From the NCBI GenBank assembly GCA_003212625.1, contig QCPI01000006.1:1-55616 (forward strand): a stretch of DNA of 55,616 nucleotides. The letters run 5' to 3'. This stretch comes from Prochlorococcus sp. AG-436-J02. GTDB taxonomy: Bacteria; Cyanobacteriota; Cyanobacteriia; PCC-6307; Cyanobiaceae. Positions within the stretch are counted from its first letter, which is position 1, and each line of letters begins with the position of its first letter. The notes under the pieces were generated by a model that was given only the letters and a program-made list of their open reading frames with translations, had not been told where the DNA came from and did no database searches. Shown in pieces: positions 1 to 55,616 of this stretch. A program made the translations under genes and the position numbers.

Positions 1-791
1 AAACAACTAAAGAAACTTTAAATGAAAACGAGCAAAATCTAGGAGAGGGAAGTTCTTCGAAATCAAACGAAGAATCGCTTGGAATTTTAAAGAATGAGCC
101 TTCATTGGAGAATATCCTGATTTTGGATACGGAAACTACTGGTCTTGATAGTGAAAATGATGATTGTCTTGAGGTTGGTTCTATACTTTTTAATGTCAAA
201 AGTAGATCGGTGTTAGCGCAGCAATCTTTTCTTTTACCAGTTCAAAATAATAACGCAGAAAAAATAAACAATATTCCCGCTGAAATAACTAGATTGCCAC
301 AACCCTTATTTGAAGCAATTAAATATTTTCAATCATTGGTTCAGGTATCAGATGTGATTGTTGCTCATAATGCAGAATTTGATATGAAATGGTTTGGTCT
401 TAGAAAATTACCTCAGATTGAAAAACAATGGATTTGTTCTATGGACGATATAACATGGCCAGCCGATAGACAATTGAAAACACGTCCCTCTGTAAGAGAT
501 CTTGCATTGGCTTATGGAATTCCAGTCTGGAATGCACATAGAGCTTTGACAGATTGCATATATTTAGCAGAGGTCTTCAAACGATGTAGTGAACTTGAAA
601 AGCTTTTGATTAGAGCTCTTGAACCTAAAGTTCTACTTCGAGCAGAGATCTCTTATGATCAAAGGTATTTGGCTAAAAACGCCGGCTTTAGATGGAATGA
701 TGCAATTAAGGGTGCTTGGTCTAGAAAAATGAGCCGACGGGATATGGAAAAATTAGAATTTCCTGTACAAGAAGTCGATTTTAATAATTAA
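1..791 (+). CDS. DEDDh 3'-5' exonuclease (DNA pol III epsilon-like), 5' partial
   Basis: Exonuclease of the DnaQ family, expected to remove nucleotides from DNA or RNA 3' ends with two metal ions. Counting from the TTG at 105, DTETTG (8-13) gives D8 and E10, HNAEFD (88-93) gives D93, and HRALTD (145-150) gives H145 and D150, a complete DEDDh set. The C-terminal ~50 residues contain an AGFRWND...GAWSRKM pattern like the small modules found behind such nucleases. The reading frame is open from 105 back to the left edge with no stop, adding about 34 acidic, Ser/Asn-rich residues, so the true start probably lies outside the window. TTG at 105 is the only in-window start and remains possible. Seen: motifs and open frame. 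Inferred: role in repair or RNA turnover rather than replication. Confidence 0.8.
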   Translation, partial: TTKETLNENEQNLGEGSSSKSNEESLGILKNEPSLENILILDTETTGLDSENDDCLEVGSILFNVKSRSVLAQQSFLLPVQNNNAEKINNIPAEITRLPQPLFEAIKYFQSLVQVSDVIVAHNAEFDMKWFGLRKLPQIEKQWICSMDDITWPADRQLKTRPSVRDLALAYGIPVWNAHRALTDCIYLAEVFKRCSELEKLLIRALEPKVLLRAEISYDQRYLAKNAGFRWNDAIKGAWSRKMSRRDMEKLEFPVQEVDFNN

Positions 792-885
792 GCTAGATTT
801 TTCATAAATTACTCATTTCAAATCTTGGCAATATATTTAATGTATTAAGTAATGAGTTTTCTAAAGCTTTATCAATGATTGATTT

Positions 886-1173
886 ATGAGAAAAAGTTTC
901 ACCCAGAAAAATATACTCGATCAATGTCCTCTTGTTAAAAGTAAGACTGATAGTAATGAATTGAAAAGGCGTCTCAGGCATTGGCAGCATTCTAGAAGTT
1001 GGGCTCGTTTAATTTGTGAAGCTGAAAAGATGTGGAGTCTGGAATCAAAAGAACTAAAAAGACTTGGAGCTATAGAATTAATGCAACTTCAAAATGAAAT
1101 GCCTTTTAATGTGAGGAAAAGAGTCAATTTTTGGTTGGTTAGATATTCAGGTGCTACTCGATTAGAATATTAA
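886..1173 (+). CDS. Small conserved-type hypothetical protein, 95 aa
   Basis: I do not recognise this protein. It is basic, rich in Arg, Lys and Trp, with no membrane segment or signal peptide; the middle is a run of amphipathic helices (WQHSRSWARLICEAEKMW and following). It lies between the exonuclease and hisS on the same strand. An opposing 62-codon frame at 802-990 overlaps it, but the plus-strand frame has an ATG start and a composition more like neighbouring genes. A small cytosolic picocyanobacterial protein is likely, possibly nucleic-acid binding because of its charge, but that is only a guess. Confidence 0.65.
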   Translation: MRKSFTQKNILDQCPLVKSKTDSNELKRRLRHWQHSRSWARLICEAEKMWSLESKELKRLGAIELMQLQNEMPFNVRKRVNFWLVRYSGATRLEY

Positions 1174-1302
1174 GCTTAAATATCTTTCAAAATTGAGCTT
1201 TAGTAATTTATTTTGGACTAGCTCAAAGATTAAATATTGATTTGCCGGTTTACTTAAACAATTACTATTAAACAAACAACAAATAATTTTGCTAAAGCTA
1301 CT

Positions 1303-2577
1303 TTGATTAATCTCAAGAATTTAAGAGGCATGGTAGATCTTTTACCAGCTCAGAGTCATTCCTGGCAGAAGGTCGAATCAATTGCCCTAGAACATTTTAG
1401 TCGAGCTGGTCTTCAAGAAATTAGAACACCGATCATTGAACAAACTGAATTATTTTCTAGGAGTATTGGCGAAAATACTGATGTTGTTGGCAAGGAAATG
1501 TATAACTTTGAAGATAGAGGAGGTCGTTCATGCACTTTGAGACCTGAGGGTACAGCTTCTGTTGCAAGGTCAATTGTTCAACATGGATTATTAAATAATG
1601 GTCCTCAAAGGCTCTGGTATCAAGGACCAATGTTTCGTTACGAGCGTCCCCAAGCAGGAAGACAAAGACAGTTTCATCAAATTGGAGTCGAATTTGTTGG
1701 ATTAGCTTCTGTCATGAGTGAAGCTGAGGTTATTTCTATTGCTTGGGACTTCTTAAATGATGTTGGACTGAATGATTTGACTTTAGAACTTAATAGCCTT
1801 GGAAGTAATGAAGATCGCAATGTCTTCAAAGAAGAGTTAAAAAATTGGCTAAATCAGAGATTTGATTTGTTAGATGAAGATTCCCAGAAAAGAATTAAAG
1901 TTAATCCCCTGAGAATATTAGATAGTAAAAATAATTCTACAAAAGAACTTTTAACTGAGGCTCCATCTCTAAGTGACTTTTTATCTGATGAGAGTAAAAC
2001 TAGATTTGATTATTTACAGGAGTTACTTGATAATCTAGATATCCCATATAAAATAAATAATAATTTGGTAAGAGGACTTGATTATTATTCTCATACCGCT
2101 TTTGAAATAACAAGTGATCATCTTGGGTCTCAAGCAACAGTTTGTGGAGGCGGACGTTACGATAGCTTAATAGGCGAATTGGGAGGCCCTGAAACAGCTT
2201 CAATAGGATGGGCTATAGGGATGGAAAGATTAATAATTCTTGCTGGTGATAATATTTTAAATACAAAATCTCCTGACTTCTATGTTATTCATAGAGGAGA
2301 AAAAGCTGAAAAAATTGCTTTGAATATTTCACGTAAGTTAAGGAAAGCTAATTTAAGGATTGATTTGGATTATTCAGGTTCATCTTTTTCTAAACAATTC
2401 AAACGTGCAGATAAAAGTAGGGCCAAATGGGCAATAGTTATAGGTGATGATGAGGTATCAAAAGGTCAATTATTGATTAAGAAATTAAGAGATAATGCAG
2501 AAGGTGAGAGGAGTGAGGAATATATTTTCTTAAGAGATGGACTAGATAAGTTGGCTGAAAAATTGATTGATAAATGA
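1303..2577 (+). CDS. hisS: Histidyl-tRNA synthetase
   Basis: Charges tRNA-His with histidine using ATP in the cytosol. The class II signature is present: motif 2 [14 protein letters not shown] at 111-124, the histidine-binding segment [14 protein letters not shown] near residue 260, motif 3 [12 protein letters not shown] near 305, and a C-terminal anticodon-binding domain from about 330. Length (424 aa) is normal for bacterial HisS. The start is TTG at 1303, chosen because the protein then begins right at the conserved [10 protein letters not shown] segment and no ATG fits. The stop lies 1 base before the preferred ATG of the UDP-glucose dehydrogenase gene, so the two are probably cotranscribed. 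Confidence 0.97.
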
Positions 2578-2578
2578 A

Positions 2579-4000
2579 ATGATTAATTCTTTAAATATGA
2601 GTCCTATTAAAATCCGAAAAATTTGTTGCATTGGTGCTGGTTATGTTGGAGGCCCAACCATGTCTGTTATTGCAGATAGATGTCCTGAGTTGGAAATTAG
2701 GGTTGTTGATATAAATAAAGAAAGAATTGCGGCATGGAATGATTCTGATCTCAATAAATTACCAATTTTTGAACCTGGATTAGATCAAATAATTTCAAGA
2801 ACCAGAGGGCGAAACCTTTTCTTTAGTTCAGAAATGAAAAAGTCAATATTTGGTGCAGATATGATTTTTATATCAGTTAATACTCCAACAAAAACCAAAG
2901 GGCTTGGAGCCGGTCAAGCAAGTGATCTTAGTTGGCTAGAAGCCAGTGCAAGACAAGTCGCTAAATACGCAAATGGGCACACTATAGTTGTTGAAAAAAG
3001 TACTCTTCCAGTTCGTACAGCACAAGCAATCAAAGAAATACTTAATACAGCGAATAGAGAGAATCAAAAAAACAAAATTTCAAAGACTTTTTCCGTTTTA
3101 TCTAATCCCGAATTCTTGGCAGAGGGTACTGCAATAAAGGACCTAGAAAATCCTGATAGGGTTTTAATTGGTGGAGAGGATCCTGATGCTGTAAAAGCAT
3201 TAGTAAATATTTATTTGAATTGGGTTCCTAGGAAACAGATAATTTGTACGAATTTATGGAGTAGCGAACTTTCAAAATTAGCTGCAAATGCATTTTTAGC
3301 TCAACGTATTAGTTCTATAAATTCTATTTCAGCTTTTTGTGAAGCTACAGGCGCAGATATTCAGGAGGTTGCAACAGCGATAGGTATGGATAAAAGGATA
3401 GGAAACCAATTTCTTTGTGCAGGACCTGGCTTTGGTGGGAGTTGCTTTAAAAAGGATATTTTGAATCTAGTTTATTTGAGTGGGTATTTTGGTTTGCCTG
3501 AGGTTGCTAATTACTGGAATCAAGTTTTGCTCCTAAATACTTGGCAACAGGATAGAATTTATAAAATAGTTCTTGAAAAGCTTTTTGGAACGGTTGGTGG
3601 AAAAAATATAGCAATACTAGGTTTTTCTTTTAAGGCAAACACAAACGATACCCGTGAATCTCCTGCAATAAGGATTGCTAGTGATTTGCTAGAAGAAGGT
3701 GCTCTTCTCTCGATTTATGACCCTAAAGTTTCATTTAAAAGAATACGTGAGGATTTAGAACAATTTTCTTCTAATAATCAAGGTACATGGAAAATGGCCA
3801 GTTCAATTCCAGATGCATTGGAAAATGTTGATGCAGTTTTAATTCTTACTGCATGGGATGAATTCTTTGGCCTCGATTGGAATTCTTTAGCATCTTTAAT
3901 GAGATCACCCGCTTGGATCTTTGATACTAGATCAGTCGTTAATCGGAAAGATATAGAGGATACAAGTCTGAATTTGTGGAAGTTGGGAGAGGGAAACTAA
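2579..4000 (+). CDS. UDP-glucose 6-dehydrogenase, eukaryote-like type
   Basis: Oxidises UDP-glucose to UDP-glucuronate with two NAD+ in the cytosol, feeding polysaccharide or glycolipid synthesis. With the ATG at 2579, the Rossmann motif GAGYVGG is at 19-25 and the catalytic cysteine is C289 in GPGFGGSCFKKD; the UDP-binding domain follows with LGFSFKANTNDTRES. Several stretches (GGPTMSVIA, VVEKSTLPVRTA, DILNLVYL) resemble the animal and plant UGDH subfamily more than the short-spacer bacterial Ugd/TuaD type. Alternative starts are TTG 2567, which overlaps hisS, and ATG 2597. It abuts hisS directly. Functional call is firm; the eukaryote-like affinity is from remembered sequences and needs a tree. 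Confidence 0.93.
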   Translation: MINSLNMSPIKIRKICCIGAGYVGGPTMSVIADRCPELEIRVVDINKERIAAWNDSDLNKLPIFEPGLDQIISRTRGRNLFFSSEMKKSIFGADMIFISVNTPTKTKGLGAGQASDLSWLEASARQVAKYANGHTIVVEKSTLPVRTAQAIKEILNTANRENQKNKISKTFSVLSNPEFLAEGTAIKDLENPDRVLIGGEDPDAVKALVNIYLNWVPRKQIICTNLWSSELSKLAANAFLAQRISSINSISAFCEATGADIQEVATAIGMDKRIGNQFLCAGPGFGGSCFKKDILNLVYLSGYFGLPEVANYWNQVLLLNTWQQDRIYKIVLEKLFGTVGGKNIAILGFSFKANTNDTRESPAIRIASDLLEEGALLSIYDPKVSFKRIREDLEQFSSNNQGTWKMASSIPDALENVDAVLILTAWDEFFGLDWNSLASLMRSPAWIFDTRSVVNRKDIEDTSLNLWKLGEGN

Positions 4001-4096
4001 AATATAATAATAAAGATACTATATGGCGGATCTTGATGCTTTAATAATTGAGGTTGTATTGATGAAGTTTACTAATTTTACTCTTACTAAGAACTA

Positions 4097-4303
4097 ATGT
4101 TATTTACATCTATTTTCAAAAGAAAGAAAAAAAATCATCGGAAAAAATTTAATTATGACTTTGATATAAATAATTGGATGAATTTGACCAAGGAAGAGAG
4201 GCTTGAAATAGATTCTAGGGAAAAGGATGAATTAATGAGAAAAAAAAAGGCATTGCTAAAATCGATTAGAGATGAATATATTAAAATTAAGAAGAAGAGA
4301 TAA
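4097..4303 (+). CDS. Small highly basic protein, 68 aa
   Basis: Not recognised. Nearly half of the residues are Lys, Arg, Glu or Asp, with lysine blocks at both ends and an acidic middle (LTKEERLEIDSREKDEL). It is probably an alpha-helical, soluble or nucleic-acid-binding peptide. It follows the UDP-glucose dehydrogenase gene by about 97 bases on the same strand. There is no membrane segment. The lysine-rich composition is partly what AT-rich DNA gives by chance, so reality of the gene is moderately supported only. Confidence 0.5.
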   Translation: MLFTSIFKRKKKNHRKKFNYDFDINNWMNLTKEERLEIDSREKDELMRKKKALLKSIRDEYIKIKKKR

Positions 4304-4380
4304 TAATTCTATTTTAAATTTTAAATCAAAATGGGGTTATCAAAATTAATTAATGTGGATATTTTAAATACAAACTACCT

Positions 4381-4719
4381 ATGACTTGGCCTCCATTTAA
4401 AGCATGGACTAGTAAGGCTTTTATTGATAAAAATAAGTATTTTGTTGCTATAAACTATGGTGGTGAACTGGAGAATAGATGGGTGGTCTTAATGTCTGTT
4501 CTAGATTCGAGTGTGGTACTAAAACTTTCTTGGTCTCAATTATCTGAAACAACTAATTGGGAATGTGGATGGGATGAAAATATTAATTCAGATTCTTCTA
4601 AACTAGTTAATAATAAAGCTGAAATAATAAGTGAATCCTATACACAGCCATCTACTGATTCTGGGTTAACTATACCTATAACTAAGAATTTTATTAGACC
4701 TTGGTTTAGGAAGATCTAG
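4381..4719 (+). CDS. Hypothetical protein, 112 aa
   Basis: Not recognised. The N-terminal 60 residues look like a compact beta-rich fold with aromatic residues (FVAINYGGELENRWVVLMSV) and a Trp-rich loop; the C-terminal half is Ser/Asn-rich and probably flexible, ending in a basic tail FIRPWFRKI. ATG start, no signal peptide or membrane helix. Codon use matches neighbours. A short palindrome covers its stop codon and is followed by a T run, so transcription may end here before the long gap ahead of pcb. Confidence 0.6.
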   Translation: MTWPPFKAWTSKAFIDKNKYFVAINYGGELENRWVVLMSVLDSSVVLKLSWSQLSETTNWECGWDENINSDSSKLVNNKAEIISESYTQPSTDSGLTIPITKNFIRPWFRKI

Positions 4720-4727
4720 ATCTTTTT
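4711..4727 (+). terminator. Weak candidate terminator at the end of the 112-aa gene
   Basis: AAGATCTAGATCTT (4711-4724) is a perfect palindrome followed by TTT. It overlaps the stop codon of the 112-aa gene. The stem is only about five pairs once a four-base loop is allowed, so it is a weak candidate. Confidence 0.3.
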
Positions 4728-5676
4728 ATTCAAACAATTTTGAAATATTTTCATAATCTAATCTTCCACTTGTTTTTGAAGTTCATTCCAGAGAAAATTT
4801 AAATTCTGTTCTACAGCCTTTTACTTTAAGAATACTGACTTGTTCTATGCTCATATAATATTTAAGGGTTATCAGGAAAATATGTTAGCGAGATTTTAAG
4901 AGCTGTTGAAAAAAATTTTTAGCTAATTAGAGAAGGGGGGATATAAAAACAAAGCCTAATTGGAGAAGTTAATATTTTTCTAAATAATTCCTATGGAAGA
5001 AGAACGCTTTCATTTGTATAAGGCGAACAAATAGGATGTTGAATATTGGCAGAAGAATGATCATTTTTTGATCTAATGGAAGCTTAATAAAAAAATAATC
5101 AAAAGACTATAAAGAATTCAATATTTAAGAGTTGATTTTTAAGCTACTAGATTTTCATCTTTACAGTCTTGGATGGATGTCTCTAAAATTGGATAAAGAG
5201 AGACCATTTTTCCATATTCTGGAGATGTTCTATAAGATTTTGCTCTTTTTCTATAATGGTCTTCAGTCTCCATTTTGAGACTATTAATTCGCTCGAATTC
5301 CATCATTGTTATTCAAAAGTATTTAATTATTTAATAGTTGTAAATAAAGACTCCAAATTGATCTTTTATATTAATTACATATTTGAGTGTATTTATATTG
5401 ATCTTGTGACCTTGTTGGTTTTGAATACCTGATATGAATTCTATGTTTATCTATCAATTAATTCTATATTTATAAATTTTAAGCGTTAAGGACTACATGG
5501 TTTTATTTTTTTCTAATCAGTTGTTTCTGTTTTGTTGCATTTAAAACAAAATTCTGAATTATTTTGTAGTTGTATTGGATTTAAATAATAAAAAAAATTT
5601 ACAGATTCTTTCTCCAACATGTGTATTTGGTGAATTTGCAGTAATCTCTGTTCGGTTTTGAAAAATAGCACTTCTA
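4720..5676. other. Long mostly non-coding region upstream of pcb
   Basis: About 957 bases separate the 112-aa gene from pcb. The only coding candidate I see is a 55-codon minus-strand ORF at 5139-5306. Other ATG-initiated frames are under 20 codons. A purine-rich stretch with a run of six G (around 4935) stands out in the AT background. No tRNA or clear terminator is visible. The last several hundred bases probably hold the pcb promoter and 5' leader, but I cannot place a convincing -35/-10 pair. Confidence 0.5.
5139..5306 (-). CDS. Small ORF, 55 aa, unknown
   Basis: Reading the minus strand from tandem ATG codons at 5306 and 5303, a frame of 55 codons runs to TAA at 5139-5141. The product begins MMEFERINSLKMETEDHYRK, is charged and soluble, contains a Tyr/Arg/Lys-rich middle (YRTSPEYGKMVSLYP) and one Cys near the end. 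The composition looks protein-like rather than a random low-complexity frame, and it is the only gene-like frame in a 957-base gap. I know of no function. It is divergent from pcb. Confidence 0.45.
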   Translation of the reverse strand: MMEFERINSLKMETEDHYRKRAKSYRTSPEYGKMVSLYPILETSIQDCKDENLVA

Positions 5677-6729
5677 ATGCAGACCTATGGAAATCCAGGT
5701 GTCACCTACGGGTGGTGGGCTGGCAACTCAGGGGTCACCAACCGTTCAGGCAAATTTATTGCTGCTCATGCCGCTCATACCGGTTTGATTGCTTTCTGGG
5801 CTGGTGCCTTCACTTTATTTGAATTAGCTCGCTTTGACCCATCAGTACCTATGGGACATCAGCCACTAATTGCGCTTCCACATTTGGCAGCTCTAGGTAT
5901 TGGTTTTGATGAAACAGGAGCTTTTGTTGGTGGTACTGCAGTCGTTTCAATTGCTGTAGTTCACTTGGTTTTGTCCATGGTTTATGGCGCTGGTGGGTTA
6001 ATGCATTCATTGCTTTTCTCTGCCGATATGCAGGATTCTTCTGTACCTCAGGCGAGAAAATTTAAACTTGAATGGGACAATCCTGACAATCAGACCTTTA
6101 TTCTTGGACATCACTTGATTTTCTTTGGTGTCGCTTGCATTTGGTTTGTTGAATGGGCCAGAATTCATGGAATCTACGATCCATCAATTGGAGCCATTCG
6201 CCAAGTTGAATACAATCTTAACTTGAGTCACATTTGGGACCATCAGTTCGACTTCCTTACTATTGATAGCTTGGAAGACGTTATGGGTGGCCATGCTTTC
6301 TTAGCTTTCTTGGAAATTACTGGTGGCGCATTTCATATCGCTACTAAGCAAGTTGGTGAATACACAAAGTTCAAAGGATCTGGACTTCTTTCCGCAGAGG
6401 CTATTCTTTCTTGGTCTCTAGCAGGTATAGGTTGGATGGCTGTTGTCGCAGCTTTCTGGTGTGCACAAAATACTACTGTTTACCCAGTTGAATGGTTTGG
6501 CGAGCCTTTAGAGCTTAAGTTCGGTATCTCTCCTTATTGGATAGATACTGTTGATATTCCTAATGGTGCCCATACATCTAGAGCTTGGTTAGTTAATGTT
6601 CATTATTATCTTGGTTTCTTTTATATCCAGGGTCATTTATGGCATGCCTTAAGAGCAATGGGATTTGACTTTAAAAGAGTCACTAATGCTTTAACTAATT
6701 TAGATACTGCCTCAGTATCATTAAAATAG
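5677..6729 (+). CDS. pcb: Pcb-type chlorophyll a/b-binding antenna protein
   Basis: Prochlorococcus divinyl-chlorophyll a/b light-harvesting protein of the CP43/IsiA family, an integral thylakoid antenna serving photosystem I or II. The start MQTYGNPGVTYGWWAGNSG is the classic Pcb N terminus. Six membrane helices are visible, with His residues in the expected chlorophyll-ligand positions (for example AAHAAHTGLIAFW, LGHHLIFFGVACIW, VHYYLGFFYIQGHLWHALRAMGFDF). It has 350 residues and, unlike CP43, only a short loop between helices V and VI. Base use is slightly richer in GC than its neighbours, as expected for a highly expressed gene. It stands alone, with a long leader region before it and a strong terminator 21 bases after it. 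Low-light strains carry several pcb paralogues; which one this is cannot be decided here. Confidence 0.97.
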   Translation: MQTYGNPGVTYGWWAGNSGVTNRSGKFIAAHAAHTGLIAFWAGAFTLFELARFDPSVPMGHQPLIALPHLAALGIGFDETGAFVGGTAVVSIAVVHLVLSMVYGAGGLMHSLLFSADMQDSSVPQARKFKLEWDNPDNQTFILGHHLIFFGVACIWFVEWARIHGIYDPSIGAIRQVEYNLNLSHIWDHQFDFLTIDSLEDVMGGHAFLAFLEITGGAFHIATKQVGEYTKFKGSGLLSAEAILSWSLAGIGWMAVVAAFWCAQNTTVYPVEWFGEPLELKFGISPYWIDTVDIPNGAHTSRAWLVNVHYYLGFFYIQGHLWHALRAMGFDFKRVTNALTNLDTASVSLK

Positions 6730-6750
6730 TTGAATTACTTTAGTTCAATA

Positions 6751-6779
6751 AAAAAGCCCCACGTAAGTGGGGCTTTTTT
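6751..6779 (+). terminator. Strong intrinsic terminator after pcb
   Basis: A perfect 12-base stem (AAAAAGCCCCAC paired with GTGGGGCTTTTT) with a GTAA loop, ending in a T run. The A/T flanks make it potentially active on both strands. This is the clearest terminator in the window and fits a highly transcribed pcb unit. Confidence 0.93.
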
Positions 6780-7111
6780 ATTATGTTGTTTTTTTTAATT
6801 AAAGCTTAAGTTTGAAAGGCTAGAGAGTTCCTCAATAGTTGCTTTGATTGACTATTTAGGTATGTTTTGTCTGTAAAGTTGGAAGTATTAACAATGATAA
6901 TAAATAGATTTAATATTCAATTTAATTAGTTTAGTTAATTTTTATTTATTTATGGTGTTAATCAACACTCGTTTTTTAGTTGTTTTCAATTGTAGGTAAG
7001 TAATTTAGTTAATTGAGATATAATACGAATTAAAATTGATTTCGATATCAAATATTAAAATGGGATATCTCTTCTTAAGGTTTTCATTTATTTCCTTTAG
7101 CGAATGAATAG
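6780..7111. other. Intergenic region between pcb and the GltS-like gene
   Basis: 332 AT-rich bases with no gene-like frame. A TATAAT hexamer lies at 7019-7024, about 90 bases before the symporter ATG, and could be a -10 element, but no good -35 sits 16-18 bases upstream. Confidence 0.4.
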
Positions 7112-8497
7112 ATGAGTCAATTGTTTTTTGGTTTCGACGGCCTATATAAAATTAATGCAATCCCCACGTTATTTCTATCTCTGGGTTTGCTAGGAATAAT
7201 AGGAATTCTCCTTACTCTTGGAAGAAGGTTGGATTCTGCGATGAAGTTGGAGAGATTTGGTATCCCTATAGCTCTGTTAGTTGGGGCAATAGGTTTCTTA
7301 ATTGGGCCTTATGGACCTTTATCCCTTTTGCCCGAGAGGGTTTTAAATACTTGGATGCAATTACCAACACCTTTGCTTACTTTGGTCTTTGCGACATTAA
7401 TGCTTGGTAGACCTATTCCAAGGGTTAGTGGTCTATGGAGGCCAGTTGCTTCTCAGGCTTTATTAGGTCTTTTACTTGGTTTTGGTCAATATGTTGTTGG
7501 TGGAATAATTGTCTTGTCATTTTTGTTACCTTATTTTGGTGTTGATCCACTCATGGGATGCATTATTGAAGTTGGTTTTGAGGGAGGTCATGGGGCTGCG
7601 GCAATCATGGGAGATAGTTTTACGAAACTTGGCTTTTCTGAGGGGTTAGATTTAGGATTTGCGATGGCCACATTAGGCTTACTCGCTTCTACCTTTTTAG
7701 GAAGTGGATTGGTTGTTATAGCTAGGTTTTTTGGATGGCTAGTGCCTGCTAAGCAGGAGGTTAATAACGATTTGATTGATATCGATCTTGAATTCAAGCC
7801 ACTTGAACAACTTAGGTTGCTTTTATTTAATTTTGCTTTTGCAGGATTAGCTGTATTAGTTGGTCTCTTTTTACTCTATTTATTAAGATTATCTTCTATT
7901 TATATGGGTGATATTAGTAAACAGGTGATATTAGCTTTCCCAGTATTTCCATTAGCTTTAATGGGGTCATTTCTTGTAAGATTTTCATTAGAAAAAGCTG
8001 GTAGAACAAAATTAGTTTCATCACTTTTTCAACGTGAGATAGGGATACTTTCAACAGATCTACTTATTATTACTGCCATGGCGGGGTTGAACTTACCATT
8101 ATTAGTTCAATATTGGGTTCCTATAAGTATCTTGGCTATTGGTGGGTTGACTTGGAACTTAGTAGGCATGTTGATTTTTTCTAGATTATTTTTTAGAGAA
8201 GAATGGTTTGAAAGAGCAATTGCTGAGTTTGGAAATTCAACAGGGGTTGCAGCTAGCGGACTATTGCTTTTGAGATTGGCTGATCCTAGGAATTCCACTA
8301 ATACCTTACCTGTGTTTTCTATTAAGCAATTATTCCTTCAACCATTACTTTCAGGCGGATTAATTACTGTAATAGCTCCTTTATTTATTAGTAATTTTGG
8401 GCTTAAAGGATGGACGGAATTTTGTGGATTCATTTCATTAGCTTTATTTGCTGTTGCAATATCTTTACAGTCAAAATATATAAAAGCATCTGCATGA
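7112..8497 (+). CDS. Sodium/glutamate symporter family (GltS-like) membrane protein
   Basis: Inner-membrane secondary transporter of the ESS/GltS family, in which Na+ drives uptake of glutamate or another small acid. The family hallmark GFEGGHGAAAIMGDSF lies near residues 154-169, and the related NSTGVAASGLLLLRLADP repeat sits near 375-395, matching the two pseudo-symmetric halves. About ten or eleven hydrophobic helices cover the whole 461 residues, normal to slightly long for GltS. ATG start. The gene stands between pcb and an 85-aa unknown gene, with no operon partner that names the substrate, so glutamate is only the family default. Confidence 0.85.
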   Translation: MSQLFFGFDGLYKINAIPTLFLSLGLLGIIGILLTLGRRLDSAMKLERFGIPIALLVGAIGFLIGPYGPLSLLPERVLNTWMQLPTPLLTLVFATLMLGRPIPRVSGLWRPVASQALLGLLLGFGQYVVGGIIVLSFLLPYFGVDPLMGCIIEVGFEGGHGAAAIMGDSFTKLGFSEGLDLGFAMATLGLLASTFLGSGLVVIARFFGWLVPAKQEVNNDLIDIDLEFKPLEQLRLLLFNFAFAGLAVLVGLFLLYLLRLSSIYMGDISKQVILAFPVFPLALMGSFLVRFSLEKAGRTKLVSSLFQREIGILSTDLLIITAMAGLNLPLLVQYWVPISILAIGGLTWNLVGMLIFSRLFFREEWFERAIAEFGNSTGVAASGLLLLRLADPRNSTNTLPVFSIKQLFLQPLLSGGLITVIAPLFISNFGLKGWTEFCGFISLALFAVAISLQSKYIKASA

Positions 8498-8567
8498 TAA
8501 TTCATACACTTAGTAAAGTTATAATTGATTTTAAATATTGGATTTATAAACTATTTGCCTTCCGTAC

Positions 8568-8825
8568 ATGAATCGACAAATCTACAAAGAAATTCCTCCT
8601 CAAGAATTAAAAGAAAAATGGTTTAAAAGTCATCTTTTAGGGAAAGAGGTTGAATTAAGAGAACTCTATGAGTTGCCCCAGGATCAGTTGGATTTAGTGA
8701 TGGCGGAAACTGCTGAATTTAGAAGTGATATAGGTAATAGAGAAAGGAATCTAGGTAAGTTTTGTACAGCTGGATATTTTTTACAGTTATCAAGAATTAT
8801 TGATAAAAGGAGGGCTTCAGAATAA
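8568..8825 (+). CDS. Conserved-type hypothetical protein, 85 aa
   Basis: Not recognised. A soluble, helical, charged protein (ELKEKWFKSHLLGKEVELREL, then DLVMAETAEFRSDIGNRERN) with no signal or membrane segment. It starts with ATG 70 bases after the symporter and ends 20 bases before the convergent GST gene. Its high Glu/Leu/Arg content and regular codon use support a real gene. Confidence 0.7.
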   Translation: MNRQIYKEIPPQELKEKWFKSHLLGKEVELRELYELPQDQLDLVMAETAEFRSDIGNRERNLGKFCTAGYFLQLSRIIDKRRASE

Positions 8826-8844
8826 CTTTAAATACCTTCTGGAT

Positions 8845-9513
8845 TTATTTTCCAAAGATCAATGGTTGACTTTGTGGAGTCCAAGGTTCGATTTTTTTCA
8901 TAACTAATGGATATTTCTTGTGAGATAAAAAATAATTTAACCAACTTCGTAAAAACTTTATTTCATGATTTTGGTCAAATTTTTTGATATCAGCTAATCT
9001 AAATTGCCTTACGAATGGCCATATAGCCCAATCAGCAATACTTTCTTTTGCATCAACAAGAAATAGAGGTTTTCCCTTCTTCGAAAAATTACTTAATCTA
9101 TTGTTTAACGATAAAAGTATTTCGATACCAGCATTACGATGTTTATCTAAATCTTGATAATTATATCTAGATGCATATTTAAATCGATCTAAATGATATT
9201 TAAAACTTTTGTCATTTATTTCTATAAGATCAAATATTTCTTGAGATATATTATTATTTTCACCAAGTAATATATACATGTTTGATCTTTTAATACTCCA
9301 GATCATAATGTCTATACTCTGATCAATGACTTTATTTAAACTTGTCTTTAATACGGGTACAGTTGCTTTTTGGGAAATTTCAATTAATTCATTAGGCTTC
9401 TTCTTTAGGTCGACCTCTCTTAACTCTACTAAATGATTTGTATTTACTAAAGCCCATCTAGCTCGTATAGCGTAAGGACATCGTCTAAAACTATATAGTA
9501 TATTGTACTTCAT
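8845..9513 (-). CDS. Glutathione S-transferase-like protein
   Basis: Thioredoxin-fold GST-type protein, 222 residues. The N-terminal domain starts MKYNILYSFRRCPYAIRARW, with a CPYA motif at 12-15 that can act as a thiol active site, and the cis-proline segment TVPVLK near 71-76. A helical C-terminal domain follows (DWAIWPFVRQFRLADI). The Cys-containing motif points to an omega- or glutaredoxin-2-like reductase or lyase rather than a classic conjugating GST. It is convergent with the 85-aa gene. The physiological substrate is unknown. Confidence 0.85.
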   Translation of the reverse strand: MKYNILYSFRRCPYAIRARWALVNTNHLVELREVDLKKKPNELIEISQKATVPVLKTSLNKVIDQSIDIMIWSIKRSNMYILLGENNNISQEIFDLIEINDKSFKYHLDRFKYASRYNYQDLDKHRNAGIEILLSLNNRLSNFSKKGKPLFLVDAKESIADWAIWPFVRQFRLADIKKFDQNHEIKFLRSWLNYFLSHKKYPLVMKKIEPWTPQSQPLIFGK

Positions 9514-9695
9514 AATTTTCCTGTTAAAATCATATTAAGAGCTATTTCTAGATATGATTATTCAATCCTATAAATGTCAAAGGATGTATTCTATAAGTAT
9601 ATTCTTTGATACTCCCTTCGTGAATTATATTTTATAATAAAATATAATTCATTTTTTTTATATTGTTAAGCTTCATTTATTAAAAAGATTCAATC

Positions 9696-10256
9696 ATGCC
9701 AGAATTTGTTTATCTAATGAAAAATGGTGATTTATATAAACTTGGATCTACAAGTGATTTGGAAAGCGAGGCTAGTAAAATGAAGCCAGGTAAAATAATT
9801 TCTTCATTTAAAACTAAAGACCCAAAACCTTTTAAAGCACGATTGTTGAGACTATATAAGAAAAAAAGAATTCCTGATACAAGCTATTTTCGTTTATCTG
9901 AATCAGAAGTTGAAAACTGTATAAGTCACTTAGAAGGAAAAAGTAATTTACCTAAAAGATTAAGTGATGAGTTAAGAATATGCTTGAATGCATCTTTTTT
10001 ATTTGCAAGTATAACTTTTTTGATTTCATTTCTTATCAATAAAATGTTTATATTTAGTTTTTTTCTTTCAATTGTTTTTGCATCTCTCCCAATGTGGACG
10101 CTTGCTCTGCTTGGCAATTTCGGAGGTTATGATATTGAGGACCTCATGATTTTTTCAACAGTTTCTAATAGGTTGAAAGGTTTTTTGATTGCCATTTCAA
10201 TGACATCGTTTGCATATGTTTTATATACTTTTTCCCGTTTCCAAATTGCCTTTTAA
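9696..10256 (+). CDS. GIY-YIG-like domain fused to membrane segments
   Basis: Residues 1-75 resemble the GIY-YIG/T5orf172 fold (FVYLMKNGDLYKLGSTSDLE then the ARLLRLYKKKR helix), normally a nuclease or DNA-processing module. Key features look degenerate: the arginine expected after the YKLGST strand is absent (ESEASKMKPG), so catalysis is doubtful. From about residue 95, three hydrophobic segments follow (ASFLFASITFLISFL, IFSFFLSIVFASLPMWTLAL, GFLIAISMTSFAYVLYTF), making an unusual soluble-plus-membrane arrangement. ATG start at 9696. No neighbour explains it. Confidence 0.7.
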   Translation: MPEFVYLMKNGDLYKLGSTSDLESEASKMKPGKIISSFKTKDPKPFKARLLRLYKKKRIPDTSYFRLSESEVENCISHLEGKSNLPKRLSDELRICLNASFLFASITFLISFLINKMFIFSFFLSIVFASLPMWTLALLGNFGGYDIEDLMIFSTVSNRLKGFLIAISMTSFAYVLYTFSRFQIAF

Positions 10257-10361
10257 ATATAATAATTATTTTATAGCTTGATACAAAATTACTATAATTT
10301 CTTGCTTAATCTTAAAATTATGGCTATAAAGTTATTTATAAGCTAATAACCTTTGTTCGAT

Positions 10362-10616
10362 ATGAACATTACTGACTATCTTCAATTTTTAGAGCCGATA
10401 CAAGAACAGCTAAATAAAGTTTACTCAATAGCTTCTTTAGCACTTACTGTATTGATTTGTTTGTGGCTTTTTAATTTTGTAGTTGGTCTAATACAAAGAA
10501 CATATTCCGTAGGTAAAGCTATTGGTGGTTTTTACAGAAATTATTTTCATAAGTATCTCCGTAAGGCGATAATAGGATTACTGAATACATTTAAGAAGCC
10601 TACCAAGGCTATTTGA
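10362..10616 (+). CDS. Small single-span membrane protein, 84 aa
   Basis: Not recognised. One strong membrane helix (IASLALTVLICLWLFNFVVGLI) is followed by a basic, Tyr/Arg/Lys-rich tail, which by the positive-inside rule would face the cytosol. ATG at 10362 is preferred over a TTG at 10353 that would add three residues. It ends 19 bases before a convergent SDR gene. It could be a small membrane-associated subunit or anchor, without further evidence. Confidence 0.65.
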   Translation: MNITDYLQFLEPIQEQLNKVYSIASLALTVLICLWLFNFVVGLIQRTYSVGKAIGGFYRNYFHKYLRKAIIGLLNTFKKPTKAI

Positions 10617-10635
10617 ATTAAAATAAATTCTCTAT

Positions 10636-11349
10636 CTAATCTGATATTTCAAGTTGACAGTTGAGTGAAATTTCAAAAGGAACTGAACTGTTTGGTAACT
10701 CTAGTAAATTCGAACAAATATTTGCTATATCTTTTGATTGAGTCATACTTTCTTTTGGAAAATGATTAATTCCTTTTGCCATATCTGTGTTTACCCAACC
10801 TGGGCAAATTGCTGTAACTCTAATCCCTTGATTCCATCCTTCATTTCTCATCGTTTGGCATAGGCTCATTAATGCAAATTTACTCATTGAATAACTTGCA
10901 AGACTACCTTTTGATCGTTTTCCACTCATCGATACTAATACAATAATTCTTGCTGAATTATTTATTGATAAATACTCCCATGCATCTTTTGTTAATAACC
11001 AAGGTCCTAATACATTTACTTTCCATATCTCTTCTATATCCTTTATTTCATTGTTATTAAATATCAGTTTAGTTTTTTTGAATATTCCAGCGCAATGAAT
11101 AACTGTATTAATATTTCCAAAGGTTTTGACTGTACTTTGGATCCATTCTTTTGATGAGTTTTTATCAGTTGCATCATAGGTATGTACAAGGAATTTTTCC
11201 GGATCGTTTAATTTTGGATCTAATGGTGTATTCATTAAATCTTCTTTCTTTCTTACTCCCAAGCTTATTGCATGTCCTTCTTTAAGTAATTTTAATGCAA
11301 TGGCTTTACCTATACCCCTACTAGCTCCACTTATAAGAATTTTTCTCAT
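10636..11349 (-). CDS. Short-chain dehydrogenase/reductase (classical SDR)
   Basis: Cytosolic NAD(P)-dependent oxidoreductase, 237 residues. The cofactor motif GASRGIG is at 7-13, CAG near 90, catalytic Ser in VLVSMSG, and the YSMSK catalytic Tyr/Lys pair near residues 155-159; ICPGWVNTDMA follows as in classical SDRs. An Arg after the first Gly-rich turn favours NADP(H). Its ATG overlaps the stop of the lycopene cyclase by four bases, so translation is probably coupled and the two are one transcription unit. The substrate is unknown; a carotenoid link is suggested only by position. Confidence 0.9.
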   Translation of the reverse strand: MRKILISGASRGIGKAIALKLLKEGHAISLGVRKKEDLMNTPLDPKLNDPEKFLVHTYDATDKNSSKEWIQSTVKTFGNINTVIHCAGIFKKTKLIFNNNEIKDIEEIWKVNVLGPWLLTKDAWEYLSINNSARIIVLVSMSGKRSKGSLASYSMSKFALMSLCQTMRNEGWNQGIRVTAICPGWVNTDMAKGINHFPKESMTQSKDIANICSNLLELPNSSVPFEISLNCQLEISD

Positions 11350-12632
11350 TTATTATTAACTAATAATATCTTTAATAACAAATTTAATTCTCTTCCATGC
11401 ATGTTCATTAATCCTTGTTTGATTGTCCATGGTGACTTCCTAAACATTTTCCACATTGCCGATATCAATTCTTTAATGCTAAGTGTATTTGTAAGGAATC
11501 CATACCATTGTTTATTAGGTAAACTGAAAAACTCAACAAAAAATCCTCTTAGTAACTGTTCTTCAAATCTCATTAATTTCTCTAATCCAAATTTGTAAAT
11601 AGCTTGTTTTCTTCTAAGTTCAGTTGGCCATAAAACTTGCCAACCTTTCTTGGCTAGTGACGCTGAAGATGCTTTTTGATCTTTCATAGCTAATGAAAGA
11701 GCTTTGGCAACTTTAGGAGCTCTTCTTAAAAGGCTGCCAACCATGTATCCAGATGCTGGGTGAACCATTCCAGCAGAACCTCCAAAGCCAAGAACGGGTT
11801 GTGTTAGATCTGGTATAGGCATGTTCATTGGGAGATATGAACCATGCTCTTCATGCTCAAGACTTTTTATTTCTAAACCTCGAGTTTCCAATCTTTTTTC
11901 TAGTCTTCTTTTTAACTCATCAAGTGAGACTGGGGGGAATAGACCAAGGGATGTTTCTTCTAAGAAAAACTTTCCATTTCCCATATCCATAGCGTACAAA
12001 AATGTTGGAGCTTCTTTTCTTTCTTCTGGATCCAAGTGGTCACACCGATAGTCCATTAGAACAAATTGTCCCTGCTCAACTGGAGGTTCGTTGAATTCTC
12101 CCACTATTCCATAACAAGTTTGTACTGCTACTGGTCCTTGGTTAGGAGCTTTAATGAAGACAGGCTTATAACCCGTTGCATCAATTACTAATCGTGCATT
12201 AATTTCTTTACCCTTAGAAGTTCTAACTGTGCTAATTAATTGATTAGTTACTAAGTTAATTGCAGAATCTTTGTGCCATTCAATTTCTGCTTTATTGCAT
12301 TGCTCTAACCAAAAAGCTTGCAATTTATTTTTATCAAAAAGGCCATAATCTCTATTGTGTTTAGTCACTGCATTTTTCTTGGAATTTGGATCTTTGTCGC
12401 CTTCCCCAAAATAACTAACAGTGTTCATCCATCTATGTTCAAGCAAATGACTTAGTCCAAGCTCGTCAACCTCTTCCCCCCAAATACCATATGTGAAGGG
12501 CCACGGTTCATCTGGAGACTGTTCAGATAGAACTTCAACCTTTAAGTTTTCATTCGCCAAGGCTGCCGCTATTGATAAGGCACCTGGGCCTGAACCTAGT
12601 ACTAGAGCATCTTTTAATGCAATAGTATTCAT
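11346..12632 (-). CDS. crtL: Lycopene cyclase, CrtL type
   Basis: Membrane-associated flavoprotein that cyclises lycopene ends to beta or epsilon rings, leading to carotenes and zeaxanthin. Dinucleotide-binding motif LGSGPGALS is at 12-20, the YGIWGEEVDELGL segment near 48-60, the essential FLEETS motif at 223-228, and GFGGSAGMVHPASGYM near 283-298, all typical of plant/cyanobacterial CrtL. 428 residues, normal length. A purine-rich Shine-Dalgarno-like AGGGGAG precedes the ATG. Prochlorococcus has two such cyclases (b- and e-type); I cannot tell which this is from sequence alone. It overlaps the downstream SDR gene. Confidence 0.93.
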   Translation of the reverse strand: MNTIALKDALVLGSGPGALSIAAALANENLKVEVLSEQSPDEPWPFTYGIWGEEVDELGLSHLLEHRWMNTVSYFGEGDKDPNSKKNAVTKHNRDYGLFDKNKLQAFWLEQCNKAEIEWHKDSAINLVTNQLISTVRTSKGKEINARLVIDATGYKPVFIKAPNQGPVAVQTCYGIVGEFNEPPVEQGQFVLMDYRCDHLDPEERKEAPTFLYAMDMGNGKFFLEETSLGLFPPVSLDELKRRLEKRLETRGLEIKSLEHEEHGSYLPMNMPIPDLTQPVLGFGGSAGMVHPASGYMVGSLLRRAPKVAKALSLAMKDQKASSASLAKKGWQVLWPTELRRKQAIYKFGLEKLMRFEEQLLRGFFVEFFSLPNKQWYGFLTNTLSIKELISAMWKMFRKSPWTIKQGLMNMHGRELNLLLKILLVNNK

Positions 12633-12923
12633 AGCTCCCCTTTAGGAATATTGCCGTTTGTTTGGAGTCGTGAAATAGAAGTTAGATTTTTGGAATAAGC
12701 TTTAGTTATTTGATTGCCTCCTAGAAATACCACTTTAATCACCTCTGCCTATAGAATCAACAATAGCTCGTGATGGCATTAACAATGGATTGTATTAATG
12801 TTTTTTATCAACCTAATGATTTCATTATAATATTAAGTGTATTTGATTACTTTTTATGAAAGATCGAAATAATAAATAATTTAATTAAATCCCAAAATGA
12901 TCTAATATTATAACTACGAATTT

Positions 12924-13943
12924 ATGAAAGAAAAATCAAATAAAACAAATAAAGATAAGCCATTAACAATTTTTATAACAGGTGGTTCCTCAGGTATTGG
13001 TTATAAAGCAGTCTTAAACTTAATCTCTTTGGGACATAATATAATTCTTCCTTGCAAAAATATATTAAGAGCGAATGAAGTGTTGATTAATATAGTTAAT
13101 GAAATGCCATGTAGTTTATTGAAAAGAGGAAGTATTTATACTCCTATAATGGATCTTTCTGATTTAAATAGTATTGATTATCTTTGTTCCGAAATTAAGA
13201 AAAAAAAACTGAATATTGACGTTTTAATTTTGAATGCGGGTCTTCAATATACAGGTTCAAAAATACCAAGGAGATCAACTCAAGGATTTGAATTAACTTT
13301 TGCTGTGAATCACTTATCACATTTTTATTTAACACAAAGTCTCTTACCTTTTATAAATAAGAGAAATGATTCAAAAATAATTATTACTTCATCTGAAGTT
13401 CATAATCCTATGAGTTCGGGAGGGAGAGTAGGAGCTAAGGCTAGCTTGGGCAACTTGTTGGGATTAGAATCAGTTGTTGGATTTGATATGATTGATGGAA
13501 AGGAATTTAATGCAGATAAAGCATATAAGGATAGTAAATTATGTAATATTTTATTCGCGAAGGAGTTAAGTAAGCGCCTAAAGAAAAAAAAATCTCCAAT
13601 ACAAGTTATTGCATGGGCTCCTGGCTTGGTTATCTCAAGAGATAACCAAGGTTTTTTTAGGTATAGCAAGAAATATAATCAATTAGGACAAATAATATTT
13701 GCTTCTTTAGCGAGAGACTTTTTAAGAATAACTACTTCAAATTATAAAGCAGGTATGCTTTTAAGTGATTTAGTTTGTTCATGTAAATATAATACGTGTG
13801 ATTTTACTTACTATAGTAATAAAATTATTTCACCAGGTAAATTTGTTTTCGAAAAAAGTAATATTAGTGAGGAGGCTCAGAATGAAGATTTATCAGAGAA
13901 ATTGTGGGAGTTGTCTAAATCTCTAATTGAAACTAAAATTTAA
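12924..13943 (+). CDS. Protochlorophyllide-reductase-like SDR
   Basis: SDR protein with strong resemblance to light-dependent protochlorophyllide oxidoreductase (POR): TGGSSGIG at 19-26, NAG at 104-106, GFELTFAVNHLSHF near 121-134, an insertion ending in MIDGKEFNADKAYKDSK with catalytic Y201 and K205, and a C-terminal extension, total 339 residues as in POR. However, where POR has a cysteine in the YPGC segment after the active site, this protein reads WAPGLV (231-236), and the lysine-rich, AT-driven composition suggests fast divergence. It may be a POR paralogue acting on another pigment or lipid. Divergent from crtL. A long hairpin lies inside the coding region at 13625-13650. Confidence 0.8.
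   Translation: MKEKSNKTNKDKPLTIFITGGSSGIGYKAVLNLISLGHNIILPCKNILRANEVLINIVNEMPCSLLKRGSIYTPIMDLSDLNSIDYLCSEIKKKKLNIDVLILNAGLQYTGSKIPRRSTQGFELTFAVNHLSHFYLTQSLLPFINKRNDSKIIITSSEVHNPMSSGGRVGAKASLGNLLGLESVVGFDMIDGKEFNADKAYKDSKLCNILFAKELSKRLKKKKSPIQVIAWAPGLVISRDNQGFFRYSKKYNQLGQIIFASLARDFLRITTSNYKAGMLLSDLVCSCKYNTCDFTYYSNKIISPGKFVFEKSNISEEAQNEDLSEKLWELSKSLIETKI
13625..13657 (+). repeat. Perfect 12-bp inverted repeat plus T run inside the POR-like gene
   Basis: CTTGGTTATCTC (13625-13636), two bases AA, then GAGATAACCAAG (13639-13650), followed by G and seven T. It has the form of an intrinsic terminator but sits in the middle of the coding sequence, about two thirds through. Confidence 0.7.
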
Positions 13944-13952
13944 AAATATCTT

Positions 13953-14969
13953 TTATTGATTCATATAAATTGTTTGAGTTGGATAGGCAAAACTAATATT
14001 TTCAGATTGGAACTTTTTCATGATTTCTAGATTGATTTCTTGTTGTGCTGACATTGCTTGAACATAATCACTTGTTGGTATGTAATAAACAAGTTCAAAG
14101 TCAAGACTACTATTTGCGAATTCAATAAAATGACATCTGTCGAAGATCGCATTTTCAGTTTTATCAACAATATTTTTTATCATCTCAGGTATATTTTTTG
14201 TTTGCTCATAGCTCGTTTCATAGACCACACCCAATTTATGAACAAGTCTTCTTTGCGTCATCTCTGCATAATTTGAGATTACGCCATTTGTTAGTCTGCT
14301 ATTACTCATTATTATTGCTTCTCCATTAATACTTCTTAATCGTGTAGATCTCACACCTACTCTTTCAACTTTTGCCCAAATCCCATCAATATGAATAAAT
14401 TGTCCACTTTGGAATGGTTTATCAAGAAGAATCGTTATGTATTCAAAAAACTCTTGAACTGGTTCCTTCAAAGCTAGTCCTGCGCCTATACCTCCTGCAC
14501 TTAATAACGCCCAAATGGCAGCCATTTGGACACCCATATTTTGAAGATAAAATATAATTCCTATACTCCAAACAGAAGCTCCAACCATTGGATTAAGTGA
14601 ACGAATCATTTCGCTAATAGATTGATCATTGATTTTGCTAGCCCATCTTTGTATTATTTTAAGAAAGACTCTATTTATAAAACGAACTATATAAATAAGG
14701 CATATAAACTTACTAAAACCAATTAATGCCTTATCTACTATCCCACCGATTAATAAAACTTTCCATCCAATAATGAAACTTAAGATAAAACCCAAAGGTT
14801 TGATTGTATCAATTAAAAGAGATGCTATATAGTCGTCTGTTTTACTTTTTGTGGCAGATGTTATTTTCCTTAAAATCTTCTTAAGAATCTTTGGACTTAC
14901 TAGGGAAATGATGCAACCAATACTGAAAGTAAGTAATGAAATTATGAGGTTTTTATAAAAATCATTCAT
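13953..14969 (-). CDS. MscS-family mechanosensitive channel
   Basis: Membrane channel that releases solutes on hypo-osmotic shock. Four or so N-terminal hydrophobic helices are followed by the MscS pore-lining helix (AIWALLSAGGIGAGLALKEPVQEFF near 150-175) and the beta domain (PFQSGQFIHIDGIWAKVERVGVRSTRLRS; here seen as shorter pieces GQFIHIDG and VERVGVRSTRLR), then a mixed alpha/beta C-terminal domain. 338 residues, between the small E. coli MscS and longer family members. It is convergent with the POR-like gene (9 bases apart). A role in osmoregulation is inferred from the family. Confidence 0.9.
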   Translation of the reverse strand: MNDFYKNLIISLLTFSIGCIISLVSPKILKKILRKITSATKSKTDDYIASLLIDTIKPLGFILSFIIGWKVLLIGGIVDKALIGFSKFICLIYIVRFINRVFLKIIQRWASKINDQSISEMIRSLNPMVGASVWSIGIIFYLQNMGVQMAAIWALLSAGGIGAGLALKEPVQEFFEYITILLDKPFQSGQFIHIDGIWAKVERVGVRSTRLRSINGEAIIMSNSRLTNGVISNYAEMTQRRLVHKLGVVYETSYEQTKNIPEMIKNIVDKTENAIFDRCHFIEFANSSLDFELVYYIPTSDYVQAMSAQQEINLEIMKKFQSENISFAYPTQTIYMNQ

Positions 14970-15032
14970 AATGTGATTTCTTTTCTCTTCAGACTGCCTG
15001 AAAAAAAAAGATTTGTCTAGATATTATGTAAC

Positions 15033-15644
15033 TTATTTATTCGAAAATGAATTTTTTAATATTTTACTAATCTGTCTAAATTCTTTTCTGCTAGAGGTCT
15101 TACATAATTCACATATTAGACTTTCAGTTGTTGATGCTATTGCTCCAGATAATACTAGTCTTAAAAAAGCAGTATCATTATCTATTTCATTTCTACTTCC
15201 AATAGCATCTCTTGGAATTAGTATATTTAAACCTTGATCTAGAAGTTCAATCGACGTTTGGAGGATACAAATATGACTCTCTATTCCACAAACTATTATA
15301 TTTTTAAAATTGTATTTTTTGATATAATCTATAAAGATCTTATTTTTGCCACAACTAAATTCCATTTTTTCAAATTTAGGATATTCTTTAGTCTTTAAAA
15401 TTGATTCTACAGTTCTACCAAGCTTTGATGGATTCTGTTCTGTAATAGCAACACGAACATTAAGCAAATTACATGTATCGATAAGCTTTTTTATATTAAA
15501 AATTAGTAGTTGATTACCTTGTATATTACTTATCAGTTTCTCCTGCATATCTAGTATAAGTAGTAATGTTTCATCCTCTTGTATTACTTTGTTTTTACTA
15601 TATATATTTTCTTTCATGGTTTTATTTTTAAAAAAATTATCCAT
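15033..15644 (-). CDS. Isochorismatase-family cysteine hydrolase
   Basis: Cytosolic alpha/beta hydrolase of the isochorismatase/nicotinamidase superfamily. The triad is complete: D32 in LILDMQEKL, K93 in FEKMEFSC and C126 in GIESHICILQT, with the cis-peptide-forming GIESH before the Cys. 203 residues, typical. The closest subgroup in my judgement is the YcaC-like hydrolases of unknown substrate rather than true nicotinamidase. A second ATG at residue 10 is a possible start. It is divergent from the Fur-family gene with ~140 bases between. Confidence 0.88.
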   Translation of the reverse strand: MDNFFKNKTMKENIYSKNKVIQEDETLLLILDMQEKLISNIQGNQLLIFNIKKLIDTCNLLNVRVAITEQNPSKLGRTVESILKTKEYPKFEKMEFSCGKNKIFIDYIKKYNFKNIIVCGIESHICILQTSIELLDQGLNILIPRDAIGSRNEIDNDTAFLRLVLSGAIASTTESLICELCKTSSRKEFRQISKILKNSFSNK

Positions 15645-15783
15645 TTGAGGATTTATTTTTAATCTTTATTAATATAAATCATTTAGTAAAATTAGACATC
15701 TTATTGGTAAACCATTTCAGGTGATCTTAATAGGTTGCATGCGTTTCTCATTACGCTAGACTATTGAGAAAATACTGTTAATA

Positions 15784-16242
15784 TTGATCCCTCCCGTTCC
15801 CTATAGTACTCATCCTTCTCCCTTGGAATCTGGCCTTCGTCTAGATGGTAAAAGGATGACACCACAAAGAAAAAAGGTTCTTTCTCTATTTGAAGAGATT
15901 GGTTCTGGGATACACCTGAGTGCGGAAGAAGTTCATGCAAAATTAACAAGTTCTGGGGAAAGAGTTTCTCTTGCGACTATATACAGAACTTTAAGACTCT
16001 TAGTTAAAATGACTTTTCTTAATGAACTAGATTTAAGTGAAGGTGGAAATAGATTTGAGTTGCTTAGTCATGACCATCCAGATCATCACCATTTGATTTG
16101 TATTCGTTGCGGTAGAACTGAAGAGTTTGAAAACAATGAAGTTGTTAAAGCTGGTAAGGCAGCAGCTAAAAAATTCGGATTTAAATTATTGGAATCATCA
16201 TTAAATGTAAGAGCATTATGTCCGGTCTGTATAAATGAATAA
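15784..16242 (+). CDS. Fur-family metal/peroxide regulator
   Basis: Transcription factor of the Fur/Zur/PerR family: winged-helix DNA-binding domain (MTPQRKKVLSLF, then SLATIYRTLRLL recognition helix) and a C-terminal dimerisation domain with the metal site HDHPDHHHLICIRC and a structural zinc site of two CxxC pairs (CIRC and CPVC). 152 residues. The start is TTG at 15784; no ATG fits and the N-terminal 24 residues are Pro/Ser-rich. Subtype cannot be fixed by eye; the length and paired CxxC suit Fur or Zur of cyanobacteria. Ends 9 bases before the convergent ArsS-like gene. Confidence 0.92.
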   Translation: MIPPVPYSTHPSPLESGLRLDGKRMTPQRKKVLSLFEEIGSGIHLSAEEVHAKLTSSGERVSLATIYRTLRLLVKMTFLNELDLSEGGNRFELLSHDHPDHHHLICIRCGRTEEFENNEVVKAGKAAAKKFGFKLLESSLNVRALCPVCINE

Positions 16243-16251
16243 AACTTTTTT

Positions 16252-17196
16252 TTAACTTAATTCTCCACCACAACTTGAACCCGATCCAGCTGTACAGCCA
16301 AAGCAATGATTTCCTATTGAGATGGGATTGTTTTCTAACGAGATAAGTGGAATTAGGAGATCATTTAAATGTTGTATATCACCAATTCTTCTCATCCCAA
16401 GTTGTTGGTTGAAATCACAATCATATAAATAGCCTTCCCAATCAACACTAATAGTTGACTTGCACATTACGGATTTAAGGTTTCTTGAATTATGATTATC
16501 CTTAAGCAATTGATTATATGCTTTCAGTTTCCCAATTATATTTAAATATTCCTTATACCTATTTATTGGCATATTAGCTAAAACAAACAAATTTGAGAAG
16601 AAGATACCATATCTTTCTTTTAATTCGCTCCTATATTTATCTTCTAATTCTTTTTGGGATGGTGGTAGTTGTGGACTACTGGGGTTATAAACTAGATTTA
16701 ATATGAGCTCTTTATCTGTAAGACCGTAGCCATAAGAGTTAAGCCTTTTAAGTGCTAAAATGCTTTTTTCAAAAACACCTTTACCTCTTTGTTTATCTAC
16801 ATTATCTTCTAGATAACAAGGGAGGGAAGCTGTTATTTGTACTTTATTTGAGGCTAAAAAACTTGTTAAGTTCTCATGCCCTGGTTCTGTAAGTATAGTT
16901 AAATTACATCTATCCATGACTTCAACATTCATACTACGCACCTCTGTTACTAATTGTTTGAATTTAGGATGTAGTTCAGGAGCTCCTCCTGTAATATCTA
17001 GCAATTGAATATTATTAGCTTTGATAACTTTTGGGATAAGTTTTATAATATCATCGCTCATCATTTCTTTTCTCTTTGGACTAGCATCAACATGACAATG
17101 GCTGCATGCTTGATTACATTTATAGCCTATATTTATTTGCAAAGTTTCAAGATAATCTCTTTTGATTTGGGGAAAGTTTGTTTTAATTATTTCCAT
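16252..17196 (-). CDS. arsS: ArsS-like radical SAM protein (arsenosugar pathway family)
   Basis: Radical SAM enzyme of the ArsS family with the [4Fe-4S]/SAM motif CNQACSHC (C27, C31, C34) and a C-terminal DUF3641-type domain holding VDWEGYLYDCDFN and the terminal cluster-like CFGCTAGSGSSCGG. These two ends together are diagnostic of ArsS, which is proposed to attach the 5'-deoxyadenosyl group to methylated arsenic on the way to arsenosugars. 314 residues, normal. In some bacteria the C-terminal motif contains selenocysteine; here all are cysteines. The usual partner arsM is not next to it. A palindrome at 17223-17243 lies just upstream of the ATG. Confidence 0.88.
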   Translation of the reverse strand: MEIIKTNFPQIKRDYLETLQINIGYKCNQACSHCHVDASPKRKEMMSDDIIKLIPKVIKANNIQLLDITGGAPELHPKFKQLVTEVRSMNVEVMDRCNLTILTEPGHENLTSFLASNKVQITASLPCYLEDNVDKQRGKGVFEKSILALKRLNSYGYGLTDKELILNLVYNPSSPQLPPSQKELEDKYRSELKERYGIFFSNLFVLANMPINRYKEYLNIIGKLKAYNQLLKDNHNSRNLKSVMCKSTISVDWEGYLYDCDFNQQLGMRRIGDIQHLNDLLIPLISLENNPISIGNHCFGCTAGSGSSCGGELS

Positions 17197-17222
17197 ATAG
17201 ATTTATATCCTATAATTAGTAT

Positions 17223-17243
17223 ACGTAAATTATTTATTTACGT
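17223..17243. promoter_or_regulatory. Inverted repeat upstream of the ArsS-like gene
   Basis: ACGTAAAT (17223-17230), five-base spacer TATTT, ATTTACGT (17236-17243): a perfect 8-base inverted repeat 27 bases upstream of the arsS-like ATG and 31 bases downstream of the StpA-like stop codon (transcription runs leftward). It could be an operator for arsS or a weak terminator for the upstream gene; there is no T run, so I favour an operator. Confidence 0.45.
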
Positions 17244-17274
17244 GAAGATATATTCTGAAAAATTTTATAAAAAT

Positions 17275-18474
17275 CTAGAAGTTCTTGGCTAATTGTTTAA
17301 ACCAATCTATATATTCTTCGGGCCCATCATTAATAATCATGTTGAATTTTAATTCATCATTAGGATCGCTAATCCCTGTCATGTCTGAACCATGAATTTT
17401 TGGTCTGATTACTTGATCATTGGAGCTATTGACGAATATTACTTGATTTTCTTTTTTATATGATTCTCCTAATCTTTGAATCAACGTTAAGAAACCTCGA
17501 TCACTTCCACCTCTCATCCAAGATTTCGATTTTTCGTCTTTTGCCGATGTTACGGTATCCCCAACACCAATTAAAAGCGGCATCTGATCACTAGTGATTT
17601 TATCTCTACACAATTTTATTAATGCATTAAGTTTTTTTGGAGCTTCCCTAACGTTGAATTTTTCTCCAAAAGGATAAACCCCAGTTTTATTTGAGATATA
17701 TTTATTTAAGAGTAATAAAAGACCTGCTTCTTTTTTTGCACCATTAATAATAAATTGGATATCAGTTGTACCAAACTCATTTTGAGTTGCATATTTCATT
17801 ATTTCTCTTCCTTCTAGTAATCCTAGGTTTGGCATCATATGTAGATAAAAGGAATTCTCTAAACCAACCTTCTTTGATTCATCTAGAAGATTATTCATTA
17901 TTTTTTGCATAATCAATTGCAAATCTTTTACTTTCGTTAAATCCCTTTTTACGTAGCTAAATATTTCATTAAAGTTTAAGGTAGGAGTAAATCGAGTGTC
18001 ACATATAGCTACCTCAATCAATTTTTTTCTTAAGCTATTCGATATAGTTGGCAGGAATATATTTAATTCAGTATTTAACATTGATTCCATTATATTTGGA
18101 ACTTTTGCTAAAAAGTTTATTTCATTATCATTAAGACCTGGAAAGGACAAATTACTGAATCTATCTTGAAACTCAACTCCACAGGCAGCAAGTCCAGGTA
18201 AATAAAATCCATTTTCTTTTGTGTACGTTTTTGATCCAAGTGCCTTTTCAACTAATCTATTAACGCCTCTTCTTCCTTCATGTTCTCCACAAGTCAAGAC
18301 TGAGAAACTCTCTTTTAATTTTGCAACATTCTTTACGTATTCTTTATTTATTTCCCTTTTCATCGGGTCCTGTACTAATGGAATACATACACCATCAAGA
18401 TCTTGAACTATTAGAATATTTTGTTCATTTATTATAGTGCTTATAACTTCTTCTTTTGTCTTGATCATTTTCAT
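17275..18474 (-). CDS. StpA-like HAD-type phosphatase (glucosylglycerol-phosphate phosphatase family)
   Basis: HAD-superfamily phosphatase resembling cyanobacterial StpA/GgpP, which removes phosphate from glucosylglycerol-3-phosphate to make the osmolyte glucosylglycerol. The nucleophile motif is D25-L-D27 in LIVQDLDGVC; conserved StpA segments include LTCGEHEGRRGVNRLVE, ENGFYLPGLAACGVEFQDR, GTTDIQFIINGAKKEAGLL and LLIGVGDTVTSAKDE. 399 residues, close to StpA. It is divergent from a G3P-dehydrogenase-like and a kinase-like gene. No GT20-type glucosylglycerol-phosphate synthase is in the window, so the phosphorylated substrate may differ. Family call is good; substrate is inferred. Confidence 0.82.
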   Translation of the reverse strand: MKMIKTKEEVISTIINEQNILIVQDLDGVCIPLVQDPMKREINKEYVKNVAKLKESFSVLTCGEHEGRRGVNRLVEKALGSKTYTKENGFYLPGLAACGVEFQDRFSNLSFPGLNDNEINFLAKVPNIMESMLNTELNIFLPTISNSLRKKLIEVAICDTRFTPTLNFNEIFSYVKRDLTKVKDLQLIMQKIMNNLLDESKKVGLENSFYLHMMPNLGLLEGREIMKYATQNEFGTTDIQFIINGAKKEAGLLLLLNKYISNKTGVYPFGEKFNVREAPKKLNALIKLCRDKITSDQMPLLIGVGDTVTSAKDEKSKSWMRGGSDRGFLTLIQRLGESYKKENQVIFVNSSNDQVIRPKIHGSDMTGISDPNDELKFNMIINDGPEEYIDWFKQLAKNF

Positions 18475-18613
18475 TAAAGAAGCCTTTAATTATAATTTTA
18501 GTCTATATCTAATCGATTTACGCTTTTGTTATAGTACTTATACTTAAATAAGGATATAGATAGATATTAATTTATCATATAAATTCTTTTTAAAAGATTT
18601 TCATATTATTGTA

Positions 18614-18619
18614 TATAAT
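18614..18619 (+). promoter_or_regulatory. Candidate -10 element for the 513-aa gene
   Basis: TATAAT 22 bases upstream of the GTG start at 18641 would give a leader of about 15 bases. No recognisable -35 hexamer lies 16-18 bases upstream, which is not unusual in this genome type. Confidence 0.4.
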
Positions 18620-18640
18620 AGTTTTGAATGCAAATACACA

Positions 18641-20182
18641 GTGTTTGAAAAGAATTTAATTAATAGCTTTTTTAATGAGACTTATTCAAGTAAGCATATA
18701 GCCACAAGAATTGATGAGGTTCTGAAAGGAAAAGTAGGATTTTATAGTGTAGGTTTATATCCAGCATCGCTGGCTTATAACTGTGCGATGCATGATAAAG
18801 GTTTAAACATTCTTTTAGCACCTAGAAATGGTAGAGAACTTTTTGGAGCTTTTTCTGATAGGGATCTCGTCGAGATGGATACTGATATAAAAAATAAAAT
18901 TCAATCTATGGCAATTTATAAGGATGATACTTTAAGTAGATATAACACACTTGAGGATTTAATAATTAACTGTGAATTAGTTGTGTTGAGTTCAAATAGT
19001 AAACATATCATAAATGACGTTAACTTAGCATTTGAATTAAGGAGAAAGCTTGATCGAGGAAATGTTTTGATTGCCTGTTTAGTAGGTTCATTTTGTTATG
19101 ATGAAAAATTGAAAGAATCTTTTGTATTATGCGAAAAGTTAAATAAATTAGCTTTCTTTTCAGGATTTCATCGACATGGTGCACTTCGAAACCCATTAGA
19201 TAGTTTTACTGCAAATTTTTGTCATCCTGATGCTATGAATGCAATATTAGGAGCAAAATTATTAAATACCATTTCTCCAAATATACAAGTATCTGGAGGT
19301 GTTCATAATGTTGAAGGTCAATATATAAAAGCAGCTAAAAATGTTTCTTCAATTTTCGCAGGTTTTGGACATACTTTTCATAAGAGTAATCCTGGATTAT
19401 TGCCAACTTTATTAACTCTATTATTAGATCAATGCATAGATCAGGCTGCCTATGTTTCTATGAGACGAGAAGATAGAAATAAATTGTATAAAAAACAACC
19501 TTTTCCTATAACTGAGCTTGGATATGGTGTTCAACTTATAGAAGCTTCCCTTTTAAAAAATGGAGAATTTGTTCAAGTAAGAGATCATACATTTAGTCAG
19601 TTAACCGCAATGGTTGCTGATGTTAGGGGGAGCATGATGTTACCTGTAAGTGGTAGCCCAACCAGAAACTTTCAAGCTGGTGAAGTCTTAGCTGAAAGAA
19701 TGCTTGAATACAAAAGATGTCCCCATGACGTTGAAGAATTTGTTCAGTGGTGTCAAAAATCTGGACTTAAACGAGGAGCTTTAGAGGGGATAAATTCTTT
19801 AAATTATTGGCCATGTATTATCAAAAAATATTCAATACCATTAAATGAATCTTCGATGATAAATCTTTTATATATGTGTATTATGGGTCCTAGAGAAATT
19901 AAAGATGATATATACAATGTTATGACAAATACTAGAGAACTTACCAATTATTGCCAGGAGTCTGTTAACTCGATTAAGAGTAAAACAATATCTAGTTCAC
20001 TTAATAATTTTCATTCGAGACCAGCAATTGATTTTATAACTAAATTATTAACTGAAAAGGATGGACTGTACTTTGAATCAAATGAGACTGAGTTTGATGA
20101 CTCACTAGAATCGGAAAACATACAAATTTATAATAAGGTGATTGATTACATAGAAAAATATTTAACCCATTTCACTGCTTGA
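18641..20182 (+). CDS. Glycerol-3-phosphate-dehydrogenase-like protein, unknown substrate
   Basis: A 513-residue protein distantly resembling NAD-dependent glycerol-3-phosphate dehydrogenase and related 6PGDH-fold enzymes. The Rossmann region reads KVGFYSVGLYPASLAYN (31-47), a degenerate GxGxxG, followed by a binding strand NILLAPRNG. A middle helical domain includes GGVHNVEGQYIKAAKN and GYGVQLIEASLLKNGEF, positions where G3PDH carries its catalytic Lys and Asn. The last ~120 residues are extra compared with GpsA (about 330 aa). Start GTG at 18641. It is followed 10 bases later by the kinase-like gene, so they form an operon, divergent from the StpA-like phosphatase. Function is not known; a dehydrogenase step in a polyol or glycoside pathway is a hypothesis. 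Confidence 0.7.
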   Translation: MFEKNLINSFFNETYSSKHIATRIDEVLKGKVGFYSVGLYPASLAYNCAMHDKGLNILLAPRNGRELFGAFSDRDLVEMDTDIKNKIQSMAIYKDDTLSRYNTLEDLIINCELVVLSSNSKHIINDVNLAFELRRKLDRGNVLIACLVGSFCYDEKLKESFVLCEKLNKLAFFSGFHRHGALRNPLDSFTANFCHPDAMNAILGAKLLNTISPNIQVSGGVHNVEGQYIKAAKNVSSIFAGFGHTFHKSNPGLLPTLLTLLLDQCIDQAAYVSMRREDRNKLYKKQPFPITELGYGVQLIEASLLKNGEFVQVRDHTFSQLTAMVADVRGSMMLPVSGSPTRNFQAGEVLAERMLEYKRCPHDVEEFVQWCQKSGLKRGALEGINSLNYWPCIIKKYSIPLNESSMINLLYMCIMGPREIKDDIYNVMTNTRELTNYCQESVNSIKSKTISSSLNNFHSRPAIDFITKLLTEKDGLYFESNETEFDDSLESENIQIYNKVIDYIEKYLTHFTA

Positions 20183-20192
20183 ATTAAATTAT

Positions 20193-21353
20193 ATGGACTT
20201 TGTTAAATTAAATTTTATAGTCCATAAATTTTTTATTAATAGTAAAGTTTTAAATATTTCTCAGAAAAACTCTGGTCTTATTAATAAAACTTATATTGTT
20301 GAACATTTATATAACGGCATAAAGTCAAAATTTGTTTTACAGAGTCTTAGTAATATCTTTCAATGTCATGAGATTGTTAATACTAATCATAAATTAATAA
20401 CCGACCATATAATAAAAAAGATAAATAATAGTTCTTTGAAATTTGATTACTATAAATGGAAGGTTCCAAGCTTAATAAAATGTGAAACAAATAACCTTTT
20501 TTGGTTCCATTTTGAGTCTGGTTATTGGCGAGCAATGTTATATATAGAAGATGCGGTTAGTTTGGAAAAATTAATAGACAAAAAAATGGCATATCAAGCT
20601 GGTGTTGGTCTTTCTAAATTTCATTTTCTTTGTTCCGATTTTGATTGCAAAAAGTTAGGCAATAGTATTAAAAATTTTCATGATACAAGGTACTATTTAC
20701 AAAAATACAATATGACTCTGGATCAATATAATTCTAATAAATTAGATTACCAAGTAAGTAAAAGAGTTGATAATTTAATAAAAATTTTATCTAATCATAT
20801 TATACTGATTGATAGTATATTACGATCTTTTAGTACTAAAATTACAGATAAAAATATTATTCATGGTGATCCCAAGCTAAGTAACTTTCTTTTCGATATT
20901 AAAAATTATTCAGTTGTTTCTTTGATTGATCTAGATACTGTAAATTCCGGCAATCTTTTATCTGATTTAGCTGACTGTATTCGCTCAGTTTGTAATTTAG
21001 CTGGAGAGAATCCACTACATAAAGATGATGTTTACTTTGATATTGATTCCTGTATGTATTTCTTACAAGGATATTTATCTATAAATAAAAATAAAAATTA
21101 TTCTTTTAGATATCTTCCGGAATTTATTTATTTAATAATCTTTGAATTAACGATTAGATTCTTAACTGATTTCTTGCAATCAAATAAGTATTTCAAAATT
21201 AAATATGAAACTCATAATTTATATAGAGCAGAAGTTCAATATCGACTTCTAACTAGTTTCCTTATCCAAATGCCTACTTTCTCAAAAGAGCTCGATGATA
21301 TTGGGATTTCTTCAAGCTCAAATTTTTACTCAGATGTACAAAAATTGGTTTAG
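20193..21353 (+). CDS. Aminoglycoside-phosphotransferase-fold sugar kinase (NahK-like)
   Basis: Small-molecule kinase of the APH/choline kinase fold. HGDPKLSNFLFD supplies the Brenner motif with catalytic D226 (HGD 224-226) and N231; IDLDT at 245-249 supplies the metal-binding Asp. The N-terminal lobe (SGLINKTYIVEH, then FVLQSLSNIFQ) resembles the N-acetylhexosamine 1-kinase (NahK) subgroup, which makes sugar 1-phosphates. 386 residues. Very AT-rich, with many Asn, Lys and Ile codons. It is cotranscribed with the G3PDH-like gene (10-base gap). The acceptor sugar or polyol is unknown. Confidence 0.8.
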   Translation: MDFVKLNFIVHKFFINSKVLNISQKNSGLINKTYIVEHLYNGIKSKFVLQSLSNIFQCHEIVNTNHKLITDHIIKKINNSSLKFDYYKWKVPSLIKCETNNLFWFHFESGYWRAMLYIEDAVSLEKLIDKKMAYQAGVGLSKFHFLCSDFDCKKLGNSIKNFHDTRYYLQKYNMTLDQYNSNKLDYQVSKRVDNLIKILSNHIILIDSILRSFSTKITDKNIIHGDPKLSNFLFDIKNYSVVSLIDLDTVNSGNLLSDLADCIRSVCNLAGENPLHKDDVYFDIDSCMYFLQGYLSINKNKNYSFRYLPEFIYLIIFELTIRFLTDFLQSNKYFKIKYETHNLYRAEVQYRLLTSFLIQMPTFSKELDDIGISSSSNFYSDVQKLV

Positions 21354-21408
21354 GGTTTTCAGATCACCCAACTTGTCACTAAAGTAAAATTGATAATTAT
21401 TTTTTCTA

Positions 21409-23483
<2,075 letters not shown>

Positions 23484-23505
23484 TTTCCCATGGAGTTATA
23501 AATAG

Positions 23506-24399
23506 ATGGCTTTAATACTTCCTCGTAGTTACCATAAAATATCCTCAGTTGAAAGAAATCATATTTCATGGATCGAGCCAGAATTAGCAGAAAGACAGGA
23601 TATTAGACCTCTTAGGATTGGAATATTAAATATTATGCCTTTAGGTAAACAGTATGAATTTAATTTATTACACCCGTTAGGACTTTCTCCGCTACAAATA
23701 GAACCTATATGGATAAGATTAAAATCCCATTCTTATAAAACATGGGACGTAGAACATTTAAAAAAATTATATGTTAATTGGGAGGAGGCAATGTCTCCAA
23801 CTCCTCTCGATGGTTTGATTATTACTGGAGCGCCTGTAGAGCATCTTCCGTTTGAAGAAGTTAAATATTGGAAAGAATTCCTTAGTCTAATTGAGGAATC
23901 AAGACAGAACTGTGCTAGTACTCTTGGCTTGTGTTGGGCTGGGTTTGCAATGGCATATATGGCTGGAGTAGAGAAAAAGAATTTTAAGAAAAAATTATTT
24001 GGTGTATATCCAATGAGGAGTCTTGTCCCTGGTCATTCTCTAATGGGAACACAAGATGATGAGTTCCTATGTCCTCAAAGTAGGTATGCTGGTCTGCCAG
24101 ATATTGAAATGGAACTAGCAGAAAAACAAGGCAAACTAAGATTATTGGCCTATGGAAAAGAAGTTGGTTATACGATTTTCGAAACTCCAGACCAAAGGCA
24201 ATTAATGCACTTAGGACATCCTGAATATAATGTTGACCGATTGAAATCTGAAATGGAAAGAGATAAAAAAAGAGGCGATGTATCTCCACCAGAAAATTTT
24301 AATTTAGAAAAATTAAACACTTCATGGCGATCACATAGGAACTTGCTATTTCAACAATGGTTATGGTTCTGTTATCAACGAGTAAGTTTAAATGTTTAG
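23506..24399 (+). CDS. metA: Homoserine O-acyltransferase (MetA; predicted acetyl type)
   Basis: Activates homoserine by acylating its hydroxyl, using the glutamine-amidotransferase-like MetA fold. Catalytic C143 (GLCWAGFAMAY), H238 and E240 (LGHPEYN) are present. Specificity: known MetA work ties Glu at the position of E. coli Gly111 to acetyl-CoA use; here the segment GAPVEHLPFEEV places Glu at 112, so the product is predicted to be O-acetylhomoserine even though databases usually name MetA a succinyltransferase. That matches the adjacent MetY. 297 residues, normal. ATG start. Confidence 0.93.
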   Translation: MALILPRSYHKISSVERNHISWIEPELAERQDIRPLRIGILNIMPLGKQYEFNLLHPLGLSPLQIEPIWIRLKSHSYKTWDVEHLKKLYVNWEEAMSPTPLDGLIITGAPVEHLPFEEVKYWKEFLSLIEESRQNCASTLGLCWAGFAMAYMAGVEKKNFKKKLFGVYPMRSLVPGHSLMGTQDDEFLCPQSRYAGLPDIEMELAEKQGKLRLLAYGKEVGYTIFETPDQRQLMHLGHPEYNVDRLKSEMERDKKRGDVSPPENFNLEKLNTSWRSHRNLLFQQWLWFCYQRVSLNV

Positions 24400-24444
24400 G
24401 TTTCTTGGTTATTTATGGCTTTTAGGTACCTTACTAATCTACAT

Positions 24445-25713
24445 TTAACTAATTAAAGGTGGCATTAAATTTCTTGGATCATTAATTGCTTTGATTTCTT
24501 GTAACTTTGGAAGCCATTCTCTGAATGCTGAAGATAATTCTTTTTGATGCCATGGTAAATGAGGGTGTATTTGCGCAAGATGTACACCAGGGCAAATAAA
24601 TTCTAGATTATACCAACATTCTTCCATCCATTTAAGGGTCTTCGTTTTCTTTGCTTTTTCGTTAGCCTCCCAAGCCCCATTAATCCAAGGTTTCCAGGTC
24701 GCATCACGATGAATAAATGATGTATCTATATCTTTTAAATGAGTTAAACCTCCTAGTTGTTGAGAAGCTATATAACAATTTTTGTTGGGCCTTATCTCTA
24801 TTAAATCTTTAATAATTTTTAGTATCTTTAGATTTTCTTCTTGCCAAGAAGGACCAAGTAATCCTAGAACTTCACAATGATTTGATTTATTACTTGTATT
24901 CTTTCCTAAGCTTAAATTTGGCAGAGAGTTCATATCTTTAACTTTATTAATTATTCGATTACATGTATATGGCAATCTTTCTAATAAATTAATTAGTAAG
25001 CCCTCATGATCAGGATTTTTCACTTCACCAATTGCATGCGCAAAAATATTTTCCCCATAAATCCATTGGAAACTAAGAGAATTTGGCCAGCTTTCGGCTT
25101 GATTAATACATTCTGATAGCTGTGAGAATGAAAGATTTGCGGTCCAACTAATTAGTGGTCTTAATGGTTGAGTTTTTAACTTTACTTTTGTAATGATGCC
25201 AAGAAATATAGCTGCTCCGCAAAGAGCTTTCCATTCAAGATTTGATTCTTTTGAAGTATTAGGTCGAGATAGATGAAACTTCTTTCCATTACCCCAAAAA
25301 CCTTTGATTTCTATTATTTGATCAATTGCTAATCCATTACTTCTGCTAAGGGGGCTTATTCCACCGGTCAAGATATATCCCATTCCGGTTTTGCCAGATA
25401 AACCAATTGGGAAACTTCTTTTATGCCTTCTTAAAAAATCGCATAAATCAGCCATCAATACCCCAGCTTCAATCTCTACTTGGTTTTTGCTTGAATCAAA
25501 AGATATATTTTGGTAGTTTTTTCTGAGGTCTAAAATCCAATGGTTATCAGCGGCTGCTCTACTTGTGGTCCCTCCACTAGAGATTAAAAATGGAATTGAA
25601 GTTTTCTCGGTTAATTTGAGTGATTGGAATAATTCTGCATTGACCTCTTCAAAAACCCCAAGAACATTACTGTCATTGGAATTTTGATTTTGTAGTGATA
25701 GTAAGTTTTTAAT
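24445..25713 (-). CDS. FAD-linked oxidase (FAD-binding type 4), probable ATT start
   Basis: Flavoprotein of the PCMH/FAD-binding-4 family. The cofactor half includes SSGGTTSRAAADNHWILDL, VEIEAGVLMADLCDFLRRH and GGISPLSRSNGLAIDQI; a C-terminal cap domain follows and ends with NDPRNLMPP, typical of lactate/alkylglycerone-type oxidases. The first ordinary start codon (TTG 25458) would delete the first FAD-binding strands. The frame is open up to TAA at 25726-25728, and the only start placed correctly behind a Shine-Dalgarno-like AAAAGGAG (25720-25727) is ATT at 25713, six bases downstream. Either ATT is used or an assembly or frameshift issue exists. Substrate unknown. Divergent from cbiX. Confidence 0.75.
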   Translation of the reverse strand: MKNLLSLQNQNSNDSNVLGVFEEVNAELFQSLKLTEKTSIPFLISSGGTTSRAAADNHWILDLRKNYQNISFDSSKNQVEIEAGVLMADLCDFLRRHKRSFPIGLSGKTGMGYILTGGISPLSRSNGLAIDQIIEIKGFWGNGKKFHLSRPNTSKESNLEWKALCGAAIFLGIITKVKLKTQPLRPLISWTANLSFSQLSECINQAESWPNSLSFQWIYGENIFAHAIGEVKNPDHEGLLINLLERLPYTCNRIINKVKDMNSLPNLSLGKNTSNKSNHCEVLGLLGPSWQEENLKILKIIKDLIEIRPNKNCYIASQQLGGLTHLKDIDTSFIHRDATWKPWINGAWEANEKAKKTKTLKWMEECWYNLEFICPGVHLAQIHPHLPWHQKELSSAFREWLPKLQEIKAINDPRNLMPPLIS

Positions 25714-25719
25714 AACTTG

Positions 25720-25727
25720 CTCCTTTT
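25720..25727 (-). promoter_or_regulatory. Shine-Dalgarno site supporting an ATT start
   Basis: On the minus strand AAAAGGAG is followed by six bases and then ATT. Strong Shine-Dalgarno sequences are rare in this window, so its exact placement is good evidence for initiation here. No ATG, GTG or TTG lies in range. Confidence 0.55.
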
Positions 25728-25802
25728 ACTATAATGAATTTCTTAAGTTGACATTTTATAAAACTATATTCACTTAAAGTAAATTATTGTCTATAAAGCG
25801 TT

Positions 25803-26867
25803 TTGATTACTTCTGCTTCAATTCCTTATAAATATCCATCTAATATTGGCATTATCTTATGCGGACATGGGAGTAGAGATCCTAAGGCTGTAAAAGAGTT
25901 TATTAATGTAGTAGAAAAAATAAAATCAAGAATACCTAATATTCCTGTTGTATTTGGATTCTTAGAATTTAATCGACCAATAATCAGTGCTGCCTTAGAT
26001 CAACTTAGAGATATGGGAGTGGATAGAGTTATTGCTTTGCCAGCAATGTTATTTGCGGCTGGACATACTAAAAATGATATCCCTGCAGTTTTGAATAAAT
26101 ACTCTTCTGAGAAGGGACTCCCTATTCAATACGGAAGGGAGCTTGGATTGAATTCTTTAATGATTGGAGCTGCTGGAGCAAGAATTAAGGAAATAATTGA
26201 AAGTAATCCGATATTCCCAATGGCAGAAACATTACTTGTTGTAGCTGGAAGGGGATCATCAGATCCAGATGCTAATTCAAATGTTTGTAAAATCACAAGG
26301 ATGCTTGTTGAAGGCTTTGGCTTTGGATGGGGCGAAACTGTTTTTTCAGGAGTAACATTTCCTCTAGTTGAACCTGGCCTTAGACATGTTCTTAAACTAG
26401 ATTTCAAAAGAGTAATCCTTTTACCTTATTTTCTCTTCTCAGGAGTTTTAGTCAGTCGGGTTAGAGATCATTCTCTGAGGGTCTCCCGTGATAATCCTGA
26501 TGTTCAGTTTTTATATTCAAGCTACCTATCAGATCATGATTTTGTTATTGATACTTTTATGGAGAGAATTCATGAAGTGTTAAATGGAGAGAATTTTATG
26601 AATTGTGCTTTATGTAAATATCGTACTAATTTATTAGGTTTTGAAAGTGAGGTTGGATATGAGCAGATCAGTCATCATGATCATGTAGAAGGCTGTCTAG
26701 AAGTTTGTCCAAGTACTGGCACAAACGGATACGAATCTAAAAGCAAAAAGCAATTATTCTCAGAAAATAAATTTAAAGAACATTCACATCAACATATTCG
26801 TTATCCCCACTCAGATCATCCTTTGGGACCTGTCACGCTTCGCTCCTCAAGCAACAGTCAAATCTAA
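25803..26867 (+). CDS. cbiX: Sirohydrochlorin chelatase, two-domain CbiX type
   Basis: Inserts Co2+ (or Fe2+) into sirohydrochlorin for cobalamin or siroheme. Two CbiX repeats are visible: LCGHGSRDPKAVKEF with AGHTKNDIPAVL in the first, and VAGRGSSDPDANSNV with LLPYFLFSGVLVSRVRDH in the second. A C-terminal extension contains CALCKYR, HHDHVEGC and a His-rich tail, like the CbiX-long proteins that hold an Fe-S cluster or bind metal. 354 residues. TTG start at 25803. Cobalamin supply matters here because nrdJ, also in the window, needs B12. Which metal is used cannot be told. Confidence 0.92.
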   Translation: MITSASIPYKYPSNIGIILCGHGSRDPKAVKEFINVVEKIKSRIPNIPVVFGFLEFNRPIISAALDQLRDMGVDRVIALPAMLFAAGHTKNDIPAVLNKYSSEKGLPIQYGRELGLNSLMIGAAGARIKEIIESNPIFPMAETLLVVAGRGSSDPDANSNVCKITRMLVEGFGFGWGETVFSGVTFPLVEPGLRHVLKLDFKRVILLPYFLFSGVLVSRVRDHSLRVSRDNPDVQFLYSSYLSDHDFVIDTFMERIHEVLNGENFMNCALCKYRTNLLGFESEVGYEQISHHDHVEGCLEVCPSTGTNGYESKSKKQLFSENKFKEHSHQHIRYPHSDHPLGPVTLRSSSNSQI

Positions 26868-27250
26868 AAAAATTAGTGTTAAATAAAAGACTCATTTGTC
26901 TCTTTCTCAACCGCGACACAATGGACTCGTTATTTATACATTATTTTAATGTTTACTTTAGCCTCTTTTCCCCAAGAGGTTTCCACAGATAGTGAGGAGT
27001 TTTCCACGAGAAAAATCAGAAAAGCTAGTTTAGATGAAGTAGTTGTGGGATTTCATGGATTTTTTAATAGTAATTTACACTTAGGAAGCTTCGTATTATG
27101 AACCCGATTCTTTTGAGTGATTTATGTGAAAACCATTGAAGTGAAATGAGTCTCTTTTTGTCTTATTTTTTTGATATAGCTTTTCTTTATTATTGACGTT
27201 TGATTGGAAATTTAAGATCCTTATAACATTGATTTTGAATTAAAAAAGAA
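26868..27250. other. Intergenic region with DnaA-box-like sites and a hairpin
   Basis: 383 bases without a gene. Contains a hairpin CCTCTT/AAGAGG (26962-26967 with 26974-26979) and four 9-mers close to the cyanobacterial DnaA box TTTTCCACA: GTTTCCACA 26979-26987, TTTTCCACG 27000-27008, and on the minus strand AATCCCACA 27044-27052 and GTTTTCACA 27125-27133. No dnaA or dnaN is nearby, so an origin is not claimed. Confidence 0.45.
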
Positions 27251-27529
27251 ATGGAGTTTAATCAAATTGAAACTCGCATTGAAGAGATAAAAAATAATGA
27301 AATTAGATGCCATAAAAATGGATTAGATTGTATGTCCATTAGTCTTGAAGCTGAGGTGCCTGAAGCTCTTTTCGTTGGCATGAAGGATTTTATTAGAATT
27401 AACGAGCAATGGGATCAATCCAAACTTATTAGCTCAGCTATTGCAAATTTTCTTTTTCAAAATGGTTCTGAAGATAGGGCCGTTACTGAAAAATACTTAA
27501 ACGATGTTTTCAACCTTTCAGGTCAGTAA
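27251..27529 (+). CDS. DUF2811 family protein
   Basis: Small cyanobacterial protein of the DUF2811 family: SISLEAEVPEALFVGMKDFI, QWDQSKLISSAIANFL and FQNGSEDRAVTEKYL match its typical pattern of a short strand followed by helices, reminiscent of ribbon-helix-helix-like or DNA-associated peptides. 92 residues with an N-terminal acidic helix of about 25. Its last 20 bases overlap the 3' end of the convergent GMC oxidoreductase gene. Function unknown. Confidence 0.85.
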   Translation: MEFNQIETRIEEIKNNEIRCHKNGLDCMSISLEAEVPEALFVGMKDFIRINEQWDQSKLISSAIANFLFQNGSEDRAVTEKYLNDVFNLSGQ

Positions 27530-29153
27530 TTGCTTTTTCGCATGCTCTTTTTGCTATTGCCATCATTGTTAGTGTTGGGCTTTGCCAAGAAGAAGTAGGC
27601 CAGCAAGCTCCATCGACTACCAGTACGTTCGAGCATTCCCACAGACGATTCCATTTATCTACAACACTTTTTTCTTTATTATTTCCCATAGGTGCGCCTC
27701 CTACTTCATGAATGTAATACCCAGGAGGTGGAGCTTCATTTTTAATCGCCACAGATTTATTTAAAATTTGTTTTGCTAATGGAATGTTTAGCATTTCATG
27801 AACCGGGTAAATAGTTCCATTCCCATAATTGATAATTAGTTCAATAACTCTGTTCATTTCTTTTACCATTTTTTTTTCATTCTCACGCCAAATAATTGAT
27901 ATGTGTGGGATAGAAATATCATATTTATCTGAGCTTTTGGAAAGAGTCACTTTGTTTTCGTTATTTGCTAGGACCTCTCCATGTCCAATTAGGAATCCCA
28001 TTTTTGTATCTTTATGTTTTTTAAGTAAATCTGGAGGCTCAAATCGATCGATTCCTCCCCAGATTCCATATCCTCCTAGAAAGTTATTTGTATTTGATCG
28101 ATTTCTACCCATAGGGATAAAGAAACTACCAGCTCCTGACAATGATTGTTTATTGTTTATTTTTGATAAATCATTCAAATCACGATCAGTAGGTATAGTA
28201 AAAAATCTACTTGTTGAGATATGATCCATTAGGTTCATTCCTAATATTTGTGAGGGCTCTATTAAACCATTAGAGTTATGTTTTTCCTCTGAACTTAGAA
28301 GAAAACGAATTGTTTGGATTGTAGACGAACATAATATAATTAATTTACTTTCTAGTTCAATTCTATCTCCATTATTTCTATTAACTATTATAATACCTCT
28401 CGCTGTTTTTCTATCCTTATTTAAGACTAGCTTTTCTGCAATATGGTCTGAAAGTATTTCTACTTTACCTAACCTAACTGCTTCTTTTAATGTACTTCCT
28501 AAACTACTATATTTGGGCCATTTTGTTTTATCTGCGTTGGGGCCAAAACCTCTTGAATGTATAAAAGGAATATTTAAATTATCTTTTAAATTTGATGCAA
28601 ATCTTCTCTCACTTTCTGTAAATGGAATATTACCAATATATTCACCATCAGGAAGTTGACTTAGTTCATCTTTATTGCCATAGATTTTCAGGAATTTCTC
28701 TATCTCTGAATAATGTGTCTCAAGATCTTTATAATTAATAGGCCATTCTAGGTTATATTCTTTATCTTTTGATGCTTCAAAATCCTCCTTACTTAACCTT
28801 AAGGTTATCCCTCCCCAAGTAAGGCTTCTTCCTCCAACTTGATTTCCCTGTGTCCACATGAATGGAGCCTTAGGAGGAAAACTATAAGGATTTGCTTCCT
28901 TGTCTGCGTACAATAATGGATTTGATTTCCAAAAACCTGGATGCTGTGGTTGATTTTGATATTTGCCAGTTGCAACCCCTATTAGTCTTCTTATCGTATT
29001 ACAAGGTTCTGTTCCGATTGCTTCTTTAATTTCAAGTTTAGGACCTCTTTCAATAACCAATGTTCTGATTCCAGCTTTTGCCATTGTTAATGCTGCCATC
29101 CCCCCGGTTGCTCCAGAACCAATAATTATGACTTCATAAGGCTTATTAATCAT
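27510..29153 (-). CDS. GMC-family FAD oxidoreductase
   Basis: Flavin-dependent alcohol or sugar oxidoreductase of the glucose-methanol-choline family, 547 residues. FAD Rossmann motif GSGATGG at 12-18, ERGP acidic end of strand 2, the GNQVGGRSLTWGG segment near 103-115, and the C-terminal catalytic block HEVGGAPMG followed by VVDGACWPTSS and PTLTMMAIAKRA. The active-site His is HEVGG. No signal peptide, so probably cytosolic or membrane-associated. Similar GMC proteins are common in picocyanobacteria with unknown substrates. Stands alone on the minus strand. Confidence 0.92.
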   Translation of the reverse strand: MINKPYEVIIIGSGATGGMAALTMAKAGIRTLVIERGPKLEIKEAIGTEPCNTIRRLIGVATGKYQNQPQHPGFWKSNPLLYADKEANPYSFPPKAPFMWTQGNQVGGRSLTWGGITLRLSKEDFEASKDKEYNLEWPINYKDLETHYSEIEKFLKIYGNKDELSQLPDGEYIGNIPFTESERRFASNLKDNLNIPFIHSRGFGPNADKTKWPKYSSLGSTLKEAVRLGKVEILSDHIAEKLVLNKDRKTARGIIIVNRNNGDRIELESKLIILCSSTIQTIRFLLSSEEKHNSNGLIEPSQILGMNLMDHISTSRFFTIPTDRDLNDLSKINNKQSLSGAGSFFIPMGRNRSNTNNFLGGYGIWGGIDRFEPPDLLKKHKDTKMGFLIGHGEVLANNENKVTLSKSSDKYDISIPHISIIWRENEKKMVKEMNRVIELIINYGNGTIYPVHEMLNIPLAKQILNKSVAIKNEAPPPGYYIHEVGGAPMGNNKEKSVVDKWNRLWECSNVLVVDGACWPTSSWQSPTLTMMAIAKRACEKAITDLKG

Positions 29154-29514
29154 TTCAGAAATTTGGTTATTTCAAACTTAGTATATTAAGTGGATTATTT
29201 TATACATATTAAATTATAACATTACTTTCTATGTAGTTATAAAAAGTTTCATTTATATATTAAATATTCATAGTTTAATTTTTATCTTATTAATTTATAA
29301 TGAGCTGATTCTTCATTTGAATGAATTGGTTTATAGTATTATTTAGATTAGTTTAGGCTAACAATAATCATTGTTTGATCAGATATACATCAATTTATCT
29401 TTTTATAGAAGTTTAAATCTGTAAATGTTTTGATCTAATTAATATAAAATCTAAAATTGAACGCCTAAGCCAGTTTTGAATTAAAATATAAGGATTGATT
29501 GCTATTAGAATGTT
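29154..29514. other. AT-rich intergenic region before the pentapeptide gene
   Basis: 361 bases, no gene-like frame. A small inverted repeat AACAAT-AATC-ATTGTT lies at 29360-29375, about 140 bases before the ATG. Nothing else stands out. Confidence 0.35.
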
Positions 29515-29988
29515 ATGTTTCAAAGACTTATTATTTTTTTAGGAGCGATTTTAATTTTCTTGTATTCTTTGCCAGCCTTAGCCGCTTTGGATTATGGAAA
29601 GCAAACCTTAATAGGCTCCGATTTTTCAAATTCTGACTTAAAAGGAGCAACTTTTTATTTAAGTGATCTTCAAGGTTCTAATTTCTCCGGGAGCGATCTA
29701 CAAGGAGCTAGTTTTTTCGATGCAAAGCTTAAAGATGTTGATTTAAGTGATACAAATATGAAAGATGTCACTATGGACTCAGCTATTCTTGATGGAGTGA
29801 ATTTATCTAATAGTATTTTAGAAGGAGCTTTTGCTTATAATACTCAATTTGAAAATGTCATTATTAATGGCGCTGATTTTACAGATGTATTGATATCAAA
29901 TGATGCAAGGATTAAACTTTGCGATAATGCAAACGGTACAAATACATCTACAAATAGAAAAACCATTGAAACATTGGAATGTTTATAA
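29515..29988 (+). CDS. Exported pentapeptide-repeat protein
   Basis: Begins with a signal peptide (FQRLIIFLGAILIFLYSLPALA, cleavage likely after ALA near residue 23), so it should enter the thylakoid lumen or periplasm. The mature part is a run of about fifteen A(D/N)LXX-type pentapeptides (SDFSN SDLKG ATFYL SDLQG SNFSG and so on), forming a right-handed quadrilateral beta helix. A C-terminal tail carries two Cys (KLCDN and LECL) that could form a disulfide in the lumen. 157 residues, like chloroplast lumenal TL17-type proteins. Function not known. Confidence 0.88.
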   Translation: MFQRLIIFLGAILIFLYSLPALAALDYGKQTLIGSDFSNSDLKGATFYLSDLQGSNFSGSDLQGASFFDAKLKDVDLSDTNMKDVTMDSAILDGVNLSNSILEGAFAYNTQFENVIINGADFTDVLISNDARIKLCDNANGTNTSTNRKTIETLECL

Positions 29989-30938
29989 GATCTTTTAATA
30001 TGTTTATTTTATAATCTTTGGTATAGTTCTATATTAAAATTTTCCTTAAAAATTAATAGATTATGTTTAATCATTTCTAAAGCTTATCTCTTTCAAAAGT
30101 TTTAGTTATTTCTTTAAGAAAATCTACAATTTGAACATTGGTATAACCTAGTTCAGTCCTTAATCCTTTACATGAAGAAGTGATTTCTTTCCAGATATCT
30201 GCTCTGATGATTGCTTCTCGGTCTTTTAAATAACGTTCTCCTTTCATTTTGATTGGTTTGGTTCTTAATAGATTTTCGGTCTTTTAAACCATTATGGTTG
30301 GGAAAAGCATATTTGGCTAGTGAATTATTTAATGATAAACACTCTTGATTAATTTAGCCAATTGGACATAAATACCTTATATAAGCTTTATTAAAGAAAT
30401 AAACATATATCATAGCAGAATTTAAAAAATTTGATTATATTCTTAGTTTATTTTTTTTTCCATTATATTTCAAACCTTTTATATAATTCTTTCTTAAATT
30501 AATTTAGTATTAGCTTGTGAATCTTCTCTATTTATATTCCTGCTTTAAATAACCTCACAGTAATTTTTATTGACGGACGTTAATGAAAAGAAAAGTATAT
30601 AAACAATTCTAGTTAATTAAGTCAAATTTTAAAATACAACTAAATAATATTTAATTGTGTTTTATATTTTTGTGGTAGTATTAACAGCTATAAAAATATT
30701 AAATTAATATTAGAAATAATTTCCTCTTTTTCTATATTTAATGCTTATCAAGGAGGCTCTAAATTTTTTTTACTTAGATATTCAATTATTTTAGAGTAAG
30801 CTATATTGTTGTCTACTTTGTGAAATATTATTTAGATAATTATAGTTACTTATATTTTCTATAGTAATCGATATTCATTTTTATTCCTGGATATTTGTGA
30901 TCATTGTTGCTAGCCTATTTATATCTTAGAAATCTCTA
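29989..30938. other. Long low-density region with one small ORF
   Basis: About 950 bases, very AT-rich. The only plausible gene is a 56-codon minus-strand ORF at 30077-30247. A 13-base string TCGGTCTTTTAAA occurs twice, once inside that ORF and once about 55 bases later. An AAGGAGG at about 30750 has no gene after it (the frame stops at 17 codons). I see no RNA gene. Confidence 0.4.
30077..30247 (-). CDS. Small ORF, 56 aa, unknown
   Basis: Minus-strand frame from ATG at 30247 to TAG at 30077-30079. The product starts MKGERYLKDREAIIRADIWK, is charged, helical and soluble, with one Cys and a middle TELGYTNVQIVDFLKEI that looks like the helix-turn-helix-sized motifs of small regulators. Balanced amino acid use, unlike a chance AT-rich frame. 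Function unknown. Confidence 0.45.
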   Translation of the reverse strand: MKGERYLKDREAIIRADIWKEITSSCKGLRTELGYTNVQIVDFLKEITKTFERDKL

Positions 30939-32810
30939 ATGAATTTTGGAAGAAATAGATTTCAGATTAATCTTTTACGGAACTATGACTTAAAAGTCCT
31001 TTTATATATATCTCTTTCGGGCCTAATACTTTTTTTTTGGGGCTTAGGTGAATCTGGCTTGATTGACGAAACACCAGCCAAATTTGCAGCAGCAGCTCGT
31101 TCAATGACTCTTACTGGTAATTGGCTCACCCCTATAGCTAATGGAATCCCTCGCTTTGATAAACCGCCATTAATTTATTGGCTTATGGGTCTAATGTATT
31201 CAATCCCTAATCAATCTTCATGGGATGAATTGGGCTCTTTGTCTGCCAGATTTCCCTCGGCAATTTCTTCTCTTTTGTTGATGATTGTATTGGGAGATAC
31301 CTTAATGCGTTGGCCCCAAAATAAAACAAATTTTCCAAACAGAACTGCGCTTGTAACTGCTTTATCTTTTGCTCTTTCTCCTTTTGTAATGATATGGAGT
31401 CGTATAGCAGTCTCTGATGCGTTGCTTTGCGGCACTTTAGGAATTTCTATGATTTTTCAATGGCGTTGTTATGTAAAACCTTCTCATAATTCTTGGGTTT
31501 ATGCTTGGATAATTCTTGGTTTAGGTGTTCTTGCTAAAGGACCTGTGGCAATTGTATTGATGTCGTTTTCATTACTTTTATTTGGAATTTTTCAAAGAGA
31601 TTTAGGACGATTGATATGTGTTTTGAAGCCTGGCTATGGAATATGTATTACCTTGCTAATAAGTGCACCATGGTTTTTAGCTGAATATTTAATTGAAGGT
31701 AATATATTTCTACAAAGTTTTTTTGGTTATCATAACTTTCAACGTTTCACTAGTGTTGTTAATTCACATCAAGAACATATATTCTTCTATTTATTAATGC
31801 TTGTCATAGCATCTCTTCCTTTCTCTCCTTTATTAATTTTAGGGATTTTTAATGGTGCAATTGAAATAAAAGATAATTTAATTAAAGGTAATATTAAACC
31901 TTCAGAGTCATTATTGATTTTTTCAATAGCCTGGCTTCTCGCTGTCTTTTTGTTTTTCACAATCTCCGGGACAAAACTTCCAAGTTATTGGCTTCCAGCA
32001 ACACCAGCGGCAGCAATTATTATTGGTCAGACTGAAAGTTTTAAGATTAATAAACTAAAATTTTCAGTTTCAATTTTTAATATTTTATGGAACCTTACAA
32101 TATTAATTATATTTTTAATTTCCATAGTGATTCTATTCCCATTATTTAATTCAGATAATAGCCTTTTGGCAATAATAAATGATAATGAAATGAAAAGCCT
32201 TTCAACTGATTTGGTTGAGAGTGGGATCCTTTTACGAGGTGGAATATGTTTATTATTTTCATGCCTAATTGGGGTCTTTTCACAAATTCACTCTAGAATT
32301 AGTTTATTAAATTTACAAATACCAATACTTATATTTAATTTTTCAACTTTTATTCCATTATTTGGATTGGCAGACTTTCATAGACAGTATTCTTTAAGAG
32401 AGGCTTCTGAGGTAATTGTTAATCTAAAGAAAACGAATGAATCTATAGCTATGGTTGGAATAAAGAAGCCTTCTGTTCATTTTTATACGAATTCTATTAT
32501 TCTATATGAGTCTAACAGTATTAATAATGTAGTTAATTTATCTGAGAGATTAGCTCAAGAAAAAAGAATTGGTTGGGAGGGAAGTGTATTAGGGAAAATT
32601 CCTGGATCAGAAACTGTCCTGGTTTTGATTGATAATGATACTTCTGAACTTTATCATTGGAAGATCTTGAACCCAATTGAATTAGGTAGATTTGGAATTT
32701 ATAATTTATGGAGGGTCGATAGATTAAAATTGGATAAGGTTGCTAATACATTTAAAAATGATTTTAACGCTATATCGGATTGGCGAAACTATAACCCTGA
32801 GAGATATTAA
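30939..32810 (+). CDS. GT39/ArnT-like membrane glycosyltransferase
   Basis: Large integral membrane protein of the dolichyl-phosphate-mannose/ArnT superfamily, which transfers a sugar from a polyprenyl-phosphate donor to lipid A, protein or other acceptors on the outer face of the inner membrane. Seen: first helix then the catalytic loop GESGLIDETPAKFAAAARSM with the acidic pair, GIPRFDKPPLIYWLM, and SRIAVSDALLCG; about eleven or twelve helices to residue 480, then a C-terminal soluble domain. 623 residues. Stands alone after a 950-base gap. Acceptor unknown. Confidence 0.87.
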   Translation: MNFGRNRFQINLLRNYDLKVLLYISLSGLILFFWGLGESGLIDETPAKFAAAARSMTLTGNWLTPIANGIPRFDKPPLIYWLMGLMYSIPNQSSWDELGSLSARFPSAISSLLLMIVLGDTLMRWPQNKTNFPNRTALVTALSFALSPFVMIWSRIAVSDALLCGTLGISMIFQWRCYVKPSHNSWVYAWIILGLGVLAKGPVAIVLMSFSLLLFGIFQRDLGRLICVLKPGYGICITLLISAPWFLAEYLIEGNIFLQSFFGYHNFQRFTSVVNSHQEHIFFYLLMLVIASLPFSPLLILGIFNGAIEIKDNLIKGNIKPSESLLIFSIAWLLAVFLFFTISGTKLPSYWLPATPAAAIIIGQTESFKINKLKFSVSIFNILWNLTILIIFLISIVILFPLFNSDNSLLAIINDNEMKSLSTDLVESGILLRGGICLLFSCLIGVFSQIHSRISLLNLQIPILIFNFSTFIPLFGLADFHRQYSLREASEVIVNLKKTNESIAMVGIKKPSVHFYTNSIILYESNSINNVVNLSERLAQEKRIGWEGSVLGKIPGSETVLVLIDNDTSELYHWKILNPIELGRFGIYNLWRVDRLKLDKVANTFKNDFNAISDWRNYNPERY

Positions 32811-33296
32811 TTCTTAAATTATATATCTCGATAAGATTAATAAAATTCTTTATTGTTATCTTACTTATAAATATTTAAGATTGATTTTCTAAGATAATGT
32901 AGGTAATGATTTTATATAAATTTTAGTAAAAATCAGACAAAATCTAATGTGCTTGGAATATCATTCTAAAATATTCTTTTATGAAACTTTTTAATAGATA
33001 TTTTATGAAATAAAAATATCACAATAACAAATACTAGAAAAACCTAATCATTGGAAATAATTAACTACTATTATATAATTTAAATCCTTTATCTTTTCTG
33101 ATATTTGTTAAGGTTGATTTATTATAAGGTTCTAAGACATAGTTTTGATTTCAACTAGTGATATATTCACTTAGTTTTTTGTTATTCGAGGAAGTTTATT
33201 TTGATTTTGTACAAAACTCTTCTAATATAAGGGCTTATTTATCATATTGTAGGGGCATAAGTATGATTTAATTCCTCCATGCTCCGCTATTAAAAA
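32811..33296. other. Intergenic region before tRNA-Ser
   Basis: 486 bases, extremely AT-rich, with no frame above about 25 codons and no hairpin that I trust. It forms the 3' flank of tRNA-Ser (transcribed leftward), so it may hold that gene's terminator, but no clear stem plus T run is visible. Confidence 0.35.
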
Positions 33297-33383
33297 CGGA
33301 GAGTGGGGGATTCGAACCCCCGATGGAGTTGCCCCCATGCTAGTTTTCAAGACTAGAGCCATAAACCACTCGACCAACTCTCC
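33297..33383 (-). tRNA. tRNA-Ser (anticodon TGA)
   Basis: 87-base class II tRNA read on the minus strand. Acceptor stem GGAGAGT pairs with ACTCTCC, discriminator G. The anticodon arm CTAGT-CTTGAAA-ACTAG carries TGA, decoding UCN codons. A long variable arm (CATGGGGGCAACTCCATC region) and the T arm GGGGGTTCGAATCCCCC are intact. No encoded CCA. It is flanked on both sides by several hundred non-coding bases and two glycan-type genes, the setting in which islands often insert. Confidence 0.95.
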
Positions 33384-33913
33384 ACTTCAAATTTTACATC
33401 ATTAGCCTGAAGAAAAATCAAGATATCACTTTAATTTTTTGTTGATTTGAAAATTATGTTGATAAATCGACTGCTGGACCTTCAAAGAGTATTTTCTAAT
33501 CTTCCAGTTTAAGAGATTTTTCTCAACGGAATGCCTGCTGTAACTCAAGCCCCGAAGCGATTTATGCATAGGTAAATTAATCCTTATCTCCAAAAAGATC
33601 AATCTCGTTTTAAAGATGTGAAACTATAATAGTAGTTATGTATTCTCCAATAAAGAACATTCTTGCAGGGTTTCGAAATTCTATTGTTTCATAAAAAATA
33701 CGCAATTATCAAATGGAAATAGGTAGCCACTCTTTTTCTTAAAAAAAACATAAAGTCAAGAGATAAAATTTACTAAATTAAATATGAATCACTCTAGTCC
33801 CCCAATATTGGATGGTGCTAAAGGTATATTTCTCTCGTATCAAGAAAATGAAAGGATATATCCTAACAAGATGAACTTGTGATTGCTTAATAAAGCATAT
33901 GCAAAAAATAAAG
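33384..33913. other. Intergenic region between tRNA-Ser and the methyltransferase
   Basis: 530 bases. Short frames only: 18 codons from about 33452, 14 codons (MPAVTQAPKRFMHR) from about 33531, and 32 codons from ATG at 33784 (MNHSSPPILDGAKG...). These may be remnants of decayed genes. The right end is one arm of a long hairpin (33894-33935). Confidence 0.35.
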
Positions 33914-33935
33914 TTAATTATTTTTTGCATATGCT
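33894..33935. repeat. Perfect 18-bp inverted repeat overlapping a gene end
   Basis: AGCATATGCAAAAAATAA (33894-33911), six-base loop AGTTAA, TTATTTTTTGCATATGCT (33918-33935). The right arm covers the last codons of the methyltransferase. The A/T-rich base of each arm gives a T run on both strands, so it could act as a bidirectional terminator, though the arms are longer than usual. Confidence 0.75.
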
Positions 33936-34783
33936 GCAACTATTTTTGTACCTAGTCTTGTTGCATTTAGAAAAAAATTGGTTTGATTTTTTAAGTATCT
34001 CAAAATAGGCCTTTCTGAAGCTAATTCCTGAATAATTTGTGATTTCCTTTCTAGATTATTATCATTATTATTATAACCTTTTCTCTGTAAATAAATTATT
34101 ATCGCTGCCATACTAATTCCCTCTGTGTAACTAAATAGCTTCCTGAACCCGCATCTTTCCATGGTTTTATTTAATGTCTTTGTTGAAAAATAACATAAGT
34201 GTTCTGGATAGCATAAATATTCCCAATCTTTTTTAAAAAGTCTTCTTTCTAATGCAGAGAAGTTAGGTGTAGTGATAAATATTATTCCATTTTTAGAAAG
34301 TAGCTTTTTGAAATGATTTAAACATTTAACTTGTTCATTTATATGTTCAATGATCTCTGTGAATATTATTGTGTCAACTAATAAGTCTTTTTTTAGTTCT
34401 GGATATAGTCCGAGCCCTACTATTTCATGTCCTTTTTCTTCCGCAATCTTGGTTAGCCTTTCATTGAATTCAGTTGCATATGTTTTACATCCGAAAGATT
34501 TGAATTGATCTAAGTAAAGCCCATCACCACATCCAATATCTAATACATTGACTGGTTTATTTAGGGAGAAAACTCTCTTTGATATGTTACTAACCTTTTT
34601 AATAGTTGCTTCTGGATGTTTATTATCTAAATAATTATACTTTGAGTAAGTATCTTCAAGTTCCTGAGAAGTTGGTTTTTTATTTGAATATATTAATGAA
34701 CAATTTAAGCATTTGCATAGGAAATCTTTTTCATAACCTTTTAAAATCTTAGGCTTTTCACTTTGGCATACTGGACATCTCAT
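33914..34783 (-). CDS. SAM methyltransferase with N-terminal zinc ribbon
   Basis: Class I methyltransferase of the Methyltransf_23 type often found in surface-polysaccharide clusters. N-terminal zinc ribbon: CPVC at 3-6 and CKCLNC near 23-28. Motif I VLDIGCGDGLYL near 79-90, post-I acidic ATEFN, motif IV FTEIIEHI, and a GIIFITTPNFSALERR strand-loop; a helical C-terminal tail follows. 289 residues. The 3' end lies inside a perfect inverted repeat. It sits between the tRNA-Ser gene and a second GT39-like gene, both on glycan-type ground; acceptor unknown. Confidence 0.85.
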   Translation of the reverse strand: MRCPVCQSEKPKILKGYEKDFLCKCLNCSLIYSNKKPTSQELEDTYSKYNYLDNKHPEATIKKVSNISKRVFSLNKPVNVLDIGCGDGLYLDQFKSFGCKTYATEFNERLTKIAEEKGHEIVGLGLYPELKKDLLVDTIIFTEIIEHINEQVKCLNHFKKLLSKNGIIFITTPNFSALERRLFKKDWEYLCYPEHLCYFSTKTLNKTMERCGFRKLFSYTEGISMAAIIIYLQRKGYNNNDNNLERKSQIIQELASERPILRYLKNQTNFFLNATRLGTKIVAAYAKNN

Positions 34784-35615
34784 GCAAAATCTTCTTAAAA
34801 AAATTTAGTTAGCTGAGTATAGTGTATATGATAAAGGAAATGATGAGATAATAAGAAAATATAAATACTCAATTGTTTCTTTAATTGTAGGCAGTGAAAG
34901 AATTATTTTTATTTAGAAGAGAAAATTCGTCTATAAAAAAGATTTATTATGATCATTCTTTAGCTATTTTTGAGTATGTGTATTGGTATTGATAAAATTA
35001 CTCGAAAAGGTAACTATCAACTTTAACTAAATAAACCCAACAACTGAGATCTAATTTCGTGAAAACAATTAGAGTAGTTGTTATGTTTTAGAATGAGTTT
35101 TTTCATACAAAGTACAACCGTCCTTTACTGTTGTTTCTAGCTTGTTAGAAATTTTAGTTAAGTCATTTTTGTTTATGGTGAATATAATCTTTTAGGACAG
35201 TAGAATTTTGTTTCCCCAATGGCTAAAGCCTTGGTTCATTATTTTATCTTGATAGATATATGATTTTTATAAATTTAAGTTAGACATATCAAATAAAGAT
35301 GAGATGCCTTAGCCAAGGATTAATTCTATTGGTTTGAAAGACATCAAGCTAAAAAATTCAAGTAGATTGCATTTTGATGAGACTATGGAAATCCTTCAAA
35401 AGCTTATTAATGACTATAGTTTGTTGCTAGATTGAAAGTTTCATTCTAGAAAAATCAATCCAGTTTTCGATGGAATGTATTGGATAATTAAGACCATGGT
35501 GATTGCTTGTGATGAAGCCTTTTAAGTAAACTAAGGAGGTATAGATTAGGGGAACTAAGTTTTATTTTGTTCTTTTCTAAGGCATGATGATTTGAATACT
35601 TGATAAAGTAATTGC
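34784..35615. other. Long non-coding region with possible gene remnants
   Basis: 832 bases without an intact gene. Two short open stretches look protein-like: GTG-started 32 codons at 34894-34992 (KELFLFRRENSS...) and an open run ending near 35434 reading IGLKDIKLKNSSRLHFDETM and on to a stop, with no proper start. They may be relics of a decayed gene. No RNA gene or terminator recognised. Confidence 0.4.
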
Positions 35616-37697
35616 ATGATTTTCTTCAAAAAGAAAGAATTTGCTAATGCTAAGTATTGGTTAATAATATCTTTCTTCTGGCTTTCTGCGACGTTATTTG
35701 ACCGTGTTTGGTGGAATTTTTATACCAAAGGAATTCCCTCTTGGGATCAAGCTGATTATTTAAATAGTGCGTTAGATCATGGGCGATCATTAGGCGTTTT
35801 ACAAGGAGGCGAGTGGCAAGGTTTTGAGTCCATGCTTGATCTATCTCCTAAAATCCCTCCATTTGCTTCGATTGTTAATGGCTTCTTGATGACTTTTACA
35901 GGTGAATTACCTATTAATGCTGCTTGGAGCCTGAGCTTTTGGCATGCGCTTCTTGTCTTTAGTGTTGCTGGTTGGTGTCTGCTTATTAATGGACAAAAAC
36001 TTGGTTATATAAGTGTTTTTATTTTGATTTTTTCTCCGGCATTATTAAATCTTCGGACTAATTATGTTTTGGAGATGCCATTAATTTCATTAACAACTTT
36101 TTCTTTATGGCAGTTAGGAGAATGGATTGATCTGAATAAGGGAGGGAAGTATAAAACATTGTTTTTTGCTTTTTTTGCTTCTTCTTTAGCTCTATTAGTT
36201 AAGCAAAGTGCTTTAATTGCTCTTTTCCCAGGTTTGATTCTGGCTGCAGTAATTGGATTTAAAAGATCTGAAATAAAACCCATTCAGATTTTTATAGGAT
36301 TTCTGATCATATTTTTTATGATCTTCCCATGGTTAAGTCATAATTGGATTCTAACAATTGGTGGTACCAAGAGAGCAGTAATTGAATCAGCAGTTAATGA
36401 GGGAGATCCTTCTATCTTAACTTTTGAAAATTGGTTTTGGTATTTTAAATTATTACCAAAACAGATTGGATTAAATTCTTTTATTATTGGTATTTCTGCT
36501 TGGATACTAAGATGTTTTACTTATAAGAAAAATAAAATATTAGATAATTATATTAATAATTTTCAGGTTAAATGGCTTATTTTTAATTTATTTTCCTGTT
36601 GGTTTCTTACTACTTTGGTACCTAATAAAGATCCAAGATATATAGCTGCAGCTATTCCTCTGCTCGTTATTCTTCTCTCTATAGGTTGGTTGTATTGGGT
36701 TGATTTACTGTTAATGATGCTCAAAAAAAATAAATACTATAGTACTCGAAATTTATTTTTATTATTTATACCTTTTACTGTTGTCTTTCAGGTGAAAGAT
36801 AAATTTAGTTTGAATAGACTGACGTCAACTAATTATAATCCTTTACAGAATATTATTAATGAAGTTAATCATTTGAATAAGAATAATGAGAAGAAAACAC
36901 TAATAGTAATACCTAGTACCCCCGACTTGAATCAACATAATACTTCTTTCTTCGGGAGAATAAATGGTGGCAATATTGTTGGTAGGCAGCTTGGTAAGAA
37001 TAAAAGAGAACTGTTACCTATGATGTCTTATTCTTCATTAATTCTTTTAGCAGAAGGAGATCAAGGCTCAGTTAGAAGCGTTTCAAGGGTTTTTGATGAA
37101 TCTATACGCAATAGTGATTATTTTGAGAATATAAAATATTTCCCTAGAGACAATGGAGATACTTATTCTCTTTGGCAGCGCACTAAATTTGCACCTCCTC
37201 CCGCTGATTTTTCAGAAAAGTTCCAAGTTATAGCAAGTGGACTGTCGTTAGGTCCTAAGGGTGTTAAGGATGTTTTTGATGAAATTGCAGTCCATCATAT
37301 GATTGATGGACATCTTGAGTATCAAGATAGTGTTAAGGAAAAAGCTAACAAAATTTTACTTGATAAACCTAATGATATCAATGCAAGATGGTCTTTGACA
37401 TTGCTAGCAATTTTGCAGAATAGACCAGAGGAAGCTGATAAGCATTTAGCTGTCTTAGAAGATTTAGAGACAGGTAATCCTTGGCCAAGTGTTTATAGAT
37501 CAATGGTTAACTTGATAAACTTAAAACCTTGGAAATCTTTTGAAATATCTAAGAAGGTTAAAAAACAATATAATAACAAAACCTTGATAGCATTAACTGA
37601 CATAAGTGGTTTTCTATCAGGTAGGCTCTGGCTTTACTCTCAAGCTAAATCTTCTTTAAATCTTGCAATTAAAGATATCGAAGATCAATTGAAGTAA
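35616..37697 (+). CDS. GT39-like multi-pass membrane protein with soluble C-terminal domain
   Basis: Integral membrane protein of the same general fold as GT39/GT83 glycosyltransferases: helix 1, then a periplasmic loop with acidic residues (SWDQADYLNSALDHGR), about ten to twelve helices to residue ~400 (for example SVFILIFSPALLNLRTNYVLEMPLIS), and a positively charged loop PNKDPRYIAAAIPLL typical of the sugar-donor site. The last ~200 residues are soluble and include TPR-like helices (NDINARWSLTLLAILQNRPEEADKHL). 693 residues. Acceptor and donor unknown; probably cell-envelope glycan or glycoprotein assembly. Confidence 0.78.
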   Translation: MIFFKKKEFANAKYWLIISFFWLSATLFDRVWWNFYTKGIPSWDQADYLNSALDHGRSLGVLQGGEWQGFESMLDLSPKIPPFASIVNGFLMTFTGELPINAAWSLSFWHALLVFSVAGWCLLINGQKLGYISVFILIFSPALLNLRTNYVLEMPLISLTTFSLWQLGEWIDLNKGGKYKTLFFAFFASSLALLVKQSALIALFPGLILAAVIGFKRSEIKPIQIFIGFLIIFFMIFPWLSHNWILTIGGTKRAVIESAVNEGDPSILTFENWFWYFKLLPKQIGLNSFIIGISAWILRCFTYKKNKILDNYINNFQVKWLIFNLFSCWFLTTLVPNKDPRYIAAAIPLLVILLSIGWLYWVDLLLMMLKKNKYYSTRNLFLLFIPFTVVFQVKDKFSLNRLTSTNYNPLQNIINEVNHLNKNNEKKTLIVIPSTPDLNQHNTSFFGRINGGNIVGRQLGKNKRELLPMMSYSSLILLAEGDQGSVRSVSRVFDESIRNSDYFENIKYFPRDNGDTYSLWQRTKFAPPPADFSEKFQVIASGLSLGPKGVKDVFDEIAVHHMIDGHLEYQDSVKEKANKILLDKPNDINARWSLTLLAILQNRPEEADKHLAVLEDLETGNPWPSVYRSMVNLINLKPWKSFEISKKVKKQYNNKTLIALTDISGFLSGRLWLYSQAKSSLNLAIKDIEDQLK

Positions 37698-37836
37698 CGT
37701 ATAGAAATTTACTTTTAGATTTTTTTGATTATTTTCAGCTTCTTTTGAGCCATTTATGTCTCTATACCCAATGAAAATAAGTCTTTGTCGCCTTGAAAAA
37801 TTTCAGAACCTTTAAAAAAAACCATCTTATAAATAT

Positions 37837-37871
37837 CAATGAGATTATTTGTGCCATAATTTATCTCATTG
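37837..37871. repeat. 9-bp inverted repeat before the 64-aa membrane protein gene
   Basis: CAATGAGAT (37837-37845), 17-base loop, ATCTCATTG (37863-37871). It ends 13 bases before the ATG at 37885, so if transcribed it would form a hairpin in the 5' leader close to the start codon. Confidence 0.5.
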
Positions 37872-37884
37872 GTAAAATTCATTC

Positions 37885-38079
37885 ATGGCAAGCAAAAAGA
37901 GCTCACAATCTCGTTTCCTTGGAGATCTCCCAATGGAAGGGGGTATAACACAAAAAGAGAAATATCGTTATGTAGCTCACTTGATGTTTTTCATAGGATG
38001 CGCTCTATTCTCTTTCGGTATTTGGGCTTTATCAGGTTTCAATGCCTCAAGTGGGGCAACAGGACCGTTCCCTTTTTAG
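37885..38079 (+). CDS. Small single-span membrane protein, 64 aa
   Basis: Not recognised by name. A polar, Ser/Lys-rich N terminus, then MEGGITQKEKYRYVAH and one membrane helix LMFFIGCALFSFGIWALSGF, ending in a short Ser/Gly/Pro tail. The arrangement recalls small photosystem- or Hli-associated thylakoid proteins, but the Hli ExxNxRxAM motif is missing. GC content is a little above the neighbours. A competing 71-codon frame (37869-38084) in another phase is rejected because its composition is random. Confidence 0.7.
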   Translation: MASKKSSQSRFLGDLPMEGGITQKEKYRYVAHLMFFIGCALFSFGIWALSGFNASSGATGPFPF

Positions 38080-38121
38080 AATGATTACAACTTAGGATTA
38101 TTAGATTTAAAGAAAAGCTTA

Positions 38122-38382
38122 TTAGACAGACAGCTTACTAATAGTCATATCTCTATCTTCAATAAGAGTTAACAGCCATCTAGAGGCTAAAGCTCTTGAT
38201 ATGCTTCTGTTTTTTAGTAGTTCGCAAATACTTTGATAAAGTTTGCCTGATTCAATATGTGAATTGAACCATTTTTCGAATTTCAAGATTTCTTCAGTAT
38301 TTTGACAAGCCCTTAGCTGATCAATTAGTGCATCATTAGTGCTTGAGCTACTTATTTTTATGGGTTTGTTCGTTGTAGTCAT
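38122..38382 (-). CDS. Small hypothetical protein, 86 aa
   Basis: Not recognised. ATG at 38382 is preferred to an upstream TTG at 38415. The N terminus is Ser/Thr-rich (TTTNKPIKISSSSTNDALI), followed by helices with a Trp-Phe segment (LKFEKWFNSHIESGKLYQSI) and a basic region NRSISRALASRWLLTLIEDR. Soluble. It is convergent with the 64-aa gene and upstream-facing to nrdJ, with 160 bases between. A DNA- or RNA-binding role is possible from the Arg-rich helix only. Confidence 0.6.
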   Translation of the reverse strand: MTTTNKPIKISSSSTNDALIDQLRACQNTEEILKFEKWFNSHIESGKLYQSICELLKNRSISRALASRWLLTLIEDRDMTISKLSV

Positions 38383-38542
38383 TTTAATTTGAGAAACACA
38401 AGACCTATTAAACATCTAGCTACTTTTTTTTATTTGGACAATTATTTTTTAAACTTCTTTTAAAAGTAAAGCTGTTTTATTATTTCAATAACTTTTTTGG
38501 ATGATAGTTAATATATTATGAATTATTTGCGATTGGCTTTTC

Positions 38543-40879
38543 TTAAGATGGTTTAGCAAGTGGTAGTAAGCACTTATCAGAATCACAACCTGCTGGACCA
38601 GCTTCACTAAGTTCTCCTAGGTCATACTGACTAAGAGCATCGAAGAAATCGCAATCTTCTCTTCTTTTTATTACTTCTGCTTGAAGCTTTGTGTAGGTCT
38701 CTTCGTCAATAGGTTCAAAAGGAAGTCTAGGGAAGGTTGCATTTGCATCAAACCTTGCCAGCAAAGCAGCTGAAATATAACCTTTGTTTTCCTTTATTGA
38801 GTTATGAAGAGCTTTCGCTAAGTCTTCTATCTCATTTTCTCTGAATTCAATTGTGGCCGATGTGTTGTGGTCTGTGTAGTTTGTTTGAACCTGCATATAA
38901 AAATCGAATTGTGCAAGAGCAGAGAAGTTATTAATATCAATTTGGTCTGATCCAGGTATGTTTGCCCAACTTACTTCGGTTGGTATTTCAACTAACCACT
39001 CAGTACAGTTTGGATCAAAAGGGTTGTCTAGTAATTTTCCATTCTCATCTTTATCTGATTGAGAAGGTACTATTGTGTATCCATAATCCATGCAAGCTAA
39101 AGCGACCGGATCGTTCTTACGAAATGTAATTCTTCTGATAAAACGCTGTGCTTTTGGAGGGTGCCAACCTGGTGAAGCACCAGTTAGAAGACTTTTTGTT
39201 CCTGCAGGTTGCACTGTTGTGCAACGACTTGGCCGGCGTATAGCATGTCGATCACAATATTCAAATACTGTATCGTTGACGACTTTTCTCCATCGACTCA
39301 AGAAGGTGGCTTCTTGAAGCTTAAAGTCTTGCCCTTCTTTTGTATCAGGCCTTCCTGCTTCCCACCACTTCAGCCAAGGAGTTCCAAAGGCATGAACAAA
39401 AAAGTCAAATAGTCCTGTGAAACTTACTCCAACAATCGGATCCCATTCACGACTCTTTCTGTATCTCTCTACTTCAAATCTATGATTGAGTAGACAAGCT
39501 ACTGATAAGGCTGCCGCCTTGAATGCCTCTTCTTGTAGATTTATGTCTAGTGGATCAATTTGATTAAGATGGATTTCTGCAAGATTACAGTGGAAGTCTG
39601 AGCCCAATATTTCACCACAAGGGTTAAGACCGTACCTACTTAGTCTGTGACAAATTTCTTTGTCGTCAAATGGACCGTAATTTGATTGAATCCACTTTGA
39701 AGCTTCTTCTTTCCCTTGGTCGCAATAAATCTCTATAAATTCATTTCTTAATTCTAATGTTGAAAGTATGTCAGCATTTGAGCGGGCGATTGCTTCTGGT
39801 GCAAATTGAATAGCTCCTTCGCCTGAATGAAATTGCTTAGTAACCGCGTCTACAAGAACGTCTAGATCAGGTTTAGTGTGGTAAACACGCGTATGGTTAG
39901 CCATTCTTAGAGCATCTTTTTCTGGGTCAATGCTCCAATTCCCGGAAGAGTCTTGTTTCCATAGATTTTCTTTGGCACCTGCCGCTCCTAAATCTTCTGA
40001 AGAGAATTGACGCATACCTGCACTTCTTCTAATATTGCCTGCAACAATTGTGACTGCTGCTTCATCGATAAGTAGGCAACATTCTATTGAAGTTAGTTTT
40101 CTTCCTATCGCTTTATTTAAAAGATTTGTCACGCGAGGATATAAATCTTTGAGCTTTACGGGGTTAGCCATGCCTCCGAACCCTTTAAGTGATTCACCCG
40201 CTGGCCTTACATCTGTTAAATCTATAGTTACATTAATGATTCTAGAATTGAAACTGTTATCACTACTTAATTCAAGGATTTTTTGATAGCTATCAACCCA
40301 TCCACGTCTACTATCACCAACTTTTATAAGTACATTATTCTCTTGAATAGAGAATGTAGTCTTTTCATTTCTTTCTTCATAAGGCGTTAGGCCAATATCT
40401 GAGACACTTTGAATATTGATTGTATTGATAACCTCTGGTAGTTGCTCAATTAAGTGTGGCTCAATTATTGCTCCTGTTCCGCAACCCATCATGGCTAAAT
40501 CCATCATAAGTCCAAAGGCTTGCCAATCAACAAGATTGGTTGAGGTGCAATTGTAGGCTCCAGAAAAATTCTTTTCTTTCTCAATCCATTCAGTTCCACC
40601 TATCCAAAGCCATCGGCCGGAAGGAAGAGCTTTTTTCTCTTGCTGCATTTTTTGCATTAAATTTATTTCTGATTCGTTTAATCGACCGAGTTTTTTTAAG
40701 CCATTAAGGTTTCTCTTGTTCACTTGCTCCCAGCTCTCACGACCTGTGGGAAGTTTTCTGCTATAGGTTCTGTAAAATACAGGATTAGCTGCAGGTGCAG
40801 TTATTGGAAAATCAGTTTTTATATTTTTGCTGCCCGAGGCTGAATTATTGGTGTCGGCCTGGCTTGTTGCAATTGTCAA
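38543..40879 (-). CDS. nrdJ: Adenosylcobalamin-dependent ribonucleoside-triphosphate reductase
   Basis: Class II, monomeric RTPR type enzyme that reduces NTPs to dNTPs using adenosylcobalamin to make the thiyl radical. Seen: LPSGRWLWIGGTEW, YNCTSTN with the first redox Cys, GNIRRSAGMRQF, the radical-Cys segment NPCGEIL, and a C-terminal swinging pair CDSDKC. 778 residues, the length of the Lactobacillus-type single-chain enzymes rather than the larger dimeric NrdJ. ATG at 40879. It makes this organism need B12, fitting the CbiX chelatase at 25.8 kb. Divergent from a methyltransferase gene. Confidence 0.96.
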   Translation of the reverse strand: MTIATSQADTNNSASGSKNIKTDFPITAPAANPVFYRTYSRKLPTGRESWEQVNKRNLNGLKKLGRLNESEINLMQKMQQEKKALPSGRWLWIGGTEWIEKEKNFSGAYNCTSTNLVDWQAFGLMMDLAMMGCGTGAIIEPHLIEQLPEVINTINIQSVSDIGLTPYEERNEKTTFSIQENNVLIKVGDSRRGWVDSYQKILELSSDNSFNSRIINVTIDLTDVRPAGESLKGFGGMANPVKLKDLYPRVTNLLNKAIGRKLTSIECCLLIDEAAVTIVAGNIRRSAGMRQFSSEDLGAAGAKENLWKQDSSGNWSIDPEKDALRMANHTRVYHTKPDLDVLVDAVTKQFHSGEGAIQFAPEAIARSNADILSTLELRNEFIEIYCDQGKEEASKWIQSNYGPFDDKEICHRLSRYGLNPCGEILGSDFHCNLAEIHLNQIDPLDINLQEEAFKAAALSVACLLNHRFEVERYRKSREWDPIVGVSFTGLFDFFVHAFGTPWLKWWEAGRPDTKEGQDFKLQEATFLSRWRKVVNDTVFEYCDRHAIRRPSRCTTVQPAGTKSLLTGASPGWHPPKAQRFIRRITFRKNDPVALACMDYGYTIVPSQSDKDENGKLLDNPFDPNCTEWLVEIPTEVSWANIPGSDQIDINNFSALAQFDFYMQVQTNYTDHNTSATIEFRENEIEDLAKALHNSIKENKGYISAALLARFDANATFPRLPFEPIDEETYTKLQAEVIKRREDCDFFDALSQYDLGELSEAGPAGCDSDKCLLPLAKPS

Positions 40880-40910
40880 GATCTTTACTCCCCTTGGGTA
40901 ATTATCAGGT

Positions 40911-40930
40911 TAACGCCATGTATAGCGTTA
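40911..40930. promoter_or_regulatory. Inverted repeat in the nrdJ upstream region
   Basis: TAACGC (40911-40916), eight bases, GCGTTA (40925-40930), between the divergent nrdJ and methyltransferase starts. It does not match the NrdR box as I know it. It could be an operator. Confidence 0.35.
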
Positions 40931-40991
40931 GCAAGTTTTTTTAACACCATCTACAGGGCCGTAAAGAAAGTAAAATGTTTTTTTTTAAGAA

Positions 40992-41675
40992 ATGAATAGA
41001 ACACCTGAACCTGAACTTATGGAAAGCCCTTCGCAGGTAAAGGCTTATGCAGGTGCGGATTTCTCAAAGAGCGATTCTATGGTTGTTGAAGGACTTGAAA
41101 AATATTTAAAAAAAGTAGGAAAAACTCTTCATAAAGATCATGTGATTTTGGATGTGGCTTGTGGGCCTGGAAACATTTCCGAAAGAATTGCTACAAATTG
41201 GCCCTTTGTAAAAGTTGTCGGGATTGATGGCTCTAAGGAAATGTTGAAGCAAGCAGAAAAAAAACTTTGCAAAAGCTTTATTAAGAATCTCACCTATGAA
41301 TTGATTGAAATTAATTCAATAGCCACTGGTGAAAAACATTTTCCACTTAAAGCAGATGTATTGGTTAGCAATAGTGCTTTGCATCATTTTCATGATCCTT
41401 ATAGATTCTGGGATGCATTAAAAAAAATTGGCAATAAAAAGTGTATTCATTTTCATCGTGATTTGATAAGGCCTACATCAATAGAGAAAGCATTTGAATT
41501 AAAAGAAAAACTTCTAGCAACTTCACCAGAAATTTTAAAAAATGATTTTTATGCATCTCTCAAGGCATCATTTACAGTTGATGAAGTAAATCATCAGTTA
41601 GTTAATTCAGGGTTATTTCAATTAGAGGTTTTTCAAGTTGATGAGCTTTATTTTGAGATTATTGGGTATATCTAA
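40992..41675 (+). CDS. Class I SAM-dependent methyltransferase
   Basis: Cytosolic methyltransferase, 227 residues, of the Methyltransf_11/25 type. Motif I VILDVACGPGNIS near 48-60, post-I KVVGIDGSKEML near 74-85, motif IV VLVSNSALHHFHDP near 118-131 as in UbiE/tocopherol-like enzymes. The substrate is not evident; small hydrophobic quinones or peptides are usual for such folds. It starts 112 bases from nrdJ and ends 36 bases before prfC on the same strand, so it may share the prfC transcript. Confidence 0.85.
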   Translation: MNRTPEPELMESPSQVKAYAGADFSKSDSMVVEGLEKYLKKVGKTLHKDHVILDVACGPGNISERIATNWPFVKVVGIDGSKEMLKQAEKKLCKSFIKNLTYELIEINSIATGEKHFPLKADVLVSNSALHHFHDPYRFWDALKKIGNKKCIHFHRDLIRPTSIEKAFELKEKLLATSPEILKNDFYASLKASFTVDEVNHQLVNSGLFQLEVFQVDELYFEIIGYI

Positions 41676-41711
41676 TCCTTCCCTTGAACAATTGAATATC
41701 CTCAAACAATA

Positions 41712-43379
41712 ATGAAATCAACTCCTCCAGACAAGTCAAATTTAAATTCAAATTTAGAAGAAGAATTAGCCAATTCTCTTAGTGAAGAGGTTGGGAAAAG
41801 AAGGAATTTTGCAATTATTTCTCATCCTGATGCAGGTAAAACTACTCTGACTGAAAAACTTTTGCTCTATGGTGGAGCCATTCAACAAGCTGGAGCAGTA
41901 AAAGCAAGGGGAGAACAGAGAAAAGTTACTTCTGATTGGATGGAGCTTGAGAAACAAAGAGGCATATCAATTACTTCAACTGTTTTGCAATTTGTTTATA
42001 AAGAAAAGACACTTAACTTATTAGATACTCCAGGTCACCAAGACTTTTCGGAAGATACATACAGGACACTCTCTGCTGCTGATAATGCTGTTATGCTAGA
42101 GGATGCGGCCAAAGGTCTTGAGCCTCAAACAAGGAAGCTTTTTGAGGTTTGCAGAATGCGTCATATACCAATTTTTACATTCATCAATAAGATGGATAGA
42201 CCGGGTCAAGAACCTCTTGAATTGTTAGATGAGATTGAGTCTGAATTAGGATTATCAACCTTTGCAGTTAATTGGCCAATTGGAAGCGGGGAATTTTTTA
42301 GAGGAGTTATTGAGCGTGCTACCAAGGAAGTTGTTTTATTTTCCAGAGCTGAGCGAGGTAAGCAATCTAGTGAAATACGTTTAAAAATTACTGATCCGGA
42401 ACTTAAAAACTTAGTAGAAGAAGAACTATTGGAAAAAGCACTTGAGGAGATTGAGATTCTGGATGAGGCTGGTTGCGACTTAAATCAAGAATTCATTTTA
42501 TCTGGTGAATTAACTCCTGTTTTTTTTGGATCAGCAATGACTAACTTCGGAGTTAGGCCATTTTTAGATAACTTTCTTGAGCTATCTCAGGCACCTGTTG
42601 CTCGAAATAGCTTTGATGGACCAATAGTTCCTACAAGAGAATCTTTTAGTGGATTTGTTTTTAAATTGCAAGCAAATATGGATCCAAAACATAGAGATAG
42701 AGTTGCCTTCGTAAGGGTATGTAGTGGCAGGTTCAAAAAAGATATGACAGTCCAACATGCTAGAACTGGTAGGCAAATCAGACTTTCAAGACCTCAAAAG
42801 ATTTTTGGTCAAGATAGGGCAGTTGTTGATGATGCTTACCCTGGCGATGTGATTGGATTGAATAACCCCGGGATGTTTTCGATTGGAGATACATTATTTA
42901 TTGGATCAAGAGTAGAATTTGAGGGGATTCCATGTTTTAGTCCCGAGATATTTAGTTGGTTGAGAAATCCAAATCCCTCAGCTTTTAAGAACTTTAGGAA
43001 GGGGATTAATGAATTAAGAGAAGAAGGAGCAGTTCAAATTCTTTACGATACAGATCAAAGCAAAAGAGATCCAATTTTGGCCGCAGTTGGCCAACTTCAA
43101 CTTGAGGTCGTACAACATCGTCTTTCAAGTGAATATGGTGTGGAAACCAGGCTTGAACCAATGGGCTATAAAGTGGCTAGATGGGTAAAAGGTGGATGGC
43201 CCGTTTTAGAAGAAGTGGGACGGATCTTTAATTGCAAAACAGTTCAGGATGCTTGGCTTCGACCAGTTTTACTTTTTAAAAATGAATGGAATCTAAATCA
43301 ATTAAAGGAAGATCATCCAGGTATGGAATTAAATTCAGTTGCTCCAGTGGTTAGTGGCGTTGATCCTGTTCCCCTTTAA
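41712..43379 (+). CDS. prfC: Peptide chain release factor 3
   Basis: Translational GTPase that recycles RF1/RF2 from the ribosome. G1 [15 protein letters not shown] near 38-52, G2 region around RGISITST, G3 DTPGHQDF near 98-105, G4 NKMDRPG near 154-160; the domain II barrel and the C-terminal domain follow ([29 protein letters not shown]). 555 residues, slightly longer than E. coli RF3 because of a 30-residue polar N-terminal extension. ATG start. Confidence 0.96.
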
Positions 43380-43434
43380 AATAGATTAAAATCAAATCAT
43401 TAAAGACAGTTCATAATTCTTTTATGAAAATTCT

Positions 43435-44124
43435 ATGGACCTTGATACTAATTCACAATCTAATTCAAACTCACAAGATCCATATTTGATACTTGGATTA
43501 AATGATGGTGCAACTTTTGAGGATATTCAAGAAGCACGGGATAAAAAGATTGCCAAAGCAGGAGATGATCCAATTATCAAAGCAAAAATAGAAGCTGCTT
43601 ATGATTCATTGCTAATGGTGAGTCTTAAGTCAAGACAACTAGGTAATGCAAGTAATGAGGCTATAAATGCTTCAAAGAAAGAAAATGAAGCCAAAAATGT
43701 AGTTAAATCTGGACCTGCTTCTACTATTGATAGATTCAAGAATTTAAATCTTTTCAAATCGGATGCATCAACATCGAATTTCTTTCCAAGCTTAGAGTTG
43801 CCCACGGGGCAAGAGTTGAACATTAGACTTTCATTAGGAATACTTGCTTTTTTACTAGTTTTAATTGTCCCTTCAGAAAGTGTTGAATTAATACTCTCAC
43901 TTTCAACTATAGGATTATTTATTAGTCAGGCTCGTAGAGGTAGGCCTTTCTTTCCCTCAATATTATGGTGCATCCTCCTTCTAGTAGTTGGGCTTTTCTC
44001 TGGTGAATTATTTTTAGGAGGTGCGCAATCATTTATTGATAACGCAGAATCATTGTCCTCAGATAAAATTGAGGCGATACCTGCAGTAATATTAATTTGG
44101 TTGGGAGTACTTTTTCTTGATTAA
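43435..44124 (+). CDS. CPP1/CDF1-like J-like membrane protein
   Basis: Cyanobacterial homologue of the chloroplast protein CPP1, a J-like chaperone reported to stabilise protochlorophyllide oxidoreductase. Residues 15-60 form a divergent J-domain (PYLILGLNDGATFEDIQEARD...AAYDSLLM; the HPD tripeptide is absent, as in the family), then a polar linker, then three or four membrane helices (LGILAFLLVLIVPSESVELIL, SILWCILLLVVGLFSGELFL, PAVILIWLGVLFLD). 229 residues. It follows prfC by about 55 bases. Thylakoid or plasma membrane location is inferred. Confidence 0.82.
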   Translation: MDLDTNSQSNSNSQDPYLILGLNDGATFEDIQEARDKKIAKAGDDPIIKAKIEAAYDSLLMVSLKSRQLGNASNEAINASKKENEAKNVVKSGPASTIDRFKNLNLFKSDASTSNFFPSLELPTGQELNIRLSLGILAFLLVLIVPSESVELILSLSTIGLFISQARRGRPFFPSILWCILLLVVGLFSGELFLGGAQSFIDNAESLSSDKIEAIPAVILIWLGVLFLD

Positions 44125-44128
44125 TTTT

Positions 44129-45028
44129 TTAATCGATTAAGGATATCAATTCTTCCTCGTTAACAACATAAATATTTTTGCAGAATTGACATGTTAATTC
44201 TGCTTTCCCATCATCTTTTAGCATTTCCTTAAGTTCATTTTTTCCTAATATTTTTAATGCTGAAAGGCTTCTTTCTCTTGAGCACCTACATTTAAAATTA
44301 ACTTCCTGAGATGTACCGATAATATCAGCATGTGATTGATCAAGATCAGGAAAAATCTCTTCAATTAGAGTAATAAGGTTATTTCCTTTTTTGTTTAACA
44401 ACTCACTAAAAGAGTTAATTTCTTTACATCGATCTTCCAGTAGTGATATTAGTGAATAGTCTCTTTCTGCTTTAGGTAATATTTGTGCTAATAGTCCACC
44501 GCAACAAACTATTCCATCCTGATTAATTATTTCTCCAACAAATACAGCTGATGGTGTTTGTTCTGAATGTAATAAATACGAAGCTATATCTTCTCCTATA
44601 CCTCCATTTACTAACTCAACTGTACTGTTGTGAGGTTCACCTTTCCCTTCATCTCTGATAACGTGAAGATAGCCAATACCTGTTGCTTTTTTAAAATCAA
44701 ATGAATAGTGATTATTTTTATTTTTAATAAGATCTAATTCAAGACTTGAATTACCTACATATCCCCTTACACTTCCATCTCGACCAGCATCTATAGTTAA
44801 TCCTTTTAGTGGACCATTTGAGCTTATCCTCAGAGTAACTCGTCCATGATTTACCTTCATTGAACTTGCAAGTAGAAGGCTTGCACTCATCGCCCTACCT
44901 ACAATTGCAGAAGTTAAATATGAAAGAGCGTGTCTTTTCTTGGCTTCTTTTGTTGATTCAGTTGAAGAAACGGCTACTAGCCTGATACCTCCCTTTGCAG
45001 CAGTGGCTCTAATTAGTGAATCTGGCAT
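44129..45028 (-). CDS. hslO: Hsp33 redox-regulated chaperone
   Basis: Holdase chaperone activated by oxidation of a C-terminal zinc centre. The N-terminal domain ([20 protein letters not shown]) and the middle segment GDIA-like [22 protein letters not shown] fit the family. The zinc cysteines are CRC and CQFC (residues near 249-251 and 281-284), matching the CxC...CxxC redox switch. 299 residues, normal. Its ATG overlaps the stop of the ABC ATPase by 16 bases, so the two are translationally linked; it converges with the CPP1-like gene. Confidence 0.95.
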
Positions 45029-45672
45029 TGTTTGGTTGAGTTGTTTGTATTAGGGGTAAGGTGCCCTTCGCTCAGCTCATAACAGTCTGTAATCAAATTT
45101 TTAAAAAGTTCGGGTTCATGGGTGACGATTAAAATAGTTTGCTTTTCTTTAAGCTTTGAGAGTAACTCTATGACTCCGTTTTTTACTGACCAATCTAACC
45201 CTGCTGTTGGCTCGTCTAATAAAAGTATTTTAGGATTCCTTAGTAATTGAACAGCAATAGCGAGTCGTCGTTGCTGACCTCCACTAAGAGATTCTGGCCG
45301 TTTTTTCAAATCTAAGTTGTTTAACCCAACTTTGTTTAGAGTTGAAATTTGTTCTTCAGTCGTTAACTTTTTATGTCCAAGGCGTAATTCTTGGGCTACC
45401 GATAATCCAAGAAAATATCTTTCGGGAAATTGGAAGACCAATCCACATAATAATCTGAGTTGTCGTGCATTAAGAGTTTTATCAAACCATTTAATCTCTC
45501 CTTTCTGATATCCTGAAAGACCGCTAATAACTTCTACTAATGTTGTTTTCCCGCTTCCACTGGGTCCTCTAATTATTGTGATCGTTCCGACCTTAGAATT
45601 CAGGCACAGATTATTTAGAATCGGCTTTTCTGCTGTAGATGGATGATAATAAATATTTTTTAAACTAAGCAT
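45013..45672 (-). CDS. ABC transporter ATP-binding protein
   Basis: Cytosolic ATPase subunit, 219 residues. Walker [10 protein letters not shown] near 36-44, Q-loop [13 protein letters not shown], signature LSGGQQRR near 139-146, Walker [13 protein letters not shown] near 160-171, switch His in VTHEPELF. The FPE after the Q-loop is typical of energy-coupling-factor (EcfA/CbiO-like) and plastid ABCI11-type ATPases. No membrane partner gene is adjacent. It overlaps hslO. Transported substrate unknown. Confidence 0.9.
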
Positions 45673-45788
45673 TCTTTTTTTATTGAGGATTTGATCAACT
45701 AAATTAAGATTTTTCTATTTTATTTAATCAACTTACATTAGATTATCTTTGGTATCTTTTAGTTTTTCTTTTTCAAGATCTATTATTT

Positions 45789-46238
45789 ATGGAAGTTAGA
45801 TTTCGTGAGGTTGATCCTTTTAATTGTTGGATATGGCTTAAATATTCCGACGTTCCAAGTAAAGGCGAAAAAGATTACGTTGATGGCGTCTTTGATTCTT
45901 GGTATGTACTAGGTCGACTGGGGGGATTTAATTCTGAAAATATGCAAACGCATGAATTGGGGTCTGATATAAGTTGGATGAGCTATGAAAATGACGATAA
46001 AGCCTCCGTTCTTCCCTCATTGATGCATAACCTTGGACAATTTGAATTCAATGGATGTTGGGGGAGATGTTGGATTGATTTAGGAACTTCTGATCTTTTT
46101 GCAATTGATGTTTTGATTAATGCACTTAAACAAATAGATGTCGATGTTGTAAAAATAGAGGAATTGATAATCGGAGGAGTAAATGAAGATTGGCCAGTAG
46201 AAGAGCATCCTGACGCAATCTTCTCTTCAACAGAATAA
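45789..46238 (+). CDS. DUF3531 family protein
   Basis: Conserved cyanobacterial/plastid protein of unknown function. EVRFREVDPFNCWIWLKY, VFDSWYVLGRLGGFNSENMQ and GCWGRCWIDLGTSDLFAIDVL match the family pattern. 149 residues, soluble, ATG start. rsmE begins 7 bases after its stop, so both are cotranscribed, a pairing that hints at a translation or ribosome link. Confidence 0.85.
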   Translation: MEVRFREVDPFNCWIWLKYSDVPSKGEKDYVDGVFDSWYVLGRLGGFNSENMQTHELGSDISWMSYENDDKASVLPSLMHNLGQFEFNGCWGRCWIDLGTSDLFAIDVLINALKQIDVDVVKIEELIIGGVNEDWPVEEHPDAIFSSTE

Positions 46239-46244
46239 TTTCCG

Positions 46245-47009
46245 ATGGCTGAAAAAATAAGACTTTTTATTGATCCAAATCGATTAATTGATCAACTTGA
46301 TACGAATGGAGAGCTCGAATTGACCTCTCATGAATCACATTATTTATCAAGGGTCATGAGGCTGAGATTTGAAGATCTGTTAGAAGTTATTGATGGTAAA
46401 GGTCATCTTTGGATTGCAAAGATTGTTGGAAAAAAAAACATAAAATTGATAAACAGTTTTGATACTCCTAATCAGAAACTATCGAGAGATAAACCATTAA
46501 TTTGTATTGCTGTAGCCATACCTAAGAAAGGGTTTGATAATTTTTTGCAGATGAGTTGTGAGATAGGAATTGACGTTATTCAACCAATAATTTCGATAAG
46601 ATCAGTAGTTAAAGAATGCAATAATGAAAAAATGATTAGATATCAAAAAATCATTAGTGAATCAGTCGAGCAATCTGAAAGACTCTGGTGTCCAGAAGTC
46701 AGGCAGACCTTAAAATTTGCTGATTGGGTTAATGATTTGCCTTCTGACTCTCAAATTGGATTTGCTACAACACGCAATAATGATTTGAAGGATTGCGTGG
46801 ATTGGTTAAAAGAGACATCCAATAAAGTAAATCAAATTTGGGTCGTAATTGGCCCAGAGGGAGGCTGGAATAAAAATGAAGAGACCTTGGCCTTTGACTC
46901 TGGTTTCGTTGGAATATCTATTGGAGATAATATTCTGAGGACCTCAACAGCGGCTGTAAGTGCTTGTCAGTTAATGACTTCATGGAGAAGACTTAAAGCG
47001 TCCTTTTAA
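46245..47009 (+). CDS. rsmE: 16S rRNA (uracil1498-N3)-methyltransferase
   Basis: SPOUT-fold RNA methyltransferase. An N-terminal PUA-like domain (HYLSRVMRLRFEDLLEVIDGKG) is followed by the trefoil-knot domain with IAVAIPKKGFDNFLQMSCEIGIDVIQP, the ESVEQSERLWCPEV segment and the SAM-binding knot VVIGPEGGWNKNEE and ISIGDNILRTSTAA. 254 residues, normal. Modifies U1498 in the decoding region of the small subunit. Part of the DUF3531-rsmE pair. Confidence 0.95.
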   Translation: MAEKIRLFIDPNRLIDQLDTNGELELTSHESHYLSRVMRLRFEDLLEVIDGKGHLWIAKIVGKKNIKLINSFDTPNQKLSRDKPLICIAVAIPKKGFDNFLQMSCEIGIDVIQPIISIRSVVKECNNEKMIRYQKIISESVEQSERLWCPEVRQTLKFADWVNDLPSDSQIGFATTRNNDLKDCVDWLKETSNKVNQIWVVIGPEGGWNKNEETLAFDSGFVGISIGDNILRTSTAAVSACQLMTSWRRLKASF

Positions 47010-47072
47010 GATTGAATATCTCTGAACATAAAAAGGTTATTGTTTATAAAGTAGGGATTTCTATAAGAACTG

Positions 47073-47816
47073 ATGAGTGATTTTTTTGTGTTTAACGGCA
47101 TTTGGCTTAATGCTTTTTTAATTAATTTCGTATTGATATTTTTTGGCCAAAGGCTTCCTTTCTTGACTAAGAAAGGTTGGATCCATGCCGGAGTACTTGG
47201 AACACTTTTATGGGGTTCTATTGGTTGGAATGCTTGGCTCTCAGTATGTTTTTATCTTTTGTTAGGGACTTTGGTTACGAAAATTGGATACAAAAACAAA
47301 GCATTCCGAGGTATTGCAGAAGCCAGAGGTGGTCAACGTGGTCCTGAAAATGTTTGGGGATCTGCCGCTACAGGTTGTTCACTCGCTTTATTTAGTTGTA
47401 TTTGGCCTAATTATTTAACTTTATTCATGGTTGGTTTTGCATCTAGTTTTACAGCCAAACTTTCTGATACTTTTTCAAGTGAAATTGGCAAGAGATATGG
47501 TAAAAAAACTTTCTTGATTACGACTTTACAGTCAGTAGAGCCAGGTACTGAGGGAGCAATAAGCATTGAAGGTTTATTAGCCGGCTTATTAGGTTGTGTA
47601 ATCATGACAGTTGTTATGCTTAAGCTTTCAATTATTTCTGGACTATCTGTTGCTTTTATAGTGTTCTTATCTGCTTATTTAGCAACTATTTTGGAAAGTT
47701 ACATAGGAGCAGTTGTACAAAATAAGATTGATTGGATGACAAATGAATTAGTTAACTCTATTCAGACGTCTTTGGCTGCAATTATTGCTATCTTTTTATA
47801 TTCAAAGTTTATTTAA
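47073..47816 (+). CDS. DUF92 membrane protein (VTE6-like)
   Basis: Polytopic membrane protein of the DUF92 family, which in plants and algae includes VTE6, the phytyl-phosphate kinase of tocopherol and phylloquinone synthesis. Seen: GWIHAGVLGTLLWGSIGW, a conserved polar segment ARGGQRGPENVWGSAATG, FTAKLSDTFSSEIGKRYGKKTFLITTL with DTxxSE, and VEPGTEGAISIEGLLAGL. About six helices in 247 residues. It follows rsmE by 63 bases. Phytol salvage is a reasonable inference for a chlorophyll-rich cell. Confidence 0.85.
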   Translation: MSDFFVFNGIWLNAFLINFVLIFFGQRLPFLTKKGWIHAGVLGTLLWGSIGWNAWLSVCFYLLLGTLVTKIGYKNKAFRGIAEARGGQRGPENVWGSAATGCSLALFSCIWPNYLTLFMVGFASSFTAKLSDTFSSEIGKRYGKKTFLITTLQSVEPGTEGAISIEGLLAGLLGCVIMTVVMLKLSIISGLSVAFIVFLSAYLATILESYIGAVVQNKIDWMTNELVNSIQTSLAAIIAIFLYSKFI

Positions 47817-47821
47817 ATTAT

Positions 47822-48469
47822 TTATTTTAAATCTGCCCAGGCTTTTAGAACTTGCCATTCACTAATCTGATTATAAATCCATTTGTGCCCCTTAGTATTG
47901 AGATGTATTCCATCTTTTGAGAGTAATTCTTTAAATGAGAATAAGTTGATCATTCTTTCATGTATAGATAAAAATGGAACATTTAAATCTATACAAGTTT
48001 CTTCAATTTTTTTCTCATATATTGAGCATGATTTATTTGAATACCAAAGACATTCTGCGAAAGGCATTGAAGCTTCATTAACAGGTGTTAGGCCTAGAAC
48101 CATTACATCTACTTCTTTTTTTATTTCATCTATTAATCGTTTTAATCCAAATTTAAAAGCATCTTCTGAAAGCTGAGGTCTACCATCTTTTCTTCCAATT
48201 CTTGCGGTATCATTTAATCCAACTGATAGCAAAAGGCCTTCTGGAACTTTCCTTCTTAATTCTCCCCTTGTTTCCCATTCATTCTTATACCTTTTTGCAA
48301 CTTTCTCTAACCCATCTCCTCTCACTCCAAGAGAGTAAATTATAGGGGCATTATCTAACTTCAACCACTGTTGTCTTAATCTTTCACACCATCCGCCTCC
48401 CTCTAGGTCTCCCCATCCGTAAACTCCACTATCTCCAATTATGATTAATTTTTTCTGATTTTTATTCAT
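47822..48469 (-). CDS. SGNH/GDSL-type hydrolase
   Basis: Serine hydrolase of the SGNH family, esterase or lipase type, 215 residues. Block I IIGDSGVYGWG with the nucleophile Ser near 14, Gly of block II in GVRGDG, Asn of block III in VGLND near 103-107, and the DxxH block V DGIHLNTKGH near residue 190. No signal peptide, so cytosolic. It lies 39 bases beyond the phnE stop on the same strand and could be the last gene of the aspC-phnDCE run. Substrate unknown. Confidence 0.88.
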   Translation of the reverse strand: MNKNQKKLIIIGDSGVYGWGDLEGGGWCERLRQQWLKLDNAPIIYSLGVRGDGLEKVAKRYKNEWETRGELRRKVPEGLLLSVGLNDTARIGRKDGRPQLSEDAFKFGLKRLIDEIKKEVDVMVLGLTPVNEASMPFAECLWYSNKSCSIYEKKIEETCIDLNVPFLSIHERMINLFSFKELLSKDGIHLNTKGHKWIYNQISEWQVLKAWADLK

Positions 48470-48508
48470 AAGTCGATATATTGAATAAATAAATAAATAA
48501 AAAACTAA

Positions 48509-50059
48509 CTAACTAGTGAAATTATTGGTTGAATTCTCTAACCAATAATTTTGAGAAGTGCTAAATAAAAATTCTCCTGACATTGTTAATAAAGAGAAAG
48601 TAGCAGTTATTATTATGACTTGTGCCCAATCGAATGAGCTTAGTGATTCCTGTAATTGCCACCCTAATCCTACTCCTCCAACTGCACCTATAAGTGCTGT
48701 TTCCTTTAGGATTACGTCACTTCTATATGCTCCATAAGCTAAGTAACTATTACTTTGGGGAGCTAATATTCCATAAAGTATTGCTGATTTCTTGCTTGAA
48801 CCATTGCTTTTAAGTGCTCGATAAATACTTTTTTCTTGATTTAAGATGTTATCTGTAAGTAATCTTCCCATGACACCCATATGTGTAATTCCTAGTGATA
48901 ATGCGGCTACAGATATATTAGGATTAGTAAAAAGAAGAATAAGTATAGTGGTCAGTGGAGGAGGTATCAATCTAAAGAAGATCCAAACAAGATTTTGAAC
49001 TTTTAGAGGTAATTTACCTGGGAATAATACTAGTAAAAGTGGAGGTGTCCCTATTGCTATCCCAGACGCGAAAAAAGTTATTAAAATTGTTGTAATGATT
49101 AGTTTAAAAAGAGGTAAGGTATTAAATCCATTTCTTATCTCCACGAATGAAGGTAAATTTAAATACGAAAAGCTTAACGGAGTAAACATTTCAAAATTTA
49201 GATTATAAAGCCAACTAATACCTAACGATAGAGATAGTGAAAATATTGAGATTGAAATTAAGAAAGAATTTTTCAAACTAATATTTGTAGATAAATAACT
49301 TCTTAAAAATCTTATAAATTTCTCTAATAAAATTATTACTAACCAAAGCATCCACAAACAAGTCCACATTTCATTGAACTCAAAGGATTTTAAAGTTAAA
49401 TATAATTCTGTTCCTATACCTCCTAATCCAAATATTCCAAGTAATGTTACACCTCTAATTGCACATTCAAATCTGTAAATTCCATATGTAGATAGGATGG
49501 GTATTAACTTTGGTAGTAGAATAGTTATAAATGAGCTCATAAAATTAGATCCAGTTTGCTTAATTGCTATTAGAGGTTGTATGTCAAAACTATCTAGTTG
49601 CTCTGCAATTACTCTTGCTGTTAATGCTGAATAGGGAATGACTATAGATATTATTGCCACCCAATTATTCAAACCTAAAATTTGTATAAATAGCAAGCCC
49701 CAAACTACTTCATGTATTGATCTTGGAATTGCTAATGAGTATTTTATGAATTTACCTAAACAGGAAAATTTAGGAATACCTTTCCAAAATAAATCTGTAG
49801 ATAGTACACCTAAAAGAATTCCAATAAGCATGCTTATAACCCAGCTAGTTAAAGCAGTGGCAATTGTTATTTGAAGTCCTTCCAATGCACTTTTAACTAC
49901 TTCTTGATTGAACGATGGTTTTATTGCTGAGCTTATGAATAGAAATATGATATTTAGACCCCCAATATGAAATCCTTTGATGATTTCTATTAGAATGGGA
50001 ATGTAGGCTATTGATGGGATTAATGTTAATAAAGTTGATACTGGTTTTATTGATTTCAT
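48509..50059 (-). CDS. phnE: Phosphonate/phosphite ABC permease, tandem-fused PhnE
   Basis: Inner-membrane permease for phosphonate or phosphite uptake. At 516 residues it is about twice a single PhnE. Each half ends with an ABC coupling segment of the same shape: TYGIYRFECAIRGVTLLGIF in the N half and YLAYGAYRSDVILKETALIG in the C half, each followed by a Gly-rich turn (GLGGIG, GGVGLG). It therefore looks like two permease modules fused, forming a pseudo-dimer. Six nucleotides separate it from phnC. ATG start. Confidence 0.88.
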   Translation of the reverse strand: MKSIKPVSTLLTLIPSIAYIPILIEIIKGFHIGGLNIIFLFISSAIKPSFNQEVVKSALEGLQITIATALTSWVISMLIGILLGVLSTDLFWKGIPKFSCLGKFIKYSLAIPRSIHEVVWGLLFIQILGLNNWVAIISIVIPYSALTARVIAEQLDSFDIQPLIAIKQTGSNFMSSFITILLPKLIPILSTYGIYRFECAIRGVTLLGIFGLGGIGTELYLTLKSFEFNEMWTCLWMLWLVIILLEKFIRFLRSYLSTNISLKNSFLISISIFSLSLSLGISWLYNLNFEMFTPLSFSYLNLPSFVEIRNGFNTLPLFKLIITTILITFFASGIAIGTPPLLLVLFPGKLPLKVQNLVWIFFRLIPPPLTTILILLFTNPNISVAALSLGITHMGVMGRLLTDNILNQEKSIYRALKSNGSSKKSAILYGILAPQSNSYLAYGAYRSDVILKETALIGAVGGVGLGWQLQESLSSFDWAQVIIITATFSLLTMSGEFLFSTSQNYWLENSTNNFTS

Positions 50060-50065
50060 TATGAA

Positions 50066-50800
50066 TTAAAATAGCCAATCAATCTCTGATTGATTAATAT
50101 TATGAATTTCTCTATCTATTACAATCTCTCCATCTTTTAACCCAATAACTCTATTGAAATTATCTATTAAATTTATTTGGTGAAGACTTATAAGTATGGT
50201 CTCAGGGATTTTAATTCTAAGATAATTTTTTTGATTAATAAATAAATTTAAGATATTTTTTGATAATAGAGGGTCTAAATTTGAGAAAGGTTCGTCTCCA
50301 AGAAGAATCTCTGGCTCTTGTCTTAAAAGACGTGCAATTGCTATTCTTTTTTTTTGCCCACCAGAAAGTTTATTTATATAGGAATAAATAGTTTTTTTAG
50401 GCAGAGAGACTGCTTCTAGACATTCTTGGCATAAACCTTTATCTAAGACTCCTAGGAGATTTTTTAAGGCCCATATGAAATTGTGTTTACCTAATACACC
50501 GCAATTTATATTCTGAGCGACATTTAGCTCTTTTATCAAATATAAATCCTGCCATATAGTTCCTATTTTTGACGACTCAATATTTGAGATATTGTTAATG
50601 TGAGAACCTTTCCATATTACATCCCCTTCGTTTGGGATTAGTGATCCATTCGCGATCGAGATTAATGTACTTTTGCCAGAGCCACTTTTGCCAATAAGCG
50701 CTATCTTCTCACCTTGATTTATTGTTAAATTAATATCTTTTACTCTAATACTTCCTTTACTGCTATGGCTTATATTCTTTAATTCTAGTAACTTAGTCAC
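50066..50800 (-). CDS. phnC: Phosphonate/phosphite ABC ATP-binding protein
   Basis: Cytosolic ATPase of the PhnCDE importer. Walker A IGKSGSGKSTLIS near 37-49, signature LSGGQKKRIAIARLL near 142-156, Walker B ILLGDEPFSNLDP near 163-175, switch His SLHQINLID. 244 residues. Starts with GTG, whose first bases overlap the phnD stop (50797-50800, GTGA), so translation is coupled. Order phnD-phnC-phnE matches marine cyanobacterial clusters. Confidence 0.92.
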   Translation of the reverse strand: MTKLLELKNISHSSKGSIRVKDINLTINQGEKIALIGKSGSGKSTLISIANGSLIPNEGDVIWKGSHINNISNIESSKIGTIWQDLYLIKELNVAQNINCGVLGKHNFIWALKNLLGVLDKGLCQECLEAVSLPKKTIYSYINKLSGGQKKRIAIARLLRQEPEILLGDEPFSNLDPLLSKNILNLFINQKNYLRIKIPETILISLHQINLIDNFNRVIGLKDGEIVIDREIHNINQSEIDWLF

Positions 50801-51708
50801 TTAATCTTTCCAATTTCTCTACCTACCTTTTCTATTTTATTATAATTCTCATTTTTTGATATTTTAAATTTCTTTGCGCTAAATAGTTCTAGAATTTGTT
50901 TTTGTTTTTTTGACCTTTCATTGAAGCTTAAAAATACATTTGTAAGCTCTTTCGTAAAACCTTTTTTGAACTTTTTATCTAGGTTGCCTTGAGCAAGCCA
51001 ATGATAATTATGATAAGAAGGAGTCTTCCAAATTACAAAGACTTTTGAGGGGTCCACGCGTCCTCTCTCGAGATTTCTCTTCCATACTTCTTCGCTAAGA
51101 GCGCCTACCTCATATGAACCACTTTGCACAAGTATTAATGTTGCATCGTGGCTACCACTAAAGCCTGGGCTTGCACCTTTGAAATCTTTAAGTTGAACAC
51201 CTGCTTTGTTTAAAAAATATTGTGGCATCAATCTTCCCGATGTTGAACTTTCAGAGCCAAAAGTAAAACGCTTGCCTTTTAGTGTTTTTAAGTCATTTAT
51301 GTTATTTATTTTTTGGATTGAACTTTTCTTGTTTGCAATAAAAACACTATGGAATTTTTCATCAATATCTCTTTGTGCTATTACCTTGGATCCTTTGCTT
51401 TGAAGTCTTGCTTGTACACCCGTTAAAGCACCGAACCATACTAAATCTAAATTCCCGGTTCTAAAAGCTGTTACAGCTGCAGAATAATTAGTAACTGGTT
51501 TATAACGGACTTGAACATTGAGCTGCTCGCTTAATTCAGAGGATAATACTTTATATAGACGATTCAGATGCTCTGGGTTTTGATCTGGTATCGCCCCAAT
51601 GCGAAGTATTTCCTCTGCTTTTAATGAACCAATATTAGATAAATTAAATATTGAAACAAGAGCAATAGTTATTTTCGTGAATTCGACTTTTCTTGACGAT
51701 TGATGCAT
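50797..51708 (-). CDS. phnD: Phosphonate/phosphite-binding protein
   Basis: Periplasmic solute-binding protein of the PhnD family. I prefer ATG 51708, giving a signal peptide (IALVSIFNLSNIGSLKAEE) and mature start ILRIGAIPDQNPEHLNRLYK. Further family segments: NYSAAVTAFRTGNLDLVWFG, GSESSTSGRLMPQYFL and GFSGSHDATLILVQSGSYEVG. About 303 residues. A run of 14 A lies just before the ATG; an in-frame ATG at 51735 upstream would place that run inside the coding region. Picocyanobacterial PhnD proteins have been shown to bind methylphosphonate or phosphite; which one here is unknown. Confidence 0.92.
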   Translation of the reverse strand: MHQSSRKVEFTKITIALVSIFNLSNIGSLKAEEILRIGAIPDQNPEHLNRLYKVLSSELSEQLNVQVRYKPVTNYSAAVTAFRTGNLDLVWFGALTGVQARLQSKGSKVIAQRDIDEKFHSVFIANKKSSIQKINNINDLKTLKGKRFTFGSESSTSGRLMPQYFLNKAGVQLKDFKGASPGFSGSHDATLILVQSGSYEVGALSEEVWKRNLERGRVDPSKVFVIWKTPSYHNYHWLAQGNLDKKFKKGFTKELTNVFLSFNERSKKQKQILELFSAKKFKISKNENYNKIEKVGREIGKIK

Positions 51709-51724
51709 TTTTTTTTTTTTTAAT

Positions 51725-52903
51725 TTAATAATCATTTAATAAACTTTCTAACCTATCAATTCCATCATTGATCATTTTATTTGAAGATGCATATGAGATT
51801 CTTATGCATTTGTCATCTCCGAAAGCAATCCCTGGAACTATTGCTAGGCCAACCTTTTCTAGTGCCAATTTACAGAAACTTATTGAATTGATATCCTTTA
51901 GATTAATTTCTGGAAAAACATAGAAAGCTCCAGTAGGAGGGACAAAAGAAATATGTTTTATTTTTTTTAGTCTTTCTGTTATCAATAACCTCCTTTTGTT
52001 ATAAATTTCTGCCATTTCATGAACGCAATCTTTTGAGCCGTGAAGTGCGGCAATAGCTCCTTTTTGAGCAAAACTACATACATTGCTTGTACTTTGACTT
52101 TGTAAAGCAATGGCTTTCTTTATTACCTCTGCGTTTCCCGTTAAGTATCCAATCCTCCAACCAGTCATTGCCCACGCCTTAGCAAAACCGTTGACAGTGA
52201 AAATTCTATTTTTTAAGTCTGGTGAGACTTTCGCGAAACTGTGATGAATTTGGTCTGAAGAAATAAGAAATTCATAAATTTCATCACTCATTAATAAAAT
52301 TTTTGGATGTCTTCTTAGAAAATCTGAAATAGCATTTATTTCTTCCTCTGTTAAGACGCAACCAGTTGGATTGCTAGGAGAGTTAATAATTAATAACCTT
52401 GTTCTTTTCGTTACATTTTCTTCTAGAGCATTAATATCTATTTTGAAATCATCTTTGGTTGAAGATTTTATTTTAATTGGCTTAGCACCAGCCAAAAGTG
52501 TTATTTCTGGATAACTCAGCCAATAAGGTGATGGTATTAGTACTTCATCTCCCGGATTTAGAACTACTTGAAATAAATTGTAGATTGCTTGTTTCCCGCC
52601 ATTAGTTACTAAAACATTTTCTGCTTTTGTCGGAACATTATTAATGATTGATTGTTTTTGCGCAATGGCTTCTCTTAATACAGGATCTCCGGCTGCAGGC
52701 CCATAACGAGTTTTTCCATCTTTTAACGCTTTTAGAGTTGCATCGATAATAAATTCAGGGGTATCGAAATCAGGTTCTCCTGCGCTTAAACTACAAATGT
52801 TTTTCCCTAAATCTTTTAGAGCTTTTGCTTTTGCACTGATCTCAAGAGTTAGAGAAGGTTTTATGGAGAGGGCTCTTATTGATATCTGTGATTTGTCAGT
52901 CAT
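51725..52903 (-). CDS. aspC: Class I aspartate aminotransferase
   Basis: PLP-dependent aminotransferase of the class I/AspC-Ib type: transfers the amino group of aspartate to 2-oxoglutarate. Seen: LSAGEPDFDTP near 40-50, PAAGDPVLREAIA, INSPSNPTGCV near 174-184, and the PLP lysine in NGFAKAWAMTGWRIGY, then SQSTSNVCSFAQ. 392 residues, normal. First gene of a minus-strand run aspC-phnD-phnC-phnE; the stop lies 16 bases before the preferred phnD ATG. Its promoter region holds a perfect 19-base palindrome. Confidence 0.94.
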   Translation of the reverse strand: MTDKSQISIRALSIKPSLTLEISAKAKALKDLGKNICSLSAGEPDFDTPEFIIDATLKALKDGKTRYGPAAGDPVLREAIAQKQSIINNVPTKAENVLVTNGGKQAIYNLFQVVLNPGDEVLIPSPYWLSYPEITLLAGAKPIKIKSSTKDDFKIDINALEENVTKRTRLLIINSPSNPTGCVLTEEEINAISDFLRRHPKILLMSDEIYEFLISSDQIHHSFAKVSPDLKNRIFTVNGFAKAWAMTGWRIGYLTGNAEVIKKAIALQSQSTSNVCSFAQKGAIAALHGSKDCVHEMAEIYNKRRLLITERLKKIKHISFVPPTGAFYVFPEINLKDINSISFCKLALEKVGLAIVPGIAFGDDKCIRISYASSNKMINDGIDRLESLLNDY

Positions 52904-52936
52904 CTTCGAAGCATAACTTCAAAATGTTTTTCTTAG

Positions 52937-52955
52937 ATTCACTTTTAAAGTGAAT
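52937..52955. promoter_or_regulatory. Perfect 19-base palindrome in a divergent promoter region
   Basis: ATTCACTTT-T-AAAGTGAAT, located between the aspC ATG (52903) and the VOC gene ATG (52995). Two-fold symmetry with an odd centre is typical of a dimeric repressor site. It stands 33 bases upstream of aspC and 40 upstream of the VOC gene, so it could control either or both. Confidence 0.6.
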
Positions 52956-52994
52956 TGATTTTATTACAAATTTACTACTTAATCAGATACTTGC

Positions 52995-53408
52995 ATGCCT
53001 TTGATGAACATAAACTTTGTAATTGCTTCAGAAAACCCTAGGGAATTATCTGATTTTTATGCCAAGATCAACTCTGACAAGGCAAATCAAGGTTTTAATT
53101 CAACTCATTATTTTATTTCATTAAGTGATCGATCCAAAATACATTTTTATCGACCTAATGAACAATATGAATGGCAAAGGAATGGAAGTTCAACTTCATT
53201 GTGTTTTCAAGGGGAATCTTCTGAAGATCCACAAAAAGTTATTGAAAGGTGGACATCAGAGATCCAGAAAATAGGAGGTAGTGTCATAGGGAGATCAAAA
53301 TTGGCAAAGTTTGGGTGTGAGCAATGGATGATTGATCCAGAAGGTAATCAATTCTTGATTTTGGTACCTTATCTTTCGAACCGTGCTGATATGAAAGGTC
53401 TGATATGA
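52995..53408 (+). CDS. VOC-superfamily (glyoxalase/dioxygenase fold) protein
   Basis: Single VOC domain, 137 residues: an N-terminal strand with NINFVIASENPRELSDFYAK, a middle IHFYRPNEQYEW and a C-terminal FGCEQWMIDPEGNQFLILVP with the E/Q metal position of the fold. Such proteins act as glyoxalases, dioxygenases or antibiotic-binding proteins; metal ligands are only partly evident, so an enzyme role is unproven. Its stop overlaps the ATG of the glycosylase gene by four bases (53405-53408), so they form an operon. Confidence 0.83.
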   Translation: MPLMNINFVIASENPRELSDFYAKINSDKANQGFNSTHYFISLSDRSKIHFYRPNEQYEWQRNGSSTSLCFQGESSEDPQKVIERWTSEIQKIGGSVIGRSKLAKFGCEQWMIDPEGNQFLILVPYLSNRADMKGLI

Positions 53409-53968
53409 AAAAAGAAATTTGTTCTCAAAACGAATTGGGAGAAGTTTCTAATTCAAGTAATTCTATAAATAAAATTGTTGTAGCTAGGGGAAATCCTCAA
53501 GCCCAGTTGATGATTATTGGAGAGGCTCCAGGAGCAAAGGAAGAAGAAATAGGAAAGCCTTTTGTTGGAAGATCTGGAAAATTGCTTGATAAATTGCTTC
53601 ACAATGCCGGAATTGACATAGACCTAGATGTTTATTTTTGCAACGTGGTCAAATGTAGACCTCCTAAGAACAGACGTCCAACTAAGACTGAAATACAAGA
53701 AAATATTCCTTGGTTGTATCAACAAATAAAACTCGTAAATCCACGATTAATAGTTCTTGTTGGAGCTACAGCTTTAGAAGCGATTTTAAAAATCAATTCT
53801 CCAATAAGCATTCTCAGAGGAAAATGGATTAAATGGGAGGGAAGACTTGTTATGCCTGTTTTTCATCCATCTTATTTACTTAGGAATCCATCAAAAGAGG
53901 AAGGAACTCCAATGAGTTTTACTAAATCAGATTTTTTGAAAATTAAGGAAAAAATTGATTTTTTATAA
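53405..53968 (+). CDS. Family-4-like uracil-DNA glycosylase lacking Fe-S cysteines
   Basis: Excises uracil from DNA. Motif A GEAPGAKEEE near 39-48 and motif B MPVFHPSYLLRNPS near 158-171 are clear, with PFVGRSGKLLD and NVVKCRPPKNRRPT between. Classic family 4 enzymes have four Cys binding a [4Fe-4S] cluster: an N-terminal CxxC, the KCRPP Cys and one more after the PxNR block. Here only a lone N-terminal Cys (residue 6) and the KCRPP Cys remain; the last position reads ENIPWL. The cluster is probably lost. 187 residues. ATG overlaps the VOC stop. Confidence 0.85.
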   Translation: MKKEICSQNELGEVSNSSNSINKIVVARGNPQAQLMIIGEAPGAKEEEIGKPFVGRSGKLLDKLLHNAGIDIDLDVYFCNVVKCRPPKNRRPTKTEIQENIPWLYQQIKLVNPRLIVLVGATALEAILKINSPISILRGKWIKWEGRLVMPVFHPSYLLRNPSKEEGTPMSFTKSDFLKIKEKIDFL

Positions 53969-54020
53969 TTGCCCTTAAATATGTCATTCTTATTTATTAA
54001 AGAGGCTCAATTGTTAACTC

Positions 54021-55244
54021 ATGATTGCGACCCTGGGAAAGAATATGGAAGAAAATAATCTTTCTCAGCGATATAGCACCAGAATTATCCGAAGAGATAC
54101 TAGGCCTGTAATGGTTGGAGATATTGGAATCGGCGGGGATAATCCAGTGCGAGTTCAGTCAATGATTAATGAAGACACAATGGATATTGAGGGCTCCACA
54201 GCTGCGATAAGGCGATTACATGAAGTTGGATGCGAGATTGTTAGATTAACTGTTCCCACTCTTGCAAGTGCAAAAGCAGTGGGGGAAATCAAGAAACTTC
54301 TTGCTAGCACCTATCAGCCAGTTCCTCTAGTTGCTGATGTTCACCATAATGGAATGAAAATTGCTTTAGAAGTAGCAAAGCATGTAGACAAAGTTCGTAT
54401 AAATCCTGGATTATTTGTTTTTGAAAGACCTGATCCTAATAGGACTGAATTTAGTAAAGATGAAATTAATGCTATTAAAGATAAGATTATTCAAAAGTTT
54501 GAACCAATTGTTAATACTTTAAAAGCGCAAAATAAGGCACTTCGAATAGGAGTCAATCATGGCTCATTAGCAGAGAGAATGTTATTTGCATATGGAGATA
54601 CCCCTTTTGGAATGGTTGAATCTGCTATGGAATTTATTAGAATTTGTGATTCATTAGATTTTCATAATATTGTAGTTTCGATGAAGGCTTCTCGACCTCC
54701 TGTGATGCTTGCTGCTTATAGAATGATGGCAGATACAATGGATAAGGAGGGATTTAATTATCCCTTACATCTTGGTGTTACTGAAGCTGGCGATGGAGAT
54801 TATGGAAGAATAAAAAGTACTGCTGGTATCGGTACATTATTATCAGAAGGAATTGGAGATACTATAAGAGTTTCCCTGACTGAGGCACCTGAGAAGGAAA
54901 TACCGGTAGCTTATTCAATTTTGCAAGCTGTTGGATTAAGAAAAACAATGGTTGAATATATTAGTTGTCCTAGCTGTGGAAGAACATTATTTAATCTAGA
55001 AGAAGTTGTAGCAAAAGTTAGAGCAGCTACCATTCATTTGACTGGACTTGATATAGCAGTTATGGGTTGTATCGTTAACGGCCCTGGGGAGATGGCAGAT
55101 GCAGATTATGGCTATGTAGGGAAAGGGGTTGGTACAATTGCTCTTTATAGAAATAGAGATGAAATCAAGAGAGTACCTGAGGAGGAAGGAGTTCAGGCGT
55201 TAGTTGATTTAATTAAAGAGGATGGTAAATGGGTAGACCCATAA
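54021..55244 (+). CDS. ispG: 4-hydroxy-3-methylbut-2-enyl diphosphate synthase
   Basis: Next-to-last step of the MEP isoprenoid pathway, using a [4Fe-4S] cluster and ferredoxin in cyanobacteria. Seen: [17 protein letters not shown] near 44-60, [45 protein letters not shown], and cluster cysteines in [11 protein letters not shown] (the CxxC) and [10 protein letters not shown]. 407 residues, longer than E. coli IspG by an N-terminal extension. A later ATG at 54045 is also possible. Feeds carotenoid and phytol synthesis, linking to crtL and pcb. Confidence 0.96.
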
Positions 55245-55299
55245 GAAGGGAGATGTATTATATTTCTTTTGTCATCAAAAAAAATCATATTTAATAATC

Positions 55300-55616
55300 A
55301 TGTTGAAAAGATTTTTAAAAATATGTTTAACAATAGCTGTTTTTTCTTCACCATCTTTTTCTTTCCAAGCTAATTCTTCTACTTTGGTTACTGATAATCC
55401 AAAGGAGATTATCGACCAGGTATGGCAAATAATATATAGGGATTTTTTGGATTATTCAGGAAAATATAAGGTAGAGGATTGGATTAAATTAAGAAAGGAA
55501 ATCCTGTCAAATAAATATCTCGATAACGAAGATGCATATATTGTTATTGAAGATATGTTAACCAAATTAGATGATCCTTATACAAGATTTTTAGATCCTA
55601 AAGAATTCAATGAAAT
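55300..55616 (+). CDS. C-terminal processing protease (CtpA-like), 3' partial
   Basis: Runs off the right edge. A signal peptide (FLKICLTIAVFSSPSFSFQA) starts the protein, followed by the CtpA N-terminal helical block: IIDQVWQIIYRDFLD, then W and LDDPYTRFLDPKEFNE, which is the family signature before the PDZ domain. In photosynthetic organisms CtpA cleaves the C-terminal tail of the D1 protein in the lumen. ATG at 55300, 55 bases after ispG. The catalytic Ser/Lys lie outside the window, so CtpA versus a CtpB/C paralogue is open. Confidence 0.85.
   Translation, partial: MLKRFLKICLTIAVFSSPSFSFQANSSTLVTDNPKEIIDQVWQIIYRDFLDYSGKYKVEDWIKLRKEILSNKYLDNEDAYIVIEDMLTKLDDPYTRFLDPKEFNE

Follow-up and report, generated by a model that had tools for sequence, protein, structure and literature searches.

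A divergent glycerol-3-phosphate dehydrogenase-like protein encoded beside the salt-tolerance phosphatase StpA is a candidate source of glycerol-3-phosphate in Prochlorococcus

Why would a Prochlorococcus lineage in which no glucosylglycerol-phosphate synthase (GgpS) is found keep the phosphatase of the glucosylglycerol pathway, and what is the large unannotated protein encoded next to it? We address both questions starting from a window of 55,616 nt from Prochlorococcus sp. AG-436-J02, which is contig C6 of a picocyanobacterial assembly that is 54% complete. Comparison of sequences and predicted structures suggests that the unannotated gene beside the salt-tolerance phosphatase, here called P2, probably encodes the enzyme that makes glycerol-3-phosphate (G3P) for the membrane lipids of Prochlorococcus.

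The three open reading frames recognized in the initial annotation are all present, and in the divergent arrangement described there. The phosphatase StpA (399 aa) is encoded at 17275–18474 on the minus strand, and it faces P2 (513 aa, GTG start; 18641–20182, plus strand) and a kinase of the APH fold (386 aa; 20193–21353, plus strand) across an intergenic region (18475–18640) in which, judging from the gene ends, both promoters presumably lie. The GTG start of P2 is common to 20 Prochlorococcus orthologues, and the closest named relatives are Prochlorococcus single-cell genomes, in which P2 is 76–82% identical. Beyond StpA, in the window as in most of the family, comes the gene for an ArsS-type radical SAM protein of arsenosugar biosynthesis (16252–17196, minus strand; TIGR04167, 446 bits). 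On the other side, before metB, the P2 and kinase genes are followed in most genera by the gene for a conserved 231-aa protein (21409–22104, plus strand, in the window) that matches no Pfam or NCBIfam family. No RNA families were found near the StpA, P2 and kinase genes.

The phosphatase had been described as resembling StpA, and its assignment can be put more strongly. It scores 527.5 bits against the TIGR02399 equivalog, for which the cut-off is 365.5, and matches Pfam Salt_tol_Pase with an E value of 1.4e-167; on its equivalog score we take it to be a true StpA/GgpP, the glucosylglycerol-3-phosphate phosphatase. Like StpA/GgpP of Synechocystis PCC 6803, it passes this cut-off and keeps all family-invariant residues, including D25, D27 and G28 of the HAD D-x-D-G motif, which are invariant. 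Unlike the Synechocystis enzyme, it sits in genomes without GgpS. Consistent with the earlier remark that no such synthase is encoded nearby, ggpS was not found in the window's own partial assembly or in any of nine relatives in its genus (96–100% complete). GgpS was found in 77 of 201 genomes of the family (76 over the cut-off and one fragmentary), and 41 genomes with StpA lack it, including all nine relatives. As these genomes have no GgpS, the known substrate of StpA is not made there by the known route. We also observe that many genomes lacking the partner GgpS encode an intact StpA in which every family-invariant residue is kept. When StpA was compared between genomes with and without ggpS for a shift in specificity, no position was fixed in one group and missing from the other. 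The frequent occurrence of ggpP in Prochlorococcus without ggpS has been described before, together with the speculation that Prochlorococcus GgpP dephosphorylates sucrose-6-phosphate (PMC11505929); our analysis neither supports nor excludes this idea.

StpA and P2 occur together to a striking degree. The same 201 family genomes were searched for each gene, and P2 was found in 100 and StpA in 104, with both in 98, P2 alone in two and StpA alone in six (phi 0.92); all 38 P2 genomes without ggpS carry StpA. The real exceptions to this coupling among near-complete genomes, with P2 but not StpA or the reverse, are G083, G102 and G180, and all three have a canonical GpsA. Outside the family but within the phylum, 21 of 22 sampled genomes with StpA are without P2. 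P2 itself was seen outside the family only in rare genomes such as that of Leptolyngbya cf. ectocarpi, where the orthologue adjoins a gene resembling MFS sugar transporters and not StpA (L051, 293–3454).

The two genes are also physically linked. The order in most genera examined is Fur, ArsS, StpA and then, divergently, P2, in some cases the kinase, the 231-aa protein, MetB and MetA; part of this neighborhood is thus general synteny, and the recurrence of the divergent StpA/P2 arrangement in most genera puts it well beyond chance. In two brackish-type genera (L074 and L105) StpA and P2 are still divergent neighbors though the background order is broken, and there they lie beside ggpS, ABC sugar-transport, TreS-like, GlpD-like and GlpK genes. 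As ggpS and genes for sugar transport adjoin the pair in these two genera, we regard the link to osmolytes as real.

No family in Pfam or NCBIfam matches P2 with a useful score. The two profiles of the canonical G3P dehydrogenase GpsA (EC 1.1.1.94), PF01210 and PF07479, gave no match to P2 over the curated cut-off, and PF07479 was reached by a single one of 34 P2 homologues, with an E value of 0.0087 before correction that lies below any cut-off. HMMER profile searches between P2 and GpsA, run both ways over 1440 ORFs, detected no link, so that the relationship between the two rests on HMM–HMM collinearity and on structure. Profile searches with P2 against PDB sequences returned chance matches only, and no match was found in phage records, plasmids or viral contigs. 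Compared with a diverse GpsA alignment of cyanobacterial, plasmid-borne bacterial and PDB sequences, the P2 profile runs collinearly for 261 columns (253 after trimming), which none of 389 shuffled or unrelated decoy profiles approached (125 columns at most); two further families that share the fold aligned over 21 and 27 columns. The raw score of this alignment is unremarkable (E 0.05–0.1), and some shuffles score equally high.

Conserved P2 residues that match GpsA in this alignment are G175, K233-N234, G241, E292, G330, R342-N343, G347 and E382-G383. Among them, K233-N234 and R342-N343 are invariant and align with the catalytic K-N and the phosphate-binding R-N motifs of GpsA. P2 resembles GpsA, then, in keeping the K-N, R-N...G and E-G positions, in a predicted Rossmann N-terminal domain followed by what is probably an all-helical part, and in occurring where GpsA is absent. 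It differs in its length (513 aa against about 310–340), with long insertions and a C-terminal extension, in having no recognizable profile match, and in several motifs: in place of the GxGxxG dinucleotide-binding loop P2 reads S36-x-G38-x-x-P41, with S36 and G38 invariant and P41 nearly so across the 34 homologues; the second lysine of the TKG motif aligns with V148, a position conserved in only 63%; and an invariant H177-R178-H179 is a cluster of its own.

Structure prediction points in the same direction, at modest confidence (mean pLDDT 56.5 and 58.8, from a shallow alignment). The first model was not good enough to discriminate within the 6PGDH superfamily. The second, of the Leptolyngbya orthologue, has a clear Rossmann N-terminal domain, the only part in which it is better, and a poorly modelled helical domain of low confidence, the part that would bind G3P. 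The best of 1000 chains compared with this second model was Coxiella GpsA (Z 14.4, rmsd 2.8, 169 residues), followed by the G3P dehydrogenases of Dunaliella, human and Plasmodium (227–251 aligned residues). Other enzymes of the superfamily scored about 1 Z lower than GpsA, so the structure favors a G3P dehydrogenase without proving one. With this best match and the collinear alignment, the label of a degenerate G3P-dehydrogenase-like protein in the initial annotation holds.

DsGPDH of Dunaliella salina is a G3P dehydrogenase fused to a HAD phosphatase domain. This osmoregulatory enzyme (PDB 6iuy) is the second-best structural match of the P2 model (Z 13.6, 251 residues), and in both cases a salt-adapted phototroph pairs a G3P dehydrogenase, putative for P2, with a phosphatase of the HAD type. 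DsGPDH is one fused protein, whereas P2 and StpA are encoded by two divergently transcribed genes, the phosphatase being of the StpA family.

The distribution of GpsA bears on the function of P2. Its C-terminal domain (PF07479) was found in 90 of the 201 genomes, and it is present in 22 of the 100 genomes with P2 and absent from the other 78. Among the 130 near-complete genomes, P2 and GpsA were each found in 74, with 20 of the 22 genomes carrying both passing this quality filter, and 128 have one or the other. In the two that have neither (G013 and G073), StpA sits right at the edge of its contig (3324 and 3231 bases), and P2 would therefore lie beyond the break. GpsA, GlpK and GlpD, the last counted without short FAD-motif matches to its model, are all absent from 39 P2 genomes, 26 of which are at least 90% complete. 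All nine relatives from the window's genus have P2 and are without GpsA, glycerol kinase and GlpD. In 30 GpsA-less genomes there was no other convincing PF01210 protein, the matches being partial Rossmann matches. Two PF01210 matches over the cut-off in GpsA-less genomes were rejected as G3P dehydrogenases, since they are nucleotide-sugar dehydrogenases. Bacterial glycerolipids require G3P as their starting block, and thus something must make G3P in the genomes without GpsA.

P2 shows a second pattern among the 90 genomes that do have GpsA. There ggpS is present in 22 of 22 genomes with P2 and in two of 68 without it (P 5e-19, uncorrected for phylogeny), whereas in GpsA-less genomes P2 is found irrespective of ggpS. 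Glucosylglycerol synthesis uses G3P as acceptor (PMC6753628). Where GpsA serves the lipids, P2 is kept only alongside glucosylglycerol synthesis, and a single product, G3P, explains both patterns. The complementarity with GpsA would be shown by any gene that the whole marine clade carries, and so does not by itself point to P2.

We favor the option that P2 is a divergent G3P dehydrogenase originating from the glucosylglycerol pathway, which became the sole source of G3P after the loss of gpsA and was kept after the loss of ggpS, and we put its probability at roughly two in three. We infer that P2, in its substrate, direction and cofactor, would do the job of GpsA, using NAD(P)H to reduce dihydroxyacetone phosphate to sn-glycerol-3-phosphate within a GpsA fold that has diverged strongly. 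It would have arisen or been acquired with the glucosylglycerol pathway as that locus's own source of G3P, which would serve as the acceptor for GgpS, with StpA taking the phosphate off the product. In the marine picocyanobacteria the housekeeping gpsA would have been lost, making P2 the only supplier of G3P for membrane lipids and presumably essential, and ggpS would have been lost in most Prochlorococcus, whereas P2 could not be. Such an order of losses, as we infer it, would account for the survival of P2 in ggpS-less Prochlorococcus, including the lineage of the window, by its being the sole supplier. The initial annotation had proposed a candidate pathway to an unknown osmolyte; its osmolyte link stands in the two genera where ggpS and ABC genes adjoin the pair, while an unknown osmolyte is unneeded for P2, because a supply of G3P for lipids and glucosylglycerol explains the distribution.

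The main point that our favored reading does not explain is the near-perfect retention of StpA beside P2 in genomes without ggpS. P2 and StpA could instead catalyze the two steps of a pathway that leads, without GgpS, to a so far unidentified polyol or glycoside or to glycerol, in which P2 would reduce a phosphorylated keto compound, StpA would dephosphorylate the product or a glycoside, and the G3P for lipids would come from elsewhere. Both the near-perfect co-occurrence, down to the 38 of 38 ggpS-less P2 genomes with StpA, and the invariant StpA residues kept in ggpS-less genomes speak for such a pathway. We nevertheless consider it unlikely, as it would leave 26 near-complete genomes without a source of G3P and gives no reason for P2 always being present where GpsA is absent; moreover, strain MIT9303, which has ggpP but not ggpS, was reported to be unable to make glucosylglycerol (PMC11505929). 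A bolder version of the favored reading would make P2 a separate family of G3P dehydrogenases with a rebuilt active site (the S-x-G-x-x-P loop and H-R-H), and would have P2 and StpA, besides feeding lipids, run an undescribed route from dihydroxyacetone phosphate to a dephosphorylated polyol or glycoside in ggpS-less Prochlorococcus; to this we give only a small chance.

Another possibility is that P2, as an oxidoreductase from this superfamily, acts on an unrelated substrate and was inherited along with the marine clade, so that its complementarity with GpsA is a shadow of the split between marine and freshwater lineages. Profile searches do give P2 no family, any marine-universal gene would yield the same pattern, and presence data from related genomes are not independent. 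This reading nevertheless strikes us as rather improbable, given that P2 tracks ggpS across several genera within the GpsA-bearing genomes, shares GpsA-specific collinearity and residues, and has a G3P dehydrogenase as its best structural match.

The gap in annotation was noted in 2012, when EC 1.1.1.94 was listed among the activities without an annotation in Prochlorococcus and Synechococcus WH7803 (PMC3369817). Another study reported the FAD-type glpA together with glpK from marine strains, gpsA from freshwater ones, and the two dehydrogenases side by side only as a feature of brackish SC5.2 strains (PMC9361551). That study credits marine Synechococcus with FAD-type GlpA and glycerol kinase; most Prochlorococcus-type genomes in our sample have neither. 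We found no proposal of a G3P dehydrogenase candidate for these organisms in the open-access literature searched, which is weak evidence of novelty. P2 offers a concrete candidate for the missing G3P enzyme, and it is conserved in marine Synechococcus as well as across Prochlorococcus, MED4-type and low-light alike. If our favored reading is true, it gives a reason for P2 outliving the glucosylglycerol pathway, and metabolic models and expectations of essential genes would change for very abundant phototrophs.

Finally, the kinase appears to stand outside the P2/StpA system, given its independent distribution. Its described resemblance to N-acetylhexosamine kinase is borne out, the best solved relative being N-acetylhexosamine 1-kinase (NahK; PDB 4wh1, 4ocj) with an E value of 1.4e-26 over residues 13–354. 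It is homologous to NahK over about 340 residues, but as a remote homologue whose sugar specificity may differ, and it is not coupled to P2 and StpA. The kinase was found in 138 of the 201 genomes with a weak link to P2 (phi 0.37). Fourteen of the 100 genomes with P2 lack it, among them every sampled member of genus g18, where both P2 and StpA are retained, and 50 genomes carry it without either of the two. We take g18 to be MED4-type Prochlorococcus. The kinase is also the fastest-diverging of the compared genes (61% identity, against 78–79% for P2 and StpA). The idea first proposed, in which the kinase, the dehydrogenase and the phosphatase would be successive steps of a single osmolyte pathway, has in its favor that the three genes are adjacent in the window's genus and several others, and we consider it highly improbable, as the kinase varies independently, diverges fastest and has a different recurrent neighbor elsewhere. 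Judged by the refuting condition set in the initial annotation, uncorrelated presence of the three genes, the kinase drops out and the StpA/P2 pair stays. In three genomes from different genera an SbcC/SbcD-like pair of ATPase and phosphoesterase lies between P2 and the kinase (L081, 10241–14294; L083; L110), which argues against a P2–kinase operon there. In the genome of L105 and in freshwater genomes the kinase is found elsewhere and is followed by a small protein of an unrelated cluster, c13 (about 180–200 aa), which matches no Pfam or NCBIfam family and presumably resembles DOMON-like proteins. c13 follows or adjoins the kinase in L081, L083, L087, L092, L096, L097, L100, L101 and L106, and together they have the look of a sugar-related unit of their own.
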